A stretch of 64,000 nucleotides of DNA from Halobacillus halophilus DSM 2266 (GTDB lineage Bacteria > Bacillota > Bacilli > Bacillales > Halobacillaceae), in contig NC_017668.1 in NCBI RefSeq assembly GCF_000284515.1, positions 1,364,001-1,428,000 on the forward strand, written 5' to 3'. The notes beneath the pieces are model-generated. The model ran no database searches and was not told the origin of the DNA. It worked only from the letters and a program-made list of their open reading frames with translations. Positions 1 through 64,000 of this stretch are shown piece by piece. Position 1 is the stretch's first letter, and each line of letters starts with the position of its first letter. The translations under genes and the position numbers were made by a program.

Positions 1-846
1 ATTATCCGATTACTAACGAGAACGTACATAAACGAAGGCGATGAGGTCGTGATGGCAGGAGTGACGTTTCCGCGTTACAAAACAAATGTCATCATCGAAG
101 GCGGCGTTCCCATTGAGGTTGAAATGGAGGAGGGCGGCGTGCACGATCTGGAGAAAATGGCTGAAGCCTTAAACGAGAAAACAAAAATGGTGTTCGTCTG
201 CAACCCGAATAACCCCACTGGCACGATCGTACATAAAGAACGCTTAAAGGCCTTTATTGAAAAGGTTCCATCCCACGTCATGCTTGTTATGGATGAAGCT
301 TATTATGAATACGCGGATTCCCCTCAATATTTAGAAACGATCCCTTTACTCAATCAGTACAAGAATATGGTGATTTTACGGACTTTTTCTAAAGTCTACG
401 GTCTAGCCGCGTTACGGATTGGCTATGGGCTGATGGCGGCTGAAATGGTAAACGATCTCCATAAAGTGAAAGAGCCATTTAATATTAACCGATTAGCTCA
501 AGCAGCGGCCTCCGCTTCTTTGGATGATGACGAGTTTCTCTATGAAAGCATTCGATTGAACAAAGAGGGGCGTGAGTTATTAACCAATCAATTCGAAGCT
601 ATGAATCTATCTTACTTTCCAACTCAAACCAACTTCATTATGGTGGATACCGGCTATCCGGCTAAAGAGGTTTATGAGTATCTATTAAATCTTGGAGTGA
701 TTATCCGACCAGGTCACTTAATGGGATATCCAACGATGATTCGGGTGACCATTGGTGAGCAGAAAGACAATCAATATTTTATGGACTGTCTGGAAGCTTA
801 TTTGAAAGAGCAGCAAAAAGATGAAAAAGGGGTGTTGAAGCGATGA
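1..846 (+). CDS. hisC: HisC-type aminotransferase (5' end outside window)
   Basis: This is a fold-type I PLP aminotransferase of the histidinol-phosphate/aromatic aminotransferase family. The reading frame is open from base 1, and the residues before the first possible start (LLTRTYINEGDEV) match the family, so the gene begins upstream of the window. The PLP lysine lies in TFSKVYGLAALRIGYG, the NPNNPTGT loop is present, and the C-terminal arginine region reads IIRPGHLMGYPTMIRVT. The stop overlaps the start of the E1alpha gene (ATGA), so the two are probably translationally coupled. No other his gene is nearby. HisC-like enzymes often also transaminate tyrosine and phenylalanine, and its place beside a 2-oxoacid dehydrogenase suggests a catabolic role. 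That role is inference; the family call is firm. Confidence 0.85.
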   Translation: MIRLLTRTYINEGDEVVMAGVTFPRYKTNVIIEGGVPIEVEMEEGGVHDLEKMAEALNEKTKMVFVCNPNNPTGTIVHKERLKAFIEKVPSHVMLVMDEAYYEYADSPQYLETIPLLNQYKNMVILRTFSKVYGLAALRIGYGLMAAEMVNDLHKVKEPFNINRLAQAAASASLDDDEFLYESIRLNKEGRELLTNQFEAMNLSYFPTQTNFIMVDTGYPAKEVYEYLLNLGVIIRPGHLMGYPTMIRVTIGEQKDNQYFMDCLEAYLKEQQKDEKGVLKR

Positions 847-1919
847 ACATGCTTGAGAAATTTCCATTAACGCAGTACGTCAGTGAAGAAGGGGAAACTG
901 TTCATTCCGACGTAACGGACATGCTGACCGCTGATTTGGTCAAACTTTTTTATGAAAAGATGTTGAGAGCGCGCATGATGGACAAAAAGTGCGTCAACCT
1001 GCAACGCCAGGGTAGAATCGGAACGTATGTGCCTTATGAAGGGCAGGAAGCGGCCCAGGTGGGCAGTGCTTTAGCGGTTGAGGAAGGTGACTGGATGTTC
1101 CCAACTTACCGGGATCATGCGGCAACGATGACGTTCGGTCACTCGCTCCGCAATCTATTGTTGTATTGGGTAGGACGTATAGAAGGCGGTATCCCTCCTG
1201 AAGGAAAGAATATCTTTCCACCAGCGGTTCCGATTGCCTCGCAGCTGCTTCATGCTACCGGTGTCGCCTGGGCTGAGAAGAAGAAAAACACAGACCGGGT
1301 TTCCCTGGTCTACTTTGGAGATGGGGCAACATCAGAAGGGGATTTCCATGAGGGGCTTAATTTTGCAAGCGTTTTCAAGGCTCCGGTCGTTTTCTTTAAT
1401 CAGAATAACGGTTATGCCATTAGCGTTCCAATGGAGAAGCAAATGAATTCTAAAACGATTGCTCAAAAGGGATTAGGCTATGAAATTCCAAGTATTCGAA
1501 TCGATGGGAATGATATTGCGGCTGTTTATCTAGAAACAAAAAAAGCAGTAGAACGTGCTCGTAATGGTGAAGGACCAACCTTGATTGAAGCGGTCACATG
1601 GAGATACGGCGCACACACGACAGCGGATGACCCATCTAAATACCGGGATCAAGGAGAGAGCGACCAGAGAAGAACAACGGGCGATCCTTTACTAAGACTC
1701 GAAAAATATATGAAAAATGAAGGGCTATGGGACGAGGAGTGGGTAACCACTACGGAGAATAAAATCACACGTGAAATCAATACGGCTTTAGAAGAGATGC
1801 AAAATTATCCTGAACCAAGAATTGAGGATGTATTTGAAAACGTATTTGAAAAACCAACCTGGACGCTGGATGAACAGCTTGAACAACATAGGAGCATAAA
1901 AAGGGGGCAAATGTCATGA
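843..1919 (+). CDS. pdhA: 2-oxoacid dehydrogenase E1 alpha subunit (pyruvate/branched-chain type)
   Basis: This is the thiamine-diphosphate-binding alpha subunit of an E1 decarboxylase of the pyruvate/branched-chain 2-oxoacid type (358 aa, normal family length). The ThDP motif runs from GDGATSEGDFHEG to FFNQNNGYAIS. The pocket stretch MFPTYRDHA and the phosphorylation-loop-like YGAHTTADDPSKYR are present. The ATG start overlaps the aminotransferase stop and the gene's own stop overlaps the E1beta start (both ATGA). The acceptor pocket cannot be read well enough to name the 2-oxoacid. The symbol follows the best general family match; the substrate could be pyruvate, a branched-chain oxoacid or an aryl-pyruvate. 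Confidence 0.88.
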   Translation: MNMLEKFPLTQYVSEEGETVHSDVTDMLTADLVKLFYEKMLRARMMDKKCVNLQRQGRIGTYVPYEGQEAAQVGSALAVEEGDWMFPTYRDHAATMTFGHSLRNLLLYWVGRIEGGIPPEGKNIFPPAVPIASQLLHATGVAWAEKKKNTDRVSLVYFGDGATSEGDFHEGLNFASVFKAPVVFFNQNNGYAISVPMEKQMNSKTIAQKGLGYEIPSIRIDGNDIAAVYLETKKAVERARNGEGPTLIEAVTWRYGAHTTADDPSKYRDQGESDQRRTTGDPLLRLEKYMKNEGLWDEEWVTTTENKITREINTALEEMQNYPEPRIEDVFENVFEKPTWTLDEQLEQHRSIKRGQMS

Positions 1920-2914
1920 CGACGGCTATTCAAGTGAGAAAATTAACGATGGTTCAGGCAGTGACAGATGCAATGAAAACCATGCTTCAAGAGGATGAAT
2001 CCGTGATCGTTCTTGGGGAAGATGTAGGAAAAAACGGAGGCGTTTTCCGGGCGACGGAAGGATTATTTGATCAGTTCGGAGAAGAGCGCGTTATCGATAC
2101 GCCGCTTGCCGAATCAGGAATCATTGGAACATCGATTGGTCTTGCGATTAACGGTTTTCGCCCAATTGCGGAGATGCAGTTTTTAGGCTTTATCTATCCA
2201 GCCTTCAATCAACTAATGACCCATGCTACTCGTATGCGGCAGCGTACGATGGGACGTTATACGGTGCCAATGGTTATTAGAGCTCCTTACGGGGCCGGAG
2301 TAAAAGCACCGGAAATTCATTCAGATAGTGTGGAAGCTTTGTTTACCCAGATTCCTGGCCTGAAGGTAGTAATTCCATCTAACGCTTATGATGCAAAAGG
2401 TTTGCTGATCTCAAGTATTGAAGATCCGGACCCGGTGCTTTTTCTAGAGCCGATGAGAAGTTATCGCTCGTTCCGTACAGAGGTTCCTGAAGAAAAGTAC
2501 ACAGTCGATCTAGGTAAAGCTTCCTATCAGAAGAAAGGAAATGACGTTACGTTGCTAACATGGGGAGCGATGGTGCCCGATACGATGAAAGCCGTGGAGC
2601 AATTCGAAAAGCAGCAAAACGCTACATGTGAGGTTATTGATTTAAGAACGCTTTACCCATTAGATAAAAAAACCATCCAGGAGTCTGTAGAGAAGACAGG
2701 TCGCGTCGTCATTGTGCATGAAGCGCCAGCGACGGGGGGAATGAATGCGGAAATCATATCCGTCATTAATGATTCTGCCTTTTTCTACTTAAAAGCTCCC
2801 GTTCAAAAGGTTACCGGTTTTGACACACCAGTGCCTGTGTATTCTCTCGAAAAAGAATACCTGCCAAGCAGTGAAAAAATAATTCATGCCATTAATCAGG
2901 CATTATCATACTAG
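1916..2914 (+). CDS. pdhB: 2-oxoacid dehydrogenase E1 beta subunit
   Basis: This is the transketolase-like beta subunit (332 aa), which completes the E1 active site with the alpha subunit. Typical stretches are VLGEDVGKNGGVFRATEGL, DTPLAESGIIGTSIGLA, the cofactor-contacting region PYGAGVKAPEIHSDS and the C-terminal transketolase domain with EVIDLRTLYPLDKKTI and VIVHEAPATGG. It is coupled to E1alpha by an ATGA overlap. E2 follows after 12 bases, with an AGGAGG directly at the E1beta stop. The three genes clearly form one transcription unit. Confidence 0.88.
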   Translation: MTTAIQVRKLTMVQAVTDAMKTMLQEDESVIVLGEDVGKNGGVFRATEGLFDQFGEERVIDTPLAESGIIGTSIGLAINGFRPIAEMQFLGFIYPAFNQLMTHATRMRQRTMGRYTVPMVIRAPYGAGVKAPEIHSDSVEALFTQIPGLKVVIPSNAYDAKGLLISSIEDPDPVLFLEPMRSYRSFRTEVPEEKYTVDLGKASYQKKGNDVTLLTWGAMVPDTMKAVEQFEKQQNATCEVIDLRTLYPLDKKTIQESVEKTGRVVIVHEAPATGGMNAEIISVINDSAFFYLKAPVQKVTGFDTPVPVYSLEKEYLPSSEKIIHAINQALSY

Positions 2915-2926
2915 GAGGTCCGGAGC

Positions 2927-4162
2927 ATGGATGTGAAATTGCATGATATTGGGGAAGGAATGCATGAAGCTGAAATTCTTTATTATTTTGTGAAAAAAGG
3001 GGATTTTGTGAAGAATGACGCTCCACTTGTTGAAGTTCAGACGGACAAAATGACGGCTGAACTGACCGCGCCAGCAGAAGGAGTCATTGAGGAAATTAAT
3101 TATGATGTAGGCGATGTGATTGAAGTGGGCACGACCATTTTAACGATGAGGTCTGAACAAAAGCAGTCCTCTAAGCAGCCCGTACTTGCCGGACAGACGG
3201 CTGGTACAGAGACGAACCAAAGTTCCGGGCCAAGAAACTTTAATTGGGAGCTTCCATCTACCAGGGTGAAGGCTTCCCCTCATACACGGAGGATTGCCAG
3301 AGAACAGGGCATCAAGATTGAAGACGTTCAGGGTACAGGAAAAGGAGGACGTATCCTCGATGAAGATATCTTCGCATTTATGGAAACCAAATCGAAGCCT
3401 TCTCCTGTAAAAGAAGAAGAGGAAGTGAAAAAACAGCCGCCAGTCGAACGAGCAGGACAGCAGCAAACCATCCCATTTAGAGGCCGGCGAAAACAAATTG
3501 CCAAAAAAATGACCCAATCGCTTTATACGGCTCCCCATGTCACTCATTTTGATGAAGTGGATATGACGGAAGTATTAAAGGTGAAGGATCAGCTGAAAAA
3601 AGGTACAGACCGTCGTCCAGGCGTCCAAGTATCAGTTGCCGCCTTTTTTATCAAAGCTCTCCAGCTATCCCTTAAAGAATTTCCGATATTCAACTCTAAA
3701 TTAGACGAAGAGAAAGGAGAAATCCTTTTAGAATCGTCTTACAATATCGGACTCGCCACCGGAACAGAGGAAGGATTAATCGTACCTGTCTTAAAAAACG
3801 TTGAAAATCTATCATTAATAGACATCCATAAACAGATGAAAGATTTAACGAAAAAGGCGGTAGATAATAAGCTATCTGGACATGATTTACGGGGAGGAAC
3901 CTTTACCATTAGTAACGTTGGACCGATGGGAAGCACCGGGGCGACACCGATTTTAAATTATCCAGAAACGGGTTTGATGGCCTTTCATAAAACGAAAAAA
4001 ATGCCAGTGGTTATTGATGATGAAATTGTCATTAGACAGATGATGAATGTGACGCTGACTTTTGATCACCGAGTTGCCGATGGTTCGCAATCCGTTGCCT
4101 TTACGAACCGGTTTATTGACTATATTGAAAATCCATATGTGATGCTAATCGAATTAATCTAG
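2927..4162 (+). CDS. pdhC: 2-oxoacid dehydrogenase E2 (dihydrolipoamide acyltransferase)
   Basis: This is the core acyltransferase of the complex (411 aa). It has a single lipoyl domain (about residues 1-75, lipoyl lysine 41 in [10 protein letters not shown]), a linker, a peripheral-subunit-binding domain (about 115-152: [25 protein letters not shown]) and the catalytic domain from about 180. The catalytic His381 and Asp385 lie in DHRVADG near the C terminus. The binding domain implies that an E3 exists, but no E3 gene (lipoamide dehydrogenase) follows. A shared chromosomal E3 is therefore likely. The start is preceded by AGGAGG at 2913. Acyl specificity is not determined. Confidence 0.87.
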
Positions 4163-4286
4163 AAAGAGCCGATAGCCGTGAGCGTGCAGGTGTCCATTCT
4201 CGCGCTCCACTGGTGGCTGAAATGAGGTTAACCAAAAAGGAAGAAAGCGGTAGAATTTTTTCAATAATCCTGGAGAGGGGAATTAC

Positions 4287-5717
4287 ATGGAAAAAAGAAA
4301 GCCTTCGTTTCTCGTTTCGAGTCTTGTTATTCTTTTAATTATTGCCATCCTTGGAGTCAGCATCTTAGTATATGGAACAGCGCCTCATATCCCAATTGTC
4401 ATTGCTGCGGTGATCGTTACATTGTATGGACTAAAGTTAGGGTACAAGTGGAAAGAGTTAGAAAAAGCTATGACAAAAGGAGTCTCCTATGGTGTTCCTG
4501 CCATCATTATCTTAAGCTTGATCGGCATAACCGTCGGCGTCTGGGTATTGAATGGTACCGTTCAAACCATTACATACTACGGTCTTCAAGTATTATCTCC
4601 ATCCCTGTTTTTAGTGAGTGCTGTCATTATTACAGCCGTAGTAGCTACGATGACGGGAAGTTCCTGGAGTGCCATTAGTACAATCGGGATTGCCTTGATG
4701 GGCGTGGCTTATGGGATGTCTATTTCTCCAACTGTAACGGCCGGGGCTATTGTAAGCGGCGCATTGTTTGGAGACAAATTGTCCCCTCTGTCGGATACGA
4801 CAAACTTGGCTGCAGCTACAGCTAAAGTCGATATTTTCCAGCATATCCGCCATATGCTTTGGACAACCATTCCAAGCTTAATTATTACGCTCGGTATCTT
4901 TGCAGCCATTGGGATATTTTCCAGTCGAGAGGCAGCCGATATAGGAAAAGTAGAATCGATGATGACGACGTTGAATAATGAATTTATGCTTACACCCGTG
5001 ACGCTTATTTCACCTCTGCTTATTATCATTCTGGCTTTTAGAAAAGTTAGTCCGATTCCATCTTTGATTATCGGGCTGGTAGCAGCGGTCATCACTACTT
5101 TCTATACGGTTCCAGGTGTATCTCTGGGTACGATTATGAACACAGCGCATTTCGGATACACCGCGGATACAGGGGTAGAAGCGATTGATAACTTATTGTC
5201 ACTGGGCGGATTAGATAGTATGCTGTTTGGTGTATCGTTAATTTTGATAGCGCTTTCATTTGGCGGTATTATACGTGAAATCGGCATAGCTCAAGCCATT
5301 ATTGAAGGCTTAAAGAGGTTTTTGCGAAGCAGGGGCAATGTTATTACATCTACCGTTTTGTCTTGTTTAGGAATTAATGTCGTGGTAGGAGAACAGTATT
5401 TATCGATTATTCTTCCAGGGCAAATGCTTGAGGAGAGTTATGAGCAGACGAATCTTCATCCTAAAAACATGTCCCGGACGCTTGAAGATGCCGGAACGCT
5501 TATCCACCCTTTAATTCCATGGGGAGTGACGGGAGCGTTCATTATGACCACATTGAACGTAGGAATCGGCTATATTCCGTTTTCGTTTATCTGTTTCATT
5601 TCTCCGATTATCGCCATCATCTACGGCTACACAGGCTTTACCCTAACTCCGCTGGCGACGGAAGATGTGGTGGATCTTGAAAAGCAACGAGTTTCATCAG
5701 GAACAGGAAGTCATTAA
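4287..5717 (+). CDS. nhaC: NhaC-family Na+/H+ antiporter
   Basis: This is a polytopic membrane protein (476 aa) of the NhaC family, with about 11-12 hydrophobic segments. The family-typical stretch TGSSWSAISTIGIALMG is followed by SGALFGDKLSPLSDTTNLA. The C-terminal half carries GEQYLSIILPGQM and EDAGTLIHPLIPWG. Members exchange Na+ for H+ or couple Na+ to organic anions (for example the malate/lactate antiporter MleN). A good ribosome binding site (GAGAGGGGA) precedes the ATG. It lies 124 bases after E2 with no obvious terminator between, so it may belong to the same operon and export or import a substrate of that pathway. Substrate unknown. Confidence 0.85.
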   Translation: MEKRKPSFLVSSLVILLIIAILGVSILVYGTAPHIPIVIAAVIVTLYGLKLGYKWKELEKAMTKGVSYGVPAIIILSLIGITVGVWVLNGTVQTITYYGLQVLSPSLFLVSAVIITAVVATMTGSSWSAISTIGIALMGVAYGMSISPTVTAGAIVSGALFGDKLSPLSDTTNLAAATAKVDIFQHIRHMLWTTIPSLIITLGIFAAIGIFSSREAADIGKVESMMTTLNNEFMLTPVTLISPLLIIILAFRKVSPIPSLIIGLVAAVITTFYTVPGVSLGTIMNTAHFGYTADTGVEAIDNLLSLGGLDSMLFGVSLILIALSFGGIIREIGIAQAIIEGLKRFLRSRGNVITSTVLSCLGINVVVGEQYLSIILPGQMLEESYEQTNLHPKNMSRTLEDAGTLIHPLIPWGVTGAFIMTTLNVGIGYIPFSFICFISPIIAIIYGYTGFTLTPLATEDVVDLEKQRVSSGTGSH

Positions 5718-5741
5718 TATAAAGAGAAAAGGAAGATCAGC

Positions 5742-6599
5742 TTGGAAGTTTTCGGACCAGTAACCATGACATTTGAAGAACGAGAGCGAACCTTTTATTA
5801 CAGCGTACCTGAAAATCTGGAGCAGGCTGTCCCCGTTGTATTCTGCTTTCACGGGGCTGGCAGCAGTGCAAGGCACCATATGAAAATTACCGGATTCCAC
5901 AAACTCTCAGAGGAGCATCAGGTCATCACCGTCTTTCCTGATGCGGTTCATTTCGATCCTGCAGACCGAATGACAAAGCAATGGAATGAAGGCAGAGAAA
6001 AAAATACTGCCTTTCAGCAGGAAGTCAATGATGTCGGGTTTGTGTTGGATTTGATTGATTGGCTGAAACAACGGTATCCCGTGGATGAAAGCAGAATTTA
6101 CGCCACAGGGTTCTCCAACGGTTCGGCCTTCAGTTTGAGACTTGGCCTTGAATGTCAGGATGTTTTTGCCGGAGTGGGAGGAGTTTCAGGCCCCCTGGTC
6201 AAAGATTTAGCGAAGAAGTTTCAATGGAGTAAACCTATGCCGATGCTTTTCATTATGGGGACGGATGATAAGCTTGTCCCTTATGATGGCCATTATGATT
6301 CGACCTACATGATTGACCAACTTCTCTCCGCAGAAAAAACAGTTAAGTTTTTTGCAAAATCCTGGGGAGATGGTGGAACCCATCATCACGAGCGGGTTAT
6401 GGAAAACGAAGAATACGCCATTGTGAAAAATGCTTACCCGCAAGAAGAAGAAAAAGTTGTGTTTTACTCGATTGAAGGTGGAGGACACACGTGGCCTGGA
6501 GGGCCGTTGTCGCAAGCATCCTCCTTAACCGGAAAAGTAGCCGGTCAGTTGGACGCGACGAAAATCCTTTTTGAGCATTTGATTACATTTCAACGATAA
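5742..6599 (+). CDS. PHB depolymerase (LpqC)-family alpha/beta hydrolase
   Basis: This is a serine hydrolase of the polyhydroxybutyrate-depolymerase/feruloyl-esterase-like family (285 aa). The oxyanion-hole stretch is CFHGAGSS and the nucleophile elbow is GFSNGS. The probable acid is in MGTDDKLVPYDGH and the catalytic His is in GGGHTWPGG. There is no signal peptide, so it acts in the cytoplasm. The TTG start has AAAAGGAAG just upstream and lies 24 bases after the antiporter. It is the last gene before a strong terminator. Possible roles are hydrolysis of an ester or thioester intermediate of the upstream pathway, or of an unrelated aryl ester. The substrate is unknown. Confidence 0.75.
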   Translation: MEVFGPVTMTFEERERTFYYSVPENLEQAVPVVFCFHGAGSSARHHMKITGFHKLSEEHQVITVFPDAVHFDPADRMTKQWNEGREKNTAFQQEVNDVGFVLDLIDWLKQRYPVDESRIYATGFSNGSAFSLRLGLECQDVFAGVGGVSGPLVKDLAKKFQWSKPMPMLFIMGTDDKLVPYDGHYDSTYMIDQLLSAEKTVKFFAKSWGDGGTHHHERVMENEEYAIVKNAYPQEEEKVVFYSIEGGGHTWPGGPLSQASSLTGKVAGQLDATKILFEHLITFQR

Positions 6600-6602
6600 G
6601 CA

Positions 6603-6630
6603 AAGAGCCGATTTTCGGCTCTTTTTTTTC
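6603..6630 (+). terminator. Rho-independent terminator
   Basis: A 9-bp stem (AAGAGCCGA / TCGGCTCTT) with a 3-base loop is followed by a T run. It ends the aminotransferase-E1-E2-NhaC-hydrolase unit. Confidence 0.9.
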
Positions 6631-6689
6631 TGGGTTCCAGTAGGTAGGAGAAAGAAACATGCAGTAATGCTTATCACAAAACAGAGCTA

Positions 6690-6811
6690 TATTTTTTTCA
6701 TATACAAAACGAACATAATCAATATTTTATATATGAAAGGTTGAGTGTTAGTTTGTAATTACAAGATAATTGTGAATATTTTACAAAATGACATGATTCT
6801 TACTAGAAGGA
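6690..6811 (+). promoter_or_regulatory. Upstream region of hpaG1, AT-rich with a 12-bp palindrome
   Basis: The 190-base gap before hpaG1 is very AT-rich. It contains the perfect palindrome TTGTAATTACAA (6753-6764), whose left half could serve as a -35 (TTGTAA) with TATTTT about 18 bases on as a -10. The stretch TATATGAAA (6730) recurs near the LysR gene (about 11684), so shared control by that regulator is conceivable. The ribosome binding site AGAAGGAG lies at 6804-6811. Promoter assignment is tentative. Confidence 0.35.
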
Positions 6812-6820
6812 GTGAATGGA

Positions 6821-7606
6821 ATGACCAAAGCGAAAGCTAAATTCAGCGGTAGATTGCAGATGCAGGAAATTGACGTTCACCTGCATGAAGGGACTGTTCA
6901 ATGGGACGGAAGTGTCGATACATCCGAACATACCTGGGATTCCCCGATATCTGGTACGGTTTACGGTACATTACTAAACTATCAAGGTGCACTGGATCAA
7001 ATGGAAGACGCCTTACATCAGGATCCCTACAAATCCCCTCCAAAAGCTCCGATTCTCTATATCAAACCTAAAAACACCATTACGGGTCATCAAACTATGA
7101 TTCCCATGCCGGAAGATGTACCAGAACTTGAAGTGGGAGCCTGTCTTGGCCTGGTTATCGGTGAAAAAGCTTGCCGTGTCAGCGAGGAAGAAGCGATGAG
7201 CTATATTGCGGGCTATACGATTGTTAATGATATGAGTGTTCCGCATGAGAGCGTGTTCAGACCGGCGGTTAAGCACAAAGCACGCGATGGGTTCTGTCCT
7301 GCAGGTCCGTGGATTGTAGAGCGTGATGAAGTACCGGCCCCTGATAATCTTACTATTCGCGTCTATGTGAATGGGGAATGTATGCAGGAAAATCATACTG
7401 GGAATCTCGTTCGTTCGGTTGCGCAGCTGCTTTCAGATGTCACCGAATTTATGACCCTTGAAAAAGGGGATACGCTGCTGGTCGGTATTCCGGAAAATCC
7501 TCCTCGTGTAAAGGATGGGGACCAGATCCGTATTGAAATAGAACAGGTAGGCGTCCTTGAAAATAAGGTAAAAAAAGAAGCAGCCGTAGGAGGGATTAAA
7601 TCATGA
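6821..7606 (+). CDS. hpaG1: HpaG N-terminal-half homologue (FAH family; homoprotocatechuate pathway)
   Basis: This is a fumarylacetoacetate-hydrolase-fold protein of about 261 aa, matching the N-terminal half of enterobacterial HpaG, the bifunctional decarboxylase/isomerase of the 4-hydroxyphenylacetate pathway. Family signatures are GTVYGTLLNYQG, YIKPKNTITGH, SYIAGYTIVNDMSVP and FRPAVKHKARDGFCPAGPW, with metal-binding acidic residues in PELEVGACLGLVIG. An in-frame GTG at 6812 abuts the ribosome binding site, so the ATG at 6821 with 9-base spacing is the better start. Its stop overlaps the next start (ATGA). In E. coli the two halves are one polypeptide; here they are separate genes. Confidence 0.85.
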   Translation: MTKAKAKFSGRLQMQEIDVHLHEGTVQWDGSVDTSEHTWDSPISGTVYGTLLNYQGALDQMEDALHQDPYKSPPKAPILYIKPKNTITGHQTMIPMPEDVPELEVGACLGLVIGEKACRVSEEEAMSYIAGYTIVNDMSVPHESVFRPAVKHKARDGFCPAGPWIVERDEVPAPDNLTIRVYVNGECMQENHTGNLVRSVAQLLSDVTEFMTLEKGDTLLVGIPENPPRVKDGDQIRIEIEQVGVLENKVKKEAAVGGIKS

Positions 7607-8349
7607 AAACGGCACGGGTAGCCTTTGAAGGCGGAATTTATAAGGCAACAGAGCTTTCTGAAGGGATTCAACTGGATAATGGCAGGCAGGTGGCAGAGGA
7701 AGAGGTGGTCTGGCTCCCGCCGATTGAGCCGCAGACCAGCTTTGCGCTTGGATTGAATTATAGTGATCATGCGAGCGAGCTTTCTTTCAAAGCTCCAGAA
7801 GAGCCGCTTGTATTTCTGAAAGGACCCAACACTTTTGTCGGTCACCGGGGCAAAACCTATCGTCCTTCTGATGTGACCCATATGCATTATGAGTGTGAAC
7901 TGGCTGTCGTCATTGGCCGGGAAGCGAAAGGTGTTAAAAAAGAAGAGGCGTACAACTATATTGCAGGTTATACGATTGCCAATGATTATGCGATCCGCGA
8001 TTACCTGGAAAATTACTACCGCCCGAATTTGCGAGTGAAAAACCGTGATCACTGCACACCGATCGGTCCCTGGCTGGTCGATGCCGCAGAAGTTCAAGAT
8101 CCTATGAATCTGGCTTTGCGCACGTATGTGAATGGCGAACTGGTTCAGGAAGGCTCAACGAAGGATATGATTTTTGATATTCCTGATCTTATCGAATACT
8201 TAAGCAGCTTTATGACACTAAGTCCAGGGGATCTTATTTTGACAGGGACTCCAAAAGGGACAGTGGATACAAAAGTAGGAGATGAGGTCATTACAGAGGT
8301 TGAAGGCCTGGGCCGTCTGGTCAATACGATTACCGGGGAGCCAAGCTGA
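7603..8349 (+). CDS. hpaG2: HpaG C-terminal-half homologue (FAH family)
   Basis: This 248-aa FAH-fold enzyme matches the C-terminal half of enterobacterial HpaG. Very similar stretches are ALGLNYSDHASELSF, EEPLVFLKGPNTFVGH, HYECELAVVIGREAKG (metal-binding acids) and DYAIRDYLENYYRPNLRVKNRD, with the GTPKGT loop near the C terminus. With hpaG1 it should carry out the decarboxylation and isomerisation of the ring-cleavage product after HpaE and HpaF. It is coupled to hpaG1 by a 4-base overlap and has AGGAGG upstream. HpaH hydratases belong to the same superfamily, but this sequence is HpaG-like. Confidence 0.87.
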   Translation: MKTARVAFEGGIYKATELSEGIQLDNGRQVAEEEVVWLPPIEPQTSFALGLNYSDHASELSFKAPEEPLVFLKGPNTFVGHRGKTYRPSDVTHMHYECELAVVIGREAKGVKKEEAYNYIAGYTIANDYAIRDYLENYYRPNLRVKNRDHCTPIGPWLVDAAEVQDPMNLALRTYVNGELVQEGSTKDMIFDIPDLIEYLSSFMTLSPGDLILTGTPKGTVDTKVGDEVITEVEGLGRLVNTITGEPS

Positions 8350-8367
8350 GACGAAGGAGGAAGAATT

Positions 8368-8748
8368 ATGCCGCATGTGATGGTAGAATACACGGATAAT
8401 CTGAGCTCTCATACGGATATTCAAAGTCTGCTCCATAAGCTGGGCCAGGTGTTAGTAGGACTCGGGGACACGTATCCGGTCGGTGGAATTCGGGTAAGGG
8501 CTCATAAAGTCACAGAGTATCGCATAGCCGATGGGAAAGCAGATGATGCGTTCGTTCATACGACGTTAAAAATAGGCAAAGGCAGAAGTGAAGAAGCGAA
8601 ACAAGCGACCTGCGAAAAACTATTTGATGTGATGAAGGAACACTTTGCTTCGATTTACGAAGAAAAATACTTAGCTTTATCTCTCGAACTAGTAGAATTT
8701 CAGCATAAAACCTATAAACATAATAATATCCATAGCCGGTTTAGATAG
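8368..8748 (+). CDS. hpaF: 5-carboxymethyl-2-hydroxymuconate delta-isomerase
   Basis: This small tautomerase-superfamily enzyme (126 aa, usual length) isomerises 5-carboxymethyl-2-hydroxymuconate. After removal of Met the N-terminal residue is Pro (PHVMVEYTDNL), the general base of the family. A strong AAGGAGG precedes the ATG, 18 bases after hpaG2, so the three genes form an operon. A weak hairpin (GACCT/AGGTC) follows at about 8760. Confidence 0.88.
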   Translation: MPHVMVEYTDNLSSHTDIQSLLHKLGQVLVGLGDTYPVGGIRVRAHKVTEYRIADGKADDAFVHTTLKIGKGRSEEAKQATCEKLFDVMKEHFASIYEEKYLALSLELVEFQHKTYKHNNIHSRFR

Positions 8749-8785
8749 AAGTGATAAAGGACCTGAATAAGGTCTTCTTCGATTA

Positions 8786-8801
8786 ATGTAAGCGTTTTCT
8801 C
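8786..8801 (+). promoter_or_regulatory. Possible cre (CcpA) site
   Basis: ATGTAAGCGTTTTCTC matches the cre consensus WTGNNARCGNWWWCAW at 14 of 16 positions. It lies between hpaF and the symporter pair, so it could repress the transporter when glucose is present. The mismatches are at the last conserved A and the final W. Confidence 0.4.
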
Positions 8802-8844
8802 TAAAGAAAGACTCTATGCACCCCAATATAAAAGGAGGGCGAAT

Positions 8845-8964
8845 ATGTTAGGTATTGAAGATGTGTCTATTGCATTTGTGTGGGTCGCTACTGTGTTGTC
8901 CGCACTTGGCTGTGTCATTTACGGGGCCGTCATGTGGAATCGGGGCGGAGGTGACCGAGAGTGA
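8845..8964 (+). CDS. Small accessory membrane protein of the following symporter
   Basis: This 39-aa single-span protein starts MLGIEDVSIAFVWVATV and ends in a short Gly/Arg tail (NRGGGDRE). AAAGGAGGGCG sits 8 bases before the ATG. Its TGA overlaps the GTG start of the symporter (GTGA), a typical translational coupling. Small one-helix proteins directly upstream of sodium:solute symporter genes are known as symporter small accessory proteins. It is probably a subunit or stability factor of the carrier, though the partner gene is broken here. Confidence 0.75.
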   Translation: MLGIEDVSIAFVWVATVLSALGCVIYGAVMWNRGGGDRE

Positions 8965-10549
8965 ACCTATCTGTCTTAATTCCTTTATGTCTGGCTTATA
9001 TGGCTGTTATGTCGCTGTTAGCGTATTACGGTTATAAAAAGACAACCTCTGAAGCTGACTATCTAGTAGGCGGAAGGAATATTAACCCCGTCGTTATGGC
9101 TTTGTCCTACGGAGCTACATTTATCAGCACGTCCGCCATGGTCGGCTTTGGGGGAGTTGCTTCTATTTATGGATTAAGTCTATTGTGGCTTGCTTTCTTA
9201 AATATTGTACTGGGAATTTTCGTGGCTTTTGCTGTATTTGGCAAAAAGATACGCAGGCTCTCGCTTAAATTAGATGCTTCGACTTTCCCTTCTTTATTAG
9301 GAAAGCATTATGACTCGAAGTTCATTACGGTATTCTCAGGGGTCGTCATTTTCATCTTTATGCCTGCCTATACGAGTATTGTATTGATCGGCGGGGGACG
9401 CTTCAGGAAACCCTGTCGCTGAATTTTAATGCAGCATTACTGATTCTTGCCGTAATTATTGCTCTATACGTAATTGGTGGAGGTATTAAAGCCGTCATGT
9501 ACACCGATGCCTTTGCTGCTGTGATTATGCTCATAGGAATGGCCATCTTCTTATTTGCCAGTTATCAAGCGGTAGGGGGCATTGTGGACGGTCACCAGGC
9601 ATTGGCTTCACTCAAATCGATGGTTCCTGACTCCCTCGCATCCGAGGGCCATCAAGGCTGGACAAGTATGCCGGAACTGGGCTCGCCTATGTGGTGGACA
9701 CTTGTCAGCACGATTATTATGGGCGTTGGTATTGGGGTACTGGCACAGCCTCAGTTAGCGATGCGCTGTATGACCGTAAATAATGACCGCGCTCTTTATC
9801 GTTCTGTTCTTGTGGGTGGAATTTTTATCTTTTTCATGACAGGAGCGGCTTACATGATCGGTCCGCTCAGCAATGTTTATTTTATGGAAACGGCTGGACA
9901 ACTATCGATTAGTGTAGCGGGTGGAAATCCTGACCTTGTTATTCCAAAGTTCATTAACACACTCATGCCCGGTTGGTTTATCTATGTATTTACGCTCACT
10001 CTTCTGTCAGCAACGATTTCTACCGTAAGTTCTCTTATCCATGTACAGGCAAGTGCATTTGGTGAAGATATTTTGAAAACATTGGGCATCCGGTCCGTAT
10101 TAGGAAATGTGATCAGCCCAGCACGTCTTGGTGTCATTGTTGGTGTCATTTTATCTGTGATACTCGCTTATCTTTTACCAGGTGGAGTCATCGCTCAGGC
10201 CACCGCTTTCTGGTTCGGGATTTGCGCTGCCGGATTCCTGCCTGCGTTAGTGGGAGCGTTTTATTGGAAGAAAGCTTCCCGTGCAGGAGCAGTTTACAGT
10301 ATTATGACCGGGTTTGGAGTCAGCATGTTCGGTTTCTTATTTTTGAATGAAAAGCAGTCAGTAGCCTTTGGTCTTTCTGAGGCCCTTTTTGGGAAAGGCT
10401 ATCTTCTTGCTTATCCCTGGACCCATGTAGATCCACTGTTTTATGCTTTACCTCTCTCAACAGCTGTGTTTATTGGTGTAAGTTTGTTCACTTCAAATAG
10501 TCAGATTGAAGAGGAGAGCATTCAAACGGAAAGGGTAAACGCACGATAG
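8961..10549 (+). pseudogene. Sodium:solute symporter (SSS family), frameshifted
   Basis: The two parts (8961-9422 and about 9405-10549) together give a full-length SSS carrier of about 530 aa. The N-terminal part has the YLVGGRNINPVVMALSYGAT region. After FIFMPAYTSIVLIGGGRF the frame shifts near 9404 by the loss of one base, giving a short wrong tail and a stop. Homology resumes in another frame (QETLSLNFNAALL) and continues to the end. The rest is well preserved, so the mutation is recent or a sequencing error. Its place inside the hpa region suggests uptake of 4-hydroxyphenylacetate or a related aromatic acid. If the frameshift is real, that uptake is lost or taken over by another carrier. 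Confidence 0.8.
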
Positions 10550-10560
10550 CCTAGTAATAT

Positions 10561-10595
10561 AAAAAGAACTTCCGACAGGTTTGGAAGTTCTTTTT
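10561..10595 (+). terminator. Rho-independent terminator after the symporter
   Basis: AAAAAGAACTTCC pairs with GGAAGTTCTTTTT around a 9-base loop, with a T run at the 3' side. Confidence 0.85.
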
Positions 10596-10608
10596 ATTAG
10601 ATAAACAC

Positions 10609-10644
10609 AAAAACTGCCTGGAGAAGGATCCCCAAGCAGTTTTT
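10609..10644 (-). terminator. Hairpin between the convergent symporter and LysR genes
   Basis: AAAAACTGC and GCAGTTTTT form a stem flanked by A/T runs on both sides. It lies about 85 bases beyond the LysR stop and can serve either strand. Confidence 0.6.
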
Positions 10645-10728
10645 ATGATAAACATGTAAATGATACCCACAGGAGTTATCCTATCAAACGATAAGACTCA
10701 CTACCGGCATTGCAATCATTCTCCTGCT

Positions 10729-11667
10729 TCAATTCTTATCTACAGTGAATAGATGATCGATAACTGGATTTTCTAAGGAAGTCTTGTTTACTTCGAACAA
10801 TCGAAGCAGCCTTCGGGAAGCTTTCGTTAAATATCGGTCTTTATGCCAGATAATCGCAGCTTCCGCTTCAATATCCGCATTTCTAAACTCATAGCTCTTG
10901 ATATTAGAAAAAAAGAACGCTTCCAAAGTAGAGCGCGGAACAATGGATGCTCCCATTCCATTAGCTACGAGCGATAATAGCATGGTTGGATCTGGGCATT
11001 CACAAATCACATTAGGGTCAAACCCATGCTTCCTGCATTCATCCACGATCAATTCAAATTGTCCCATACCGCTGATGCGGTGCAATAGCATTAACGGAAT
11101 ACCTTTTAAGTCCTCGACCTCCACTTCTGCAGTATCTGCCGGGAACACGTCCCAGTAGGCAGGGGTCACTAATACATAAGGTTCAGGAGAGAGAGGGATC
11201 AATTCAAATTCATCCCGTTCAATTGGCAGGCGGACAACGGCCATTTCAATTTCCCGTCTTCGAATACATTCGGCCAGAAAGTAGGTATCTCCTTCTCTAA
11301 GTTGATAGGTCAGTTGGGGATATTGCTGTCTCATTTGATTTAACGGACCTGTTAAGGACGAAAAGCATGATTTGTTGGAACCTATTTGAAGAGTACCTGT
11401 AATTCCTTCATGGGTCTCCTTAACTTCCACAATCGTTTCCTCTAACTCGTTAAGAATCTGACCTGCTTTTTGGTAGAGCACTTCTCCTGCGCTTGTTAAT
11501 TCGAGTTTACGGCCATGACGGTCAAACAGCTTCAGGTCAAGTTCTTCCTCTATCAATTTAATTTGCTGGCTGAGAGGAGGCTGAGCCATATGCAGCTTTT
11601 TTGCTGCTTTGGTTACTTGCCCTTCCTCAGCCACTGTGCGAAAGTATCGCAATTGCTTAATATCCAT
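10729..11667 (-). CDS. LysR-family transcriptional regulator
   Basis: This 312-aa LysR-type regulator begins MDIKQLRYFRTVAEEGQVTKAA. The N-terminal winged helix-turn-helix contains LHMAQPPLSQQIKLIEEEL, and an effector-binding domain follows (GTLQIGSNKSC to the C terminus). The start at 11667 is chosen because GGGGGAG lies just upstream and the family always starts at this point; a longer open frame upstream has no support. It is divergent from hpaE and sits between the two halves of the hpa cluster, so it is the likely regulator of hpa genes, taking the place of the AraC-type HpaA of enterobacteria. The inducer is unknown; a pathway aromatic acid is expected. Confidence 0.87.
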   Translation of the reverse strand: MDIKQLRYFRTVAEEGQVTKAAKKLHMAQPPLSQQIKLIEEELDLKLFDRHGRKLELTSAGEVLYQKAGQILNELEETIVEVKETHEGITGTLQIGSNKSCFSSLTGPLNQMRQQYPQLTYQLREGDTYFLAECIRRREIEMAVVRLPIERDEFELIPLSPEPYVLVTPAYWDVFPADTAEVEVEDLKGIPLMLLHRISGMGQFELIVDECRKHGFDPNVICECPDPTMLLSLVANGMGASIVPRSTLEAFFFSNIKSYEFRNADIEAEAAIIWHKDRYLTKASRRLLRLFEVNKTSLENPVIDHLFTVDKN

Positions 11668-11773
11668 TGTTCTCCCCCGTTCACTATGTATATGAAAATC
11701 ATATGGAATATAGATATTATAGATATTTTTAATATAGAAAAGCCTGTGTGATAATTTGAATATACAAACTTTA

Positions 11774-11785
11774 GCAAATATTTGC
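11774..11785. promoter_or_regulatory. Palindrome in the LysR-hpaE intergenic region
   Basis: GCAAATATTTGC is a perfect 12-bp palindrome within a very AT-rich 176-base divergent region. LysR proteins bind partly symmetric T-N11-A boxes in such regions, so this is a candidate operator. Confidence 0.4.
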
Positions 11786-11813
11786 AAATTTAGCCTGCAG
11801 CTAAGAAGTATTT

Positions 11814-11829
11814 TTGAAAGCGCTATCAA
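11814..11829 (+). promoter_or_regulatory. Consensus cre site upstream of hpaE
   Basis: TTGAAAGCGCTATCAA matches the CcpA cre consensus at all 16 positions. It ends about 4 bases before the GGGGG ribosome binding site of hpaE, so it lies in the promoter-downstream or leader region, where CcpA binding usually represses. Confidence 0.8.
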
Positions 11830-11843
11830 ATAGGGGGATAAGC

Positions 11844-13367
11844 ATGAGTGAACTTACTTTATCAGATATTAACCAGGCAGGAAAACGTGTGATCAAAGAA
11901 GTGAAAGATGTTCAGCTTTACATTGATGGAGCTTTTGTAGATGCGGAAAGTCATAAGCAATTTGATAATTATAACCCTTTTACGAATGAAAAGATCAATA
12001 AAGTGGCTTCTGGAGCGGAAGCGGATATAGACAAAGCGGTGAAAGCTGCAAGGAAAGCTTTTAAGGGAGAGTGGGGAAACCTTTCTCAAAATGAACGGTT
12101 AAGCTACATTTACAAAATTGCAGACTTGATTGATGAGCATATTGAGGAAATTGCTCCGCTTGAATCCTACGATACTGGTCTGCCGATCAGCCAAACGAAA
12201 AAAATGGTCGCTCGCGCTGCTCAGAATTTCAGATTTTACGCAGAGATGGTGAAAAGCCGTCTGGTCGGGGATGCCTACCAGGTGGATCATGACTTTCTCA
12301 ACTACACGATTCACAAGCCCGTTGGAGTAGCGGGGTTAATCACACCCTGGAACGCACCATTCATGCTTGAGACGTGGAAGATTGCACCAGCGCTGGCTAC
12401 CGGAAATACAGTCGTTCTAAAACCGGCCGAATGGTCACCGCTTACAGCGAATCGCTTAGCGGAAATTATTGATAAGGCTGGTCTTCCAGACGGTGTCTTT
12501 AACGTTGTTCATGGATATGGAGAGACGGCCGGGGCATCGTTAGTCGCTCATGAAGATGTGGAGCTGATCTCGTTTACAGGAGAAACGGCGACAGGATCTG
12601 AGATTATGAAAAATGGCGCGGACACGCTCAAACGCTTTTCGATGGAGTTAGGAGGGAAGTCCCCAATCATCGTGTTTGATGATGCAGACTTTGAACGGGC
12701 CATCGATGCCTGCACGTGGGGGATCTTCTCCTTTAACGGGGAACGATGCACGGCAAACTCGAGATTATATGTCCACGAAGACATCGCTTCCGATTTTATC
12801 GCCGCTCTAAAAGATCGAGTGGAGAACATTGTTGTCGGTGACCCCATGAAAGATGATACTCAGGTCGGCCCGTTAATTCATACGAAACACTATGAAAGTG
12901 TGAAAAGCTATCTGGAACTGGCAAAAGAAGAAGGGTGTCAGGTGATCAGCGGATCGGTGCCGGAAGAACACAGCCGCGGCAATTTTGTAGCGCCAACGCT
13001 GCTTCTTAATGCAGATACATCGATGAGAGTGGTACAGGAAGAGATTTTTGGTCCAGTAATTGCTGTGATGACCTTCAAAGATGAAGCGGAAGCGGTTGAT
13101 CTAGCGAATAATGTTCGTTACGGACTGGCGGGCTATGTGTGGACGAAAGATCTTCAGCGCGGTCACCGGGTTGCGCAGGCGGTGGACGCTGGAATGTTGT
13201 GGATCAACTCTCAGAATGTGCGGGATTTGAGGACTCCTTTCGGTGGATCCAAGCACAGTGGAATTGGTCGAGAGGGCGGACATTATGCTTTTGAATTTTA
13301 TACAGAAGTGCAAATCATCCATGTAGCGCTCGGAGATCACCGTATCCCGCAATTCGGAAAAAAATAA
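11844..13367 (+). CDS. hpaE: 5-carboxymethyl-2-hydroxymuconate semialdehyde dehydrogenase
   Basis: This is an NAD-dependent aldehyde dehydrogenase (507 aa) that oxidises the extradiol ring-cleavage product of homoprotocatechuate. The catalytic Cys is in FNGERCTANS and the general-base Glu is in MELGGKSP. The NAD-binding stretch ITPWNAPFML and the C-terminal [13 protein letters not shown] are family hallmarks. The ATG at 11844 follows GGGGGAT; an in-frame ATG at 11814 lies inside the cre site and has no ribosome binding site. It is the first gene of a tight operon running hpaE-B-D-C-ribF-like-dapA-like, with gaps under 25 bases except before hpaC (29 bases). Confidence 0.88.
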   Translation: MSELTLSDINQAGKRVIKEVKDVQLYIDGAFVDAESHKQFDNYNPFTNEKINKVASGAEADIDKAVKAARKAFKGEWGNLSQNERLSYIYKIADLIDEHIEEIAPLESYDTGLPISQTKKMVARAAQNFRFYAEMVKSRLVGDAYQVDHDFLNYTIHKPVGVAGLITPWNAPFMLETWKIAPALATGNTVVLKPAEWSPLTANRLAEIIDKAGLPDGVFNVVHGYGETAGASLVAHEDVELISFTGETATGSEIMKNGADTLKRFSMELGGKSPIIVFDDADFERAIDACTWGIFSFNGERCTANSRLYVHEDIASDFIAALKDRVENIVVGDPMKDDTQVGPLIHTKHYESVKSYLELAKEEGCQVISGSVPEEHSRGNFVAPTLLLNADTSMRVVQEEIFGPVIAVMTFKDEAEAVDLANNVRYGLAGYVWTKDLQRGHRVAQAVDAGMLWINSQNVRDLRTPFGGSKHSGIGREGGHYAFEFYTEVQIIHVALGDHRIPQFGKK

Positions 13368-13385
13368 TCAAGGAGGAATTTATTT

Positions 13386-14861
13386 ATGCCAGCGAAAACA
13401 GGTGCTCAATATAAAGAGAAGTTAAAAAATGCTAAGAATAACATCTATATTCACGGTGAGCGTGTCGAGGATCCAACCACTCATCCTGCTTTTAAAAATG
13501 TCGTCCAGTCCATGGCCGAATTATATGACCTCCAATATGAGAAGTCTGAAAAAATGCTCTACACCTCTCCTCAAACGGGCGACAAAGTAGGAATGTCTTT
13601 TTACAGGCCGGAAACCATCGATGATTTGATCAAGCGTCGGGAAGCGATCCAGGAATGGGCACGCCTTTCCGGAGGATTGATGGGACGATCCCCTGACTAT
13701 TTGAATGCAGAAGTAATGGCAATGGGAGTAGCCAATGACTTGTTTGGCGAAGATGACCCGATGTTTGCCGAGAATGCCAAAAATTATTATGACTATGCGC
13801 GGGAAAATGATATCAGCTTGACGCACACCCTGATTCACCCGCAAGTGAACCGTCAAAAAGCCCAGCACGAGCAAAAGGATGCCAATGTAGCGCTTCACCT
13901 CGTTGAGAAACGCTCCGACGGAATCATTGTCGACGGTGCACGTTTACTTGCTACGCAGGGCGGGATTACCGATGAGATCCTCGTCTTCCCTTCAACCGTT
14001 AAAAAGGCTGGCGAGCTCGATGATCCGTATTCTCTTGCCTTTGTGGTACCAAACAATACGCCAGGGCTTAAGTTCATCAGCCGTGAATCCTTTGATAACG
14101 GTAAAAATACCTGGGATCACCCATTAAGCAGCCGTTTTGAAGAGGGCGATGCCATTGTTTACTTTGATCTTGTGTTCGTTCCATGGGAAAAGGTTTTTGT
14201 TTGCGGCAATTCTTCCATTTGTAACCGCACGTTCACAGAGACCAACGCTGTGGTGCATATGTCTCACCAGGTCGTAGCTAAGAACGTGGTCAAAACGGAA
14301 TTCGTGCTTGGGGTTGTTTTGAATCTGATGGAATCCATCGGTATCGACAAGTTCCAGCACGTCCAGGACAAAGGTACCGAAATTATGCTGGCGCTTGAAA
14401 CGATGAAGTCTCACCTTTTCAGGGCCGAGCATAATGCCAAGCTTGATAAATGGGGCACGATGACCCCTGACTTTGATGCTTTGAACGCGGCTAGGAACTG
14501 GTATCCGAGAATTTATCCGCGTCTTGTAGAAATCCTTCGAATACTAGGAGCCTCCGGACTGATGGGCATTCCAACCGAAGAGGATTTCCATCACGAAGAA
14601 ATTGGACCGATTGTCAATCGCGCGCTGCAGTCTAAGAATATGGAAGGCTATGAACGTGTGAAACTCTTCCGCCTTGCGTGGGATCTCACGATGAGTGCCT
14701 TTGGCAGCAGGCAGACGCACTATGAATATTACTTCTTCGGCGATCCTGTGAAAATGGGGATGACTTACTTTGAACAGTTCAACAAAGAACCATATAAGGA
14801 TTACGTACAGGATTTCCTGGAGCAAGTAAAAACGTCCAAACCAAACTATACAAACGTATAA
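13386..14861 (+). CDS. hpaB: 4-hydroxyphenylacetate 3-monooxygenase, oxygenase component
   Basis: This FADH2-dependent aromatic hydroxylase (491 aa) turns 4-hydroxyphenylacetate into 3,4-dihydroxyphenylacetate. Family stretches include the N-terminal GAQYKEKL, the region around GRSPDYLNAEVMAMG, HTLIHPQVNRQ, DGIIVDGARLLATQG and the C-terminal GSRQTHYEYYFFGDP. AAGGAGG precedes the ATG. The reductase partner HpaC is two genes downstream in the same operon. Confidence 0.92.
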   Translation: MPAKTGAQYKEKLKNAKNNIYIHGERVEDPTTHPAFKNVVQSMAELYDLQYEKSEKMLYTSPQTGDKVGMSFYRPETIDDLIKRREAIQEWARLSGGLMGRSPDYLNAEVMAMGVANDLFGEDDPMFAENAKNYYDYARENDISLTHTLIHPQVNRQKAQHEQKDANVALHLVEKRSDGIIVDGARLLATQGGITDEILVFPSTVKKAGELDDPYSLAFVVPNNTPGLKFISRESFDNGKNTWDHPLSSRFEEGDAIVYFDLVFVPWEKVFVCGNSSICNRTFTETNAVVHMSHQVVAKNVVKTEFVLGVVLNLMESIGIDKFQHVQDKGTEIMLALETMKSHLFRAEHNAKLDKWGTMTPDFDALNAARNWYPRIYPRLVEILRILGASGLMGIPTEEDFHHEEIGPIVNRALQSKNMEGYERVKLFRLAWDLTMSAFGSRQTHYEYYFFGDPVKMGMTYFEQFNKEPYKDYVQDFLEQVKTSKPNYTNV

Positions 14862-14873
14862 GGAGTGAAGACA

Positions 14874-15854
14874 ATGGATTTTGATATCATCCGTGCGGGC
14901 CGGGCCGTTTTACATGTCACAGACTTAGAGAAATCAAGAGCTTTCTATGAAGCTCTTGGTTTCATAGAAACAGCGTCAGATGATGAACAAATTTTTTTCC
15001 GGGGGCTTGAAGAGCATAATCACCATAGTCTTGTTCTGAAGAAAAGAGAGAGTCCTGCTGTAGAAGTGATCAGCTATAAAGTGAAATCTGAGAAAGACAT
15101 CGATCAATTGGCTGCTTTCTATGAGAAGCAGGGCACCGAATTGAAATGGATGGAAGCAGGGTCCCAAGAAGCCGTTGGGCGCGCGCTGAGAATTCAGGAT
15201 CCATCTGGTTTACCTGTAGAGTACTATGCGGAAATGGATCAGGCGGAACGAATGATTCAGAAGTATCACCATCATAAAGGTGCAAAAGTGCAGCGGATTG
15301 ACCATTTTAACTGCATGGTTACCGATGTAGAAAAAGCATACGATCATTATATCAATCAGTTAGGCTTTGCCTGTTCGGAATATACCGAAGGGGAAGAAAA
15401 GAAAATCTGGGCAGCCTGGCTGCACCGTAAACCAAGTGTCCACGATGTAGCTTATATGAATGGTCTTGGACCAAGGCTCCACCATATCGGTTTCTGGTTA
15501 AAAGACCCGATGAATTTGATCGATGGCTGTGATGTGCTTGCATCGATGGGTTACGGTCCAGCGATTGAACGCGGTCCTGGACGGCACGGTTTATCCAATG
15601 CGCTCTTTCTTTACTTGCGGGATCCGGATGGTCATCGTATCGAACTCTATAACGGAGATTATTTAACAAGTGACCCTGACTTCAAACCGGTCCGCTGGGA
15701 TCTGGATGACCCAATGCGTCAGACGTTTTGGGGACACGAAGCACCAGACAGCTGGTTTGATGAAGCCTCAGAAGTCCTCGATGTTCATTCCAATAAAAAA
15801 GTAACGCTGACAGAGCCGAAATTGAAAAAACGCAAGCCGACGTTTGTAACTTGA
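14874..15854 (+). CDS. hpaD: 3,4-dihydroxyphenylacetate 2,3-dioxygenase (type I extradiol)
   Basis: This two-domain vicinal-oxygen-chelate dioxygenase (326 aa) cleaves homoprotocatechuate. The N-terminal module starts with GRAVLHVTDLEKSRAFYEAL. In the C-terminal module the metal ligands are expected at His in RIDHFNCMV, His in LHHIGFWL and Glu in DGHRIELYNGDY. It matches the Gram-positive HpaD type (VOC fold) rather than the E. coli LigB-fold enzyme. The ATG at 14874 is chosen because an upstream in-frame GTG lies within the AAGGAG. Confidence 0.9.
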   Translation: MDFDIIRAGRAVLHVTDLEKSRAFYEALGFIETASDDEQIFFRGLEEHNHHSLVLKKRESPAVEVISYKVKSEKDIDQLAAFYEKQGTELKWMEAGSQEAVGRALRIQDPSGLPVEYYAEMDQAERMIQKYHHHKGAKVQRIDHFNCMVTDVEKAYDHYINQLGFACSEYTEGEEKKIWAAWLHRKPSVHDVAYMNGLGPRLHHIGFWLKDPMNLIDGCDVLASMGYGPAIERGPGRHGLSNALFLYLRDPDGHRIELYNGDYLTSDPDFKPVRWDLDDPMRQTFWGHEAPDSWFDEASEVLDVHSNKKVTLTEPKLKKRKPTFVT

Positions 15855-15883
15855 GTAAGAAAAATTAACTAGAGGTGATGAGG

Positions 15884-16342
15884 ATGGACAATCGAATGTT
15901 CCGAACAGCCATGGGGAAGTTTACGACGGGAGTAACGGTGATTGTGGCAGAAGTTGATGGGCAGGTGCATGGCATGACCGCCAATGCGTTTATGTCAGTC
16001 TCCCTTGATCCGAAGCTTATTCTGGTTTCCATCGACAAAAAAGCCAAAATGAATGAAGTGATTCAAAGGTCTAATCAATTCACCGTTAATATTCTCTCTG
16101 GCAATCAAAAGGAAATGTCGATGATTTTTGCAGGCCAAATTAAAGAAGATAAACAGGTGGAATTTGAAACGGTCGAAGGTCTTCCCGTCATTAAAGATTC
16201 CCTTGTCAGCCTTGTATGTAATGTCTATCAGGACCATGAGGCAGGGGACCACACCCTTTATATAGGCGAAGTGATCAATTTAAATGTTCAAGATGGGGAC
16301 CCGCTTGCGTTTTACGAAGGTAAATACATGCAAATGACATAA
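15884..16342 (+). CDS. hpaC: Flavin reductase, 4-HPA monooxygenase reductase component
   Basis: This 152-aa NAD(P)H:flavin oxidoreductase of the HpaC/flavin-reductase-like family supplies FADH2 to HpaB. The N terminus (FRTAMGKFTTGVTVI) and the conserved HGMTANAFMSVSLDPKLILVS region are typical, as is GDHTLYIGEV near the C terminus. Two earlier in-frame starts fall inside the AGAGGTG, so the ATG at 15884 is preferred. Confidence 0.9.
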   Translation: MDNRMFRTAMGKFTTGVTVIVAEVDGQVHGMTANAFMSVSLDPKLILVSIDKKAKMNEVIQRSNQFTVNILSGNQKEMSMIFAGQIKEDKQVEFETVEGLPVIKDSLVSLVCNVYQDHEAGDHTLYIGEVINLNVQDGDPLAFYEGKYMQMT

Positions 16343-16360
16343 CGAAGGAGGAGGGCAAAG

Positions 16361-17236
16361 ATGATCACTATCGCTATCACACACCCGATTGCACCATCCA
16401 TTCAAGAGAACAGTCCGTCCTGTGTCCTGGCTTTAGGATTCTTTGACGGTGTGCACTTAGGCCATCAGAAGATTATTCGTACAGCGAAGAAGATAGCTAA
16501 AGATAAGGGGTTAAAACTTGCAGCTATGACCTTTGCCCAACATCCCTCTTCGGTTATTCCGAAAGGCCCGACTATTACTAGATTTATAACGCCGCTTTCT
16601 GCAAAAGCGAAAATCTTTGAGCAGCTTGGCGTTGATATCCTTTATGTTGTTGATTTTACCAAGGAGCTGGCCCAAGTTCCTCACCAGCAATTTGTGGATC
16701 AATATCTATGCGGACTCAACAGTAAGCACGTCGTTGCCGGATTTGATTATAAATATGGATTCAAAGGCAAGGGTGATATGAATCAACTGCCTGTAGATAG
16801 TAAAGGGCGATTTGGAATCACGACGGTTTCAAAATTTGAGAAGCATGAGCAAAAAGTAAGCTCTACTCTTTTGAGGACGCTTATTTCTACGGGCAGGGTT
16901 GAAGAGGTTCCCCACTATCTCGGAAAAAGCTATGAAATGGCGGGCAAAGCGGAAGGCAAAGGAAAAACCTGTACATTTTCTTTTGACCCTTCTTACTATA
17001 TGCCGGTCCCCGGGCATTACGAAGTGACCGTAAAGAGTGATCTATATCAAGCGAAAGGGATGTGTGAGATCAAATCGATTTACAGTCCGGGAGAGCTTAC
17101 GGTCACCTTGTTTGAGGACACTCTATACCAAGATTTTGAGAATGCCACGCTGCAGTGGAACAATTTCATTGCCGACTTTGAAATGGACATTCTTCATGCC
17201 CAGGGAGATTTACGAGAATTAGAGATGAGTATGTAA
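16361..17236 (+). CDS. RibF-like FMN adenylyltransferase with degenerate kinase domain
   Basis: This 291-aa protein is homologous to the bifunctional riboflavin kinase/FAD synthetase RibF. The N-terminal nucleotidyltransferase half is well kept: GFFDGVHLGHQKII, TFAQHPSSVIP and VAGFDYKYGFKGKGD are diagnostic, and SSTLLRTLISTG closes the domain. The C-terminal half keeps the spacing of the kinase domain (YLGKSYEMAGKAEGKGK, PGHYEV) but lacks the GFPTAN motif that binds ATP and Mg in riboflavin kinases. It should therefore make FAD from FMN but not phosphorylate riboflavin. It sits directly after hpaC, with AAGGAGGAGG upstream, so it probably boosts the FAD supply for HpaB/HpaC. The housekeeping RibF should lie elsewhere. 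Confidence 0.78.
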   Translation: MITIAITHPIAPSIQENSPSCVLALGFFDGVHLGHQKIIRTAKKIAKDKGLKLAAMTFAQHPSSVIPKGPTITRFITPLSAKAKIFEQLGVDILYVVDFTKELAQVPHQQFVDQYLCGLNSKHVVAGFDYKYGFKGKGDMNQLPVDSKGRFGITTVSKFEKHEQKVSSTLLRTLISTGRVEEVPHYLGKSYEMAGKAEGKGKTCTFSFDPSYYMPVPGHYEVTVKSDLYQAKGMCEIKSIYSPGELTVTLFEDTLYQDFENATLQWNNFIADFEMDILHAQGDLRELEMSM

Positions 17237-17258
17237 ATCACGAGAAGGAGGAGATAGG

Positions 17259-18176
17259 ATGAGAGATTATCAAGAGATAAAATCAAAGTTAAGAGGTTCG
17301 GTTACACCTGTGATCACACCCTTTAAAGCAAATCATGACATTGATTTTGATACCTTTTCAAGTCTCATTGAATTTCAATTGGAGAATGGCACCCATGCGA
17401 TTTCAGTTACCGGAACATCGGGGGAACCCAGCTCGTTAACAGAGGAGGAACGCGTGGAGGTCATGAGGACTGCATACAAGACCATTAATGGCCGAGTTCC
17501 GTTTGTACCGGGAACAGGGTCCACCAATCACGATGAGACGATGCGCCTGACGAAAAAGGCAGAAGAGATCGGAGCCGATGCGGCGATGGTTATCGTGCCT
17601 TACTACAACAAGTCGAATCAGCAGGCGTTATACAAGCACTTCAAAACGGTCGCAGACGCTGTAGAGATTCCGATTATTGTGTATAACATTCCGGGACGTA
17701 CCGCCCAGAACCTGCATGTTGATACATTAGCTCAGCTGAGCAAAGACTGTCCGAACATTATCGGTGTAAAAGAATCAAACAAAGACTTCGAACACGTCAA
17801 TCGTGTGCTACTCAAATGTGGCCGTGATTTTCTGCTGTTCTCGGGTATCGAACTGCTTTGCTATCCGATGCTTGCGATTGGCGGAGTAGGATCTGTCAGT
17901 GCCACAGCGAATGTCCTGCCAGGAAAAGTAGCTCAGATGCACGATGCCTGGTTCGACGGGGATGTAGCCACCGCCCAAAAACTCCATTATGAATTAATGG
18001 AGCTGAACGATGTCCTGTTTAAAGATACGAATCCAGCACCTGTGAAAGCGGCCCTTGGGATGATGGGCAAAATTGAACCTCATTTAAGGCTGCCGATGGA
18101 TCTTCCATCTGAGGAACTGCAGAATGAGATTCGTGAGACTTTGAATAAATATGGTGTCAGCCTGCAATATGTATAA
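17259..18176 (+). CDS. DapA-family Schiff-base aldolase, end of hpa operon
   Basis: This class I pyruvate-dependent aldolase of the DHDPS/NAL superfamily (305 aa) starts KLRGSVTPVITPF. TGTSGEPSSLTEEER is the GTTGE-like carboxylate loop, the catalytic Tyr is in IVYNIPGRTAQN and the Schiff-base Lys is in IIGVKESNKD. In the hpa pathway the last step normally uses HpaI, a class II enzyme, after hydration by HpaH; neither gene is present. This protein, tightly linked to hpaC and the RibF-like gene, probably cleaves the C7 oxo-dioate to pyruvate and succinic semialdehyde. The superfamily includes hydratase-aldolases (NahE type), so it might also do the HpaH step. A true DapA role is less likely in this context. 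Confidence 0.75.
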   Translation: MRDYQEIKSKLRGSVTPVITPFKANHDIDFDTFSSLIEFQLENGTHAISVTGTSGEPSSLTEEERVEVMRTAYKTINGRVPFVPGTGSTNHDETMRLTKKAEEIGADAAMVIVPYYNKSNQQALYKHFKTVADAVEIPIIVYNIPGRTAQNLHVDTLAQLSKDCPNIIGVKESNKDFEHVNRVLLKCGRDFLLFSGIELLCYPMLAIGGVGSVSATANVLPGKVAQMHDAWFDGDVATAQKLHYELMELNDVLFKDTNPAPVKAALGMMGKIEPHLRLPMDLPSEELQNEIRETLNKYGVSLQYV

Positions 18177-18184
18177 GTGAGTGA

Positions 18185-18236
18185 TAAAAAGCGGTTTCTT
18201 TCCTATGAATAAATGGAAAGAACCGTTTTATTTTTT
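18185..18236 (+). terminator. Rho-independent terminator of the hpaE operon
   Basis: AAAAAGCGGTTTCTTTCC pairs, with single bulges, with GGAAAGAACCGTTTTA, and a T run follows. Confidence 0.85.
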
Positions 18237-18361
18237 GGAAGAGAGAATCCATTCACCAAATTTGTAAACAAATAATAAACTTCTTACCTTACTAATGTAA
18301 TGATCCTGTAGGAAATAGCGCTGGACGTGAAGAAATTGTTCAAGGAGAGGGAGGTGAAACA

Positions 18362-18598
18362 ATGGCTGACATTCACTTCGATGCCTTGAAAAGTAAAGGC
18401 GTAACCAAAAGCTCGGAGGGGCATGAAATTCACTATCAGGTTTATGATGTCAGTGGGTTAGATGATGGACAGGATTTTCAAGTGGAATATGAGACTAGTG
18501 ATGACTTCACTCCCAAACAAGAGCAGTTAACGTTTAAACAAGGGACAGAAACGATAGAGTTAAATGGGCATACTTTTTATCTGGATAATGTTAGGTAG
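18362..18598 (+). CDS. Small hypothetical protein (78 aa)
   Basis: This short soluble protein starts MADIHFDALKSKGVTKS. It is acidic, with alternating hydrophobic and polar residues suggesting a small beta-rich fold (HYQVYDVSG, FQVEYET, TIELNGHTFYLDNV). It has no signal peptide or membrane segment. GAGAGGGAGGTG lies just before the ATG. It stands alone between two terminators. I do not recognise the family. Confidence 0.6.
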   Translation: MADIHFDALKSKGVTKSSEGHEIHYQVYDVSGLDDGQDFQVEYETSDDFTPKQEQLTFKQGTETIELNGHTFYLDNVR

Positions 18599-18617
18599 GT
18601 ATTAGAAGTTTCTTAGT

Positions 18618-18641
18618 TTGGGGGCGGGGTTCAGCCCCCAA
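18618..18641 (+). terminator. GC-rich hairpin after the 78-aa gene
   Basis: TTGGGGGC pairs with GCCCCCAA around an 8-base loop. There is no T run, so it may be a processing or stability hairpin rather than a classical terminator. Confidence 0.45.
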
Positions 18642-18696
18642 GATTGATCAAGAGCGTCTCTCAAAATACACACTGATATTTATTTATCTGAAAAGG

Positions 18697-18736
18697 AACA
18701 ACGTGGTTCAGCATATTGCTGAACCACGTTGTTTCA
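18697..18736 (+). terminator. Strong perfect hairpin
   Basis: A 17-bp perfect stem (starting AACAACGTGG, ending CCACGTTGTT) closes a 3-base TAT loop. It is followed by TTTCATTT. It probably terminates transcription from the 78-aa gene. Confidence 0.7.
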
Positions 18737-18911
18737 TTTGTGACTTTAAGATTGCCAGCTCTTTTACTATAGTTTTTATAACTTTAACAACTCCTTCAAA
18801 ACACCTACCTTCATCTAGTTAAATGTTATTATTTTCCTTAAAATGAAAGGATTTCTATTGTTCATTATTGAAGTGGTATAGACAACAAAATTTGAAGGGA
18901 GATGGTGATTG

Positions 18912-19949
18912 ATGAAGAAAAAAGTCTTATCAATGGCTTTAGCAGGTACTTTACTTGCTGCTGGAGCCGCAACAGGACCAGTATTGGCAGGTAACAGTGC
19001 CAACGGTCCAAATTATGAAGGTAATGAAACGATTAAAAATGAACGCCTTCATAGTTATGAAGAGATGGTCAAAGTATTGGAGAAGGCTGACAGTCAATCT
19101 GAAGCTATGGAGCTTGAAACTTACGGAGAATCTGTAAAAGGACGAGACTTATACTTAGCAAAATTCTCTTCTGATGAAGATAATCCTACTGTACTATTTC
19201 TTACCCAGCAGCATGGAAACGAGACGTTAACAACAGAAGGGGCTCTTAAACTTATTCAGAATTTAACTTCAAACGGAAAGAAAAATCAAGAAATTCTAGA
19301 TAACGTAAATGTTCTTATTGCTCCACGATTGAATGTTGATGGGGCAGAAGGAGATGTTAATTTCTCATTAGATGATTACGTATCAGGTACACATACGCGC
19401 TATAACGCAAACGGAGTTGATTTAAACCGTGACCATGTGGATCGTGAACAGCCTGAAACGGAGGCCTTTCATGAGAATGTTCTACAAAAGTACAGTCCGG
19501 ATTACATGATTGATCTTCATCACCAAGGTACACAAACGACCCTGGGTGATTCAGATGAGCTTGTGTCAGGTTCTATTCTTTATCCGACGACAGAAAATGT
19601 AGATGATGAAGTGCTTCAACGTTCTAAGCAGCTTGGTTCTGTGGTTTACAATGCTGTAAGTGATAAAGGTTATGGCTTACTTTCTAAGTATCCTGGTGGA
19701 AAAGCAGAAACGATCAGCCGTAACGGTCTTGCAGTAGAATATGATGTCGCCACGTTATTGTTTGAAATGCGTGGAATGGCTGATCACGAATACGAGGATT
19801 ATGTCCTGGGACAAAAGAGCAATGGCAAGCTGATTCAACAAGCCGTTACTGCAATGGAAGCCACACTTGAAGCTCTAGCTGATGGTTCTATTAACGATGC
19901 AGATACGTCCTTCTGGGATGACCTTCCGCTTAGTGGATACGGCGAATAA
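18912..19949 (+). CDS. Secreted M14-family zinc carboxypeptidase (first of pair)
   Basis: This is a metallocarboxypeptidase-like enzyme (345 aa). A Sec signal peptide (KKK, hydrophobic core, cleavage near PVLAG at about residue 27) sends it outside. Zinc ligands are His101 and Glu104 (QQHGNE) and a His in DLHHQG (about 203). The substrate-binding stretch DLNRD is at about 170 and the catalytic Glu is in LLFEMRG (about 285). The ATG at 18912 has GGGAGATG upstream. A paralogue follows after 23 bases, so they are co-transcribed. It probably trims C-terminal residues from external peptides. Confidence 0.82.
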   Translation: MKKKVLSMALAGTLLAAGAATGPVLAGNSANGPNYEGNETIKNERLHSYEEMVKVLEKADSQSEAMELETYGESVKGRDLYLAKFSSDEDNPTVLFLTQQHGNETLTTEGALKLIQNLTSNGKKNQEILDNVNVLIAPRLNVDGAEGDVNFSLDDYVSGTHTRYNANGVDLNRDHVDREQPETEAFHENVLQKYSPDYMIDLHHQGTQTTLGDSDELVSGSILYPTTENVDDEVLQRSKQLGSVVYNAVSDKGYGLLSKYPGGKAETISRNGLAVEYDVATLLFEMRGMADHEYEDYVLGQKSNGKLIQQAVTAMEATLEALADGSINDADTSFWDDLPLSGYGE

Positions 19950-19972
19950 CAACAATTTGAGGAGTGAATAAT

Positions 19973-21181
19973 ATGAAGAAAAAAATCTTAACTGTTGTCA
20001 GTACTCTTGCCCTTTGTACAAGTTTAGCCATGCCTACATACGCGGCAGGGAACCATCCAGGCACGCCTGAACAGCAAACTTACAACAGCTCTGGATTTAC
20101 AGACTATGGCCAGCTTGTTAAAAAACTTGAGAAAATTGAACGATCAAGTCAAGGACGTGTAGACGTCGAAGTAGTAGGACAATCCAACCAAGGTCGAGAC
20201 ATTTACCAGGCACGTGTCGGTACAGGGGATCGTGTCATTTTAATTGAAAGTGAAATCCATGGTAATGAAAAAACCGGCACGGAAGCGATTTTAAATCTAC
20301 TTCAGCATTTAGGATCCAGCAACTCTCCTGATGTAAAAGCCATGCTTGAAGAAGTTACACTCGTTACGCTGCCTAAAATGAACCCAGATGCTTCAGAACT
20401 CGATCGCCGCGGGAATGTCATGTCGTGGGAGGAAGTATTACAGGACTTCCCTCAACTACAGGGAGCAGATGGTCCGACGTGGAACCACTACTATTCGGAA
20501 AATAGAGCCACTATACAAGGGGATGACTATGCATCTCAACCTGGATTCGATGTAAACCGCGATTTTAATCCAAATTTAGACTACACTCCTGAACCAGAAG
20601 ACGTGCCGGGTTCTTCATCAGAACCTGGATGGTATATCACACCTGAAGCTCAAACGGTTCGCGATGTATATAAAGACTTAGAAGACGAATTTGGTAAAGT
20701 TGATGTGTTTGTAGACTTGCATCACCAGGGACTTTATTACGTAGATGGAACGTCAGAACCCGTCACACTATCTCTGTCTGGACAATTTGTTCCTGATCCA
20801 TCAAGCGAAGCAGGGTCTAAATATGCAGAGTATGAAGACACCTATGACTATGATTTCTCACGCCAGCTGAATTTGGCTGCTTATGATGCTCTTCAATCTA
20901 TGGGGAATTCTCCTTTTGATAACATTACGTTGTACAGTCAAGGTCTGGACTTGCCAGGTACGGCACTAGGATCTTTTGCTTTAAATGGAAGTGGAACCGT
21001 TCTTTTTGAAGTTACAGGACAAACACAAAGCATGGGACAAAAGAAAAAAGGAATGCTTGTTAAAGCTGTAGAAACAGGGTTACAAGGCATTATTGAGGGA
21101 GTAGCAGATGGATCAGTGGATGAGCTTGATCCAGAACGCTATGAAGATATTCCAGAAACATCTTATCAACCAGGAATTTAA
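19973..21181 (+). CDS. Secreted M14-family zinc carboxypeptidase (second of pair)
   Basis: This is a paralogue of the preceding gene (402 aa), with a Sec signal peptide ending near PTYAAG (about residue 24). Zinc ligands His96 and Glu99 lie in IHGNEKTG, the third His is in VDLHHQG, the Arg-binding stretch is DVNRDF and the catalytic Glu is in VLFEVTG. Its middle part carries an extra acidic, proline-rich stretch (PEPEDVPGSSSEPG) that the first enzyme lacks, which may change specificity. The GTG at 19964 overlaps GAGGAG, so the ATG at 19973 is used. The acidic surface fits an enzyme working outside cells in salt. Confidence 0.82.
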   Translation: MKKKILTVVSTLALCTSLAMPTYAAGNHPGTPEQQTYNSSGFTDYGQLVKKLEKIERSSQGRVDVEVVGQSNQGRDIYQARVGTGDRVILIESEIHGNEKTGTEAILNLLQHLGSSNSPDVKAMLEEVTLVTLPKMNPDASELDRRGNVMSWEEVLQDFPQLQGADGPTWNHYYSENRATIQGDDYASQPGFDVNRDFNPNLDYTPEPEDVPGSSSEPGWYITPEAQTVRDVYKDLEDEFGKVDVFVDLHHQGLYYVDGTSEPVTLSLSGQFVPDPSSEAGSKYAEYEDTYDYDFSRQLNLAAYDALQSMGNSPFDNITLYSQGLDLPGTALGSFALNGSGTVLFEVTGQTQSMGQKKKGMLVKAVETGLQGIIEGVADGSVDELDPERYEDIPETSYQPGI

Positions 21182-21221
21182 TAGTAAAAAAGGCTGGGAT
21201 AAAAACCAGCAAATTAAAGGG

Positions 21222-21258
21222 AAAGTGGTCCGCATCGAAATGATGTGGACCACTCTTT
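21222..21258 (+). terminator. Terminator after the M14 pair
   Basis: AGTGGTCCGCATC pairs with GATGTGGACCACT (one mismatch) around a short loop, followed by a weak T run. Confidence 0.7.
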
Positions 21259-21344
21259 ATATGGTTTTCTTTTATTTTGGTTCTTTTTAACTTTAGTGTT
21301 GATCCATATGTAATATATCCATTAAGTTATTGGTGGATAAGTCA

Positions 21345-22090
21345 CTATGGATTGATATTTGTATTGGAATGCTCTTGTTCTAAATCATCTACTAATAATT
21401 TTATACGATTTACTTCTTTAGGGGTGAGTTCTTCAAACCGGTCCAGTTCTGATTTTATAAAAGTAATAGTAGGATTAGTGGCTTTGTGTGATTTCACGAA
21501 ATATGTAGTAATGGAACCTGTTAACATGCCTACAAGTCCAATTCCGATCATCATAATAAATATGGCAACAAGCCTTCCGGGCAAAGTTGATGGTGAAATA
21601 TCTCCATAACCTACAGTTGTTGCTGTGACTATAGACCACCATAGTCCATCTCCATAAGTTGTAATACTACTTTCAGTGTGCTTAATGATTAGGGTAGAAA
21701 TGAATAACATTGCAAAAGTAAATACAAATACTCGATCTAATCCATTTGTTTTAAGGATATTAAAGACATTTTTAAAATTGTTTTTAGACATGGCTATAAT
21801 TCGTAACAATCTAAACAACCTTGCTACTCTAGCAATCTGAAAGATACTATCTAAAGGAATGGCAGCTATTATATCAAAAGGATTCTTTTTTTATATAATT
21901 CCATCGATCCTCAGATTTTACTATCCTAATCACCACATCAATAAAGAAAATTGCCCAAATAATCTTGTCGAATATTAATACGGTTTGATTATCTGACCAT
22001 AAGAATAAGACAGAGGTCAAAGCTAAAAGAAAAAGAGTTGATTCGTATGCTAAAGAAATGTTCTTGGAGAATCTGATATCATCACCTCGG
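21345..22090 (-). pseudogene. Voltage-gated-type K+ channel, broken
   Basis: The 3' part (21345-21818) encodes the pore domain: two membrane helices around the selectivity filter TTVGYGD, then a cytoplasmic tail. Reading further upstream on the minus strand gives the rest of a six-helix channel: S1-like LFLLALTSVLFLW, S3-like FFIDVVIRIVKS, and an S4-like arginine-repeat helix (IARVARLFRLLR). These are separated by a +1 shift in a run of seven A (about 21889-21895), where six A would keep the frame open. The 5' end has no clean start codon. The ATG at 21818 lies inside S4, so an intact protein is unlikely. Confidence 0.75.
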
Positions 22091-22298
22091 ATATATTAGT
22101 TTGAATAAGTTCATGAGTACAAGAAGCGCTTAGTAGTAATCTTGAAAATGAATTTTCCCAGAAGGAAATGCCGTATTGGATATTAAAAAAACACGAAAAG
22201 CCGAAAGTCATGGAGGTGGCTTTTTGCAAATTCCCTAATGTGTAGGCGAGCTCAAGTATTTCTAACTGCATGCGTGGTTGCTAGATTAAGATAAGCCT

Positions 22299-23711
22299 CT
22301 ATGAGAAAAGAGAAGCCAGCCGCCTCACCGATTCCCGCACCTTATCATCTTCCATATTCGCAAATCCAATCACCAGTTTCTTCTTCCCTTTCTCCGTCAT
22401 CTCATAATCCTGTAAGAAAAAGCGGCGAATCGTATATAATATGATTTTATTGTCTTTGGCCCGCTCTTCAATCTCACTATAGGAAAGAGAAGTGTCCATA
22501 TCCACTAGAAAATGAAGGCCGGCAGGAATGTTGTGAATGGTTATCCTGTCTTGAAACGTCTGGCGCAGCTCACGTATAAGCGTAGCCCGTTTTGCTTTGT
22601 AGTAGGCATTCATCCGCTTAACGTGCCTTCCGTATTCCCCTTCATCAATGAAATACTTCAGGGTCCACAGGTTGAGTCCTGAAGGGCCATCGATCCAATC
22701 ACCAAAAGCATTCCGGTAGCTTTTCAACAAATTGGGAGGCAGAACCATATAGCTGATCCGCAGGCTCGGCAGTAGCGTTTTCGAAAACGTTCCAGTGTAG
22801 ATGACCTGCTGGTTCTGATCGAGACTTTGCAGGGAAGGGATATGATCTGTTCCGTACTTAAATTCACTGTCATAGTCGTCTTCCACAATGTAACGACCAG
22901 GAGACTCAGCTGCCCAGTTTAGAAGCTCTATTCTTCTATTAATAGGCATAATCGTGCCCGTGGGAAACTGGTGAGAGGGAGTAACAAACACCCATTGAGG
23001 ATCACTTTCTCGAATTTCCTGAATAGAAATACCCTGATGATCCAGACCCACCGGACTTACCGGGAAACCCATGTTTTTCAGTAGATGATAAAACCGCTGA
23101 TACCCCGGGTTTTCGACAGCCACTTGTGTATCTTTTGCCTGTAAGGACATGAGTTTATGAATCAGCGGCTGGGTTCCAGATCCGATGACAATTTGTTCGG
23201 GCCGGGTTCGGACGCCCCTGGTGAGAGCAATCATCGTTGCGATCGATTCGCGAAGTTCATATGGTCCTTGGGGATGTGGAAGGAGAGCTAGTTGAGTGCG
23301 ATGATGTTCCATGACTTTCTGCTGGTACTTTCTCCATTTCTTAAATGGAAAGTGCTCCGCATCGGTAGCAATATGAGAAAAGGTAGCCTCGGGCTGAAAT
23401 CTATCATTCATACGTTCCTCTTTCAATTCCTCCGGGAACGGAACGTCTTCTTCGTCTCTTTTAATATAACGTGTAATATCCTCAACAAAATATCCTTTTC
23501 GTTCTGCACTGTAGATGTAACCTTCGGCTAGTAATTGTTCATAGGCGTGTGCTACTGAATTGAGGCTGACCTCTAGATCCTGCGCCAGTTTCCTTTTCGA
23601 CGGAAGTTTCTTTTTGCTGAGCTGGTCATCGAGGATCAGATCTCTCAAATGAGTATAAATCTGTTTGTAAATGGCCGGTTGTTCGGCTCCTTTTTCAATA
23701 TGGAAAAACAA
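22299..23711 (-). CDS. gabR: MocR/GabR-type PLP-dependent transcriptional regulator
   Basis: This GntR-type winged helix fused to an aminotransferase-fold domain is the MocR/GabR architecture (470 aa from the chosen start). The DNA-binding part contains IYKQIYTHLRDLIL and LPSKRKLAQDLEVSLNSV. The PLP lysine is in TGTFSKTLLPSLRISY, with NPGYQ and VEDDYDSEF also conserved. The first in-frame ATG (23744) has no ribosome binding site. A TTG at 23711 follows GAGGAGGAG at good spacing and gives the usual N terminus. It is divergent from gabT, so it most likely activates gabT-gabD with PLP and GABA and represses itself, as GabR does in B. subtilis. Confidence 0.85.
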   Translation of the reverse strand: MFFHIEKGAEQPAIYKQIYTHLRDLILDDQLSKKKLPSKRKLAQDLEVSLNSVAHAYEQLLAEGYIYSAERKGYFVEDITRYIKRDEEDVPFPEELKEERMNDRFQPEATFSHIATDAEHFPFKKWRKYQQKVMEHHRTQLALLPHPQGPYELRESIATMIALTRGVRTRPEQIVIGSGTQPLIHKLMSLQAKDTQVAVENPGYQRFYHLLKNMGFPVSPVGLDHQGISIQEIRESDPQWVFVTPSHQFPTGTIMPINRRIELLNWAAESPGRYIVEDDYDSEFKYGTDHIPSLQSLDQNQQVIYTGTFSKTLLPSLRISYMVLPPNLLKSYRNAFGDWIDGPSGLNLWTLKYFIDEGEYGRHVKRMNAYYKAKRATLIRELRQTFQDRITIHNIPAGLHFLVDMDTSLSYSEIEERAKDNKIILYTIRRFFLQDYEMTEKGKKKLVIGFANMEDDKVRESVRRLASLFS

Positions 23712-23755
23712 ACATAGCTCCTCCTCGTATGTATCTGGTCCCATTATTATTTAAA

Positions 23756-23779
23756 ATCTGGTACTTTTAATTGTACCAG
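23756..23779. promoter_or_regulatory. Inverted repeat, candidate GabR operator
   Basis: TCTGGTAC and GTACCAGA are perfect 8-bp arms around an 8-base spacer in the gabR-gabT divergent region. The right arm overlaps a possible -35 (TTGTAC) of gabT, with TAATCT about 16 bases on. It is placed so that a bound regulator could act on both genes. Confidence 0.65.
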
Positions 23780-23822
23780 AAAATTGTCATAATAATCTAT
23801 AAAATTCAGGGAGGGATCAGCA

Positions 23823-25130
23823 GTGACCAATAAAACAGTGAGCAAAGATGACTTGCAAAGAAAAAGAAAGAAATACATACCAAAAGGAATAGGGAATGGG
23901 AATACCAATATAGCCGACTATGCAAGAGGAGCAAGAGTATTCGATAATGAAGGTCGTGAATGGATTGATTTTGCCGGAGCCATCGGTACGCTTAACGTAG
24001 GGCACACACATCCAAAGGTGACGGAAGCCGTCAAGAATCAGGCGGACCGCTACCTTCATCCAGGCTTTAATGTGATTATGTATGACAGCTACATCAACCT
24101 GGCCGAAAAGTTATGCACGATTACCCCAGGTTCTTTCGATAAAATGGCCATGCTATTTAACTCCGGAGCCGAGGCTGTAGAAAATGCGGTCAAAGTGGCG
24201 AGGAAATATACCAATCGACAGGCTGTTGTTTCCTTCGAACGCGGGTTCCACGGACGTACTAATTTAACGATGGGAATGACGAGTAAAGTAAAGCCATATA
24301 AATACAATTTCGGTCCTTATACTCCGGAAATTTATCAAGCTCCATATCCTTATATGTCCAATAAACCTGAACAGATGACGGATGAGGAGTATATTGATTA
24401 TAGTATCATGCGCTTTAAGGAGTATTTTGTTACCGCGGTCGCACCGGAAACGGTAGCATGTATCGTGATGGAGCCTGTCCAAGGTGAAGGCGGTTTCATT
24501 ATTCCTCCGAAACGCTTTGTACAGGAAGTTAGAGACTTCTGCAGCGAGCACGGGATTGTTTTTGTGGCTGATGAAATCCAGACTGGTTTTGCCCGGACAG
24601 GACGGTTATTCGCAAGTGAACATTTCGATATCGAGCCGGATGTGATGACGCTGTCGAAATCCCTTGCAGCAGGAATGCCGTTAAGTGCGGTCGTCGGAAA
24701 AGCAGAAATCATGGATGCTTCTTCTCCAGGTGAACTCGGCGGAACGTATGCCGGCAATCCGGTAGCCTGCGAAGCGGCTCTTGCCGTTATTGAGGTTATG
24801 GAAGAGGAAAATTTAAGCGATAAAGCGGAACAAATTGGTGCTACACTGGAAGATAAATTAGAAGAGTTGAAAGCCCGCCACGATTATCTTGGCGATATCC
24901 GCAGGCTTGGGGCAATGGTTGCCGTAGAAATTATTGATGCGGAAGGGAACCCGGACAAAGCAAAAACGGGTGCGATCACATCCTATGCGAACAATAATGG
25001 ACTGCTGCTGCTTTCTGCTGGTGTAAAAGGAAATGTGGTTCGTTTTCTTACTCCGCTTGTGATCACGGATGAGGAATTGAATAAAGGACTGACGATTTTA
25101 GAACAGGCTTTTGACGAAGCGGCAGACTAA
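23823..25130 (+). CDS. gabT: 4-aminobutyrate aminotransferase
   Basis: This class III omega-aminotransferase (435 aa) converts GABA and 2-oxoglutarate (or pyruvate) to succinic semialdehyde. Typical stretches are FAGAIGTLNVGHTHP, FNSGAEAVENAVK, SFERGFHGRT, EPVQGEGGFIIPP and VADEIQTGFARTG. The PLP lysine lies in MTLSKSLAAGMPL. The GTG start follows GGGAGGGATC. It is 21 bases before gabD and divergent from the GabR-type regulator, which supports the GABA assignment. The neighbouring M20 hydrolases suggest that related omega-amino acids such as beta-alanine could also be substrates. Confidence 0.88.
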   Translation: MTNKTVSKDDLQRKRKKYIPKGIGNGNTNIADYARGARVFDNEGREWIDFAGAIGTLNVGHTHPKVTEAVKNQADRYLHPGFNVIMYDSYINLAEKLCTITPGSFDKMAMLFNSGAEAVENAVKVARKYTNRQAVVSFERGFHGRTNLTMGMTSKVKPYKYNFGPYTPEIYQAPYPYMSNKPEQMTDEEYIDYSIMRFKEYFVTAVAPETVACIVMEPVQGEGGFIIPPKRFVQEVRDFCSEHGIVFVADEIQTGFARTGRLFASEHFDIEPDVMTLSKSLAAGMPLSAVVGKAEIMDASSPGELGGTYAGNPVACEAALAVIEVMEEENLSDKAEQIGATLEDKLEELKARHDYLGDIRRLGAMVAVEIIDAEGNPDKAKTGAITSYANNNGLLLLSAGVKGNVVRFLTPLVITDEELNKGLTILEQAFDEAAD

Positions 25131-25151
25131 TACTAGAAAGGAAGAGGCTTT

Positions 25152-26546
25152 ATGGGGAATACGATCCAAGTGAAAAACCCGGCAACCGGGAATATTTTGA
25201 AAGAGGTAGATGTGACCTCAGCTGCAGATATTGAAACAGCCTTAAGGCAGGGAGATGAGGCCTTCAAATCGTGGTCAAAGGTGAATGCCCATGAGCGGTC
25301 TAATCTACTGAAAAAATGGTCGGCCAAAATTAAAGAAGAAACGGAACAGCTGGCGGAAGTGATGACTTTGGAGAGTGGAAAGCCGCTTAAAGAATCCCGT
25401 GGAGAAGTCGCCTATGCGGCAAGCTATATCGATTGGTATGCGGAAGAAGCGAAGCGGATTTACGGCAGGACCGTTCCCTCTCACACGGAAACGAAGCGGA
25501 TTGTCGTAACAAAAGAGCCGGTCGGTCTTGTGGCCGCTATCACGCCGTGGAACTTCCCGGCAGCGATGATGACGAGAAAGGCTGCTCCAGCGTTAGCTGC
25601 AGGGTGCACATTCGTTGTGAAACCTGCTGAAGAGACGCCGCTCACGACGATTAGACTTGTTCAATTAGCCCATGAGGTCGGAATCCCGAAAGATGTGGTT
25701 CAATACGTAAATGGCCACGGGGCAGAAGTTGGGCCTATTTTTACAGATAGTCCACTCGTCCGTAAGATTACTTTTACCGGCTCCACGCCCGTCGGTAAAT
25801 TACTGATGAAAAATAGTGCAGCAACGATGAAGCACGTATCGATGGAACTTGGAGGCCATGCTCCGCTTATCGTAGCCAAAGATGCTGATATTGACTTTTC
25901 TGTCGAACAGACGCTTGCTTCGAAATTCCGGAACGCCGGCCAGACGTGTATTTGCGCGAATCGCGTGCTCGTCCATGAAGAGATTGCTGACGAATTTTCA
26001 GAGAAACTTACCGCACGCGTCAAAGAGCTTAACGTCGGAAATGGTCTACTTGAAGAAACAGATGTTGGGCCGGTTATTAATGCGGGTGGTTATGAAAAGA
26101 TCCATACGCAGATTGAAGATGCCGTTAATAAAGGAGCAAATGTTCTCTATGGTCATCAATACGATAAAGATGATGAAAAAGGCTATTATTTTGTTCATCC
26201 TACTGTACTCGAAAACGTTGGTGAAGGGATGGACATCATGCAGGAGGAAACGTTTGGCCCGGTCATTCCACTGACCACTTTCCGCGAGAATGAAGAAGCG
26301 GTGGACATTGCCAACAATACCCCGTTCGGGCTGGCAGCTTATTTCTTCACGAATGATTATCGAACCGGTATCTATTATCAGGAGCATCTGAAGTTCGGGA
26401 TTCTCGGCTGGAATGATGGGGCACCGTCTGCGGCACATGCGCCATTCGGTGGTATGAAAGAGAGCGGCATCGGACGTGAGGGCGGTCCTGAGGGGATTGA
26501 GCCTTACATTGAAACGAAGTATCTTTCCATCGGAGGCATTGAATAG
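25152..26546 (+). CDS. gabD: Succinate-semialdehyde dehydrogenase
   Basis: This NAD(P)-dependent aldehyde dehydrogenase (464 aa) oxidises succinic semialdehyde to succinate. The catalytic Cys is in [11 protein letters not shown] and the general-base Glu is in [19 protein letters not shown] and [13 protein letters not shown] are typical of the GabD group. It follows gabT closely. Because the hpa pathway also ends in succinic semialdehyde, this enzyme probably serves both clusters. Confidence 0.87.
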
Positions 26547-26577
26547 TTTTGTAGATTCTTAATGTGGAGGTAAGACC

Positions 26578-26757
26578 ATGAATGTTGAAATTTTAATATT
26601 ATTTATTAACGCAACGCTGGTAACAGTCGTTTCTTCGATTGTTGTCATTGCCATTCTGAGAAAGCAGTACCTTCCTGTCATTAAAGAGATGGAGAAGAAA
26701 GAAAATCAGGAAGAGAGCACGGAATCTGAAGAAAAACGAATAAACAGTAATATATAA
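26578..26757 (+). CDS. Small membrane protein paired with the downstream symporter
   Basis: This 59-aa protein has one N-terminal membrane helix (ILILFINATLVTVVSSIVVIAI, read in two parts) followed by a highly charged tail rich in Glu and Lys. GTGGAGG lies 8 bases before the ATG, and the stop is 15 bases before the SSS gene. Its position matches the 39-aa protein upstream of the other symporter, although the sequences differ. It is probably a symporter accessory subunit. Confidence 0.7.
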   Translation: MNVEILILFINATLVTVVSSIVVIAILRKQYLPVIKEMEKKENQEESTESEEKRINSNI

Positions 26758-26772
26758 TAGAGGGGAATCTAT

Positions 26773-28365
26773 ATGGCCATTACGATATTTGCGCTCGTTT
26801 TATTACTTTATGTAGTTGTAGGAGCTTTCATCAGCCGTTATGTTAAAAATAGTGATGACTTTTATACCATGGGAGGAAGAGGGTCGACCATTCTCATCGT
26901 CGGTACGCTTGCGGCTACGTATCTCAGTGCTGCTACGCTGCTCGGGATTGCTGGGCAATCTTATAAAGAAGGTCCTCTCGTTATTGCGACACTCGGATCA
27001 TTTGGTGCCTGGCTCGGAACGCTGATTGCTGTCGTCTATATGGGAAGAAAAATGAAGGCATTAGGCTGTAAGACGATGCCTGATTTCTTTGATAAGCGGT
27101 TCAACAGCAAGTGGGTCAGCATTATTGCTATTATCATTATGATTGTAGGACTGGTTGGTTACGGAGTGATCCAGTTTATTGGAGCTGGACTGGTACTCAG
27201 TGAAATAACAGGTATTAATTTTCAATTATTGATTGTCTTATTTACGATTGCGTTGATTGCCTTTACAGCCTTTGGCGGTATGTATGGAGTGGTCGTGACA
27301 GATACAATCATGTTCTTCACGATGCTTGCGATTTCAATCGTGATTGCTCCCATGATTATTGGACAGGCTGGGTTTGAACAGATGAAAGGTTTATCCGAGA
27401 CCATGCCGAATTACTGGACAATTGGCGGTACAGAAAATCGATCGATTGGCTGGTCAATTTCCCAGTTTCTTGTATGGATAATGTTCTTTGCCTGTATGCC
27501 GGCGCTCGTGTCTCGCGTATTTCCGGCTAAAAACGATTTTGTCATTCTGAAAACAGCGATTATCGGTGTGTTTTTTGCGCCTTTCATGCAGCTGACCGTA
27601 TTTATCGCAGCAGGTGGTATGCAAGTGCTTCAGCCAGGTATTACGCCTACGGACAACGCAATGATTGTCGGATTTATGGAATTCACGCCACCGGCAGTCG
27701 CGGGAGTGGGACTGGCTGCACTCATGGCTTCGATTATGTCCACAGCTTCTACATTATTTGTTCTGGTAGGTTTTGCTTTATCCAGGGACTTGTATGAAAG
27801 ATTGTTTGAAAAAGAACTTAATGAAAAACAGAGCCTTACAGCAGCGAGGTTTGGTCAAATCATCGTAGCGGTCGTCATCTGTGCCATTGCTCTTGCACGT
27901 CCGTCCGCGATTTACTGGATTTCCATTTATGCTGGATCCATCTTTGCGGTTGGCTGGCTGCCAACGATCGTGGCATCTTTTGAATGGAAGAAAATGAACA
28001 GCAAAGCGGCGATGATCAGCATGATATCCGGGGTCGCTTCGTTTCTTCTCTTCGGGGAGCTTATCAGAGCAGGAATTATGACGCTGCCGACCGGTGTGGA
28101 CGAACTCATGCTGGCACTGCTTGTCTCCGTACTATCTCTCTTAGGCGCTGGGCTGGTAACGAAGCCGAACGCCCATGAACTGAATTATTACGCAGAGATG
28201 AAGCGCTCAGGTATGGCGTCGATAACCATCAAGGAATTTTTGAAACAGCCGGATGGTCTTCAAAAGATCAAAAAGCAGTATAAACAGCTGGTTACCGTTT
28301 CTGTATTATTTACATTCATATCCGTCGTGGTATGGGGATACTTTTTCATAAAACTCGGACTCTAA
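26773..28365 (+). CDS. Sodium:solute symporter (SSS family)
   Basis: This is an intact 530-aa Na+-coupled carrier with about 13 hydrophobic segments. Family stretches are DDFYTMGGRGSTILIVGTLA, FGGMYGVVVTD and GVGLAALMASIMSTASTLF, where the Na2-site serines of the SSS fold are expected. It lies in the gabT-gabD run, between the small membrane protein and two M20 hydrolases. It therefore probably imports GABA, an omega-amino acid or an N-substituted derivative that the hydrolases then open. The exact substrate cannot be read. Confidence 0.85.
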   Translation: MAITIFALVLLLYVVVGAFISRYVKNSDDFYTMGGRGSTILIVGTLAATYLSAATLLGIAGQSYKEGPLVIATLGSFGAWLGTLIAVVYMGRKMKALGCKTMPDFFDKRFNSKWVSIIAIIIMIVGLVGYGVIQFIGAGLVLSEITGINFQLLIVLFTIALIAFTAFGGMYGVVVTDTIMFFTMLAISIVIAPMIIGQAGFEQMKGLSETMPNYWTIGGTENRSIGWSISQFLVWIMFFACMPALVSRVFPAKNDFVILKTAIIGVFFAPFMQLTVFIAAGGMQVLQPGITPTDNAMIVGFMEFTPPAVAGVGLAALMASIMSTASTLFVLVGFALSRDLYERLFEKELNEKQSLTAARFGQIIVAVVICAIALARPSAIYWISIYAGSIFAVGWLPTIVASFEWKKMNSKAAMISMISGVASFLLFGELIRAGIMTLPTGVDELMLALLVSVLSLLGAGLVTKPNAHELNYYAEMKRSGMASITIKEFLKQPDGLQKIKKQYKQLVTVSVLFTFISVVVWGYFFIKLGL

Positions 28366-28385
28366 TAATCTAGTGAGAAAGTGAG

Positions 28386-29612
28386 ATGGAACACGTGAAC
28401 ACGATTAATGAAGAACGATTATTCCGTATGCTTTCCAAAAGTTCAGAAACAGGGGCTATACCGGAAAATGGCCTCAGACGACTGGCTCTCTCAGATAAAG
28501 ACCAAGAGATGAGAAATATATTTAAAGAATGGTGTAACGAAGCTGGATTGACGTTGCGGGTGGACGACTTAGGAAACATGTATGCCAGCAGGGAAGGAAA
28601 GAAAGACCTTCCTCCCGTGGTACTTGGATCTCACCTGGACACCCAGCCGGCAGGAGGCCGATTCGATGGCGTCCTCGGTGTCCTACTGGCTCTCGAAGTG
28701 ATCCATACTTTAAATGACAATGGCATCGAAACCGAACGCCCGCTGGAAATCGTTAATTTTACGAACGAAGAAGGCGCCCGGTTTGAGCCGCCAATGCTCG
28801 GATCCGGAGGGATCGCCGGGGTGTTCGACCAAGACTATGTATATAGTAGAAAAGATGCGGACGGCTTTAGATTTCTAGAAGAACTGGAGCGGATCGGTTA
28901 CAAAGGGGAGAAAGAAAACCGGCTCGGTGACTTTCATTCCTTTCTAGAACTTCATATTGAACAGGGTCCCATTCTTGAAGATGAAAACAAACAAATCGGC
29001 GTTGTAGAAGGGGTTCAGGGCATCAACTGGCTGGAAGTGACTATTACGGGGGAAGCGGATCATGCCGGTCCGACCCCGATGCATTTAAGGAAAGATGCGC
29101 TGATGGCCGCTGCAGAAATTATGAATCAGTTGGAAAAGGAGATCACGACTACGGATGTTACCGTGACCGTTGGCAAGATTTCCGTTTCCCCAAACTCGGT
29201 CAATTGTGTTCCTGGCGAAGCTCATTTTACCGTAGATATCCGAAGTGCCAATGATGATCTTCGAAAGGAAGCCTTTGAAGGAACAATGAACACGATTCGC
29301 CGTGTCTCTCAGAACAGAGACGTGGGCGTGGAGATGACGGAACTGTGGGAAACCGAAAAAATTGATTTTGATAGAAGTATTACAGAGGTTATCGAGAACA
29401 GTGCAACAGAGCTGGGGTATTCTTCAAAGAGAATGCTTAGCGGTGCCGGTCACGATGCCAAATACGTCAACAATCTTGGCCCCACGGCCATGATCTTTGT
29501 GCCGAGCGTAAACGGCAAAAGTCATGTACCCAGCGAATTGACACTGGATCAAGATATTGTGAGCGGAGCCAATACGCTCTATCATACGGTACTTACATTA
29601 TCCAATGAATAA
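28386..29612 (+). CDS. M20-family amidohydrolase (N-carbamoyl-L-amino acid hydrolase type)
   Basis: This 408-aa zinc-dependent amidase belongs to the hydantoinase/carbamoylase group of M20. Metal-binding stretches are GSHLDTQPAGGRFDG (His, Asp), NFTNEEGARF (Glu-Glu), ELHIEQGPILE (His) and the C-terminal SGAGHDA. The dimerisation domain contains DHAGPTPM. Members act on N-carbamoyl amino acids, N-carbamoyl-beta-alanine, allantoate or ureidoglycine. With GabT and GabD next door, an N-carbamoyl omega-amino acid is an attractive guess. A degraded copy of its 3' part is found at 36.6 kb. Confidence 0.83.
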   Translation: MEHVNTINEERLFRMLSKSSETGAIPENGLRRLALSDKDQEMRNIFKEWCNEAGLTLRVDDLGNMYASREGKKDLPPVVLGSHLDTQPAGGRFDGVLGVLLALEVIHTLNDNGIETERPLEIVNFTNEEGARFEPPMLGSGGIAGVFDQDYVYSRKDADGFRFLEELERIGYKGEKENRLGDFHSFLELHIEQGPILEDENKQIGVVEGVQGINWLEVTITGEADHAGPTPMHLRKDALMAAAEIMNQLEKEITTTDVTVTVGKISVSPNSVNCVPGEAHFTVDIRSANDDLRKEAFEGTMNTIRRVSQNRDVGVEMTELWETEKIDFDRSITEVIENSATELGYSSKRMLSGAGHDAKYVNNLGPTAMIFVPSVNGKSHVPSELTLDQDIVSGANTLYHTVLTLSNE

Positions 29613-29639
29613 AAACAGAAGTAAGGTGTGAACTTATTT

Positions 29640-30905
29640 ATGGCAACCAGCAACGAGCTTGTGCGTAATAAAATAGAAGAGCTGTGGGAAGAAGAAAAGT
29701 TGTTCTTGAAGACGCTCGGAAGTTTTTCCAGTACATTAGGTAATGAAAAAGGCGTTCAACAATTTGTTTATAACTATTTACAGGATATGGGGCTGGAGAC
29801 AGAAGCGATCACGGTCGATCCCGACAGATTGAGAAAGTATGAAAACTTCGGTGAACCTGAATGGTCCTACGAAGACCGCCCGGTTGTAGTAGGAGAATGG
29901 AAAAACAACGGACCGAAAAAAGGGAAAAGTCTCATCCTGCAAAGCCATATGGATGTGGTAAGTGCTGAACCTGAAGATCAATGGGAAACTCCGCCCTATT
30001 CGCCGGTAATAAAAGACGGAAAAATGTACGGCAGAGGGATTCTGGATATGAAAGGCGGATTTGCGGCTATCGTTATGGCTGTTAAAGCGCTCCGTGAATC
30101 TGGGGTCGAACTCGGTGCAGATCTGCAAATTCAGAGTGTCATCGAAGAAGAATGTACCGGGAACGGGGCCCTGACCTTACTGGATCAAGGATACACGGCA
30201 GATGGAGCCCTTATCCCTGAACCTACGCAATCACGTTTGATCACTTCACAGGTCGGAGTTATATGGCTTCGAGTGAAAGTAAAAGGAGCTGGTGCTCACG
30301 TAGAGCGTGCGGAGAGCGCGCAAAATGCGATTATGAAAGCGAATAAACTGATGGAATCGCTGATGGAGTACCGTGAGCATATTAATAACCGGCCGAAACA
30401 TCCAGATTTTGAGCATCACCCTCATCCGCTCAACGTCAGTGTTGGTCTGATTGAAGGAGGAAACTGGGCCTCCAGCGTGCCGACCGAATGTACCTTTGAG
30501 GCGCGAGTCGGGTTCTACCCGGGAACCGCTCCAGAAGATGTGAAAAAAGAAGTCGAGCAATGGCTGTTGGAGGCTGCTGAAGAGGATGAATGGCTGAAAG
30601 AGGCGAAGCCGGAGGTTACTTTTTACGGTTTCTCAGCCCCGGGCTATACGATTTCGAAAGAAGAAGAGCTTATGGAGGAAATGAGTGCCTCGCATTATGC
30701 TGTAACCGGTAAACAGGTGGAAGACCTGGCATTCACGGCAACTACGGATTTGCGGGCGTTCGGTGAGTTTAATATCCCGGCTACTTGTTATGGGCCGAGT
30801 GGTGGGGATATGCATGCGCCTAATGAGTATATTGAGCTTGAGAGTTTGAAGGAAGTGGCGCATACGATTGCTGATTTTGTTTTGCGGTGGTGTGGAGAGA
30901 AATAG
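29640..30905 (+). CDS. M20-family deacylase (ArgE/DapE type)
   Basis: This 421-aa zinc peptidase/deacylase belongs to the ArgE/DapE/ACY1 group. Metal ligands are in QSHMDVVSA (His, Asp), GRGILDMKGG (Asp), EEECTGNGA (Glu-Glu), PEPTQS and the C-terminal GGDMHAPNE (His). The ATG at 29640 with AAGGTG 11 bases upstream is preferred to the GTG at 29628, which lies inside that motif. It follows the carbamoylase-type gene after 27 bases and would release an amino acid from an N-acyl derivative. A partial degraded copy lies at 36.7-37.3 kb. Confidence 0.82.
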   Translation: MATSNELVRNKIEELWEEEKLFLKTLGSFSSTLGNEKGVQQFVYNYLQDMGLETEAITVDPDRLRKYENFGEPEWSYEDRPVVVGEWKNNGPKKGKSLILQSHMDVVSAEPEDQWETPPYSPVIKDGKMYGRGILDMKGGFAAIVMAVKALRESGVELGADLQIQSVIEEECTGNGALTLLDQGYTADGALIPEPTQSRLITSQVGVIWLRVKVKGAGAHVERAESAQNAIMKANKLMESLMEYREHINNRPKHPDFEHHPHPLNVSVGLIEGGNWASSVPTECTFEARVGFYPGTAPEDVKKEVEQWLLEAAEEDEWLKEAKPEVTFYGFSAPGYTISKEEELMEEMSASHYAVTGKQVEDLAFTATTDLRAFGEFNIPATCYGPSGGDMHAPNEYIELESLKEVAHTIADFVLRWCGEK

Positions 30906-31050
30906 GTAGAATCTTCATTAATGTTGCAACAAATAAATGAGAAATATCTTACTTAATAATTATTCGTTGTTCTTCAGTCTATCAGAAGGATTAAGATATT
31001 AGATTGCATATATATAGTTCCACCATTTCTATTCTAGTTTAAACATTTAG

Positions 31051-31105
31051 AGCAACAGCCTTCTAAGCTGTGGGTAGGGAGTTCGAATCTCTCCAGGGAC
31101 ACTAG
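31051..31105 (+). pseudogene. tRNA-Arg (TCT) 3'-half remnant, possible att site
   Basis: A 5-bp anticodon stem (ACAGC/GCTGT) closes the 7-base loop CTTCTAA, giving anticodon TCT. A variable loop follows, then a T arm with TTCGAAT, the 3' acceptor strand CAGGGAC, discriminator A and CTA in place of CCA. The 5' acceptor strand and most of the D arm are missing, so it cannot fold as a tRNA. Integrating elements typically leave exactly this 3' half at one junction. Confidence 0.82.
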
Positions 31106-31111
31106 TTAACA

Positions 31112-31155
31112 AAACGCTGAACCTCTTGCTAGACAAGAGATTCAGCGTTTTTCTT
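31112..31155 (+). terminator. Terminator behind the tRNA-Arg remnant
   Basis: A long stem (AAAACGCTGAACCTCTTG with its near-perfect complement) around CTAGA ends in a T run. Such terminators normally follow tRNA genes, so the remnant appears to have kept the original downstream sequence. Confidence 0.85.
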
Positions 31156-31306
31156 TTTTTAGTCAATTGATGTTGTTCTCATTAGAAACCTCTTATGAGG
31201 CAAACACGGGGCAGAATTTTTTATGTACAAATTAGTAGGATTTGGAATATAATTTAGTTAGGTTATATACAAAATATTTCTTAAGTTGTGGAAGAGAGAG
31301 AATGCC

Positions 31307-32038
31307 ATGTTTGAAACTGCTGAATTTACAGTATCATTAATTGCGATGGCTGCCACTACAACAGCAGCAACTGCAGCACTAATTTCTGCAATTGCGGCTA
31401 ATAAAAATATTGAGATTGCTAAAGGACAGCTGGAGGAAATAGCAAATCAACGAAGGGATGCCGTTCGCCCAGATCTTTATATTCGTGAATGTGAGTCAAA
31501 GTTCAAATACAATAAGGATTTGGGTTATGCGAGAACAGAGGTAGATCAATTACTACTATATATTGAGAATATAGGGATTGGTCCAGCAAAAATGGCAGAA
31601 TTTAAATGGATAATAAATATAAATAAGAGCTTACGAGCTATTGAACCATTTAATAAGGATAATTTATTTTATCGCATAGAAAATAACCAACTAATGTTTA
31701 ATGAAGCTGGTGTAATTTCCTATTCTGAAGACTTTTCCACCCAGACAATACCATTATTTCCTGCTGATGAGAAAAAAGGTGTTCGATTTCCTTTCACCTA
31801 CACTCGTTTGTTAGGAATTACAATACAACTTATCCAAGAGGGAAAAATTAAAAGAGAAGAAGTTCCAGAGATACTACTAGAGGTGAGTTATAACAATATT
31901 TTTAATGAAAAAATAATCAAAAAGGTATATGTAATTAATACGGAAGTCGTAACACAAAGTTTGAGCACGGCAGATAATCTGATCTCTGGATACGATGTGT
32001 TAATTTTTAAAAGAGCAGTTGAAAGACCTAGTATTTAA
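31307..32038 (+). CDS. Membrane-anchored hypothetical protein
   Basis: This 243-aa protein starts MFETAEFTVSLIAMAA. It has one N-terminal hydrophobic, Ala/Thr-rich helix (about residues 5-33), a short coiled-coil-like stretch (IEIAKGQLEEIANQRRD) and a cytoplasmic beta-rich domain (LLLYIENIGIGPA). The ATG at 31307 follows GAGAGAG; earlier in-frame starts lack a ribosome binding site. I do not recognise a named family. Proteins of this layout are common cargo of mobile elements. Its AT-rich composition differs from the catabolic genes. Confidence 0.6.
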   Translation: MFETAEFTVSLIAMAATTTAATAALISAIAANKNIEIAKGQLEEIANQRRDAVRPDLYIRECESKFKYNKDLGYARTEVDQLLLYIENIGIGPAKMAEFKWIININKSLRAIEPFNKDNLFYRIENNQLMFNEAGVISYSEDFSTQTIPLFPADEKKGVRFPFTYTRLLGITIQLIQEGKIKREEVPEILLEVSYNNIFNEKIIKKVYVINTEVVTQSLSTADNLISGYDVLIFKRAVERPSI

Positions 32039-32114
32039 AATGAATATTAAGGTCTTCTAGCAAAAGATATACCTATTATAAGTTTTATATCAAGATAATT
32101 TTATCTTTTGGGGT

Positions 32115-32290
32115 TTAAGAAAACTCACTAAAATGTATAGCTACCAACTGATCTACTTCTTCAATATAATGTCCATATATATAAAAAGTAGTTCCAATTT
32201 TCCTATGGCGTACACGTTGGCTATTGGACTTTAAAGGTGCGTTTTGCTGAATGAGGAAAGTAACAGAGTAGTGTATTAAATCATGGAAAC
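32115..32290 (-). pseudogene. Tyrosine recombinase (phage-type integrase), C-terminal relic
   Basis: On the minus strand the frame reads FHDLIHYSVTFLIQQNAPLK, then RHRKIGTTFYIYGH, ending in a stop at 32115. This follows the end of tyrosine integrases (HDLRH-box, then LGH-x-TT, then the catalytic Tyr before GH). The Arg of the HDLRH box is replaced by Ile. Only the last 60 or so residues remain, so the enzyme is dead. It sits between two tRNA 3' fragments, as expected for a decayed integrated element. Confidence 0.7.
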
Positions 32291-32365
32291 ATAGAGATTA
32301 AGAAACAAGAGGTTAGTCATAGAAAGGTTGAGTGATCGACAAAACGAAATATAATTGACGAAAGT

Positions 32366-32422
32366 CACGACTCAAAATCGTGTTCCTTACGGAGTGCCGG
32401 GTCGACCCTGGCAACCGGTACT
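32366..32422 (+). pseudogene. tRNA-Leu (CAA) 3'-half remnant, possible att site
   Basis: A 5-bp anticodon stem (CACGA/TCGTG) encloses CTCAAAA, giving anticodon CAA. A long variable arm of the Leu/Ser type (TTCCTTACGGAGT) follows. The T arm is GCCGG / CTGGC with loop GTCGACC, then the acceptor-like CCGGTA. The 5' half is absent. The T-loop base change indicates decay. The 3' part of a tRNA is a usual integration target. Confidence 0.72.
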
Positions 32423-33202
32423 AACGTCATTTACAGAAGAATTAAGTAATATCAACGTTTATAACGTCTTTCTACAGTAGTATAGGAAGGTGTTTTTTTG
32501 TTTTAATGGCTTTTATTAACACCACAGTATAACTTTAAATCGTCTTCACAGAGAAAGGTGAATTGTTGTTATGGCTAGAGGAAAAACACTGAGACGAAAA
32601 GGAATTAGCTGTCCTAGAGAGTAAAACAACGTCATTTGTAGAATGATTTTCAGAAGAGACACTTAGAGCTAATCATTCCTGCCTATAAGCATTATGCTTA
32701 CTTAAATTTGTTATATATTTTATGCATTAGTAGCTAGTCTCAATGATCTTCAAAAAGAGAGCTTACTATAATACCTCATACAGAAAGGAGCATGGTAAAA
32801 GTTTGCAAGTTACTTTATTGATGAGTTACTGAAAGTCAAGAAAGAAGAGGGGTAAGTTTCCATTAAGTGAGATCAAAAGGATGGCGGTCCAATAGTGGAA
32901 GACCATTGAATACCGGTCTCGTTGTTTGGGTCCAGGAATATATCAAGTTTAATAAACATTATTAGTTTGCTGAGAGCTCTTAAGTTTATCTATGGACAGT
33001 AAACTGAAGAAACAATTCTATATAGATAATTTACAAGTCAACCTTTTTCCCCATTGCACCATCAGGGTATACCAGGGGCCCTTCTAAAATCCTTGAATTG
33101 TGTTTAATCTATATATAAACTACTTGAAAAAACGAGTAATCACGCATTTTATAAATCTTTTTAACAATAAAAATGTTAAAATTATCCTTAAGGAGGATGG
33201 TT

Positions 33203-33904
33203 ATGTCGGAAATAAGAGAAATTCATGTGACAAGTTTTGTAGAATTACACGAGGCTTTTGCTGAATATAGGCGTGATAACTTGTGGTTATTTAGAGGACA
33301 TAGCGATATCGATTGGAAGTTGGTACCCAAAGCTGGAAGAGAACCATACATAAACAGCATGGATAAGAATTCTTTCGAATCTTGGAAAAGGCGTGCTAAG
33401 GAGTATTTGCCCACCGCAAACAGTGATTGGGATTTTCTCAGTATAGCCCAACATCATGGTCTAGCTACTAGATTATTAGATTGGACATTTAATCCTTTAA
33501 TAGCAGCTTTTTTCGCTGTGAATGATAATAGAGAGACTGATGCCTGCATATTTGCTTATAGAAATCGTTACCGAGAGAGAGTAATAGATACCGATTATAG
33601 TGATCCTTTCGAAACAGATGGAATAATGAAATTTAAACCTAATGCCACTGCAAGGAGAATCACTAGTCAGGGAGGTATTTTTACTATACATGGTCCGCCT
33701 AATTTAGATTTACAAGATAAGTTTAAGGACGAGGGTAAATTAGACAAAATTATAATAGGTAAAGAGTATAGAGGAGAACTTTTATTCGATTTAAATCATT
33801 ATGGTATTAACCATTTATCTTTATTCCCTGACTTAGATGGGTTATCTAGACATGTAAACTTTTATATGGAGAACCAAAACTTTTGGGTATCTCAATTGGA
33901 TTGA
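33203..33904 (+). CDS. FRG-domain protein
   Basis: This 233-aa protein carries an FRG domain, named for the F-R-G motif seen here at residues 30-32 (LWLFRGHSDIDWKLVP). The other conserved block, AQHHGLATRLLDWT, is at about residues 82-95, followed by NPLIAAFFAV. AAGGAGG lies 6 bases before the ATG at 33203. FRG-domain genes are frequent in mobile and defence regions, and their activity is not firmly known. The gene is intact while its neighbours are decayed, which suggests recent arrival or selection. Confidence 0.8.
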   Translation: MSEIREIHVTSFVELHEAFAEYRRDNLWLFRGHSDIDWKLVPKAGREPYINSMDKNSFESWKRRAKEYLPTANSDWDFLSIAQHHGLATRLLDWTFNPLIAAFFAVNDNRETDACIFAYRNRYRERVIDTDYSDPFETDGIMKFKPNATARRITSQGGIFTIHGPPNLDLQDKFKDEGKLDKIIIGKEYRGELLFDLNHYGINHLSLFPDLDGLSRHVNFYMENQNFWVSQLD

Positions 33905-33987
33905 TCAGGAAAGTTTTAAGCAACGAGGAGCAGAGAAGTTTCTATAATAAAAATTTAAATTTAAAATACCAAAATATATGAAATCTA

Positions 33988-34620
33988 TTGAGTAGTGGAT
34001 ATGAATATTATCATATTCCAAAAATAGCATGTGAGAGAATTGATATTTTCACAAAATTAAAACCAGGTAAATTTGAACATTTCAATGAGACCAACTACTA
34101 TACTATAAAAAGGTTTCCCCATCCTGAATTAGGGATATTAACATTTGCTTTTGTCCATTTTCCTAGCAAACTTCATATGGATGATTTTGATCATGGAGAG
34201 GAATCAAGGATATTTAAAAAGGAAGTAGAGGATGTAGAAGGTCAATGTAAATCTAATAAAACTGTTTTGGTGGGAGATTTCAACATGAACCCATTTGAAC
34301 AGGGCATGATGGCTGCATCGGCAATAAATTCATATCCAACCAAGTATGAAGCTAGTAAAGTTCAAAGAAAGGTTAAAAGTAGGAGTTACAATATGTTTTA
34401 TAATCCTATGTGGAATTTTTTGGGGATACAGGTAAGCCTTCGGGTACGTACCATTATCCTGCTCTGCAAAACATTTAAGTCTATATTGGAACCTATTTGA
34501 TAAAGTCTTAGTAAGACCCCCACTTATAGATAATATATTTAATAATGTTGAAATATTAACTGAGATTATGAATGAACCATTGTTGAGTAAAACTGGTAAG
34601 CCATCAATAAGCTACTACCA
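33988..34620 (+). pseudogene. Endonuclease/exonuclease/phosphatase-family protein, truncated and frameshifted
   Basis: The frame from 33988 encodes the later part of an EEP nuclease: VGDFNMNPFE is the GDFN active-site motif. The N-terminal half is missing and there is no credible start. Near 34426 one G is lost; the shifted frame continues the family sequence as GDTGKPSGTYHYPALQN. After a further break near 34478 it resumes as YWNLFDKVLVRP and ends in the TGKPSIS stretch that normally precedes the catalytic DHLP. There it runs into an unrelated permease tail. Such nucleases often occur in phage-defence or toxin settings, but this copy is dead. Confidence 0.7.
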
Positions 34621-34861
34621 CCTGCCCGAGATGGAGCGACCATTTCGTGCAGCAAAGTCACCAATCTTTGGCTACTTAGCTCTAGTATTAAGTTTAGGGT
34701 TTATTATACTATATTTCCCTGATAAGCCGGCGAGCCTTATCTGGCCGTATGAGTGGATCATGGTGACAGGATGGACTTTACTTGGTGCTTATTTCTTCAT
34801 TCAGATGTTGCGTGGAACTTATCAGAAGAAAATGAGTTCTTCTGAGGAGAAGGCTTTATAG
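34620..34861 (+). pseudogene. Amino-acid permease C-terminal fragment fused to the nuclease relic
   Basis: The frame continues from the nuclease relic into EMERPFRAAKSPIFGY, two hydrophobic helices and a charged tail (KKMSSSEEKAL). This matches the last two membrane segments of APC-family amino-acid permeases, where MERPFR marks the loop before them. The rest of the permease is absent. The join lies at about 34611-34625, a recombination scar. Confidence 0.65.
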
Positions 34862-35256
34862 ATGATAGAAAGATGATAGAAGGGACCTTTTCTGCAGTCT
34901 CGATCCTAAATTGGAACTATTAACTGAATTCAGAAGAATAGAATAAGATCTAAAACTCCCTCATTCGCTTCATATTATAATGAGGGAGTTATTTTAATGT
35001 TGAGGAAAAGCTGCTATCTGTGTCTCGATCTGATATTTCAAAGTGTGCTGAGTATAACGTATGTTGAACTACTAGATTCATGCTACTAACAAATCTATAA
35101 ACCACAAATCATGTATTAATTTTCCAATTTATTTATTAAAAATAACATAGTAAGAGTTAGAATTAATTGAAAGTGGGGAAACTTTCCAAATTATGTTTAG
35201 CAGGTATATAATAGATAAAAGAATACATAGTAACTAAATTAACAGGGGGATTCAAT
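34862..35256. other. Gene-free stretch with a terminator
   Basis: No gene is seen. It contains the hairpin at 34952-34995 and then an AT-rich leader for the AbiH-type gene, with AGGGGG at about 35244. Confidence 0.65.
34952..34995 (+). terminator. Terminator after the permease fragment
   Basis: AAAACTCCCTCATT pairs with AATGAGGGAGTT around a 15-base loop, followed by ATTTTA. It may be the original permease terminator. Confidence 0.75.
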
Positions 35257-36324
35257 GTGCAAGTCGCTTTACTAGTCGGTAACGGTTTTGACATTCAAGC
35301 AGGGTTAAAGACAAGATATGCAGATTTCTACGATTATTTACGAAGAAAATCTCTAGATGATGAATCATTAAGGGAAAATGCCATTTTTAACGAAATAAAT
35401 AAAAATGAAGAATTGTGGTCTAACTTCGAAAATGCGTTAATGGAATTAACAAATTGTTGCGATCCTCAGGATAAGGCAGAGCTTACAGTTGATAAACTAG
35501 CGAGAGATAAGGATGAAATTGAAGATTACTTAGGTGAATACCTATCGACTGTAAACGAAGAATATAGAGTAGATGAGTATTCAAAACATATTATTAACGA
35601 GTTCAAGCGGAGTTTTTCTTCATTAATTTCTATATTACCATTACAAAGGCAAGAAGAAATAAGTAGGATACTAAATCTTCAATCTAACACTAGTACTCTA
35701 TGGATGAATATAATAGATTTCAACTATACTCTGTTATTTAAAGACTCTTATTATTTGTTACCTAAAGATAACCCTATAGCTGAAATAAATGAATTAACCG
35801 CATCAAACCGAAAAATTCAACTCAAGAAAAAAGGATATGTAAAGCTGCATGGTGATACGAAAGCAAATATGAATCTCGGAGGACATGTCTCTCAAATATC
35901 AGAAAGTGTTAAAGAATGTGAGTATCGCTTTTTCTTTGATAAAGAAGCTTTAGAGCATGTTAATGGAACAAATAAATATAAGTTTGCAAAAGAATTTATT
36001 AATAGTACAAGCCTATATTTTGTCTTAGGAATGTCTCTAGGAGAAACGGACAGAGGATGGTGGGAGAGAATTGCTAACTTAGTTGCTAGAAATCCTCGAA
36101 GGGCAGTGGTTATTTTTGAATACAATTCTTATGAAGCAATCAATAATAAACCTTATTTACGAGAACCAAGTATAAAGCGGGTTAAGGATCGCTTTTTAAG
36201 TTATGCTACTGAACTAGATGATGCGCAAATAGAGTCTGTTTCGGAAAGAATATTCGTGCAATACAACAGTAAGTTATTTAATCTAGGTGGATTAGATAAA
36301 GTAGAGGAAGGCAGTCAGCACTAA
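35257..36324 (+). CDS. AbiH-family phage abortive-infection protein
   Basis: This 355-aa protein begins with the family's nucleotide-binding-like motif VGNGFDIQAGLKTRYADF. Further conserved blocks are DFNYT, a KLHG motif (YVKLHGDTK) and the C-terminal FVLGMSLGETDRGWW. This matches the AbiH (PF14253-type) abortive-infection family, first described on lactococcal plasmids and distantly SIR2-like. The GTG at 35257 follows AGGGGG; the nearby ATG is out of frame. The gene is intact and AT-rich, surrounded by relics, so it is probably cargo of a former mobile element that still protects against phage. The mechanism is not known. Confidence 0.78.
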   Translation: MQVALLVGNGFDIQAGLKTRYADFYDYLRRKSLDDESLRENAIFNEINKNEELWSNFENALMELTNCCDPQDKAELTVDKLARDKDEIEDYLGEYLSTVNEEYRVDEYSKHIINEFKRSFSSLISILPLQRQEEISRILNLQSNTSTLWMNIIDFNYTLLFKDSYYLLPKDNPIAEINELTASNRKIQLKKKGYVKLHGDTKANMNLGGHVSQISESVKECEYRFFFDKEALEHVNGTNKYKFAKEFINSTSLYFVLGMSLGETDRGWWERIANLVARNPRRAVVIFEYNSYEAINNKPYLREPSIKRVKDRFLSYATELDDAQIESVSERIFVQYNSKLFNLGGLDKVEEGSQH

Positions 36325-36614
36325 TGCCATTTTGCAAGCTGTCGGAAATATACGTCTATACATAAGGAGATCTATATTGAATTCACGTGCTTATACACTA
36401 ACTTAACAATGATGGATTCACTTTTATTAGTTGATGACTTTTACTCCTATCTAGAAATGAAGGAGCTCAAGTTGAGTTACATTATCTAGAGTCGAGTTAA
36501 GCACTATTTCTTTATATCTTCTAAATCTTATGTAGTAGGATGCATGTCTATTTTACCGAGCATAGTTTTATTGGGTAATAGAAATTAAGATTTAAGTACC
36601 GTTTTAAAGTATAA

Positions 36615-37305
36615 TTGAGCAGTATTACCAAAGTTATCGAGAAAAGTATAAAAGAGCTGGGGTATTCTTCAAAGAGAATGCTTAGCGGTGCCGGTCACGA
36701 TGCCAAGTACGTGAACAATCTAGGCTCAAATGCGCTTATGAAAGCGAATAAACTGGTGGAATACCGGGAGCATATTAATAACCGGCCAAAACTTTTAACA
36801 TCTTCCTCATCCGCTTAAAGTCAGTGTTAGTCTGATTGAGGAAGGAAGCTGGGCCTCCAGCGTACCAACCTAATGTACCTTTGAAGGTGCGAGTCGGATT
36901 CTACCCGAGAACTGATCCTGAAGATATTCAAAAATAGGTTGATTAGTTGCTACTTAATGCGACGAAGAGGGTGAATGGCTCAAAGAGGCGAAGCTGGAGA
37001 TTAAGATTTTACGGTTTCTCAGCCTCAGACTACACCATTTTGAAAGGAGAAAGAGGTTATGGAGGAAATGACTACCTCACATTATGCTGTAACCGGTAAA
37101 CAGGTGGAAGACCTGGCGTTCAACGCAACTACGTATCTGCGTGCGTTCGGAGAGTTTAATATTCCAGCTACTTGTTATGGTCCGAGTGGCGGTGATATGC
37201 ATGCTCCGAATGAATACATTGAGCTTTCTAAATTAAAAGAAGTGACGCACTCGATTGCTGATTTTATTGCCGGTGGGGTGAAGAGAAGTAATCTAAGTAT
37301 CATCT
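36615..37305 (+). pseudogene. Rearranged, degraded copy of the two M20 hydrolase genes
   Basis: Bases 36615-36725 are nearly identical to the 3' part of the carbamoylase-type gene (about 29376-29486: ELGYSSKRMLSGAGHDAKYV). The sequence then jumps to the middle of the deacylase gene (30326 onward: MKANKL..EYREHINNRPK) and follows it to its 3' end (GKQVEDLAF, CYGPSGGDMHAPNEYIEL). Several frameshifts and stops break it. It is therefore a chimera with about 0.8 kb deleted. It lies 6-7 kb from its source in the same orientation. Confidence 0.85.
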
Positions 37306-37483
37306 GAAAACCCCAACAGCCTTTTAAGTTGTAAGTCAGGTTGCCACAATATTTAAGTATGGTGTGAGGGGGGCCATAAATAGTGAACTTTTTTGATAGA
37401 AAAATAATTAATAGAACCGTAAGTGAGGGAGGAGAAAAATGCAATGTCCCTCATTTACCTATTTTATGGTAAATTCATAGGTA

Positions 37484-38350
37484 ATGGATACTTATAACAT
37501 TCTGTCACAGGACGGAGGAGACTACTTCATAATAGCTATGATAAAATTAACTAGGACAAATATTCATAACTCATTCAATTGGCTAGATACAGGACTTATA
37601 CTAGCCGTTATTACAATTTTTGGATATATAGCGGTTTATTTTTTCCAAAGAGGTTACCTATTTTATTTTGGATTAACAGATATATTTATTTACCAAATAA
37701 CAATTGTTAATATTTTATCTACTATTACTAACTTATTCTTCTGATTTCTCGGAATTACTTTTCTCCTGCTAATAAAGTACGAAATAAAAAACAACAATCC
37801 CTATTGGTTAATCTTAAAAAATTCAATATTATCTTTTAGGTTTATATTCGGTTTATTTTTAATGATTTTATTTCCAAAAATATGGTTTTTATTTTTACCT
37901 ATATTAACTCTAATATTAGCACTTCCATATATTCTATCGATCTTTCAACACAAAAAAATTAAAGGATACAAAAACAAATTAGAAAGAAATCTGGAAAAAA
38001 AGCAAGAATCCGATTATTCATTTAAGAATTTGATAGTTACATTAAAAGAAAAACCCTGGTCGAGATTTGCATTTCCACTGGCTATTTTTACATTGATCTC
38101 AATTTTCTCATTTTTTGGTGGTTATATAAATGCTGAATATTCTGAAAATTTTTATGTTGTTAAAAGTAATTCAGAAGAATATCTAGTTATAGAGCAAGTG
38201 GGAGACAAATTTATTACAGTACCTATTGACCTATCCACAAATGAAGTTACAAGCGAGTACATAGTTATTGAACAAAAATCTGATTTAAAAAATCCTGTAA
38301 TCTTTAAGAAAGAAAGGTTAGAGGGCGGTATTATAGTTCCTAGCTCTTAA
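37484..38350 (+). pseudogene. Membrane protein interrupted by an in-frame TGA
   Basis: One frame runs from an ATG at 37484 to 38350 with a single TGA at 37742-37744. If the TGA is read as an amino acid, the product is 288 aa, with at least four hydrophobic helices, a Lys-rich loop (FQHKKIKGYKNKLERNLEKK) and a C-terminal soluble domain (SEEYLVIEQVGDKFITVP). A restart at ATG 37862 is possible but lacks a good ribosome binding site. The family is unknown. Low GC and the relics around it suggest a decayed cargo gene. Confidence 0.6.
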
Positions 38351-38572
38351 ATAAGTTTTAAAAAATTGTAATAATATTTTATTATATAGATTTTATTTCT
38401 AAAAGAGCGAGAGTAAATAATAATTAAAGGACGTTTGTGGGAGACAAGAAAGAAAGGACGGCAGCCAATTATTACTAGAATAACGTTTAAATAATATTAA
38501 CGGATGATTTCAAAATGGAAAATGAAGGGGAAAATTCTTTTTTGTAGAAGTAATGAAAAAGGGGGTGTTGAA

Positions 38573-38965
38573 ATGTCTTTTAGAGAAGAGATGCTAAGAG
38601 CGCTTTATCAAAAACACAAAGAGCAAGTTCAATTAGCTCCATCTGTGGAGCAGGCTATCCGAAACTTAAAATTACATGTGGGGAGTTTCAGAAATCAATC
38701 TAAAAAGATAGCTGAGATTGATTCTGATTTTAATGTTGAAATTAAAGATGGTATCGAAGGAGTTTTAGCGACTATTGTCTATAAAGATTCCTCATTGAAG
38801 TTCTTATTGGAATCATCAGAAGTAATGTCAGTGGACATAAATGATACGCAGGTAGATGTGTTTGTATTGGACGAAAATGGATTTACTTCTAGCAAGTATG
38901 GCAAGGAATATGATATTTCTATGTTAGATGATTATTTAGCTGAAGCCTTCAAAGAAAAACTTTAA
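38573..38965 (+). CDS. Hypothetical protein (130 aa)
   Basis: This small soluble protein starts MSFREEMLRALYQKHKEQVQ. It has a helical N terminus and a beta-rich C-terminal part (VDINDTQVDVFVLDENGF) ending in an acidic helix. GGGGGTG lies just before the ATG at 38573; a longer frame from 38504 has no support. A terminator follows. I do not recognise the family. Confidence 0.6.
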   Translation: MSFREEMLRALYQKHKEQVQLAPSVEQAIRNLKLHVGSFRNQSKKIAEIDSDFNVEIKDGIEGVLATIVYKDSSLKFLLESSEVMSVDINDTQVDVFVLDENGFTSSKYGKEYDISMLDDYLAEAFKEKL

Positions 38966-39426
38966 CTCAAAAATTGGGCCCCCTTAAACTGAGGGGCTCT
39001 TTTAATTAGAAGAGTTTAAGTTGAAAGGATTGTGGATCCATATTTCAGAAATCTTTAAAAGCTCTCAAAATATAAAATATATAAAAGCAGTTCGAGATAT
39101 GCGTAAACACGAAATAGATTATCATAAAGGAATAGGGAAAAACAGAAAAAACTTTCCATCTTGTACGTTAAATTTGATGACTTTAAAGCTAATTCCTACT
39201 ATAAATCAAAAGAAAAAAAGGACGAAGGATTACTAATAAGAAGTACAAATAAGCTTATATGATTAGGTCGCTACTCATTTTGAGGTACTGTCTAAAAACA
39301 GTTTAATGCCCTATTTAATTTAAAGGTGTTTCTTTTTCTTACAGGTTAGAGTAAATAGTATATAAAATTGAAGCAGTTCACGCTATCAATGAATTTATTG
39401 GATATGATAAAAATAGAAAATATGTG
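38966..39426. other. Intergenic region before the flagellin promoter
   Basis: A terminator lies at 38975-39004. Between 39021 and 39236 there is weak coding character (KAVRDMRKHEIDYHKG, and in a neighbouring frame KFDDFKANSYYKSKEKK), perhaps a frameshifted relic. No gene can be supported. Confidence 0.5.
38975..39004 (+). terminator. Rho-independent terminator
   Basis: GGGCCCCCT pairs with AGGGGCTC around TTAAACTG-like loop bases and is followed by TTTTAATT. Confidence 0.8.
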
Positions 39427-39453
39427 TAAACAGTTTTGAAAGTCGTCCGATAT
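39427..39453 (+). promoter_or_regulatory. SigD-type promoter of hag
   Basis: TAAA (39427-39430), a 15-base spacer and TCCGATAT (39446-39453) match the SigD (sigma-28) consensus TAAA-N15-GCCGATAT at all but one base. It lies about 100 bases before the flagellin start. Confidence 0.88.
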
Positions 39454-39475
39454 TAATAATGTAGAAACATTACAT

Positions 39476-39493
39476 AAGTCGGCCGACTTTTTG
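39476..39493 (+). promoter_or_regulatory. Palindrome with T run in the hag leader
   Basis: AAGTCGGCCGACTT is a perfect palindrome followed by a T run, about 20 bases after the expected transcription start. It looks like a short terminator or a 5' stability hairpin. Confidence 0.5.
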
Positions 39494-39507
39494 TTTGTTA
39501 TTCAATA

Positions 39508-39548
39508 TATCTCACAAGGACGTGAGATAAACAATTTCAAGGAGGAAT
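39508..39548 (+). promoter_or_regulatory. Probable CsrA-binding leader of hag
   Basis: An 8-bp stem (TATCTCAC / GTGAGATA) presents AAGGAC in its loop (39508-39529), the classical CsrA hairpin with GGA in the loop. A second GGA lies in the AAGGAGG ribosome binding site (about 39539-39545), 10-20 bases on. In B. subtilis, CsrA bound to two such sites blocks hag translation, and FliW relieves it. Confidence 0.75.
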
Positions 39549-39555
39549 TATTAAA

Positions 39556-40761
39556 ATGAGAATTAATCACAATATCGCGGCGCTAAATACTCACCGCCAA
39601 CTAGGTCAAGCAAACAATGCTCAACAAAATTCTATGGAGAAACTATCTTCAGGGCTTCGCATAAACAAAGCCGGCGATGATGCAGCTGGTCTTGCAATCT
39701 CTGAAAAGATGCGTGGCCAAATTCGTGGCTTGGACCAAGCTTCAAGAAACTCTCAAGATTCCATTTCTATGATTCAAACTGCAGAAGGAGCGTTGAATGA
39801 AACCCATAGCATTCTTCAGCGGATGCGTGAATTAGCTGTACAATCTGGTAACGATACAAATACTTCAACTGACCGTGGGGAAATCCAGAAAGAAATGAAT
39901 CAATTGACTTCTGAAATAAATCGCATAGGAAATACTACTGAATTTAACAATCAAAAACTATTGAATGCTACTGCTGGAGAAGTTACTGCTGGTAGCACAA
40001 CTACTACCCCTGCTTCAGCTAGCTCAACACAAACTAATGGTAGTAGCGGTAATATTACAATTACGGATGCATCTTCTTTTACTGGTGATACAGGTACCTG
40101 GACTGTAGCAACTAGTGATGGTTCTAATTTTACAATTGATAAAGGTGATGGGAGTGGAGCGCAAGCTTTAACTGTCACTGCTGGGTCAGCTTCAGTTGAT
40201 GGAGTCGATTTCGATTTACCCGCATCACCTGCTGCCTCAGATGAATGGTCAATTGATGTAACAGCTTCCGAAACAACGACAAAAGGAGCATTTTCTTCTT
40301 TTAGTTCACAAATTGGTGCAAATGAAAATCAAACTATGTCTTTGGAGTTTTCTGATATGAGAGCTAGTGCTCTAGGTATTACCGGTGCAGCGGGAGATAG
40401 TGGGTACACTGGTAAAGATACTGTTACAAATGGTACCAATAATACTACTAATGAAGCAGCACTTGATGTCTCGGATGCTACTAATGCAGGTAATGCAGTA
40501 ACGAAAATCTCCGAAGCGATCGAACAAGTGTCGGCAGAACGTTCAAAACTAGGGGCTAACCAAAATCGTTTAGAGCATACAATTAACAACCTAGGAACAT
40601 CTTCAGAGAACCTAACTGCTGCGGAATCTCGAATCCGTGACGTGGACATGGCTAAGGAAATGATGAATCAAACAAAGTCATCTATCCTGGCACAAGCGTC
40701 TCAAGCCATGCTTGCAAAAGCAAATCAACAACCACAAGGAGTTCTCCAACTTCTACGTTAA
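39556..40761 (+). CDS. hag: Flagellin
   Basis: This is the flagellar filament protein (401 aa). The conserved D0/D1 ends are clear: RINHNIAALNTHRQL, KLSSGLRINKAGDDAAGLAIS and IQTAEGALNETHSILQRMRELAVQ at the N terminus, and SRIRDVDMAKEMM and ANQQPQGVLQLLR at the C terminus. The centre (about residues 140-265) is a Thr/Ser/Gly/Asp-rich variable domain exposed on the filament. It is acidic, as expected in a salt-tolerant species. AAGGAGG precedes the ATG. The leader carries a SigD promoter and CsrA sites. Confidence 0.95.
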   Translation: MRINHNIAALNTHRQLGQANNAQQNSMEKLSSGLRINKAGDDAAGLAISEKMRGQIRGLDQASRNSQDSISMIQTAEGALNETHSILQRMRELAVQSGNDTNTSTDRGEIQKEMNQLTSEINRIGNTTEFNNQKLLNATAGEVTAGSTTTTPASASSTQTNGSSGNITITDASSFTGDTGTWTVATSDGSNFTIDKGDGSGAQALTVTAGSASVDGVDFDLPASPAASDEWSIDVTASETTTKGAFSSFSSQIGANENQTMSLEFSDMRASALGITGAAGDSGYTGKDTVTNGTNNTTNEAALDVSDATNAGNAVTKISEAIEQVSAERSKLGANQNRLEHTINNLGTSSENLTAAESRIRDVDMAKEMMNQTKSSILAQASQAMLAKANQQPQGVLQLLR

Positions 40762-40762
40762 A

Positions 40763-40816
40763 AAAATACCCAAAAGCCCCCACTCGTTTAATGAGTGGGG
40801 GCTTTTGGGTATTTTA
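40763..40816 (+). terminator. Strong terminator of hag
   Basis: A stem of about 21 bp (AATACCCAAAAGCCCCCACTC with its complement) closes a 7-base loop and ends in a T run. It is among the strongest hairpins in the window, fitting a highly expressed gene. Confidence 0.93.
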
Positions 40817-40969
40817 AATTTCGATTTAGAGGACAGATCCATTATCTTCTGTTGTATAACTCAAGCATTCATCTTAATACTAAAAAAACCAGATGGAAAA
40901 GTTTTCTAATCCAAACTAACACTATAAAAGAGAATAAAGTATTAGAGAACAAAGAGAAGAGGCTCATAT

Positions 40970-41548
40970 TTATGGTATTAACCTTCTTCTAGAAACCACA
41001 GTAACAATAAGTATCACACAAGCCCCAGCACCCACAGCCGGAAACATCACTGTCGTCACAGTTAACCGCTCCAAAGCCACAATCGATAACAAATTCCGAA
41101 CCATAAACAAAACGAAAAAAGTGATGTTTTCTTCATAGGGTAAGTGGTAAGCCTTGGTCAAAGTAGGACCAAAACCTAATACTTCTACGGTAGGCAATAT
41201 CAGCACAGCCTGAACGGATCAGATGTCAAGTACCAAAAAGATAGTGATGATAAAGCCAGGATAAGAAACACCCAGTAGATTCTCGTAATTTTCACATCAG
41301 TCTTCTTAAGGAAAGCCAGAAATGCGACCACCACAGTAATTAATCCGGAAATACCTATCGGCCAGGCGCCTAGACCACCGCCTTACTTAAGCTGAGCAAC
41401 AAATACAACGAGTGTAACCAGTGACCAAATTAGCCAGGAGAAGAAATGGGGGTTTAATAGAATTCCTTAACACGCCGCGTATGTAGGGGTAGAATCCAAT
41501 AAACGTGATGGCGATCGCTATTAGACTATAAAGAAGTTTCTGCTCCAT
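40970..41548 (-). pseudogene. Multi-pass membrane protein, broken
   Basis: The minus strand from an ATG at 41548 reads MEQKLLYSLIAIAITFIGFY and then further hydrophobic helices spread over three frames: SWLIWSLVTLVVFVAQLK followed by a stop, GISGLITVVVAFLAFLKK, VFLILALSS, and finally the intact C-terminal part 40970-41206 (VEVLGFGPTLTKAYHLPYEE). At least one frameshift near 41440 and one in-frame stop near 41385 separate them. The pieces form one protein of about 190 aa with about six helices. The family name is unknown to me. Confidence 0.65.
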
Positions 41549-41617
41549 TTGTTTACCAGCACCTTTTTATTAGTGATGCATTCTACCAAATTCCCCGCTG
41601 GACGACAATAGGATAGC

Positions 41618-41664
41618 AAAAAGAGAGACTTACCAACATGCTCGTTGGATAAGCCTCTCTTTTT
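41618..41664 (-). terminator. Bidirectional-looking terminator
   Basis: AAAAAGAGAG..CTTA..CAAC pairs with GTTG..ATAAG..CTCTCTTTTT. It lies just past the stop of the permease gene on the minus strand. Confidence 0.8.
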
Positions 41665-41666
41665 AA

Positions 41667-43082
41667 TTACATAAAAAACACCACAAACAACTGAAGATAA
41701 ATCTGCACCATCGCATAAAACGCAATCGCATACTTATAGTTAAACAACAGACCATTCTTAATAATACTAAGCTTATTCACCGAACTCAAAATAATCGACG
41801 GTAAAATCAGCGGAGATAACATAATCGAAATCACACTGCCCGAGGTAATCCCTAGCACAACGATCTCCGGTGGATAGGGGAGCTCGACACCTTGCAAAAT
41901 CCCGGAAACTAGTACGATGACTGTCAAAGGACCGAGTCCGATAAATCCGAGGATGATTACAACAAACGGTAGCACCCATAGGAAGTTTAAGAACGGAATG
42001 GCATCGGTGATATAAAACAGTCCATCGATAATATACTCGCCGTAGCCCGACTGATTGACGGCATTGATGAGAAAGCCAGCGGCTAAAAGAATAGAAAACT
42101 GCTGAGCTTTGTTGGGAATGCTTTTTCCGACATACGTTTTACCATTCTCTGCAATCGCACTGCTTCTTCGGCGGACGATGAAATAGAGAAGGACCCATGC
42201 GACAATAACGATCGGGATAATCAGTAAGAGATCCACGGGCCAAACAGCGTTTACGAGAAAGATCGATCCGAATAAGGTGACAAACAAGATAACAAATTCG
42301 AGCGCATCCCGATTCCCGTTTGGATCTTCTTTCTTTTCTTCTTCAATTCGCCCCAGTTCCTCCTGAATACCGGCCGTAAGATCGACGCCATAATGACGTT
42401 CCTGGAAGTGGGAGAATAGAACGGACAACAGGGTCCCGGCAAAGGCGATGACAAATCCCTGCAGGATGGATAAACCGAGCGAAGCCCCGAGTGCCTGCAC
42501 GGCGAATATAAAGCTAGGAATGCTGACGACCCACATGGTGGTCAGGGAAAACGCACGAAGCAGGGCGGTTCCTTTATAGTTCTCCCATACTTCTCCTTTT
42601 TGATTTTCCAGGAAATCGTCGATCATTCCGTAGACCATCGGAATCGAACCGAATAATAGGAAGTAAGAGATGATCTGCGTGATGACCATCATGCCGAAAT
42701 AGAACTTGCGGCTCGTATTCAGCAAGTTCTGCGCGAAGTTAATAACCGCTTCAATGTACGGCTTTTCTTCTAATACCCAGCTGATCGTCGGGACGATCAG
42801 TAAGAGAGCGATCAGTCCGCTCATTACGGTGAAGCCGGATACGGTCGCTTCGATTAAGGAGGTCCCTGCGGTCAGGTGAATGATCAAGGCGATCACAAGC
42901 AGTAACAGCGATATGGCTGCCTGTTTCATCGGCAGGAAAAAGTAGCCGAGTAGGAATGCAGTTAATCCGAATATGGAAAGCACCGGGGAAAGTGTTTCTC
43001 CGCCGGTGAAATAGACAACGAAATGCATAAGGACATATAAAGTTATAAAAAAGGTGTAACCTTTTTTGGCTAGTTGTACCAT
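41667..43082 (-). CDS. Polytopic membrane permease-like protein
   Basis: This 471-aa integral membrane protein has about 11-12 hydrophobic helices. One central charged loop (QERHYGVDLTAGIQEELGRIEEEKKED) separates the two halves. The C-terminal half has GLGPLTVIVLVSGILQG and ITSGSVISIMLSPL, reminiscent of ion-transporter-superfamily permeases (DcuC/CitM-like arrangement), but I cannot assign a family. GGAG lies about 10 bases before the ATG. It is monocistronic, with its own terminator. Confidence 0.6.
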   Translation of the reverse strand: MVQLAKKGYTFFITLYVLMHFVVYFTGGETLSPVLSIFGLTAFLLGYFFLPMKQAAISLLLLVIALIIHLTAGTSLIEATVSGFTVMSGLIALLLIVPTISWVLEEKPYIEAVINFAQNLLNTSRKFYFGMMVITQIISYFLLFGSIPMVYGMIDDFLENQKGEVWENYKGTALLRAFSLTTMWVVSIPSFIFAVQALGASLGLSILQGFVIAFAGTLLSVLFSHFQERHYGVDLTAGIQEELGRIEEEKKEDPNGNRDALEFVILFVTLFGSIFLVNAVWPVDLLLIIPIVIVAWVLLYFIVRRRSSAIAENGKTYVGKSIPNKAQQFSILLAAGFLINAVNQSGYGEYIIDGLFYITDAIPFLNFLWVLPFVVIILGFIGLGPLTVIVLVSGILQGVELPYPPEIVVLGITSGSVISIMLSPLILPSIILSSVNKLSIIKNGLLFNYKYAIAFYAMVQIYLQLFVVFFM

Positions 43083-43206
43083 TATGAATGCTCCAATCGT
43101 GGTTCAATATGTACGTAACACATCTTATCACAGGAGACTTCAATTAGCTGAGATTGTGCTCTACGTACAACACGCGCGGATGCAGCTTTCTTTTTACATA
43201 AAAAAA

Positions 43207-43252
43207 TAAAGCTGGCCGGATCGTCTAAGAATAGACTTCCGGGCAGCTTTAC
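43207..43252 (-). terminator. Terminator of the diguanylate cyclase gene
   Basis: The minus strand forms AAAGCTG..CCGGAAGTCT with its complement around a short loop, followed by TTTATTTTTTT. The stem overlaps the stop codon. Confidence 0.85.
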
Positions 43253-44346
43253 ACATGCTCGCGCGCGAACTTATTGGATAGGTAGACCTGATTTCTGCCG
43301 GCTTGTTTCGCTTCATAAAGCGCTTGATCGGCTTCTTCAATGAGTAATTGCGGCGTGTTTGTTGTTTCGTCGTAACAGGCAATCCCAATCGACACGGTAA
43401 TAGTTATGGACTCGCCCGTAGCCAATCGAAAGAAATGATTTTGAACCTTTTTCCGGATCCGTTCACTGATTTCTTCGGCCCGCTGTGCAGGGCAGGCGAG
43501 GAGAATCACGGTGAATTCTTCGCCGCCATTTCGGCTGACGTGATCGAAGGAGCGGACGGTGCTGGTAAGAATATGACTCAATTCGACCAGGACCTGATCA
43601 CCTTCAACATGTCCGTAAGTATCGTTCACTTTCTTAAAGTGGTCGATATCAATATACAGTAAAGAAACTTTTTCATCTCTATCCTGCGCCTCGGTGCAGA
43701 CATCGTTAAATAATTGGTCAAATTTGCGGACGTTGTTCAGACCCGTTAGCCCGTCGGTAACGGACTCGGACTTATATTTGTTTAAGATTCTCTGATTTCT
43801 GCGTACATATTCAACGACATAGAAAGATAGAAAGCCGGCGAGATACGATATGCTCCAATAGGAAAGACCAAAGGAAATCAGTGTATCTATACGAAGTGAA
43901 AGAAAGGTTAACATGATAGTAAAAATAAGATTGGACAAGGTGAGCGCCAGGAAAACCTTCTTCATTTTAGATAATTCGAGTCTTGTAATGAAAAGAGTCA
44001 GGAACGTCGTCCCGCCAATAAAAATGATAGCCAATACCGCCTGGGTGGTGAACCCGAATAAAAATCGGCCGATAATGGTCAGCACCATAGCGATCAGGGC
44101 GGGAATGCTGCCGCCGTAATAGGACATTAAGACCACTGGAATGTGCCGTAAATCGATGATGACACTGTCCATAGGTATGCTGTACAGCATCAGAACGTTA
44201 CTCAATATACCTGCGAGGACGCCGGCCGTGATTTTCTGCCGTCTGGAGGAAGTTCGTCTCAGTGGGGAAGAATTGGTTAACTGGGTATATACAAATAAGA
44301 TGGCCACTAGGATAGCTAAATTGGAAATCAGTTCTTTCAGGATCAT
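43249..44346 (-). CDS. Membrane-bound diguanylate cyclase (5TM + GGDEF)
   Basis: This 365-aa enzyme makes cyclic di-GMP. The N-terminal half (about residues 1-185) has five or six helices of the 5TMR-LYT sensor type. The catalytic domain starts at SVTDGLTGLNNVRKF, with metal-binding DIDHFKKVNDTYGH and the active site GGEEF at 274-278. A product-inhibition I-site RxxD (RSFD, 265-268) lies exactly five residues before it, so feedback inhibition is expected. The architecture and length resemble B. subtilis DgcK (YhcK). It may help switch between motility and sessile life, relevant next to flagellin. The signal sensed by the membrane part is unknown. Confidence 0.88.
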   Translation of the reverse strand: MILKELISNLAILVAILFVYTQLTNSSPLRRTSSRRQKITAGVLAGILSNVLMLYSIPMDSVIIDLRHIPVVLMSYYGGSIPALIAMVLTIIGRFLFGFTTQAVLAIIFIGGTTFLTLFITRLELSKMKKVFLALTLSNLIFTIMLTFLSLRIDTLISFGLSYWSISYLAGFLSFYVVEYVRRNQRILNKYKSESVTDGLTGLNNVRKFDQLFNDVCTEAQDRDEKVSLLYIDIDHFKKVNDTYGHVEGDQVLVELSHILTSTVRSFDHVSRNGGEEFTVILLACPAQRAEEISERIRKKVQNHFFRLATGESITITVSIGIACYDETTNTPQLLIEEADQALYEAKQAGRNQVYLSNKFAREHV

Positions 44347-44539
44347 TTAAGGTTCTCCCCTGTGAATAATGGTTTATTTCTGTATGTGAGTTATAGCCTA
44401 TGTTAAATGTTTGTATAGGTATTATATACCCAATTTACAAGGGGTTTAAATGGGAAGATGTACTTTTTTTCATTTTATCTGCACGGAAAGACGCTTTTAT
44501 AAAATGTGGCTCCTATATGATCAATTTAAGCCCCCAAAA

Positions 44540-44590
44540 TAAAGAAAGCATCGATGCGTCATTTAGCGCATCGATGCTTCTTTGTTTCGT
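44540..44590 (-). terminator. Terminator of mqo
   Basis: GAAGCATCGATGCGC pairs with GCATCGATGCTTTC around a short loop, with a T-rich run on the minus strand. Confidence 0.85.
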
Positions 44591-44619
44591 CATTCTGTTG
44601 TTATAAGGAGTAACTTCGT

Positions 44620-46116
44620 TTATTTTACAGGCTCCAGCAAACCAAGGGTGCGTGAGGTAGAATCATGAACCCGCTCCAGCAGCTCAGGGTTATCCTCCAG
44701 GGATTCGCCGTAGGAAGGGATGATTTCTTTCAGCTTCGGATCCCAGGACTCACGATACTCTGGGAAGCACTTGTGTAAGACCTCGAGCATAATGGAAACG
44801 GAAACCGATGCCCCTGGTGATTCGCCAAGAAGAGCCGCCATGGTACGGTCTTCTGCGTGAATCAATTTGGTACCGAACTGGAGAGCACCGCGGCCGCCTT
44901 CTTCTGTATCCTCAATCAATTGAACGCGCTGTCCGGCTACGAGCAGGTCCCAGTCTTCATTGGATGCATTCGGAACAAAATTCCGCAGCTCTTCCATCCG
45001 GTCCTTTTTGGACATCTTCAGCTGCATTGCCAAATATTTGATCAGGGAGGTGTTTTTTGCGCCGGCTGCGAGCATTGTCAGCACATTTGTCGGCTTCACC
45101 GAACCGAACAGATCCATCATCGATCCGGTTTTCAAAAATTTAGGTGTAAACCCGGCGAACGGTCCGTACAACAGCGTGTCTTTTCCTTCAATATGGCGAC
45201 GGTCCAGGTGCGGGACAGTCATCGGCGGAGTGCCGGCCGGTTCTTTTCCATATACTTTGGAATGGTGCTGCTTCACGACTTCCGGGTTGTCACAGACGAG
45301 GAATTCACCGCTGATCGGAAATCCGCCGATGCGCTTGCTTTCGGGAATGCCTGTTTTTTGCAGCAATGGCAGGGCGCCGCCACCTGCACCGATAAAGGCG
45401 AAGGAAGAGGTATGCTCTTCGATGGTTTCTTCTTTAAGGTTTCGTACTTTAACTTCCCATGCTCCGTCTGCTCTTTGTTGAATATCATCGACGGAATGAT
45501 TGTAACGGATCTCTATATTGTCTTGCTTCTCTAAGTGTTTCAGCATTTGACGAGTTAGTTCTCCAAAATTAACATCTGTGCCATGGTCGAATTTCGTTGC
45601 CGCGATCGGCTCTTCAGTGGAACGGCCCTCCATCATTAAAGGAATCCATTCCTTGATGCGTTCGGGGTCTATGGTAAACTCCATCCCCTGAAACTGAGGA
45701 TGATCTTTCAGGGCTTCAACCCGCTTCGTCAAAAATTCTACGTGATCTTTACCGTAAACAAAGCTTATGTGAGGCAAGGGACGGATAAAATCTTCAGGAT
45801 TCTGAAGATCGCCCTGCTCGACCAGGTGGGCCCACATTTGTCTGGAAACCTGGAATTGTTCGTTGATTTTTACCGCCTTGCTAATGTCCAGGGAGCCGTC
45901 CGGCTGTTCAGGTGTATAGTTCAGTTCGCAGAGAGCGGCGTGTCCGGTTCCGGCATTATTCCATTCATTAGAACTTTCCTGTCCGGCGGAGTCGAGCTTC
46001 TCGAACAGGGTGATGCGCCATTCCGGTTCTAATTTGTGCAGAAGCGTGGCCAGTGTCGCGCTCACGACACCTGCACCGATCAGGATCACGTCACTCGTTG
46101 TGTGGTTATGATTCAT
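44620..46116 (-). CDS. mqo: Malate:quinone oxidoreductase
   Basis: This FAD-dependent peripheral membrane enzyme (498 aa) oxidises L-malate to oxaloacetate and passes electrons to quinone. The N-terminal dinucleotide-binding motif is [16 protein letters not shown]. Family stretches are [55 protein letters not shown] and [16 protein letters not shown] near the C terminus. The start at 46116 follows AGGAGG; the upstream extension has no ribosome binding site. The promoter region carries a LutR-type operator and a cre site. Confidence 0.93.
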
Positions 46117-46373
46117 GTTATTCCTCCTCTTATGGTTAAACAGCCTGTAACTGTATCGGGCGTTATCGTCCATTCGTTATGTTGATCCCGATGATCATCC
46201 GCTTGTATCTTACCGTTATTGTTGGGCGGGCGCGATGCCTTTTCTTTTTTTATACATATCCGGCGCAGCATCATGGTTGCCTCTATGTACCTTGCTAAAA
46301 GCAGCGTATACCTTGATCCATTCGCTCCTATAGAAAGGCAGCATGGATTCTTGTGTCACCAACATAGGTAAGG

Positions 46374-46384
46374 TCATCAGATGA
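46374..46384. promoter_or_regulatory. LutR-type operator (mqo side)
   Basis: TCATCAGATGA, inside GGTCATCAGATGAC, exactly fits the TCATC-N1-GATGA motif reported for the GntR-family lactate regulator LutR of B. subtilis. It lies about 260 bases upstream of mqo. Confidence 0.7.
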
Positions 46385-46410
46385 CTTTATAATTCTCATT
46401 TTAGCACGGG

Positions 46411-46426
46411 TAGAAATCGCTTTCAA
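46411..46426 (-). promoter_or_regulatory. cre site (mqo side)
   Basis: On the minus strand TTGAAAGCGATTTCTA matches the cre consensus at 15 of 16 positions. It lies upstream of the mqo promoter region, close to the LutR-type operator. Confidence 0.6.
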
Positions 46427-46543
46427 TAAAAAGCTGAATGGCTCATTCTATTAGGGTTTCATGGTGAGGACCGAAAATAGGGGAAGAGATCGAATTTATG
46501 TGAAAATTGTGGAATCGGTGATAACTTCCTATTGAAAACATCT

Positions 46544-46559
46544 TTGTAAGCGGTTACCA
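46544..46559 (+). promoter_or_regulatory. cre site (lctP side)
   Basis: TTGTAAGCGGTTACCA matches the cre consensus at 15 of 16 positions and lies just 12 bases before the second LutR-type operator. Confidence 0.65.
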
Positions 46560-46569
46560 TAAGTAATAT

Positions 46570-46584
46570 GGTCATCAGATGACC
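46570..46584. promoter_or_regulatory. LutR-type operator (lctP side)
   Basis: GGTCATCAGATGACC is a perfect inverted repeat about an A and contains TCATCAGATGA. A likely promoter (TTGACA at about 46595) starts directly downstream, so the site overlaps the upstream edge of the lctP promoter. Confidence 0.72.
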
Positions 46585-46656
46585 GTATCAACTATTGACA
46601 ATCAAAGTTCGTTTAAGGAATAAGAAAATCAATGTAAGGAAAGAGGAGGAGATCAA

Positions 46657-48243
46657 ATGTTGATGGTGGTGGCACTAAGTGCTGTGATTGTTCCCTTTCT
46701 GTTGCTGGTTTTATTGCGTATGCCAGCGATCAAAGGGATGTCCATCAGTGCTGTAGTGGTAATTATTTTAGCGATGACTGTATGGGGAATGGAAGGCCAG
46801 GTGATTGCTTCTTCCATCCTGCAGGGCGTACATAAAACCCTGACGATCTTATTAATACTATTTGGAGCGCTTGTGTTATTGAACACCCTTCGTAACACCG
46901 GAGCGGTAACCCGTATCAATCAGGGATTTCAAAGTATTTCCCAGGACATGAGGGTTCAGCTTATTTTTGTCGCTTTTTTATTCGGGTCATTAATTGAGGG
47001 AGCGGCAGGATTCGGTGCACCGGCCATGGTGACGGCTCCGTTAATGCTTGCCCTTGGCTTCAGGCCGCTGGCAGCGGTGGCGACAGCCCTAATTGCGGAT
47101 AGTACGGCCGTGGCCTTTGGAGCGGTGGGAACGCCGGTACTGGTCGGACTCAGCACTTTGCCCGATGCGGGTACTGCTTTTTTCAAGGAGGTTGGCGTAA
47201 CGGTCACCCTGATTGATTTATTCGCGGGCACATTTATTCCATTTATTTTAGTCGTTGTGCTGACCTTGTTTTTCGGAAAAGGGAAGGGAATAAAAGATGC
47301 CCTCGTGATGATCCCGTGGACGCTGCTCATTGGGATCACGTATAATGTTTCAGCTCTTGTGTACGCCACTTTGTTTGGACCGGAATTTGTAGCGATTCTG
47401 GGATCCTTGACCGGGCTCGTGGTCGCAGCTATAACAGCCAGAAAGGGATGGCTTCTTCCATCCACTGTATGGACAGATGCTAAACAGGAGGATTTCAAGG
47501 ATAATGAAGAAAAATCCGAGATGGGATTGATCCGGGCATGGTTTCCTTACATTATTGTCGTGGCTCTGCTGTTACTTACACGTATTGTTCCGTGGTTTAA
47601 GGAATTTACACAGACGGCTATCGATTTATCGTGGTCGAACATTTTAGGCGTGGACGGAATTGCGTCAAGCTGGGCCGTATTATACTCGCCTGGAACGGTG
47701 CTGGTCGTCGCAGCCCTATTAGCCCTGCTTGTGCAGCGAAAATCGTTTAACCATTTTGGGCGGGCGGCCAAGCAATCGCTGTCCACGATGAAAATAACCG
47801 CGGTTACATTATCGGCAACGCTTGCTATGGTGCATGTGTTCAGTAATTCCGGGATGAATATGAATGATTTAATGAGCATGCCAAGTTATATTGCTGAGGG
47901 AATGGCGGCTGCTTTTGGGCCGATGTGGATTTTCGCCGCACCGTTTCTCGGGGAACTGGGCTCCTTTATAACGGGAAGTGCCACGGTTTCAACCCTTACT
48001 TTCTCACCGATTCAGTACAATATAGCGGAGGCTACAGATGCGAACCTTAAGGTGGTGCTCGCCGCACAGCTCGTAGGTGCTGGAGCGGGGAACATGATCT
48101 GTGTCCATAATGTGGTCGCGGCAAGCGCTGTCGCAGGTATGGAAGGGGAAGAAGGAAACGTCATCCGAAAAACCCTGGGACCTGCTTTGCTTTATGGGGT
48201 GCTTGTCGGCATCGGCGGATTTATTTTAATGGGGATTTTGTAA
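46657..48243 (+). CDS. lctP: L-lactate permease
   Basis: This LctP-family lactate/H+ symporter (528 aa) has about 13-14 membrane helices. Family hallmarks are [32 protein letters not shown] and the C-terminal [19 protein letters not shown] and [28 protein letters not shown] precedes the ATG. The divergent mqo gene and the shared LutR-type and cre sites indicate joint use: lactate enters through LctP, and malate oxidation by Mqo supports the cycle. In B. subtilis the equivalent gene is also named lutP. Confidence 0.92.
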
Positions 48244-48549
48244 AAAGAAAGAGCAATAGCTAGAATACTGGGAACATGGAGTTGGGCTGAAGAAATAGAA
48301 TTATTATAAAATGAGTAAGCCTTGCTTAGACTAGTAAGCATCTTTCGGGTTATCTGGATATGCTTATCGATTTCACATTAAAAGCTTTTGTTTGTGTATG
48401 TGAACTGTAATGAATTCTGGTTAGCATGTTTACGAAAATGATTGGCTAATGTTGTTGATTAAAAGTTTCATACCCCGTAATAATAGGCCACATAAAAAAA
48501 GACGCAGCCTTTAGTATTTAATTACAAAAGGCTGGGTCTTTTTAGAGTT
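48244..48549. other. Intergenic region after lctP
   Basis: No gene is seen in the 306 bases between the convergent lctP and KGG genes. A terminator lies at 48495-48545. Confidence 0.65.
48495..48545 (+). terminator. Terminator between convergent lctP and KGG genes
   Basis: AAAAAAAGACGCAGCCTTT pairs with AAAGGCTGGGTCTTTTT around a 17-base loop, with T runs on both strands, so it can serve both genes. Confidence 0.85.
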
Positions 48550-48960
48550 TTAGGAAGATTTCACCCAGTAGGCTGCTTCATTTTCTGAAGGAGAAGGTGG
48601 GAATTGGTCGCCTTCACTCAGGCTGATTTCCTTATTATTATCGCTTTTATTTCCGTTTACGAGTTTATCTACTTTATAGTTACCGGATTCTGGAGCTTTT
48701 TCGCCAGTTTTAAATTGTTGGTTTGACGTATTGTTTGTGGAAGTAGTAGTATAACCATTTCCTGAGTTACGGCCGCCTTTCTGACCGATTTCCTCAAAAT
48801 GTTCCTTGCTGTATTCCTTGCTGGTCGTTTCGCCGCCTTTTTGACCAATGTTCTCGAAGTGTTCTTGATCGTATTTACGGCTTGTTTTCTCTCCGCCTTT
48901 ACGACCTGCTTCTTCCGTAGTCATCGATTGATTTTGGTTTTGGTTATTGTTCTTAGCCAT
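48550..48960 (-). CDS. KGG-repeat stress protein with YjzC-like tail
   Basis: This 136-aa hydrophilic protein has three KGG (GsiB/stress-induced) repeats: EEAGRKGGEKTS, ENIGQKGGETTS and EEIGQKGGRNSG. An Asn/Thr-rich linker follows, then a C-terminal stretch FKTGEKAPESGNYKVD..LSEGDQFPPS that looks like the small YjzC family. KGG proteins are desiccation/general-stress proteins, controlled by SigB in B. subtilis. Of three possible starts, the ATG at 48960 has the best spacing (9 bases) from AAGGAGG. A GTTTAA/GTGGTA pair (minus strand, 49021-48996) could be a SigB-like promoter, which is tentative. Confidence 0.8.
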   Translation of the reverse strand: MAKNNNQNQNQSMTTEEAGRKGGEKTSRKYDQEHFENIGQKGGETTSKEYSKEHFEEIGQKGGRNSGNGYTTTSTNNTSNQQFKTGEKAPESGNYKVDKLVNGNKSDNNKEISLSEGDQFPPSPSENEAAYWVKSS

Positions 48961-49132
48961 TTTCATCAACCTCCTTGAATAGTATGTAAAATATTTACCA
49001 CTATTTGGATGTAGGTTAAACCCAGTTTTCTATTTGTAATGTTTTTTTAATATAATTTAAGTGGGCTCTTCGTGAAAAAAATCGTGTAGTAGGGAAAATT
49101 GTCATAAAAACAAGAGAAAAAATAGAAAAGGT

Positions 49133-49176
49133 AAGCCTATACCCTCTCCTTGTATGAGAAGATATAGGCTTTTTTT
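49133..49176 (+). terminator. Terminator-like hairpin upstream of the ATP-grasp gene
   Basis: AAGCCTATA pairs with TATAGGCTT across a 21-base loop and is followed by a T7 run on the plus strand. No plus-strand gene lies upstream within this interval, so it ends a short leader or a small RNA, or blocks antisense transcription from lctP. Confidence 0.7.
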
Positions 49177-49246
49177 ACATTTATTGTGTGTAAACTTTGT
49201 TATATGGGTAAAGTTTCTTAGAAAGTGAAAAAGGAGTGGGTCAGTC

Positions 49247-50698
49247 ATGTTAATCAATTATCAAGCAAATACATTTTTCGATGAAATGATGGATCAATCA
49301 GGAAACCCTAAGCACCACTACAAAGCTTTTAACGACATAATTTCAAAGGCTTCTGCAGAAGAATTGCAAAAAAGACAGGAAAGAGCACAGTTACACTTTT
49401 TAAAGCAGGGCATTACTTTTAATAAGGATGGTGATGACGCCGAACGGACGCCTCCCTTTGATTTTGTTCCGATCATCATTCCAGAAGAGAAGTGGAAAGA
49501 GGTCGAGAAAGGATTAAAGCAGAGAGTCGAGGCGTTAAGTCACTTTCTAGAAGATATTTATGGTGAAAAGAAGATTATTAAAGAAGAAGTTGTGCCGAAA
49601 GAGCTAATCGAGAACAGCGCCTACTATAATGAAGAGCAGGCTAAAGGTATGGACATGCCGCTTAGTCATCCACTATTTATAGCGGGCATTGATCTTATAC
49701 GTGATGAAAACGGCGAATACCGAGTATTAGAAGATAATCTGCGCAATCCTTCCGGTATCTCGTATGTTTATCAAAATCGGCAGGTAATCAGAAAAGTGTA
49801 TCCAGAACTGTTTGAGCACTATCGTGTGCTCCCTTTGGAAAATCAGTTTAAAGAGCTGGAAAAGGCTCTGTTCAGCTATGCACCGGATAATGCTTCATCT
49901 TCACCTCAGGCGGTGTTATTAACGACAGGCATATATAACTCCGCTTATTATGAACACTTTTTTCTTGCAAAGCAGCTTGGGATTGAATTAGTTGAAGGAA
50001 GTGACCTTGTCGTCGAGAATGACATCGTCTATAAGGAAACAACCAGCGGGCTTGAGCGTGTCGATATTATTTATCGAAGAATTGATGATGAAGACCTGGA
50101 CCCGGAAGCCTTTCGATCAGATTCTGAAGTTGGTGTACCCGGTCTTATGAGGGCTTACCACCAGGGGAATGTGACCATTTTAAATGGAGTGGGCATCGGG
50201 GCAGCAGATGATAAGGCGATTTATGCTTACGTACCTGAGATGATTCGCTATTACTTGAATGAAGAGCCGATTCTTAAGAATGTAACCACCTATTTTTTAA
50301 GAGATTCAGAGCAAAGAGATTATGTGTTAAAGAATCTTGAGAAACTCGTCATTAAAAATGTAGGGTCTTCTGGCGGTGATGATATGATGATTGGTCCAAA
50401 CGCCTCTGAAGAAGAATTAACGACATTTCGGCAAAAAATTCAGGAAAATCCAAATGAATACATTGCCCAGCCTACCATTGAATTGTCACGGGCTCCGGCT
50501 CTTCAAGAAGGGGAATTCCGTCCCCGTCATATAGACTTAAGAATTTTTGCGATGAAGGGGAAAGAAATCAATGTTCTGCCTGGAGGACTTTCCAGAGTGG
50601 CTTTGAAGGAAGATAACCTTGTGGTGAACTCTTCTCAGGGTGGCGGATTTAAGGATATTTGGATAACAACCTCAGAAGGAGGAAAGGACGATGCTTAG
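49247..50698 (+). CDS. Circularly permuted ATP-grasp protein
   Basis: This 483-aa protein belongs to the circularly permuted ATP-grasp family (formerly DUF404/DUF407). Conserved stretches are FDFVPIIIPEEKW, GIDLIRDENGEYRVLEDNLRNPSGISYV, VDIIYRRIDDEDLDP, NGVGIGAADDKAIYAYVP, LVIKNVGSSGGDDMMIG and the C-terminal RHIDLRIFAMKG. Such enzymes probably form a peptide-like bond using ATP. They are usually encoded with an alpha-E protein, which follows here with an 8-base overlap, and often a transglutaminase, which is absent. Ribosome binding site AAAGGAG. Confidence 0.87.
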   Translation: MLINYQANTFFDEMMDQSGNPKHHYKAFNDIISKASAEELQKRQERAQLHFLKQGITFNKDGDDAERTPPFDFVPIIIPEEKWKEVEKGLKQRVEALSHFLEDIYGEKKIIKEEVVPKELIENSAYYNEEQAKGMDMPLSHPLFIAGIDLIRDENGEYRVLEDNLRNPSGISYVYQNRQVIRKVYPELFEHYRVLPLENQFKELEKALFSYAPDNASSSPQAVLLTTGIYNSAYYEHFFLAKQLGIELVEGSDLVVENDIVYKETTSGLERVDIIYRRIDDEDLDPEAFRSDSEVGVPGLMRAYHQGNVTILNGVGIGAADDKAIYAYVPEMIRYYLNEEPILKNVTTYFLRDSEQRDYVLKNLEKLVIKNVGSSGGDDMMIGPNASEEELTTFRQKIQENPNEYIAQPTIELSRAPALQEGEFRPRHIDLRIFAMKGKEINVLPGGLSRVALKEDNLVVNSSQGGGFKDIWITTSEGGKDDA

Positions 50699-51671
50699 CA
50701 GAATGGCAGATTCATGTTATTGGTTGGCTAGGTATATGGAGAGATCTGAAACCAATGCTCGAGCCCTGAGCAGCCAGCTGATTCATATGCTGGAAGAATC
50801 GGATCAGCATACATTGGACCACAACTGGGAAGTACTTCTTGACATCTGTACCTCTAAAAATGACGACGTTGAACACGATCCTGGTTTAAAGAGTGAGCAA
50901 GTGCTTAACTATCTGATAAGGAGCCGGGAAAATGATAACTCTCTTATTCTTTTGCTGGAATTGGCCAGAGAGAAAGCTAGGGAGTCCCGAACGCTTATCC
51001 CAGCTTCTATTTGGGAGATGATTAACCGCTTATATTTAGAGAAGAAGGAACAGCTGGACGGGTCTTTACATTCCAATACAATTCAGAGTCATTTAGGCGA
51101 TCTCCTTGATATGTCATCAAATTTTCAGGGAATCATCGAATCTTCCATGCTAAGAGGGGAATCTTATAACTTTATAAAAATAGGGAAGTGGATAGAACGG
51201 GCCGAAACTACCGCGCGAATTTTAAAGGTTATTTGTGAGAAGACCTTAGCGGAAAAGAACTATAAAGATATAGAGGAGTTTGATTACTGGCTTCATGCCC
51301 TCCAGTTAGCCAATGGTTATGACTCCTTTATTATGGAGCATCCATTAACGCTGAACCCTGAGGAAGTATTTACTTTTCTGATTGAAGAAGAGCGGTTTCC
51401 GCGGTCCATAACGTATTGTGTAGAGCATACTTTACGTGCTGTAGAGCAGTTAAACCCTGGAAGGAGACCTCAATATGCCGAAGAGTTAGTTCAGTTGTTA
51501 GAAAATACACAAAGGGGAATTGAACGGACAGATATTGATGAGATGTCGGTGGAGGGACTCTTACGTTTTGTTAATGGGTTCCTGGATCACTGCGATCGAA
51601 TTAATGAAGTATTCTCAGCCACTTATAATCTGGGTGGATATAAAAGTAGATCAGTGGGAAGAAGCCAATAA
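50691..51671 (+). CDS. Alpha-E domain protein
   Basis: This 326-aa all-helical protein of the alpha-E family (formerly DUF403) starts MLSRMADSCYWLARYMERSETNA, the family's N-terminal signature. A second signature is GKWIERAETTARIL and a third is NPGRRPQYAEELVQLL. It is translated from within the end of the ATP-grasp gene, so the two products probably work as a pair. The substrate and product are unknown. A terminator follows. Confidence 0.87.
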   Translation: MLSRMADSCYWLARYMERSETNARALSSQLIHMLEESDQHTLDHNWEVLLDICTSKNDDVEHDPGLKSEQVLNYLIRSRENDNSLILLLELAREKARESRTLIPASIWEMINRLYLEKKEQLDGSLHSNTIQSHLGDLLDMSSNFQGIIESSMLRGESYNFIKIGKWIERAETTARILKVICEKTLAEKNYKDIEEFDYWLHALQLANGYDSFIMEHPLTLNPEEVFTFLIEEERFPRSITYCVEHTLRAVEQLNPGRRPQYAEELVQLLENTQRGIERTDIDEMSVEGLLRFVNGFLDHCDRINEVFSATYNLGGYKSRSVGRSQ

Positions 51672-51688
51672 TGGGGACTTAATATGAA

Positions 51689-51726
51689 TAAAAAACAGTT
51701 GCTCTAAAAAGGAGCACTGTTTTTTT
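51689..51726 (+). terminator. Terminator of the ATP-grasp/alpha-E operon
   Basis: AAAAACAGTTGCTC pairs with GAGCACTGTTTTTTT around a 7-base loop. Confidence 0.9.
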
Positions 51727-51946
51727 ATGGCTGGATTATGGAAGGTAAGTTACCTCTTTATAAAAAGCTTTGTTAAAGTTTATGGTTGTCATTGCTATCT
51801 TTTTGGTTCATAGACTGTTTCCTGTGAAGGAAGAATGGATTATGGTAAAATCTATGACTAATGACAGGCAACAGAACATCGTAATGGTACTTTTGTGAGA
51901 ATAGGGAACTATGATGGTGCAACTACGATCCACCCAGGGGGAATAG

Positions 51947-53134
51947 ATGATGACTAGAAAGCTTTACTACGAAGATCCTTATCAGCTGGAATTTGACTCT
52001 ACGGTAACAAAATCAGATCGGGACGAACATGGACCTTATGTGGTACTGGAAGCCACAGCGTTTTATCCAACCGGCGGCGGACAGCCGCACGATACGGGCA
52101 CATTAAATTCCATCAAAGTAATCGATGTGGAAGAAGCCGACGGTGAAGTACGGCATTACATAGAGGAAGAATTTCCGCAAAATGGGGAAGACGTGCACGG
52201 AAGCGTCGATCCCAAGCGGCGTATCGATCATATGCAGCAGCATAGCGGTCAGCATATCATATCCGCTGTGTTTGATGATCATTACGGCATTCCGACGACG
52301 AGTTTCCACTTAGGAAGCGATACGGTGACGATTGATTTAGATACGAATCAACTCTCGGAGGAACTTTTGCAAAAAGCCGAGGAGCAAGTGAATAATATTA
52401 TACGCCGGAATATTCCTGTAGAAGCCAGGTGGATGACGGCCGATGAAGCGAATGAATACCCGCTGCGTAAACCACTGGCTGTCGAGGGGGAGGTGCGCCT
52501 TGTGATCATTCCTTACGTGGATTACAACGGGTGCGGGGGAACGCATCCCGCGTCCACGGGAGAAGTGATGGCGGTGAAATTCCTAGGCTGGACGAAAAGT
52601 AAGAAGCAGGTTCGGCTTGAGTTTGTCTGCGGATCCAGAGTGCTTGAGAAGCTCGATCAGAAACACCGGATCTTGACCGACATGAAACAGCTGGTCCCGA
52701 GACCTGAGGAGCAGCTTGTCGAGGAAGTGAGCGAGATGATTCAGGCAGGCAAGGAGAAGGATAAGCGGATTACAGAGCTTGAGGAACAGCTTCTGCATTA
52801 CGAAGCGCGCCATATTATTTCAGAAACCAAAGGAGAGCCGGTGATCCAGCGCGTCTTCAAAGACCGCCCGATTAAGTCGCTCCAGTCGCTTGGAAAAACG
52901 ATGATTGAAGAAGCTTCCGATACGTATCTCATCCTTGTCAGCGAACAGGAAGAGCAGCTGCAATTCGTCCTGGCTCACGGGGCTTCGATTGATCGCAATA
53001 TGAACGATATTGCTAAACAGGCGATGCCTCTGATTGACGGAAAAGGAGGCGGAAAGCCGCATTTTGTCCAGGGCGGCGGCAAAAAGCTGATGGACGGCAC
53101 GGACTTTTCGAATCGCGTAAAAGAATTACTATAA
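51947..53134 (+). CDS. AlaX-like alanyl-tRNA editing protein with DHHA1 domain
   Basis: This 395-aa stand-alone homologue of the AlaRS editing domain removes Ser or Gly from mischarged tRNA-Ala. Zinc ligands are His99 and His103 in QQHSGQH and Cys196 and His200 in NGCGGTH. The N-terminal beta-barrel part has ATAFYPTGGGQPHDTG. A coiled-coil region (about 250-285) links to a C-terminal DHHA1 domain with KGGGKPHFVQGGG. This is the long AlaX type. GGGGG precedes the start; ATG at 51947 or 51950 is equally possible. Confidence 0.87.
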   Translation: MMTRKLYYEDPYQLEFDSTVTKSDRDEHGPYVVLEATAFYPTGGGQPHDTGTLNSIKVIDVEEADGEVRHYIEEEFPQNGEDVHGSVDPKRRIDHMQQHSGQHIISAVFDDHYGIPTTSFHLGSDTVTIDLDTNQLSEELLQKAEEQVNNIIRRNIPVEARWMTADEANEYPLRKPLAVEGEVRLVIIPYVDYNGCGGTHPASTGEVMAVKFLGWTKSKKQVRLEFVCGSRVLEKLDQKHRILTDMKQLVPRPEEQLVEEVSEMIQAGKEKDKRITELEEQLLHYEARHIISETKGEPVIQRVFKDRPIKSLQSLGKTMIEEASDTYLILVSEQEEQLQFVLAHGASIDRNMNDIAKQAMPLIDGKGGGKPHFVQGGGKKLMDGTDFSNRVKELL

Positions 53135-53136
53135 TA

Positions 53137-53170
53137 GAAAAACTTCTTCTTCTGGTAGAAGGAGTTTTTT
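53137..53170 (+). terminator. Terminator after the AlaX-like gene
   Basis: AAAAACTTCTTCT pairs imperfectly with AGAAGGAGTTTTTT. Confidence 0.75.
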
Positions 53171-53326
53171 ATGTGGATAACGGAAACATTTTCCCTGCTG
53201 AATCGTTTTGTAGTATAATCAATTTAGAACATACGTTCCTGAACAGGGGCGTATCCGTAATAATAGATCGAAACAAAGCCAGGAAGCGCTTATGCCTCTC
53301 GTGGTTTACAGAAAGGAGAGGAGACC

Positions 53327-55462
53327 ATGACGAACGTGGTCATTTTAGCTGAAAAGCCGTCGCAGGCGAAAGCCTACGCCGCGGCCTTCACCACCCAGGA
53401 AAAATCCAAAACATCTATACGTTTAAAACCCGATGCCACTTTCCCAAACGGAGCGACGATTACATGGGGCGTGGGCCATCTGGTGGAACTCAAAGAACCT
53501 CACGACTATAAGCCGGAATGGAAGAAATGGAAGCTCGATCAGCTGCCAATCGTGCCCGACCGTTTTTATGAAAAAGTCTCGAAAGGAAAATGGGAGCAGT
53601 TCCAGGCCGTTAAGAAATTATTCCAGCAGGCGGATGTAATCGTGAATGCGGCCGATGTTGACCGCGAAGGTTCCAATATCTTTTACAGCATCCTTCGTTT
53701 AACCGGTGTCAAAGGAAAACCGATTCAGCGGTTATGGATCAACTCTCTTGAGAAAGATGAAGTGCGGAAAGGGTTTCAGAACCTGCAGAGCAACGATAAG
53801 GACCTGCGGATGTTTGACGAAGCAAAAGCGCGGCAGATCAGCGACTGGATGGTAGGCATTAACGCCAGCCGCCTGTTCACGCTATTGCTGCAGAAAAAAG
53901 GGTTTAACCAGCACCTGTCGATTGGACGCGTGCAGTCACCGACCGTTTATTTGATTTACCAGCGCCATAAGGAAATCGAAAACTTCGTATCGGAACCTTT
54001 TTATCAAATCGAGGGACTGTTTCAGGCGGAAAAAGGCTCGTACAAAGGATTAGCGAAGATTAAGGAAAAGGATAAAGCCAAGGTGCAGGCACTGATGGAT
54101 CAGCATGGGCTGAAGGAAAATGAGGATCTTCAGGGAACGATTCAAAATGTCGACAAGAAGACCAAGTACCAGAAGTCACCGAAGCTGCATTCCCTGTCCA
54201 CCCTGCAAAGTGTCGCGAACCGGCGCTGGAAATACACGCCTTCCCACACGTTAAAGACGATGCAGAAGCTTTATGAAAAAGGACTGGTGTCCTATCCGCG
54301 AACGGACTGTAACTACATTACGAATAGTGAGTTCAATTATTTAGTGAACAAGTTGGATGCCTACCAGAAAGCGATGAACATATCGTTTACACCGGCTTCG
54401 TTAAAACCGAACAAACGGTATGTGAACAACAGCAAAGTCCAGGAGCACTATGCGATCATTCCGACGAAAACCGTACCTACCGAGAAGAAATTGAGCGGAC
54501 TGAGCCGGGACGAGCACAACATTTACCATGAAGTGCTCGCGACAACTTTGGCGATGTTCCACGGAGATTACGTATATGAAGAGACGACGATTATGACCCA
54601 CGTCAACGATCTGCCTTTTAAATCAACGGGCAGGAGAGAAGTGAAGCAGGGCTGGAAAGAGCTTTTTCCGAAACCGTCCAAAGCCAAACAGGAAAAAGAC
54701 CCGATTCTGCCGGAGGTGCAGCAAGGGGAAGAGGTAGGGGCCCGCCTGCATATTAAAGAAAGCATGACGCAGCCGCCGAAGCCTTATACCGAAGGCCAGC
54801 TCATCAACATGATGAAAACGTGCGGAAAGCTTGTGGATGATGAGGAAGACGTGGAGATCTTAAAGGAAGTGGAAGGCCTCGGAACCGAAGCCACGCGTTC
54901 GAGTATTATTGAAACGATAAAAACGCAGAACTATATTGAAGTGAAGAAAAACAACGTTGCGATTACCGATAAAGGGATTATGCTGTGTGAAGCGATTGAA
55001 GGAACGCTGCTATCGAGCCCTGCCATGACAGCCAAGTGGGAGTCGTATTTAAAGAAAATCGGCAATGGCGATGGTTCGAAGCAGATGTTTATTAAGCAGA
55101 CGAGTCAGTTTATTGAAAAGCTCATTCAGGAAACGCCGGAATCGATTCAACAGGTGAACGTGCGCAGTACCGGTGAGAAAAAACAATGGAATACGGCGGT
55201 CGCCAAATGTCCGGCCTGTACGAATGGCGAAATTATCGACCGGTATAAGTTTTATGCCTGTTCGAATTATAAAAACGGCTGTAAAGTGAGCTTTCCGAAG
55301 CGGCTGGCTGGAAAATCACTTTCCGCGAACATGATTAAGACGCTGTGTGAGAAGAAGAAAACGCGGGTGCTGAAAGGGTTTAAAGGTAAGAAACCGTTCA
55401 GTACGGCTTTAACGTTGGATGAAGAGTATAAGATTAAATTTGATTTTGCAAAAAAAACTTGA
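53327..55462 (+). CDS. topB: DNA topoisomerase III
   Basis: This type IA topoisomerase (711 aa) relaxes and decatenates single-strand-containing DNA. The TOPRIM domain carries ILAEKPSQAKAYA and NAADVDREGSNIF. The catalytic Tyr323 is in SYPRTDCNYIT. Other conserved points are HLSIGRVQSPTVYLI and LGTEATRSSIIE. The C terminus has a Cys pair motif (CPACTNGEI..ACSNYKNGCK) like a zinc ribbon. The ATG follows GGAGAGGAG. It is monocistronic. Confidence 0.92.
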   Translation: MTNVVILAEKPSQAKAYAAAFTTQEKSKTSIRLKPDATFPNGATITWGVGHLVELKEPHDYKPEWKKWKLDQLPIVPDRFYEKVSKGKWEQFQAVKKLFQQADVIVNAADVDREGSNIFYSILRLTGVKGKPIQRLWINSLEKDEVRKGFQNLQSNDKDLRMFDEAKARQISDWMVGINASRLFTLLLQKKGFNQHLSIGRVQSPTVYLIYQRHKEIENFVSEPFYQIEGLFQAEKGSYKGLAKIKEKDKAKVQALMDQHGLKENEDLQGTIQNVDKKTKYQKSPKLHSLSTLQSVANRRWKYTPSHTLKTMQKLYEKGLVSYPRTDCNYITNSEFNYLVNKLDAYQKAMNISFTPASLKPNKRYVNNSKVQEHYAIIPTKTVPTEKKLSGLSRDEHNIYHEVLATTLAMFHGDYVYEETTIMTHVNDLPFKSTGRREVKQGWKELFPKPSKAKQEKDPILPEVQQGEEVGARLHIKESMTQPPKPYTEGQLINMMKTCGKLVDDEEDVEILKEVEGLGTEATRSSIIETIKTQNYIEVKKNNVAITDKGIMLCEAIEGTLLSSPAMTAKWESYLKKIGNGDGSKQMFIKQTSQFIEKLIQETPESIQQVNVRSTGEKKQWNTAVAKCPACTNGEIIDRYKFYACSNYKNGCKVSFPKRLAGKSLSANMIKTLCEKKKTRVLKGFKGKKPFSTALTLDEEYKIKFDFAKKT

Positions 55463-55524
55463 GAAACCTATCGGGGTGGACGGAGAATATCCTTTTCACC
55501 CCGTAGTGTGAATGCAAAAAGACA

Positions 55525-55977
55525 TTAGGGGAAAACATGAAGTTTCTTTAATACTTTTGAAATCCTGCCAATGACTAAAAAGCCCCCGACATACATAAGG
55601 AAGGTGTAGAAGAAATTCCAATCCTCATTGTAGGATAAGGTTTCTATTAGAAGGGCGAACCCTTCCAAACCGGCCATCCCACCTATAAATAAACAATAGA
55701 TCCAGATCGGTTTTATGTTTTTGTAGACGTAGAAATAAGTAAACCATGCTCCTGCGATGGTGAAAATGCCTAAGTCCAGGAAGATGGAGTCTAACAGCAT
55801 GACTCCTGGCATCGGGTGAACTTTCCATAAACCTAATTGAATGCCGGCCTGATTGAAAACGACGGCAATTAAAGCGGTAATAGGTGCGGTCGTATAAAAG
55901 ATCTTGGGAGCTTTTCGATACAAATAAATCCCTGTGATCCAGGGAAGAACAAAACCTGTAAGAATAATAAGCGTCAA
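55525..55977 (-). CDS. Small polytopic membrane protein
   Basis: This protein of about 150 aa has five hydrophobic helices (LIILTGFVLPWITGIYLY; FYTTAPITALIAVVF; IFTIAGAWFTYFYVY; WIYCLFIGGMAGLEGFALL; FFYTFLMYVGGFLVIG). It resembles small membrane proteins of spore-forming Firmicutes annotated as CBO0543-like. GAGGTG fits a TTG start at 55977; a GTG at 55986 lies inside that motif. The function is unknown. Confidence 0.65.
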   Translation of the reverse strand: MTLIILTGFVLPWITGIYLYRKAPKIFYTTAPITALIAVVFNQAGIQLGLWKVHPMPGVMLLDSIFLDLGIFTIAGAWFTYFYVYKNIKPIWIYCLFIGGMAGLEGFALLIETLSYNEDWNFFYTFLMYVGGFLVIGRISKVLKKLHVFP

Positions 55978-56120
55978 TTTTACCACCTCATGGTAGTATT
56001 TGGAGCTGCATGAGTTTTATGTATTTTTTAAGGTTCTAAACTTCTGGTTGAACCGACTGATAAAAAAAGGACAGCTGGAATAAACTGCACAGACTCACGT
56101 ATCGCACAAATCGCCCCATA

Positions 56121-56153
56121 CAAAAGAGCGCTTCAGTCACGAAGCGCTCTTTG
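56121..56153 (-). terminator. Terminator of the TelA operon
   Basis: AAAGAGCGCTTC and GAAGCGCTCTTT form a perfect 12-bp stem. The stem includes the last codons and stop of the TelA-family gene. Confidence 0.85.
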
Positions 56154-57260
56154 TCTTTGACTCCCGGTCTGGGATAATCTTTTCCGGACGTTTTCGTTTA
56201 ACGCATCCATCTCTTCAATAAACTGTTCACTCGAAGCGATGATCCGCTCGGATGATTGTTCGGTCGTTTTAAGCGCTTCGAATACGTTATCGAAAGACTC
56301 CTGAAGAGCTTCCATGCTGATCGCCGGATTCTCCATCATCTGTGTGGTTTCTTCTGCATTTTCTTTCAGGTTTCTGGAGTTCGAGAGCAGCATATTCTCG
56401 GTGGCTTTATTCACACCATTCACTGTATCGATTACTTTTCGCTGATTATTTAAAGCCAGCTGAATCGAAGCGGAGACGGTAATAATGTTTTTCGTCAGCG
56501 TAACCGCATTGCGAATCGATTCCTTCAGCTTTTCATTGTTTTTCTTAATAATGTCCACAGAGGAAATGCTCTGATGCAATACACTCTTCATCTGTGTCAT
56601 ATTTCTCGTACGGGTAATGATTTTCTCTTTTCCTTCGGTAAGCAGCGCCAAGTCGTATTCACCCGTCGTTTCTTTTTCTTTCAAAAGCTCAAATAGCTTC
56701 TTCCCAAGATAAATCTGCTTGTCCAGATCATAAATACGCTTCTGGGCGTTTTCCTTGATCAGCTGCAATTCGACGCTGTCTTCTTCCAGGCGGTCTTTCC
56801 CCGAAAGCAGACTGCGCACCACCGTATCGATCTTCGAGTCGACCGATTCGTACTTCTGCATGTAGCGGTCGATGGGCTGTTTTTTGCTTAGTTTGTAAAA
56901 GAATCGCTGTACTCCGTTGCCTTCGGTGCGCTTCGGATCAAGGTCAGACACGATCGCCTCGAGTTCACTCAGCGATTGGGGAATGTCATTATTGCCTTTT
57001 GTCATCAGATCGTTTACCGGGCGCTTTAGTGTTTCCATCGTTTCCCCGGCAACACGCTGTTCCTTTTCTCCGAGGTCCCCGAGCTCTCTCATCACGTCGG
57101 AAAGGGAGTCGTCTCTGGAAGAATGGAACCTTTCCGCGTACGCTTCGGCCTCTTCGTTCAAGCGGTCGATATCTTCTTTGTCAACAAGCGTCATCGCTTC
57201 TCTCAGATCCTGCTGGTTCATTTCAGCTTCTTTATCTCTTTGGAACGATTTTTCACTCAT
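56133..57260 (-). CDS. TelA-family (toxic anion resistance) protein
   Basis: This 375-aa largely helical protein of the TelA/KlaA family (B. subtilis YaaN/YceH group) starts MSEKSFQRDKEAEMNQQ. Typical stretches are FFYKLSKKQPIDRYMQKYESVDSKID (read in parts), LDKQIYLGKKLFELLKE and the helix SIQLALNNQRKVIDTVN. Relatives are linked to tellurite or envelope-stress resistance; the biochemical role is unclear. The start at 57260 has GGTGG before it; the upstream extension lacks support. The partner gene ends 54 bases upstream, so they are co-transcribed. Confidence 0.82.
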   Translation of the reverse strand: MSEKSFQRDKEAEMNQQDLREAMTLVDKEDIDRLNEEAEAYAERFHSSRDDSLSDVMRELGDLGEKEQRVAGETMETLKRPVNDLMTKGNNDIPQSLSELEAIVSDLDPKRTEGNGVQRFFYKLSKKQPIDRYMQKYESVDSKIDTVVRSLLSGKDRLEEDSVELQLIKENAQKRIYDLDKQIYLGKKLFELLKEKETTGEYDLALLTEGKEKIITRTRNMTQMKSVLHQSISSVDIIKKNNEKLKESIRNAVTLTKNIITVSASIQLALNNQRKVIDTVNGVNKATENMLLSNSRNLKENAEETTQMMENPAISMEALQESFDNVFEALKTTEQSSERIIASSEQFIEEMDALNENVRKRLSQTGSQRQRALRD

Positions 57261-57314
57261 ATTTATACCACCTATCTGCCATTTGTTGGTTTCCGGGAAT
57301 AACAGCATGTTTCT

Positions 57315-58169
57315 TTACTTGCGCGAGAAGAAGTTTTCGTCTTCCTTGTTGTACTTGGATGCAATGATTCCCTTGCTTCTGGCAAAATTCTGCGCATGAC
57401 TTTCTTCTTCTTTTTGTTCTAACGTTTCAATGAACTTACGCAAATCGTACATCGTATCAAGCAGTTCATCTTTCCGGTTTTCCTTATTTTCATCCGACAA
57501 TCGCTGGAACGACTCGATGAAGTCGGGAACGTCCTTGTCCATCATCGTTTCCAGGGAATATTGCTCTTCGATTTCGAGTTCTTCCATTCGTTTGAATTGA
57601 TTCACGGTCCGTTTCTTTAGGGAGGACCATTCCTTTTGGAGATCAGGATGATTCTCGAGGAATGGGAATTCCCAGCCTTCGAGGATCGCTTCTCCTGGAT
57701 GCTCCGAAGTGGTTTCCTCCCCGGATGTTTCCCTTTTCTCTACGTAGGAATCTAAATACGTGTACAATACTTGCGAGAAGTCACGCAGCGTGTCTCCGAG
57801 ACCTTTTCTTCTTGTGAATTCTTCTTTAAAAAACGTAGGGAAAATAGTCCTATCTTCTTCCACTTCAAACCGGCCAAGCAGCATGGTCGGGGGTTTACCG
57901 TACACCTCGATGGTTCCTCTGAACATATTGGATTTCTTGGGGATGATGACGGTGAAAAAGACCCCATTCCATAACACATCCAAAATATATCTTTTGTCCA
58001 TCTCTACCAGTTCTTTTAGATCCAGATCGAAATAAACAGGGAATTTCCCTTTGCTGACCTGCTTCATTTCTCTCATGGTGTGAAAGTCGATATAGCGCTG
58101 GTATTCCGATAGATACGGCATGAATGTTTTTTCCAAATTCTCAAGCGTAGAAGAGTAGAAGTTGTCCAT
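57315..58169 (-). CDS. Hypothetical protein co-transcribed with the TelA-family gene
   Basis: This 284-aa soluble protein starts MDNFYSSTLENLEKTFMPYL. The N-terminal half looks mixed alpha/beta (FPVYFDLDLKELVEM, GVFFTVIIPKKSNMFRG). The C-terminal half is helical and strongly charged (RMEELEIEEQYSLETMM, FIETLEQKEEESHA), likely coiled coil. There is no signal peptide or membrane helix. I do not recognise the family. Its position suggests that it works with the TelA protein. AAGGGG lies upstream of the ATG. Confidence 0.65.
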   Translation of the reverse strand: MDNFYSSTLENLEKTFMPYLSEYQRYIDFHTMREMKQVSKGKFPVYFDLDLKELVEMDKRYILDVLWNGVFFTVIIPKKSNMFRGTIEVYGKPPTMLLGRFEVEEDRTIFPTFFKEEFTRRKGLGDTLRDFSQVLYTYLDSYVEKRETSGEETTSEHPGEAILEGWEFPFLENHPDLQKEWSSLKKRTVNQFKRMEELEIEEQYSLETMMDKDVPDFIESFQRLSDENKENRKDELLDTMYDLRKFIETLEQKEEESHAQNFARSKGIIASKYNKEDENFFSRK

Positions 58170-58808
58170 GCTTCGTCAGCCCCTTTTGAGTCCTTCCTTT
58201 TCCTCGACAAAATATTTCCATTATACTTTAAGAATACCACAAAACGGGGGTTAATATTAAGAAATAGCTATGTGCTCTCCGCCGGAAAAGACGGGGACTA
58301 TGTTTCATCACTGTACTTAAAAATCGTAGCCCACACTCTTTTATTTCATTATATAGTGGGGGGATAAGATCATTTTCCAAAACGAGGATCTTGCTGAAAG
58401 GTAGCAAGGTCTATTTTATATGCAGTAGTTGGTAAGTTAGTGAGTTATTCTTTTCCTCGAATAATTGCATTTCCAATTGTTCAATCCTGATTTGTAGAAC
58501 GTCCGCATAACCACACATTGATGGTTTTGGTTTGTTTAAGCCCATTTTCTAATTTTCATTTCCAAGCTCTTTAATCTCATCAAAATCAATATTTGTTACT
58601 CTGGACGCACCCTGCCACATTCGTGATTATGTGATTGAAGGCGCTAATAAACTATAGTATCATTAGAAAATATACATAATTTTCAATAAAATGAAAAAAG
58701 GATCGATTTACTAAGTTAAAGATTGAACAAATCTGATGAAAAAGTGACCGATTTCTGTTTGGGCAATGACACCGCCAAGCTTTTAATAATAACAAAGAGG
58801 TGAATAAA
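58170..58808. other. Intergenic region with possible coding relic
   Basis: No intact gene is seen. On the minus strand between about 58440 and 58640 one frame is open except for a single stop and reads RVTNIDFDEIKELGNEN, then MCGYADVLQIRIEQLEMQLF. This looks like decayed coding DNA, but I cannot name it. Confidence 0.45.
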
Positions 58809-60035
58809 TTGGATAACACTTTAATATCGTCAGACAATACGTGGGCGCTCTGGTCGTTTCTGACAGGGTGGGCTGCAATCAGTATTTATTTGGAGCAAAA
58901 GTACAAATGGGCATCGAAAATTTCCGGAGCAATCATTGCATTAATCGGTGCCATGGTATTAGCCAATTTAAATGTTATACCTCTTGAGTCAAGTGTGTAT
59001 GATGCTGTATGGAATTATGTAGTACCGTTGGCGATTCCGTTACTATTATTTCAGGCGAATATCAAGAAGATTTGGCAGGAAAGCGGACGTATGTTAATTA
59101 TCTTCCTGTTAAGCTCCATTGGTACGGTCGCCGGTACCATTATCTCTTTTATGCTCTTAAAAGATGTGATACCCCATCTGGATAAAATTGGTGCCATGAT
59201 GGCAGGTTCCTATACGGGAGGTGGCGTAAACTTTGCAGCAATGGCCGCAAAATTCGAGGCTCCAAGTGACCTTGTTTCGGCTACAGTGGTTGCAGACAAT
59301 ATGATGATGGCCACCTTCTTCTTTGTTTTGATGGCCATCCCTACATTTTCATTTTTCCGTGACAAATTCAAAACTCCTCATATTGATGATGTAGAATCGG
59401 GTGTTACTGGAGATGAGAGTGAAACGCAGGCAGCTTCTTTCTGGAAAGGGAAAGAAATATCATTAAAAGATATTGCGATCAGTGTGGCGAGTGCATTCGC
59501 CCTTGTGACCGTATCCTTTAATCTCGCAGACTTTTTTGCCAGTATCCTTCCTGCTGGTGAGGATGTAAACATCACTTTTCAGGTGTTGGGTGGTATCATT
59601 GGCGATCGTTATCTGATGCTTACGACACTTACAGTGCTGGCAGTTTCATTGTTTCCCAGACAATTCGAAAGCATTAAAGGCACACAGGAGATTGGCACGT
59701 TCTTGATTTATTTATTCTTTGTAGTCATCGGGGTACCAGCTTCTATTGCAATAGTAGTAACAACATCACCTTTATTATTGGTATTTGTTTTAATTATTGT
59801 GCTGATGAATGTGCTAGTCTCTCTGGTTTTGGGTAAATTATTTAAATTTAATTTAGAAGAGACTCTTCTTGCAAGTAACGCAAACATGGGAGGTCCCACA
59901 ACGGCTGCAGCAATGGCGATTGCAAAAGGCTGGCATAAATTGATTGTGCCCATTCTTCTTGTGGGTACACTCGGGTATATAATTGGAAACTACATTGGCA
60001 CAGGACTTGGGTTCTGGTTTCAGAATCTAATGTAA
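58809..60035 (+). CDS. DUF819-family membrane protein (YjcL-like)
   Basis: This 408-aa integral membrane protein has about 10-11 helices and belongs to the DUF819 family (B. subtilis YjcL). Conserved stretches are YVVPLAIPLLLFQANIKKIW, the Gly-rich MMAGSYTGGGVNFAAMA, VADNMMMATFF and SNANMGGPTTAAAMAIAKGW. The family resembles Na+-coupled anion transporters, but its substrate is not known. The GTG at 58800 lies within AAGAGGTG, so the TTG at 58809 with about 7-base spacing is preferred. It is monocistronic. Confidence 0.82.
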   Translation: MDNTLISSDNTWALWSFLTGWAAISIYLEQKYKWASKISGAIIALIGAMVLANLNVIPLESSVYDAVWNYVVPLAIPLLLFQANIKKIWQESGRMLIIFLLSSIGTVAGTIISFMLLKDVIPHLDKIGAMMAGSYTGGGVNFAAMAAKFEAPSDLVSATVVADNMMMATFFFVLMAIPTFSFFRDKFKTPHIDDVESGVTGDESETQAASFWKGKEISLKDIAISVASAFALVTVSFNLADFFASILPAGEDVNITFQVLGGIIGDRYLMLTTLTVLAVSLFPRQFESIKGTQEIGTFLIYLFFVVIGVPASIAIVVTTSPLLLVFVLIIVLMNVLVSLVLGKLFKFNLEETLLASNANMGGPTTAAAMAIAKGWHKLIVPILLVGTLGYIIGNYIGTGLGFWFQNLM

Positions 60036-60287
60036 TTCAGGGGAAGCCCATTTGTGGGAGGATGTCGATCAAAAAAGTGTAGTAGTACATATGACTGGAG
60101 AACCCATTTCTCTTAGTCTGAAAATTAGATGATTTGGTGACAGGATAATGACTGGGCACTATTAATAATGTATTAAAACTTATTGTATTTGATTATCTGA
60201 TAACGTGGAGAAAATCTTAAATCGCAACCCACCCAACATAAGATTTCAAAGCTTAAATAACCAGTGAAGTAACAATATAATAAGCAT

Positions 60288-60319
60288 AAAAAAAGCTTGG
60301 GAAAATCCCAAGCTTTTTG
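60288..60319. terminator. Bidirectional terminator
   Basis: AAAAAGCTTGGG and CCCAAGCTTTTT form a perfect stem around AAAAT, with A/T runs on both sides. It lies between the DUF819 gene and the 53-aa gene on the opposite strand. Confidence 0.85.
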
Positions 60320-60322
60320 TCT

Positions 60323-60484
60323 TTAATGTGAAAATATTTTCTTTATCAAATATATAACTAATAAGATCGGAAGAAGAAAAACAGCTAAAACCCTTACATC
60401 AGTGGCAAAAGCAACTACTCCGATAAACATTACAATAGAAATTAAGATAATGAATATCACTAACACTTTTAATAACAAATTCAT
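60323..60484 (-). CDS. Two-helix small membrane protein (53 aa)
   Basis: This protein starts MNLLLKVLVIFIILISIV and has two hydrophobic helices separated by ATDVR, ending KKIFSH. GGAGG lies 6 bases before the ATG, and a strong terminator directly follows the stop, so this is probably a real gene. The function is unknown. Confidence 0.6.
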   Translation of the reverse strand: MNLLLKVLVIFIILISIVMFIGVVAFATDVRVLAVFLLPILLVIYLIKKIFSH

Positions 60485-61104
60485 TTTGTTCCTCCAGACT
60501 ACAACTTAACATTTTCCGGTTAGATATGATGTGGTTAGTCCACATCCAGATCCAAATATTCAACACCTATTATCCATACATTTTTAAACTTTCACAATAC
60601 CTAATCGATCAAAAGCTTTTGATCGTAAACTGTTAATTTTAGTGTATAGAAGCGGACGTTTTGTGGACCAAAATCAAGTTTAATATAAAATGGTCCCATT
60701 CATTCTTATCACTCTTTTATAAAAACAGACCTAATAGTATTCATTACAAGATTATTGGAAACGTTTATGCAGGGACATTCATCTTGACAGGGGGGAGGTT
60801 GTTTTAGGGGTGCGATCTAGCGTAAGTATGGTGGCACTTTTGACTGGATATCGAATGGATTCTCTTCACTAATACTTATATCTTATTAGCTTTCATATTA
60901 ATAACTTGAAATTGTAACACTGATTATAGAAGGGTTTTTACTTCTTCTCTAGTATTATTTATTTAATACAGTGAAGGGGCTTGATGATGTAATCACCATC
61001 CTAACCCCCTGGTGAAAAATACTTTTCATGTATAAGCCAATAAAAGCTAACAAAAGGGCTTCTTAAGAGTCATATCGCCACTAAGAAGCCCTTTTGCTTA
61101 TCAT
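60485..61104. other. 620-base gene-free stretch
   Basis: No gene or convincing relic is seen on either strand apart from the ATPase terminator at 61051-61096. Composition is AT-rich. Confidence 0.6.
61051..61096 (-). terminator. Terminator of the P-type ATPase gene
   Basis: AAAAGGGCTTCTTA pairs with TAAGAAGCCCTTTT around a 17-base loop. Confidence 0.85.
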
Positions 61105-63744
61105 TTATTTTTTCCGATACCTCAAAAACTTCACAATCTCCATCATAATCACAGCTCCAAGAGCGAGGGAAGTCGCAATCAACCAATCGGTTATACCAAA
61201 TTCGGCTGGGATGTGAAATACATCGCGAGCGAACGGTAATACGGTAATGCCGTATAGGACAAATCCAAGGGCAACCGCCCCGACCACGTATTTGTTACTA
61301 AACAACCCAATGCTGATGGCTGATTTCGTATTGGATCGTGTGGCGAATGTCTGGAGCGTTCTGGATAGAATTAAGGTGGTAAAGGCCATCGCAACGCCCA
61401 TTTCATTGGAATGGCTTAAGCCGATATAGAAGGAGCTCGTTACAGCAATCGCAATCAATGTGCCTCTTGTTAAGACGGCTTGGATCGTTTTTCTATCAAA
61501 AATTCCTTCATCAACAGGGCGTGGTTTTCGTTTCATGACGTTTGGTTCAGATTTCTCTACTCCTAACGCAATGGCAGGAAGTGAGTCGTTGACTAGGTTA
61601 ATGAATAACAGCTGCAAGGCAGTGAAAGGGTTTGGCAGGTTAAAGATTACGGCATATAAAATAGTAAGGATGGCTCCTAAATTCCCTGCAAATAAGTAGC
61701 TGATCGCCTTCTTGATGTTATCAAATACCGTACGTCCAACTTGTACGGCATTGACGATGGAGACGAAATTATCATCAGTTAAAATCATGGCAGAGGCATC
61801 TTTGGCAACGTCGGTACCACTGCCCATTGCAATCCCTATGTCTGCTTGCTTGAGAGCGGGGGCATCGTTGACACCGTCACCCGTCATCGCTGTAACAGCG
61901 TTGCGATTTTGCAGGGACCTGACAATGCGTATTTTATTTTCTGGGGATACGCGGGCATATACAGCAATCTTGTCTAACTTTTGTTCTAATTCCTCATCGG
62001 ACATGTGGTCCAGTTCTTTTCCTGTAACAGCAAGATCCTCTTTCTCCATTAAGCCGATTTCTCGTCCAATCGCTTGAGCGGTTGTTTTGTGATCGCCGGT
62101 AATCATAATGGGGCGAATACCTGCTTGTTTGGCTTGGGCAATAGAATCATAGACCTCTTCCCGTGGAGGGTCCATCATTGCCGTTAAACCGACCAATACG
62201 AAGTCCTTCTCATCGTCATGAGTAATGTCTTCTGTTCCGTCTGGTAAAGGTTTGTAACCGAGTGCTAATACCCGGAGGGCCTGCTTTGAAAAATCCTCAT
62301 TTGCTTTTCTGAAACGATCGATCATATCCTCTGTTAGAGTCTGTTCTTCTCCATCTACTAACACGTAGCTTGCGCGGTCGAACATCACATCAGGACCACC
62401 CTTCGAAAGCATCAGGGTATTTTCATCCATCTGATGAACCGTGGACATCAACTTGCGCTCAGAATCAAATGGTAATTCTGCTATACGTGGATAAAGGTCT
62501 TGTATTTGTTCATACCCCGCTGTATGCTCGTTAGCGAATTGAATGAGCGCAATCTCTGTCGGATCTCCTACTTCTTGCTTATCCTGATTGATATACGAGT
62601 CATTACAAAGGGTGCCGATTTGAACAAGCAGTTGTTCTGCTTTATCCCAATTCGCATCGTCTTCTGGTAAGCTCTCCCTTGGATGTAACGGTAAGAAGTA
62701 ATCGGTGACCGTCATTTTATTTTGCGTTAAGGTTCCGGTCTTGTCTGTACATATAATACTCGTCGAACCTAATGTCTCTACCGCAGGAAGTTTGCGGATG
62801 ATAGCATGTTGTTTTGCCATTTTATTTGTTCCAACAGAAAGGACGATCGTCACGATGGATTGGAGCGCTTCAGGAATCGCAGCAACTGCAATGGCCACTG
62901 AGAACATAAGAGCATTGATCAAGGCTGTTGTGGTATCTGTTTCGCCATCACCAAACCAAATACGGGCTGCTTGAACAGCAAAAATGAGCACACAAAGAAT
63001 GAGAATCCCGATGCCAAGCCTCTTACTAAAGACATTTAAGTTACGTTGCAATGGTGTCTCTTTTTGTTCTGCCGAAGAGAGCATGTCAGCTATTTTACCA
63101 ACCTCTGTTTCTTCGCCTGTCCCTGTGACGACAAACGTACCACGACCGTATACAACGAGGGAACTGCTAAATACCATATTACGCTGGTCACCAAGTGTTA
63201 CTTCTTCTTCAATGACTTCTGGCGATTTCTCTACCGCTTCTGACTCGCCCGTTAACATCCCTTCATTCGCTTTTAACGAGCCGCTTTCTAATACACGTCC
63301 GTCCGCAGGAACGTAATCGCCGGCTTCCAGATACACTAGATCTCCCATCACAAGCTCCCTGGCCTCTATCGTTTGCTTCACCCCATCCCGCATCACGTTT
63401 GCCTCAGGAGCTGACAAATCCCTTAAAGATTCAAGGGAGCTTTCTGCTTTCCTCGTTTGCACGACACTAATGACCGAGTTAATAAGCAATACCAGGAAAA
63501 TAATCAGCGATTCTACGATCTCACCAATGATGATTTGCACACCGGCTGCTGCCAGTAGGACGACAACCATTGGATCTTTGAACGTCTCGATAAAGAGTTT
63601 CCAGGTAGGCACTCTTTCTTTGTTTTCCAGTTCATTATAACCATCACGCTGCAGCCTTGTTTGCACTTCGTCACTGGTTAAGCCTTCCTTTGTGGAATTG
63701 GTTTCTCTTAGTATGTCTGAAGTGCTTTGTTGATAATACTCCAT
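61105..63744 (-). CDS. Cation-translocating P-type ATPase (P2, Ca2+-ATPase-like)
   Basis: This 879-aa ion pump begins MEYYQQSTSDILRETNS. It has the N-terminal cation-ATPase domain (GLTSDEVQTRLQRDGYNEL), the actuator TGES in EGMLTGESEAV, the phosphorylation site CTDKTGTLT, the hinge MTGDGVNDAPALK and ten membrane helices. In helix 4 the ion-site motif is AAIPEALQ and in helix 6 it is LVNDSLPAIAL, close to Ca2+ pumps of the PMR1/SERCA group. The exact ion is not certain. The ATG at 63744 follows AGGAGG. An upstream in-frame extension comes from a relic of another gene. Confidence 0.88.
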   Translation of the reverse strand: MEYYQQSTSDILRETNSTKEGLTSDEVQTRLQRDGYNELENKERVPTWKLFIETFKDPMVVVLLAAAGVQIIIGEIVESLIIFLVLLINSVISVVQTRKAESSLESLRDLSAPEANVMRDGVKQTIEARELVMGDLVYLEAGDYVPADGRVLESGSLKANEGMLTGESEAVEKSPEVIEEEVTLGDQRNMVFSSSLVVYGRGTFVVTGTGEETEVGKIADMLSSAEQKETPLQRNLNVFSKRLGIGILILCVLIFAVQAARIWFGDGETDTTTALINALMFSVAIAVAAIPEALQSIVTIVLSVGTNKMAKQHAIIRKLPAVETLGSTSIICTDKTGTLTQNKMTVTDYFLPLHPRESLPEDDANWDKAEQLLVQIGTLCNDSYINQDKQEVGDPTEIALIQFANEHTAGYEQIQDLYPRIAELPFDSERKLMSTVHQMDENTLMLSKGGPDVMFDRASYVLVDGEEQTLTEDMIDRFRKANEDFSKQALRVLALGYKPLPDGTEDITHDDEKDFVLVGLTAMMDPPREEVYDSIAQAKQAGIRPIMITGDHKTTAQAIGREIGLMEKEDLAVTGKELDHMSDEELEQKLDKIAVYARVSPENKIRIVRSLQNRNAVTAMTGDGVNDAPALKQADIGIAMGSGTDVAKDASAMILTDDNFVSIVNAVQVGRTVFDNIKKAISYLFAGNLGAILTILYAVIFNLPNPFTALQLLFINLVNDSLPAIALGVEKSEPNVMKRKPRPVDEGIFDRKTIQAVLTRGTLIAIAVTSSFYIGLSHSNEMGVAMAFTTLILSRTLQTFATRSNTKSAISIGLFSNKYVVGAVALGFVLYGITVLPFARDVFHIPAEFGITDWLIATSLALGAVIMMEIVKFLRYRKK

Positions 63745-64000
63745 CTCATTCCTCCTCTGCGTTCTTTTCCTATTTGCATCCTTTAAAATAATTAAAAGCT
63801 TATCAACGAGAACATGATTCAAGTCAATAACTTCCAACCGTAACGTTTCGATTTCTATGGTGTATCCCTTTTTAAAAGTGTCTCCTAATTCATTTGTAAT
63901 TAATCCGCCTCGTAGTATGAAAACCTGGATTTTCGAAACGGTCCTCTACTAATGCAAAATAACGGAGAAAGATAGGAACAGTTAATTGACCATCCACCGA
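63745..64000 (-). pseudogene. Relic of a CorC/HlyC-domain protein (C-terminal end)
   Basis: The minus strand reads SVDGQLTVPIFLRYFALVED, then, after a one-base shift, GGLITNELGDTFKKG and IETLRLEVIDLNHVLVDKLL. This follows the C-terminal CorC_HlyC domain of CNNM/hemolysin-C-type membrane proteins (a TLGG-like turn, then GD, then a strand pair ending in V-D-K-V). The shift lies near 63916. The frame then runs into the ATPase gene without a stop. The rest of the gene would lie beyond the window edge. Confidence 0.5.

Follow-up and report, generated by a model that had tools for sequence, protein, structure and literature searches.

How the homoprotocatechuate pathway ends in Halobacillus halophilus is the question raised by the stretch of 64,000 nucleotides analysed here (the window). 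An initial annotation recognized the earlier steps of the pathway, HpaB, C, D, E, F and a split G, without the hydratase HpaH or the aldolase HpaI in the cluster, and suggested that a DapA-superfamily aldolase at the end of the operon might perform both missing steps. In E. coli and A. baumannii the same two reactions, at the same place in the pathway, fall to HpaH and HpaI (HpcG and HpcH), which are two unrelated metal-dependent proteins, whereas the window offers a single class I protein. The hydratase of the HpaH/HpcG type is Mn-dependent (PMC12718150), and HpaI/HpcH is a class II aldolase (PMC7610986).

Overall, judging from the sequence comparisons presented here, the DapA-like protein is probably a bifunctional class I hydratase-aldolase that performs the last two steps of the homoprotocatechuate pathway. 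Three observations support this reading: HpaH and HpaI are not found over cut-off, one gene is swapped for two across lineages, and the Schiff-base lysine and the other catalytic residues of dihydrodipicolinate synthase (DHDPS, DapA) are kept.

The DapA-like gene and its operon

The DapA-like gene (Table 1) is a real gene; it encodes 305 amino acids, begins with ATG and has a GGAGGA-type ribosome site. In profile searches its product scored 503.5 bits against TIGR02313 (HpaI-NOT-DapA; cut-off 396.7), of which it is a member, 302 bits against TIGR00674 (dapA), also over the cut-off of 206, and 285.6 bits against the Pfam DHDPS family.

Table 1. Features of the hpa region, in coordinates of the window
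Feature	Position	Strand	Basis
HpaG1 (TIGR02305), FAH-domain isomerase/decarboxylase subunit	6812..7606	+	HpaG-N 288 bits, over cut-off
HpaG2 (TIGR02303), FAH-domain isomerase/decarboxylase subunit	7603..8349	+	HpaG-C 414 bits, over cut-off
HpaF, 5-carboxymethyl-2-hydroxymuconate isomerase homologue	8368..8748	+	122 bits, curated cut-off 215
LysR-type regulator, divergent	10729..11667	-	family match from residue 55 of longest ORF
HpaE, CHMS dehydrogenase	11844..13367	+	803 bits; ORF open from 11814, ATG 11844
HpaB (TIGR02309), 4-HPA 3-monooxygenase oxygenase	13386..14861	+	790 bits, over cut-off
HpaD (TIGR02295), homoprotocatechuate 2,3-dioxygenase	14865..15854	+	452 bits, over cut-off
HpaC-type flavin reductase	15875..16342	+	best two models 140, 132 bits; cut-off 200
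FAD-synthetase-like protein (PF06574), in operon	16361..17236	+	Pfam match
DapA-superfamily protein (TIGR02313), proposed hydratase-aldolase for 2-oxohept-3-ene-1,7-dioate (OHED)	17259..18176	+	profile, alignment, model
Hairpin then T-rich run, probable terminator, just 3' of aldolase gene	18188..18230	+	

The genes HpaE-HpaB-HpaD-HpaC-FAD synthetase-DapA-like form one run with gaps of 3-22 bases. Some 3 kb upstream of HpaE, past a split symporter gene and the divergent LysR gene, come HpaG1, G2 and F. The gene content first reported stands, with HpaB, D, E and G over cut-off; the HpaF and HpaC-type matches fall under their curated cut-offs yet are, judged by sequence, clear homologues. A Schiff-base aldolase had been said to close the operon, with its lysine in the motif GVKESNKD, and this too was borne out: the lysine is K171 and corresponds in alignment to K161, which forms the Schiff base in E. 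coli DapA, and a terminator-like hairpin follows the gene.

Two further observations concern the neighbouring genes. The symporter ORFs at 8961-9422 and 9497-10549 match consecutive parts (positions 1-111 and 144-406) of a single sodium:solute symporter profile, and the transporter gene of the hpa region therefore looks broken. The FAD-synthetase-like gene adjoins the flavin reductase gene, and a similar gene occurs in 15 of 56 loci of the order; its product may supply FAD for HpaB/HpaC.

HpaH and HpaI in the genome and in the order

The absence of HpaH and HpaI extends from the cluster to the whole genome (4.17 Mb, 3 contigs, completeness 100), where neither was found over cut-off. Genome-wide, TIGR02312 (HpaH) had zero matches at E<=1e-3, TIGR02311 (HpaI) had none at E<=1e-40, and the HpaI family PF03328 had a single match, under its gathering score. 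Four FAH-domain proteins were found, namely HpaG1, HpaG2 and two outside the operon; the latter two match HpaG-type or other FAH hydrolase models under cut-off, with no match to HpaH. The genome also carries two further dapA genes, which score 354 and 351 bits against TIGR00674.

Among 249 genomes of the order, that of H. halophilus included, HpaD was over cut-off in 57 and TIGR02313 in 55, every one of them among the 57, and HpaH or HpaI was over cut-off in 0 of the 249. HpaH-like proteins under the HpaH cut-off (E<=1e-20) occur in 73 of the 249 genomes and in 20 of the 55 with TIGR02313; the other 35 of the 55, H. halophilus included, have no HpaH-like protein at that threshold. Four other genomes of the same genus in the sample have neither HpaD nor TIGR02313, and the pathway is thus sporadic in the genus.

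Two of the 249 genomes, G203 and G197, have HpaD without TIGR02313. The first is a fragmented assembly of 480 contigs with F, G2, G1, D, C, FAD synthetase and B on a single 14.3-kb contig; TIGR02313 was not found in this HPA cluster (the first 12 kb of the contig were inspected), and other contigs hold a DmpE-type gene and an HpaI-like gene whose product, 33% identical to E. coli HpaI, falls short of the family cut-off. In G197 an HpaD match that is weak and interrupted by two TAG codons lies beside a DmpE-type gene and probably belongs to a different meta-cleavage pathway.

One gene exchanged for two

By their DapA-like gene we collected 137 loci: the window and 55 stretches of the order (56 together), and 81 actinobacterial loci, consisting of L055 and the best 80 of at least 562 relatives. 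E. coli HpaH or HpaI was the best match in 0 of these 137 loci (tblastn, E<=1e-6). HpaE was present in 56 of 56 loci of the order and in 76 of the 81 actinobacterial loci so ranked, and an FAH gene in 45 of 56 and 78 of 81. In four of the 56 order loci, belonging to one family (L181, L185, L188, L190), the DapA-type HPA locus adjoins Dmp/catechol-type genes, with DmpE/DmpG/DmpH neighbours in three and DmpH in the fourth; DmpE is an HpaH-like hydratase.

When HpaH was used to choose the loci instead, 15 were obtained: one from E. coli BL21 and 14 on plasmids, the latter picked among the 40 entries listed out of 227 records. They come from Deinococcus, Streptomyces, Arthrobacter, Burkholderia, rhizobia and others; three are from Deinococcus and two from Actinomycetes. 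HpaI stood at most three genes away in all 15 and a DapA-like gene was present in none; ten were clusters with HpaE, and the other five were HpaH-HpaI pairs in other or partial surroundings. HpaH and HpaI are thus present in all three Deinococcus plasmid loci. Two of the 14 control genomes, those of Thermus composti and Deinobacterium chartae, carry TIGR02313, HpaD and HpaE, all over cut-off, with no HpaH (E<=1e-3) and no TIGR02311 (E<=1e-40); some PF03328 member is present in D. chartae. Another control genome, that of Sulfolobus acidocaldarius, has an HpaD-type gene over cut-off, with TIGR02313 not over cut-off.

Loci can also be chosen by a gene common to both cluster types. A search with HpaE (TIGR02299) of 316 genomes of Actinomycetes, the class of an Arthrobacter (G274), gave 23 places in 22 genomes, 22 of them over cut-off; the 23rd, L231, is a Dmp cluster under the HpaE cut-off and was excluded from the 22. 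Seven of the 22 clusters have the arrangement FAH-RraA-DapA-HpaE-HpaD without HpaH/HpaI, and fifteen have FAH-RraA-HpaE-HpaD with HpaH-HpaI nearby and no DapA-like gene. FAH, RraA, HpaE and HpaD are present in 22 of 22; both types together, and neither type, were each seen in 0. The DapA-like gene therefore alternates with the HpaH+HpaI pair and, in these 22 actinobacterial clusters, never with HpaI alone. Arthrobacter itself has both types, L120/L212 with DapA and L199 with HpaH-HpaI. One of the DapA-type places (L212) is in the genome at the centre of the HpaE sample, and two others (L211 and L215) are clusters of a single genome. A simple chance figure for the split of 7 against 15 is 1 in 170,544, which is not to be taken as a probability because the clusters are related.

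A careful HpaE tree takes this relatedness into account. It holds 77 rows of 175 loci: eleven loci lacked a sufficiently long and high-scoring HpaE, every third row was taken from the order and from the 81 actinobacterial loci, and L231 was removed. Its well-supported branches force five changes of cluster type, and in 5 of 5 independent pairs HpaH and HpaI both run counter to the DapA-like gene; a sign test on these pairs gives p 0.0625, and at least six pairs would be needed to reach 0.05. A quick tree that included L231 forced only three changes; its automatic labels flagged four order loci as HpaH from their Dmp-type neighbours, and these were counted as DapA-type. The changes, which are unpolarised, always set one DapA-like gene against the HpaH+HpaI pair. 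Thus the earlier proposal that one protein stands in for both HpaH and HpaI gains the support of the 22 clusters and the five pairs, that is, of genomic comparison.

These patterns bear directly on a narrower reading, in which the DapA-like protein replaces the aldolase HpaI only and the hydratase is encoded elsewhere, being of MhpD/DmpE type or another kind of FAH protein. In its favour, the description of TIGR02313 mentions an aldolase and nothing more, H. halophilus does have two FAH proteins outside the operon, and HpaH-like proteins under the HpaH cut-off occur in the 20 order genomes mentioned above and, at E<=1e-10, in 18 of 29 actinobacterial genomes (those of 30 of the 81 loci, L055 and the best 80 of at least 562). 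However, nothing HpaH-like was found in the remaining 35 order genomes or 11 actinobacterial genomes at the same thresholds, the two FAH proteins of H. halophilus resemble HpaG-type and other FAH hydrolases rather than HpaH, and HpaH is missing from the cluster with the DapA-like gene in all five independent pairs. We consider the replacement of HpaI alone to be unlikely.

Some relatives of the DapA-like gene lie in other surroundings. The genes of five close relatives of the actinobacterial protein (L054, L079, L110, L130 and L133) are near FAH and LysR genes without HpaE/HpaD matches, two of them (L054 and L110) also near a flavin reductase, which suggests a role in another pathway. A Paraburkholderia DapA-like protein annotated hpaI_2 (L056, 7989-8882) scores 304 bits against TIGR02313, under cut-off, and its gene, which is not part of an hpa cluster, has a cupin gene next to it and one for a ring-hydroxylating dioxygenase nearby.

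Candidates for the hydration

If another protein hydrated OHED in clusters with the DapA-like gene, it might differ between the two cluster types or be encoded by an additional gene. The DapA-type actinobacterial set used here has 88 rows, in which L101, L118 and L120 are the same places as L211, L215 and L212, so that at least three of the 88 are repeats. Between DapA-type and HpaH/HpaI-type Actinomycetes, neither a disjoint nor a near-fixed alignment column was found in FAH (82 against 15 rows), RraA (81 against 16) or HpaD (70 against 16); HpaE (82 against 16) has no disjoint column and one near-fixed.

To look for additional genes, we compared the ORFs of 11 seed loci with both DapA-type sets, the 88 from Actinomycetes and the 56 from the order, and considered the 12 highest-ranked seed ORFs out of 162 and the 12 highest-ranked out of 45. 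The top extra gene among these best-ranked ORFs encodes a GntR regulator, found in 60-61 of 88 loci, in 16 of 16 HpaH/HpaI-type controls and in 28 of 56. Several other top ORFs are antisense frames of GntR or of the HpaD end (six places checked), the next real gene encodes an alpha/beta hydrolase (26 of 88 DapA-type and 3 of 16 HpaH/HpaI-type), and each remaining best-ranked extra gene in the order loci occurs in at most 8 of 56. No further conserved enzyme gene tracking the exchange of HpaH+HpaI for DapA was found among the best-ranked ORFs.

Most actinobacterial HPA loci, of both cluster types, have an FAH protein with an RraA-like partner, and no match to HpaF. RraA is present in 75 of the 81 actinobacterial loci (L055 and the best 80 of at least 562) and in 22 of 22 HpaE-chosen clusters; in Embleya the FAH and RraA-like parts are joined in one ORF (L055, 8187-9998). 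As the aldolase of these clusters RraA was rejected, since it is equally present in the 15 clusters with HpaI. It may be the decarboxylase of the actinobacterial HPA clusters.

HpaH and HpaG are both members of the broad FAH superfamily, and one could suppose that HpaG1/G2, or the actinobacterial FAH-RraA pair, hydrate OHED and leave the aldol cleavage to the DapA-like protein. The frequency of the FAH gene in both sets of DapA-chosen loci (45 of 56; 78 of 81, these being L055 and the best 80 of at least 562) would suit such a division of labour. However, no separating or near-fixed column distinguishes the FAH and RraA of one actinobacterial cluster type from those of the other, and in Acinetobacter the hpcG1/hpcG2 products do not replace the hydratase in vitro (PMC12718150). 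The one-pot reconstitution without hydratase described there accumulates di-acids and gives no pyruvate, despite the presence of the hpcG1/hpcG2 products and the aldolase, and the hydratase requires a divalent metal (PMC12718150). In Acinetobacter, therefore, the missing step is made good neither by spontaneous hydration nor by HpaG-type proteins; spontaneous hydration was set aside on this ground, and we regard hydration by HpaG or the FAH-RraA pair as very improbable.

Active site, structure and protein tree

The window protein aligns with E. coli DapA at K171=K161, Y142=Y133, Y116=Y107, T53=T44 and R147=R138. The positions that are catalytic in DHDPS, T53 (S in Actinomycetes), Y116, Y142, R147, K171, G196 and N258, are all kept. 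K171 and Y142 have a share of 1.00 (to two decimals) in the 56 order rows and the 88 actinobacterial HPA-type rows. Residues more than 90% constant in both of these HPA-type groups but not found in E. coli DapA or the two DapA of H. halophilus include P57, I197-E198-L199, C201 and A215; in superfamily members the segment 197-201 is on the substrate side. NahE has W at DHDPS position 107 and A at 138, where the window protein has Y and R, and the retained R147 fits a substrate with a distal carboxylate. With the DHDPS set kept and little likeness to NahE beyond the lysine and tyrosine, these residues do not reveal hydratase ability: on sequence they would neither prove nor exclude hydration, and a hydratase would not be separable from a plain aldolase by them.

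The AlphaFold2 model of the protein has a mean pLDDT of 92.7, and its Foldseek matches are DHDPS structures, the best being 2ehh with a TM of 0.94. In a first protein tree NahE, NanA and YagE had branch lengths of 7.6-10 (NahE 10), which made their placement unusable, and they were therefore left out of a second. There the two DapA of H. halophilus and E. coli DapA group together (100/98) with the window protein outside, so that, against these three DapA references, no strict clustering with housekeeping DapA was found. The HPA-type proteins of the order and the Actinomycetes form one clade at 87/53, weak support for a common ancestry. Four actinobacterial relatives were scored: L055 and L120, which come from HPA clusters, and L054 and L110, whose surroundings are different. 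Their 334-345 bits exceed the dapA cut-off and fall short of the 396.7 required by TIGR02313.

An ordinary dihydrodipicolinate synthase of lysine biosynthesis, in the operon by chance, would account for the fold, the catalytic residues and a score above the dapA cut-off. Against it stand the far higher score to TIGR02313, the two other dapA genes of the genome at 351-354 bits, and the presence of HpaD in 55 of 55 TIGR02313 genomes of the order. In addition, DHDPS positions 48, 187, 188, 189, 191 and 205 differ from both E. coli DapA and the organism's own two DapA and are more than 90% constant in the HPA-type groups. A housekeeping synthase placed here by chance is scarcely credible.

Discussion

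In the mechanism we propose for the bifunctional hydratase-aldolase, HpaG1/G2 would supply OHED, whose C2 keto group would react with Lys171 to give a Schiff base. The iminium so formed, being conjugated, would activate C4 for the addition of water. Retro-aldol cleavage of the resulting 4-hydroxy-2-iminio intermediate, in which Tyr142 would serve as acid/base, would then release succinic semialdehyde and, after hydrolysis, pyruvate. Arg147 would hold the C7 carboxylate; in DHDPS the equivalent arginine (R138) holds the carboxylate of aspartate semialdehyde. Apart from the missing amino group, the proposed cleavage is a DHDPS-like aldol addition run backwards. The window protein shares with DHDPS its fold and catalytic residues; it differs at constant positions, for example in having I197-E198-L199 for D187-D188-A189 of E. 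coli, and in its genomic context. As a class I enzyme it would not be expected to need a metal.

NahE and PhdJ hydrate and then cleave an unsaturated 2-oxo acid, the chemistry proposed here. With these enzymes (6dao, 9frt, 6dan) the window protein has in common the superfamily, the Schiff-base lysine and the active-site tyrosine, and to this extent the link drawn to them by the initial annotation is sound, with Lys and Tyr aligned. It is not, however, a close relative: identity to NahE is 30% over 157 residues, NahE has no equivalents of R138 and Y107, and the substrate of NahE/PhdJ is aromatic, whereas the one proposed here is aliphatic and dicarboxylic. The proposed hydratase-aldolase activity of the HPA clusters probably arose independently of NahE/PhdJ.

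That the pathway variant is new can be maintained in part. By score and by its place in an HPA operon the window protein is a member of TIGR02313 (2,4-dihydroxyhept-2-ene-1,7-dioic acid aldolase), and since NCBIfam files it as HpaI-NOT-DapA, the replacement of HpaI alone is already known. The name and description line of that family cover aldol cleavage only, whereas hydration is also proposed here, and the four actinobacterial counterparts scored fall under its cut-off. The hydratase half is supported by comparison, and in the open-licence PMC literature we found no paper describing a hydratase-aldolase in homoprotocatechuate breakdown; within that literature, both the hydratase function and the repeated swapping of one gene for two appear to be novel.

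More generally, we think it likely that a DHDPS-derived hydratase-aldolase, independent of NahE/PhdJ, is a common end of this pathway that has been exchanged repeatedly with the metal-dependent HpaH+HpaI pair, one gene for two, five times on the careful HpaE tree. It would be the usual end in the order of H. halophilus and would occur in many Actinomycetota and some Deinococcota; members from Actinomycetota, where those tested lie under the TIGR02313 cut-off and over that of dapA, would be at risk of being named dapA.

The hydratase-aldolase reading accounts for the recurrent lack of a hydratase in this pathway, seen in several lineages, and assigns a definite role to proteins that could readily be mislabelled dapA. 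If it is true, the DHDPS superfamily would contain a second lineage of hydratase-aldolases, and the HPA clusters would be a clear example from nature of two metal-dependent enzymes displaced by one. The protein might also serve as a single biocatalyst for forming C-C bonds with succinic semialdehyde.
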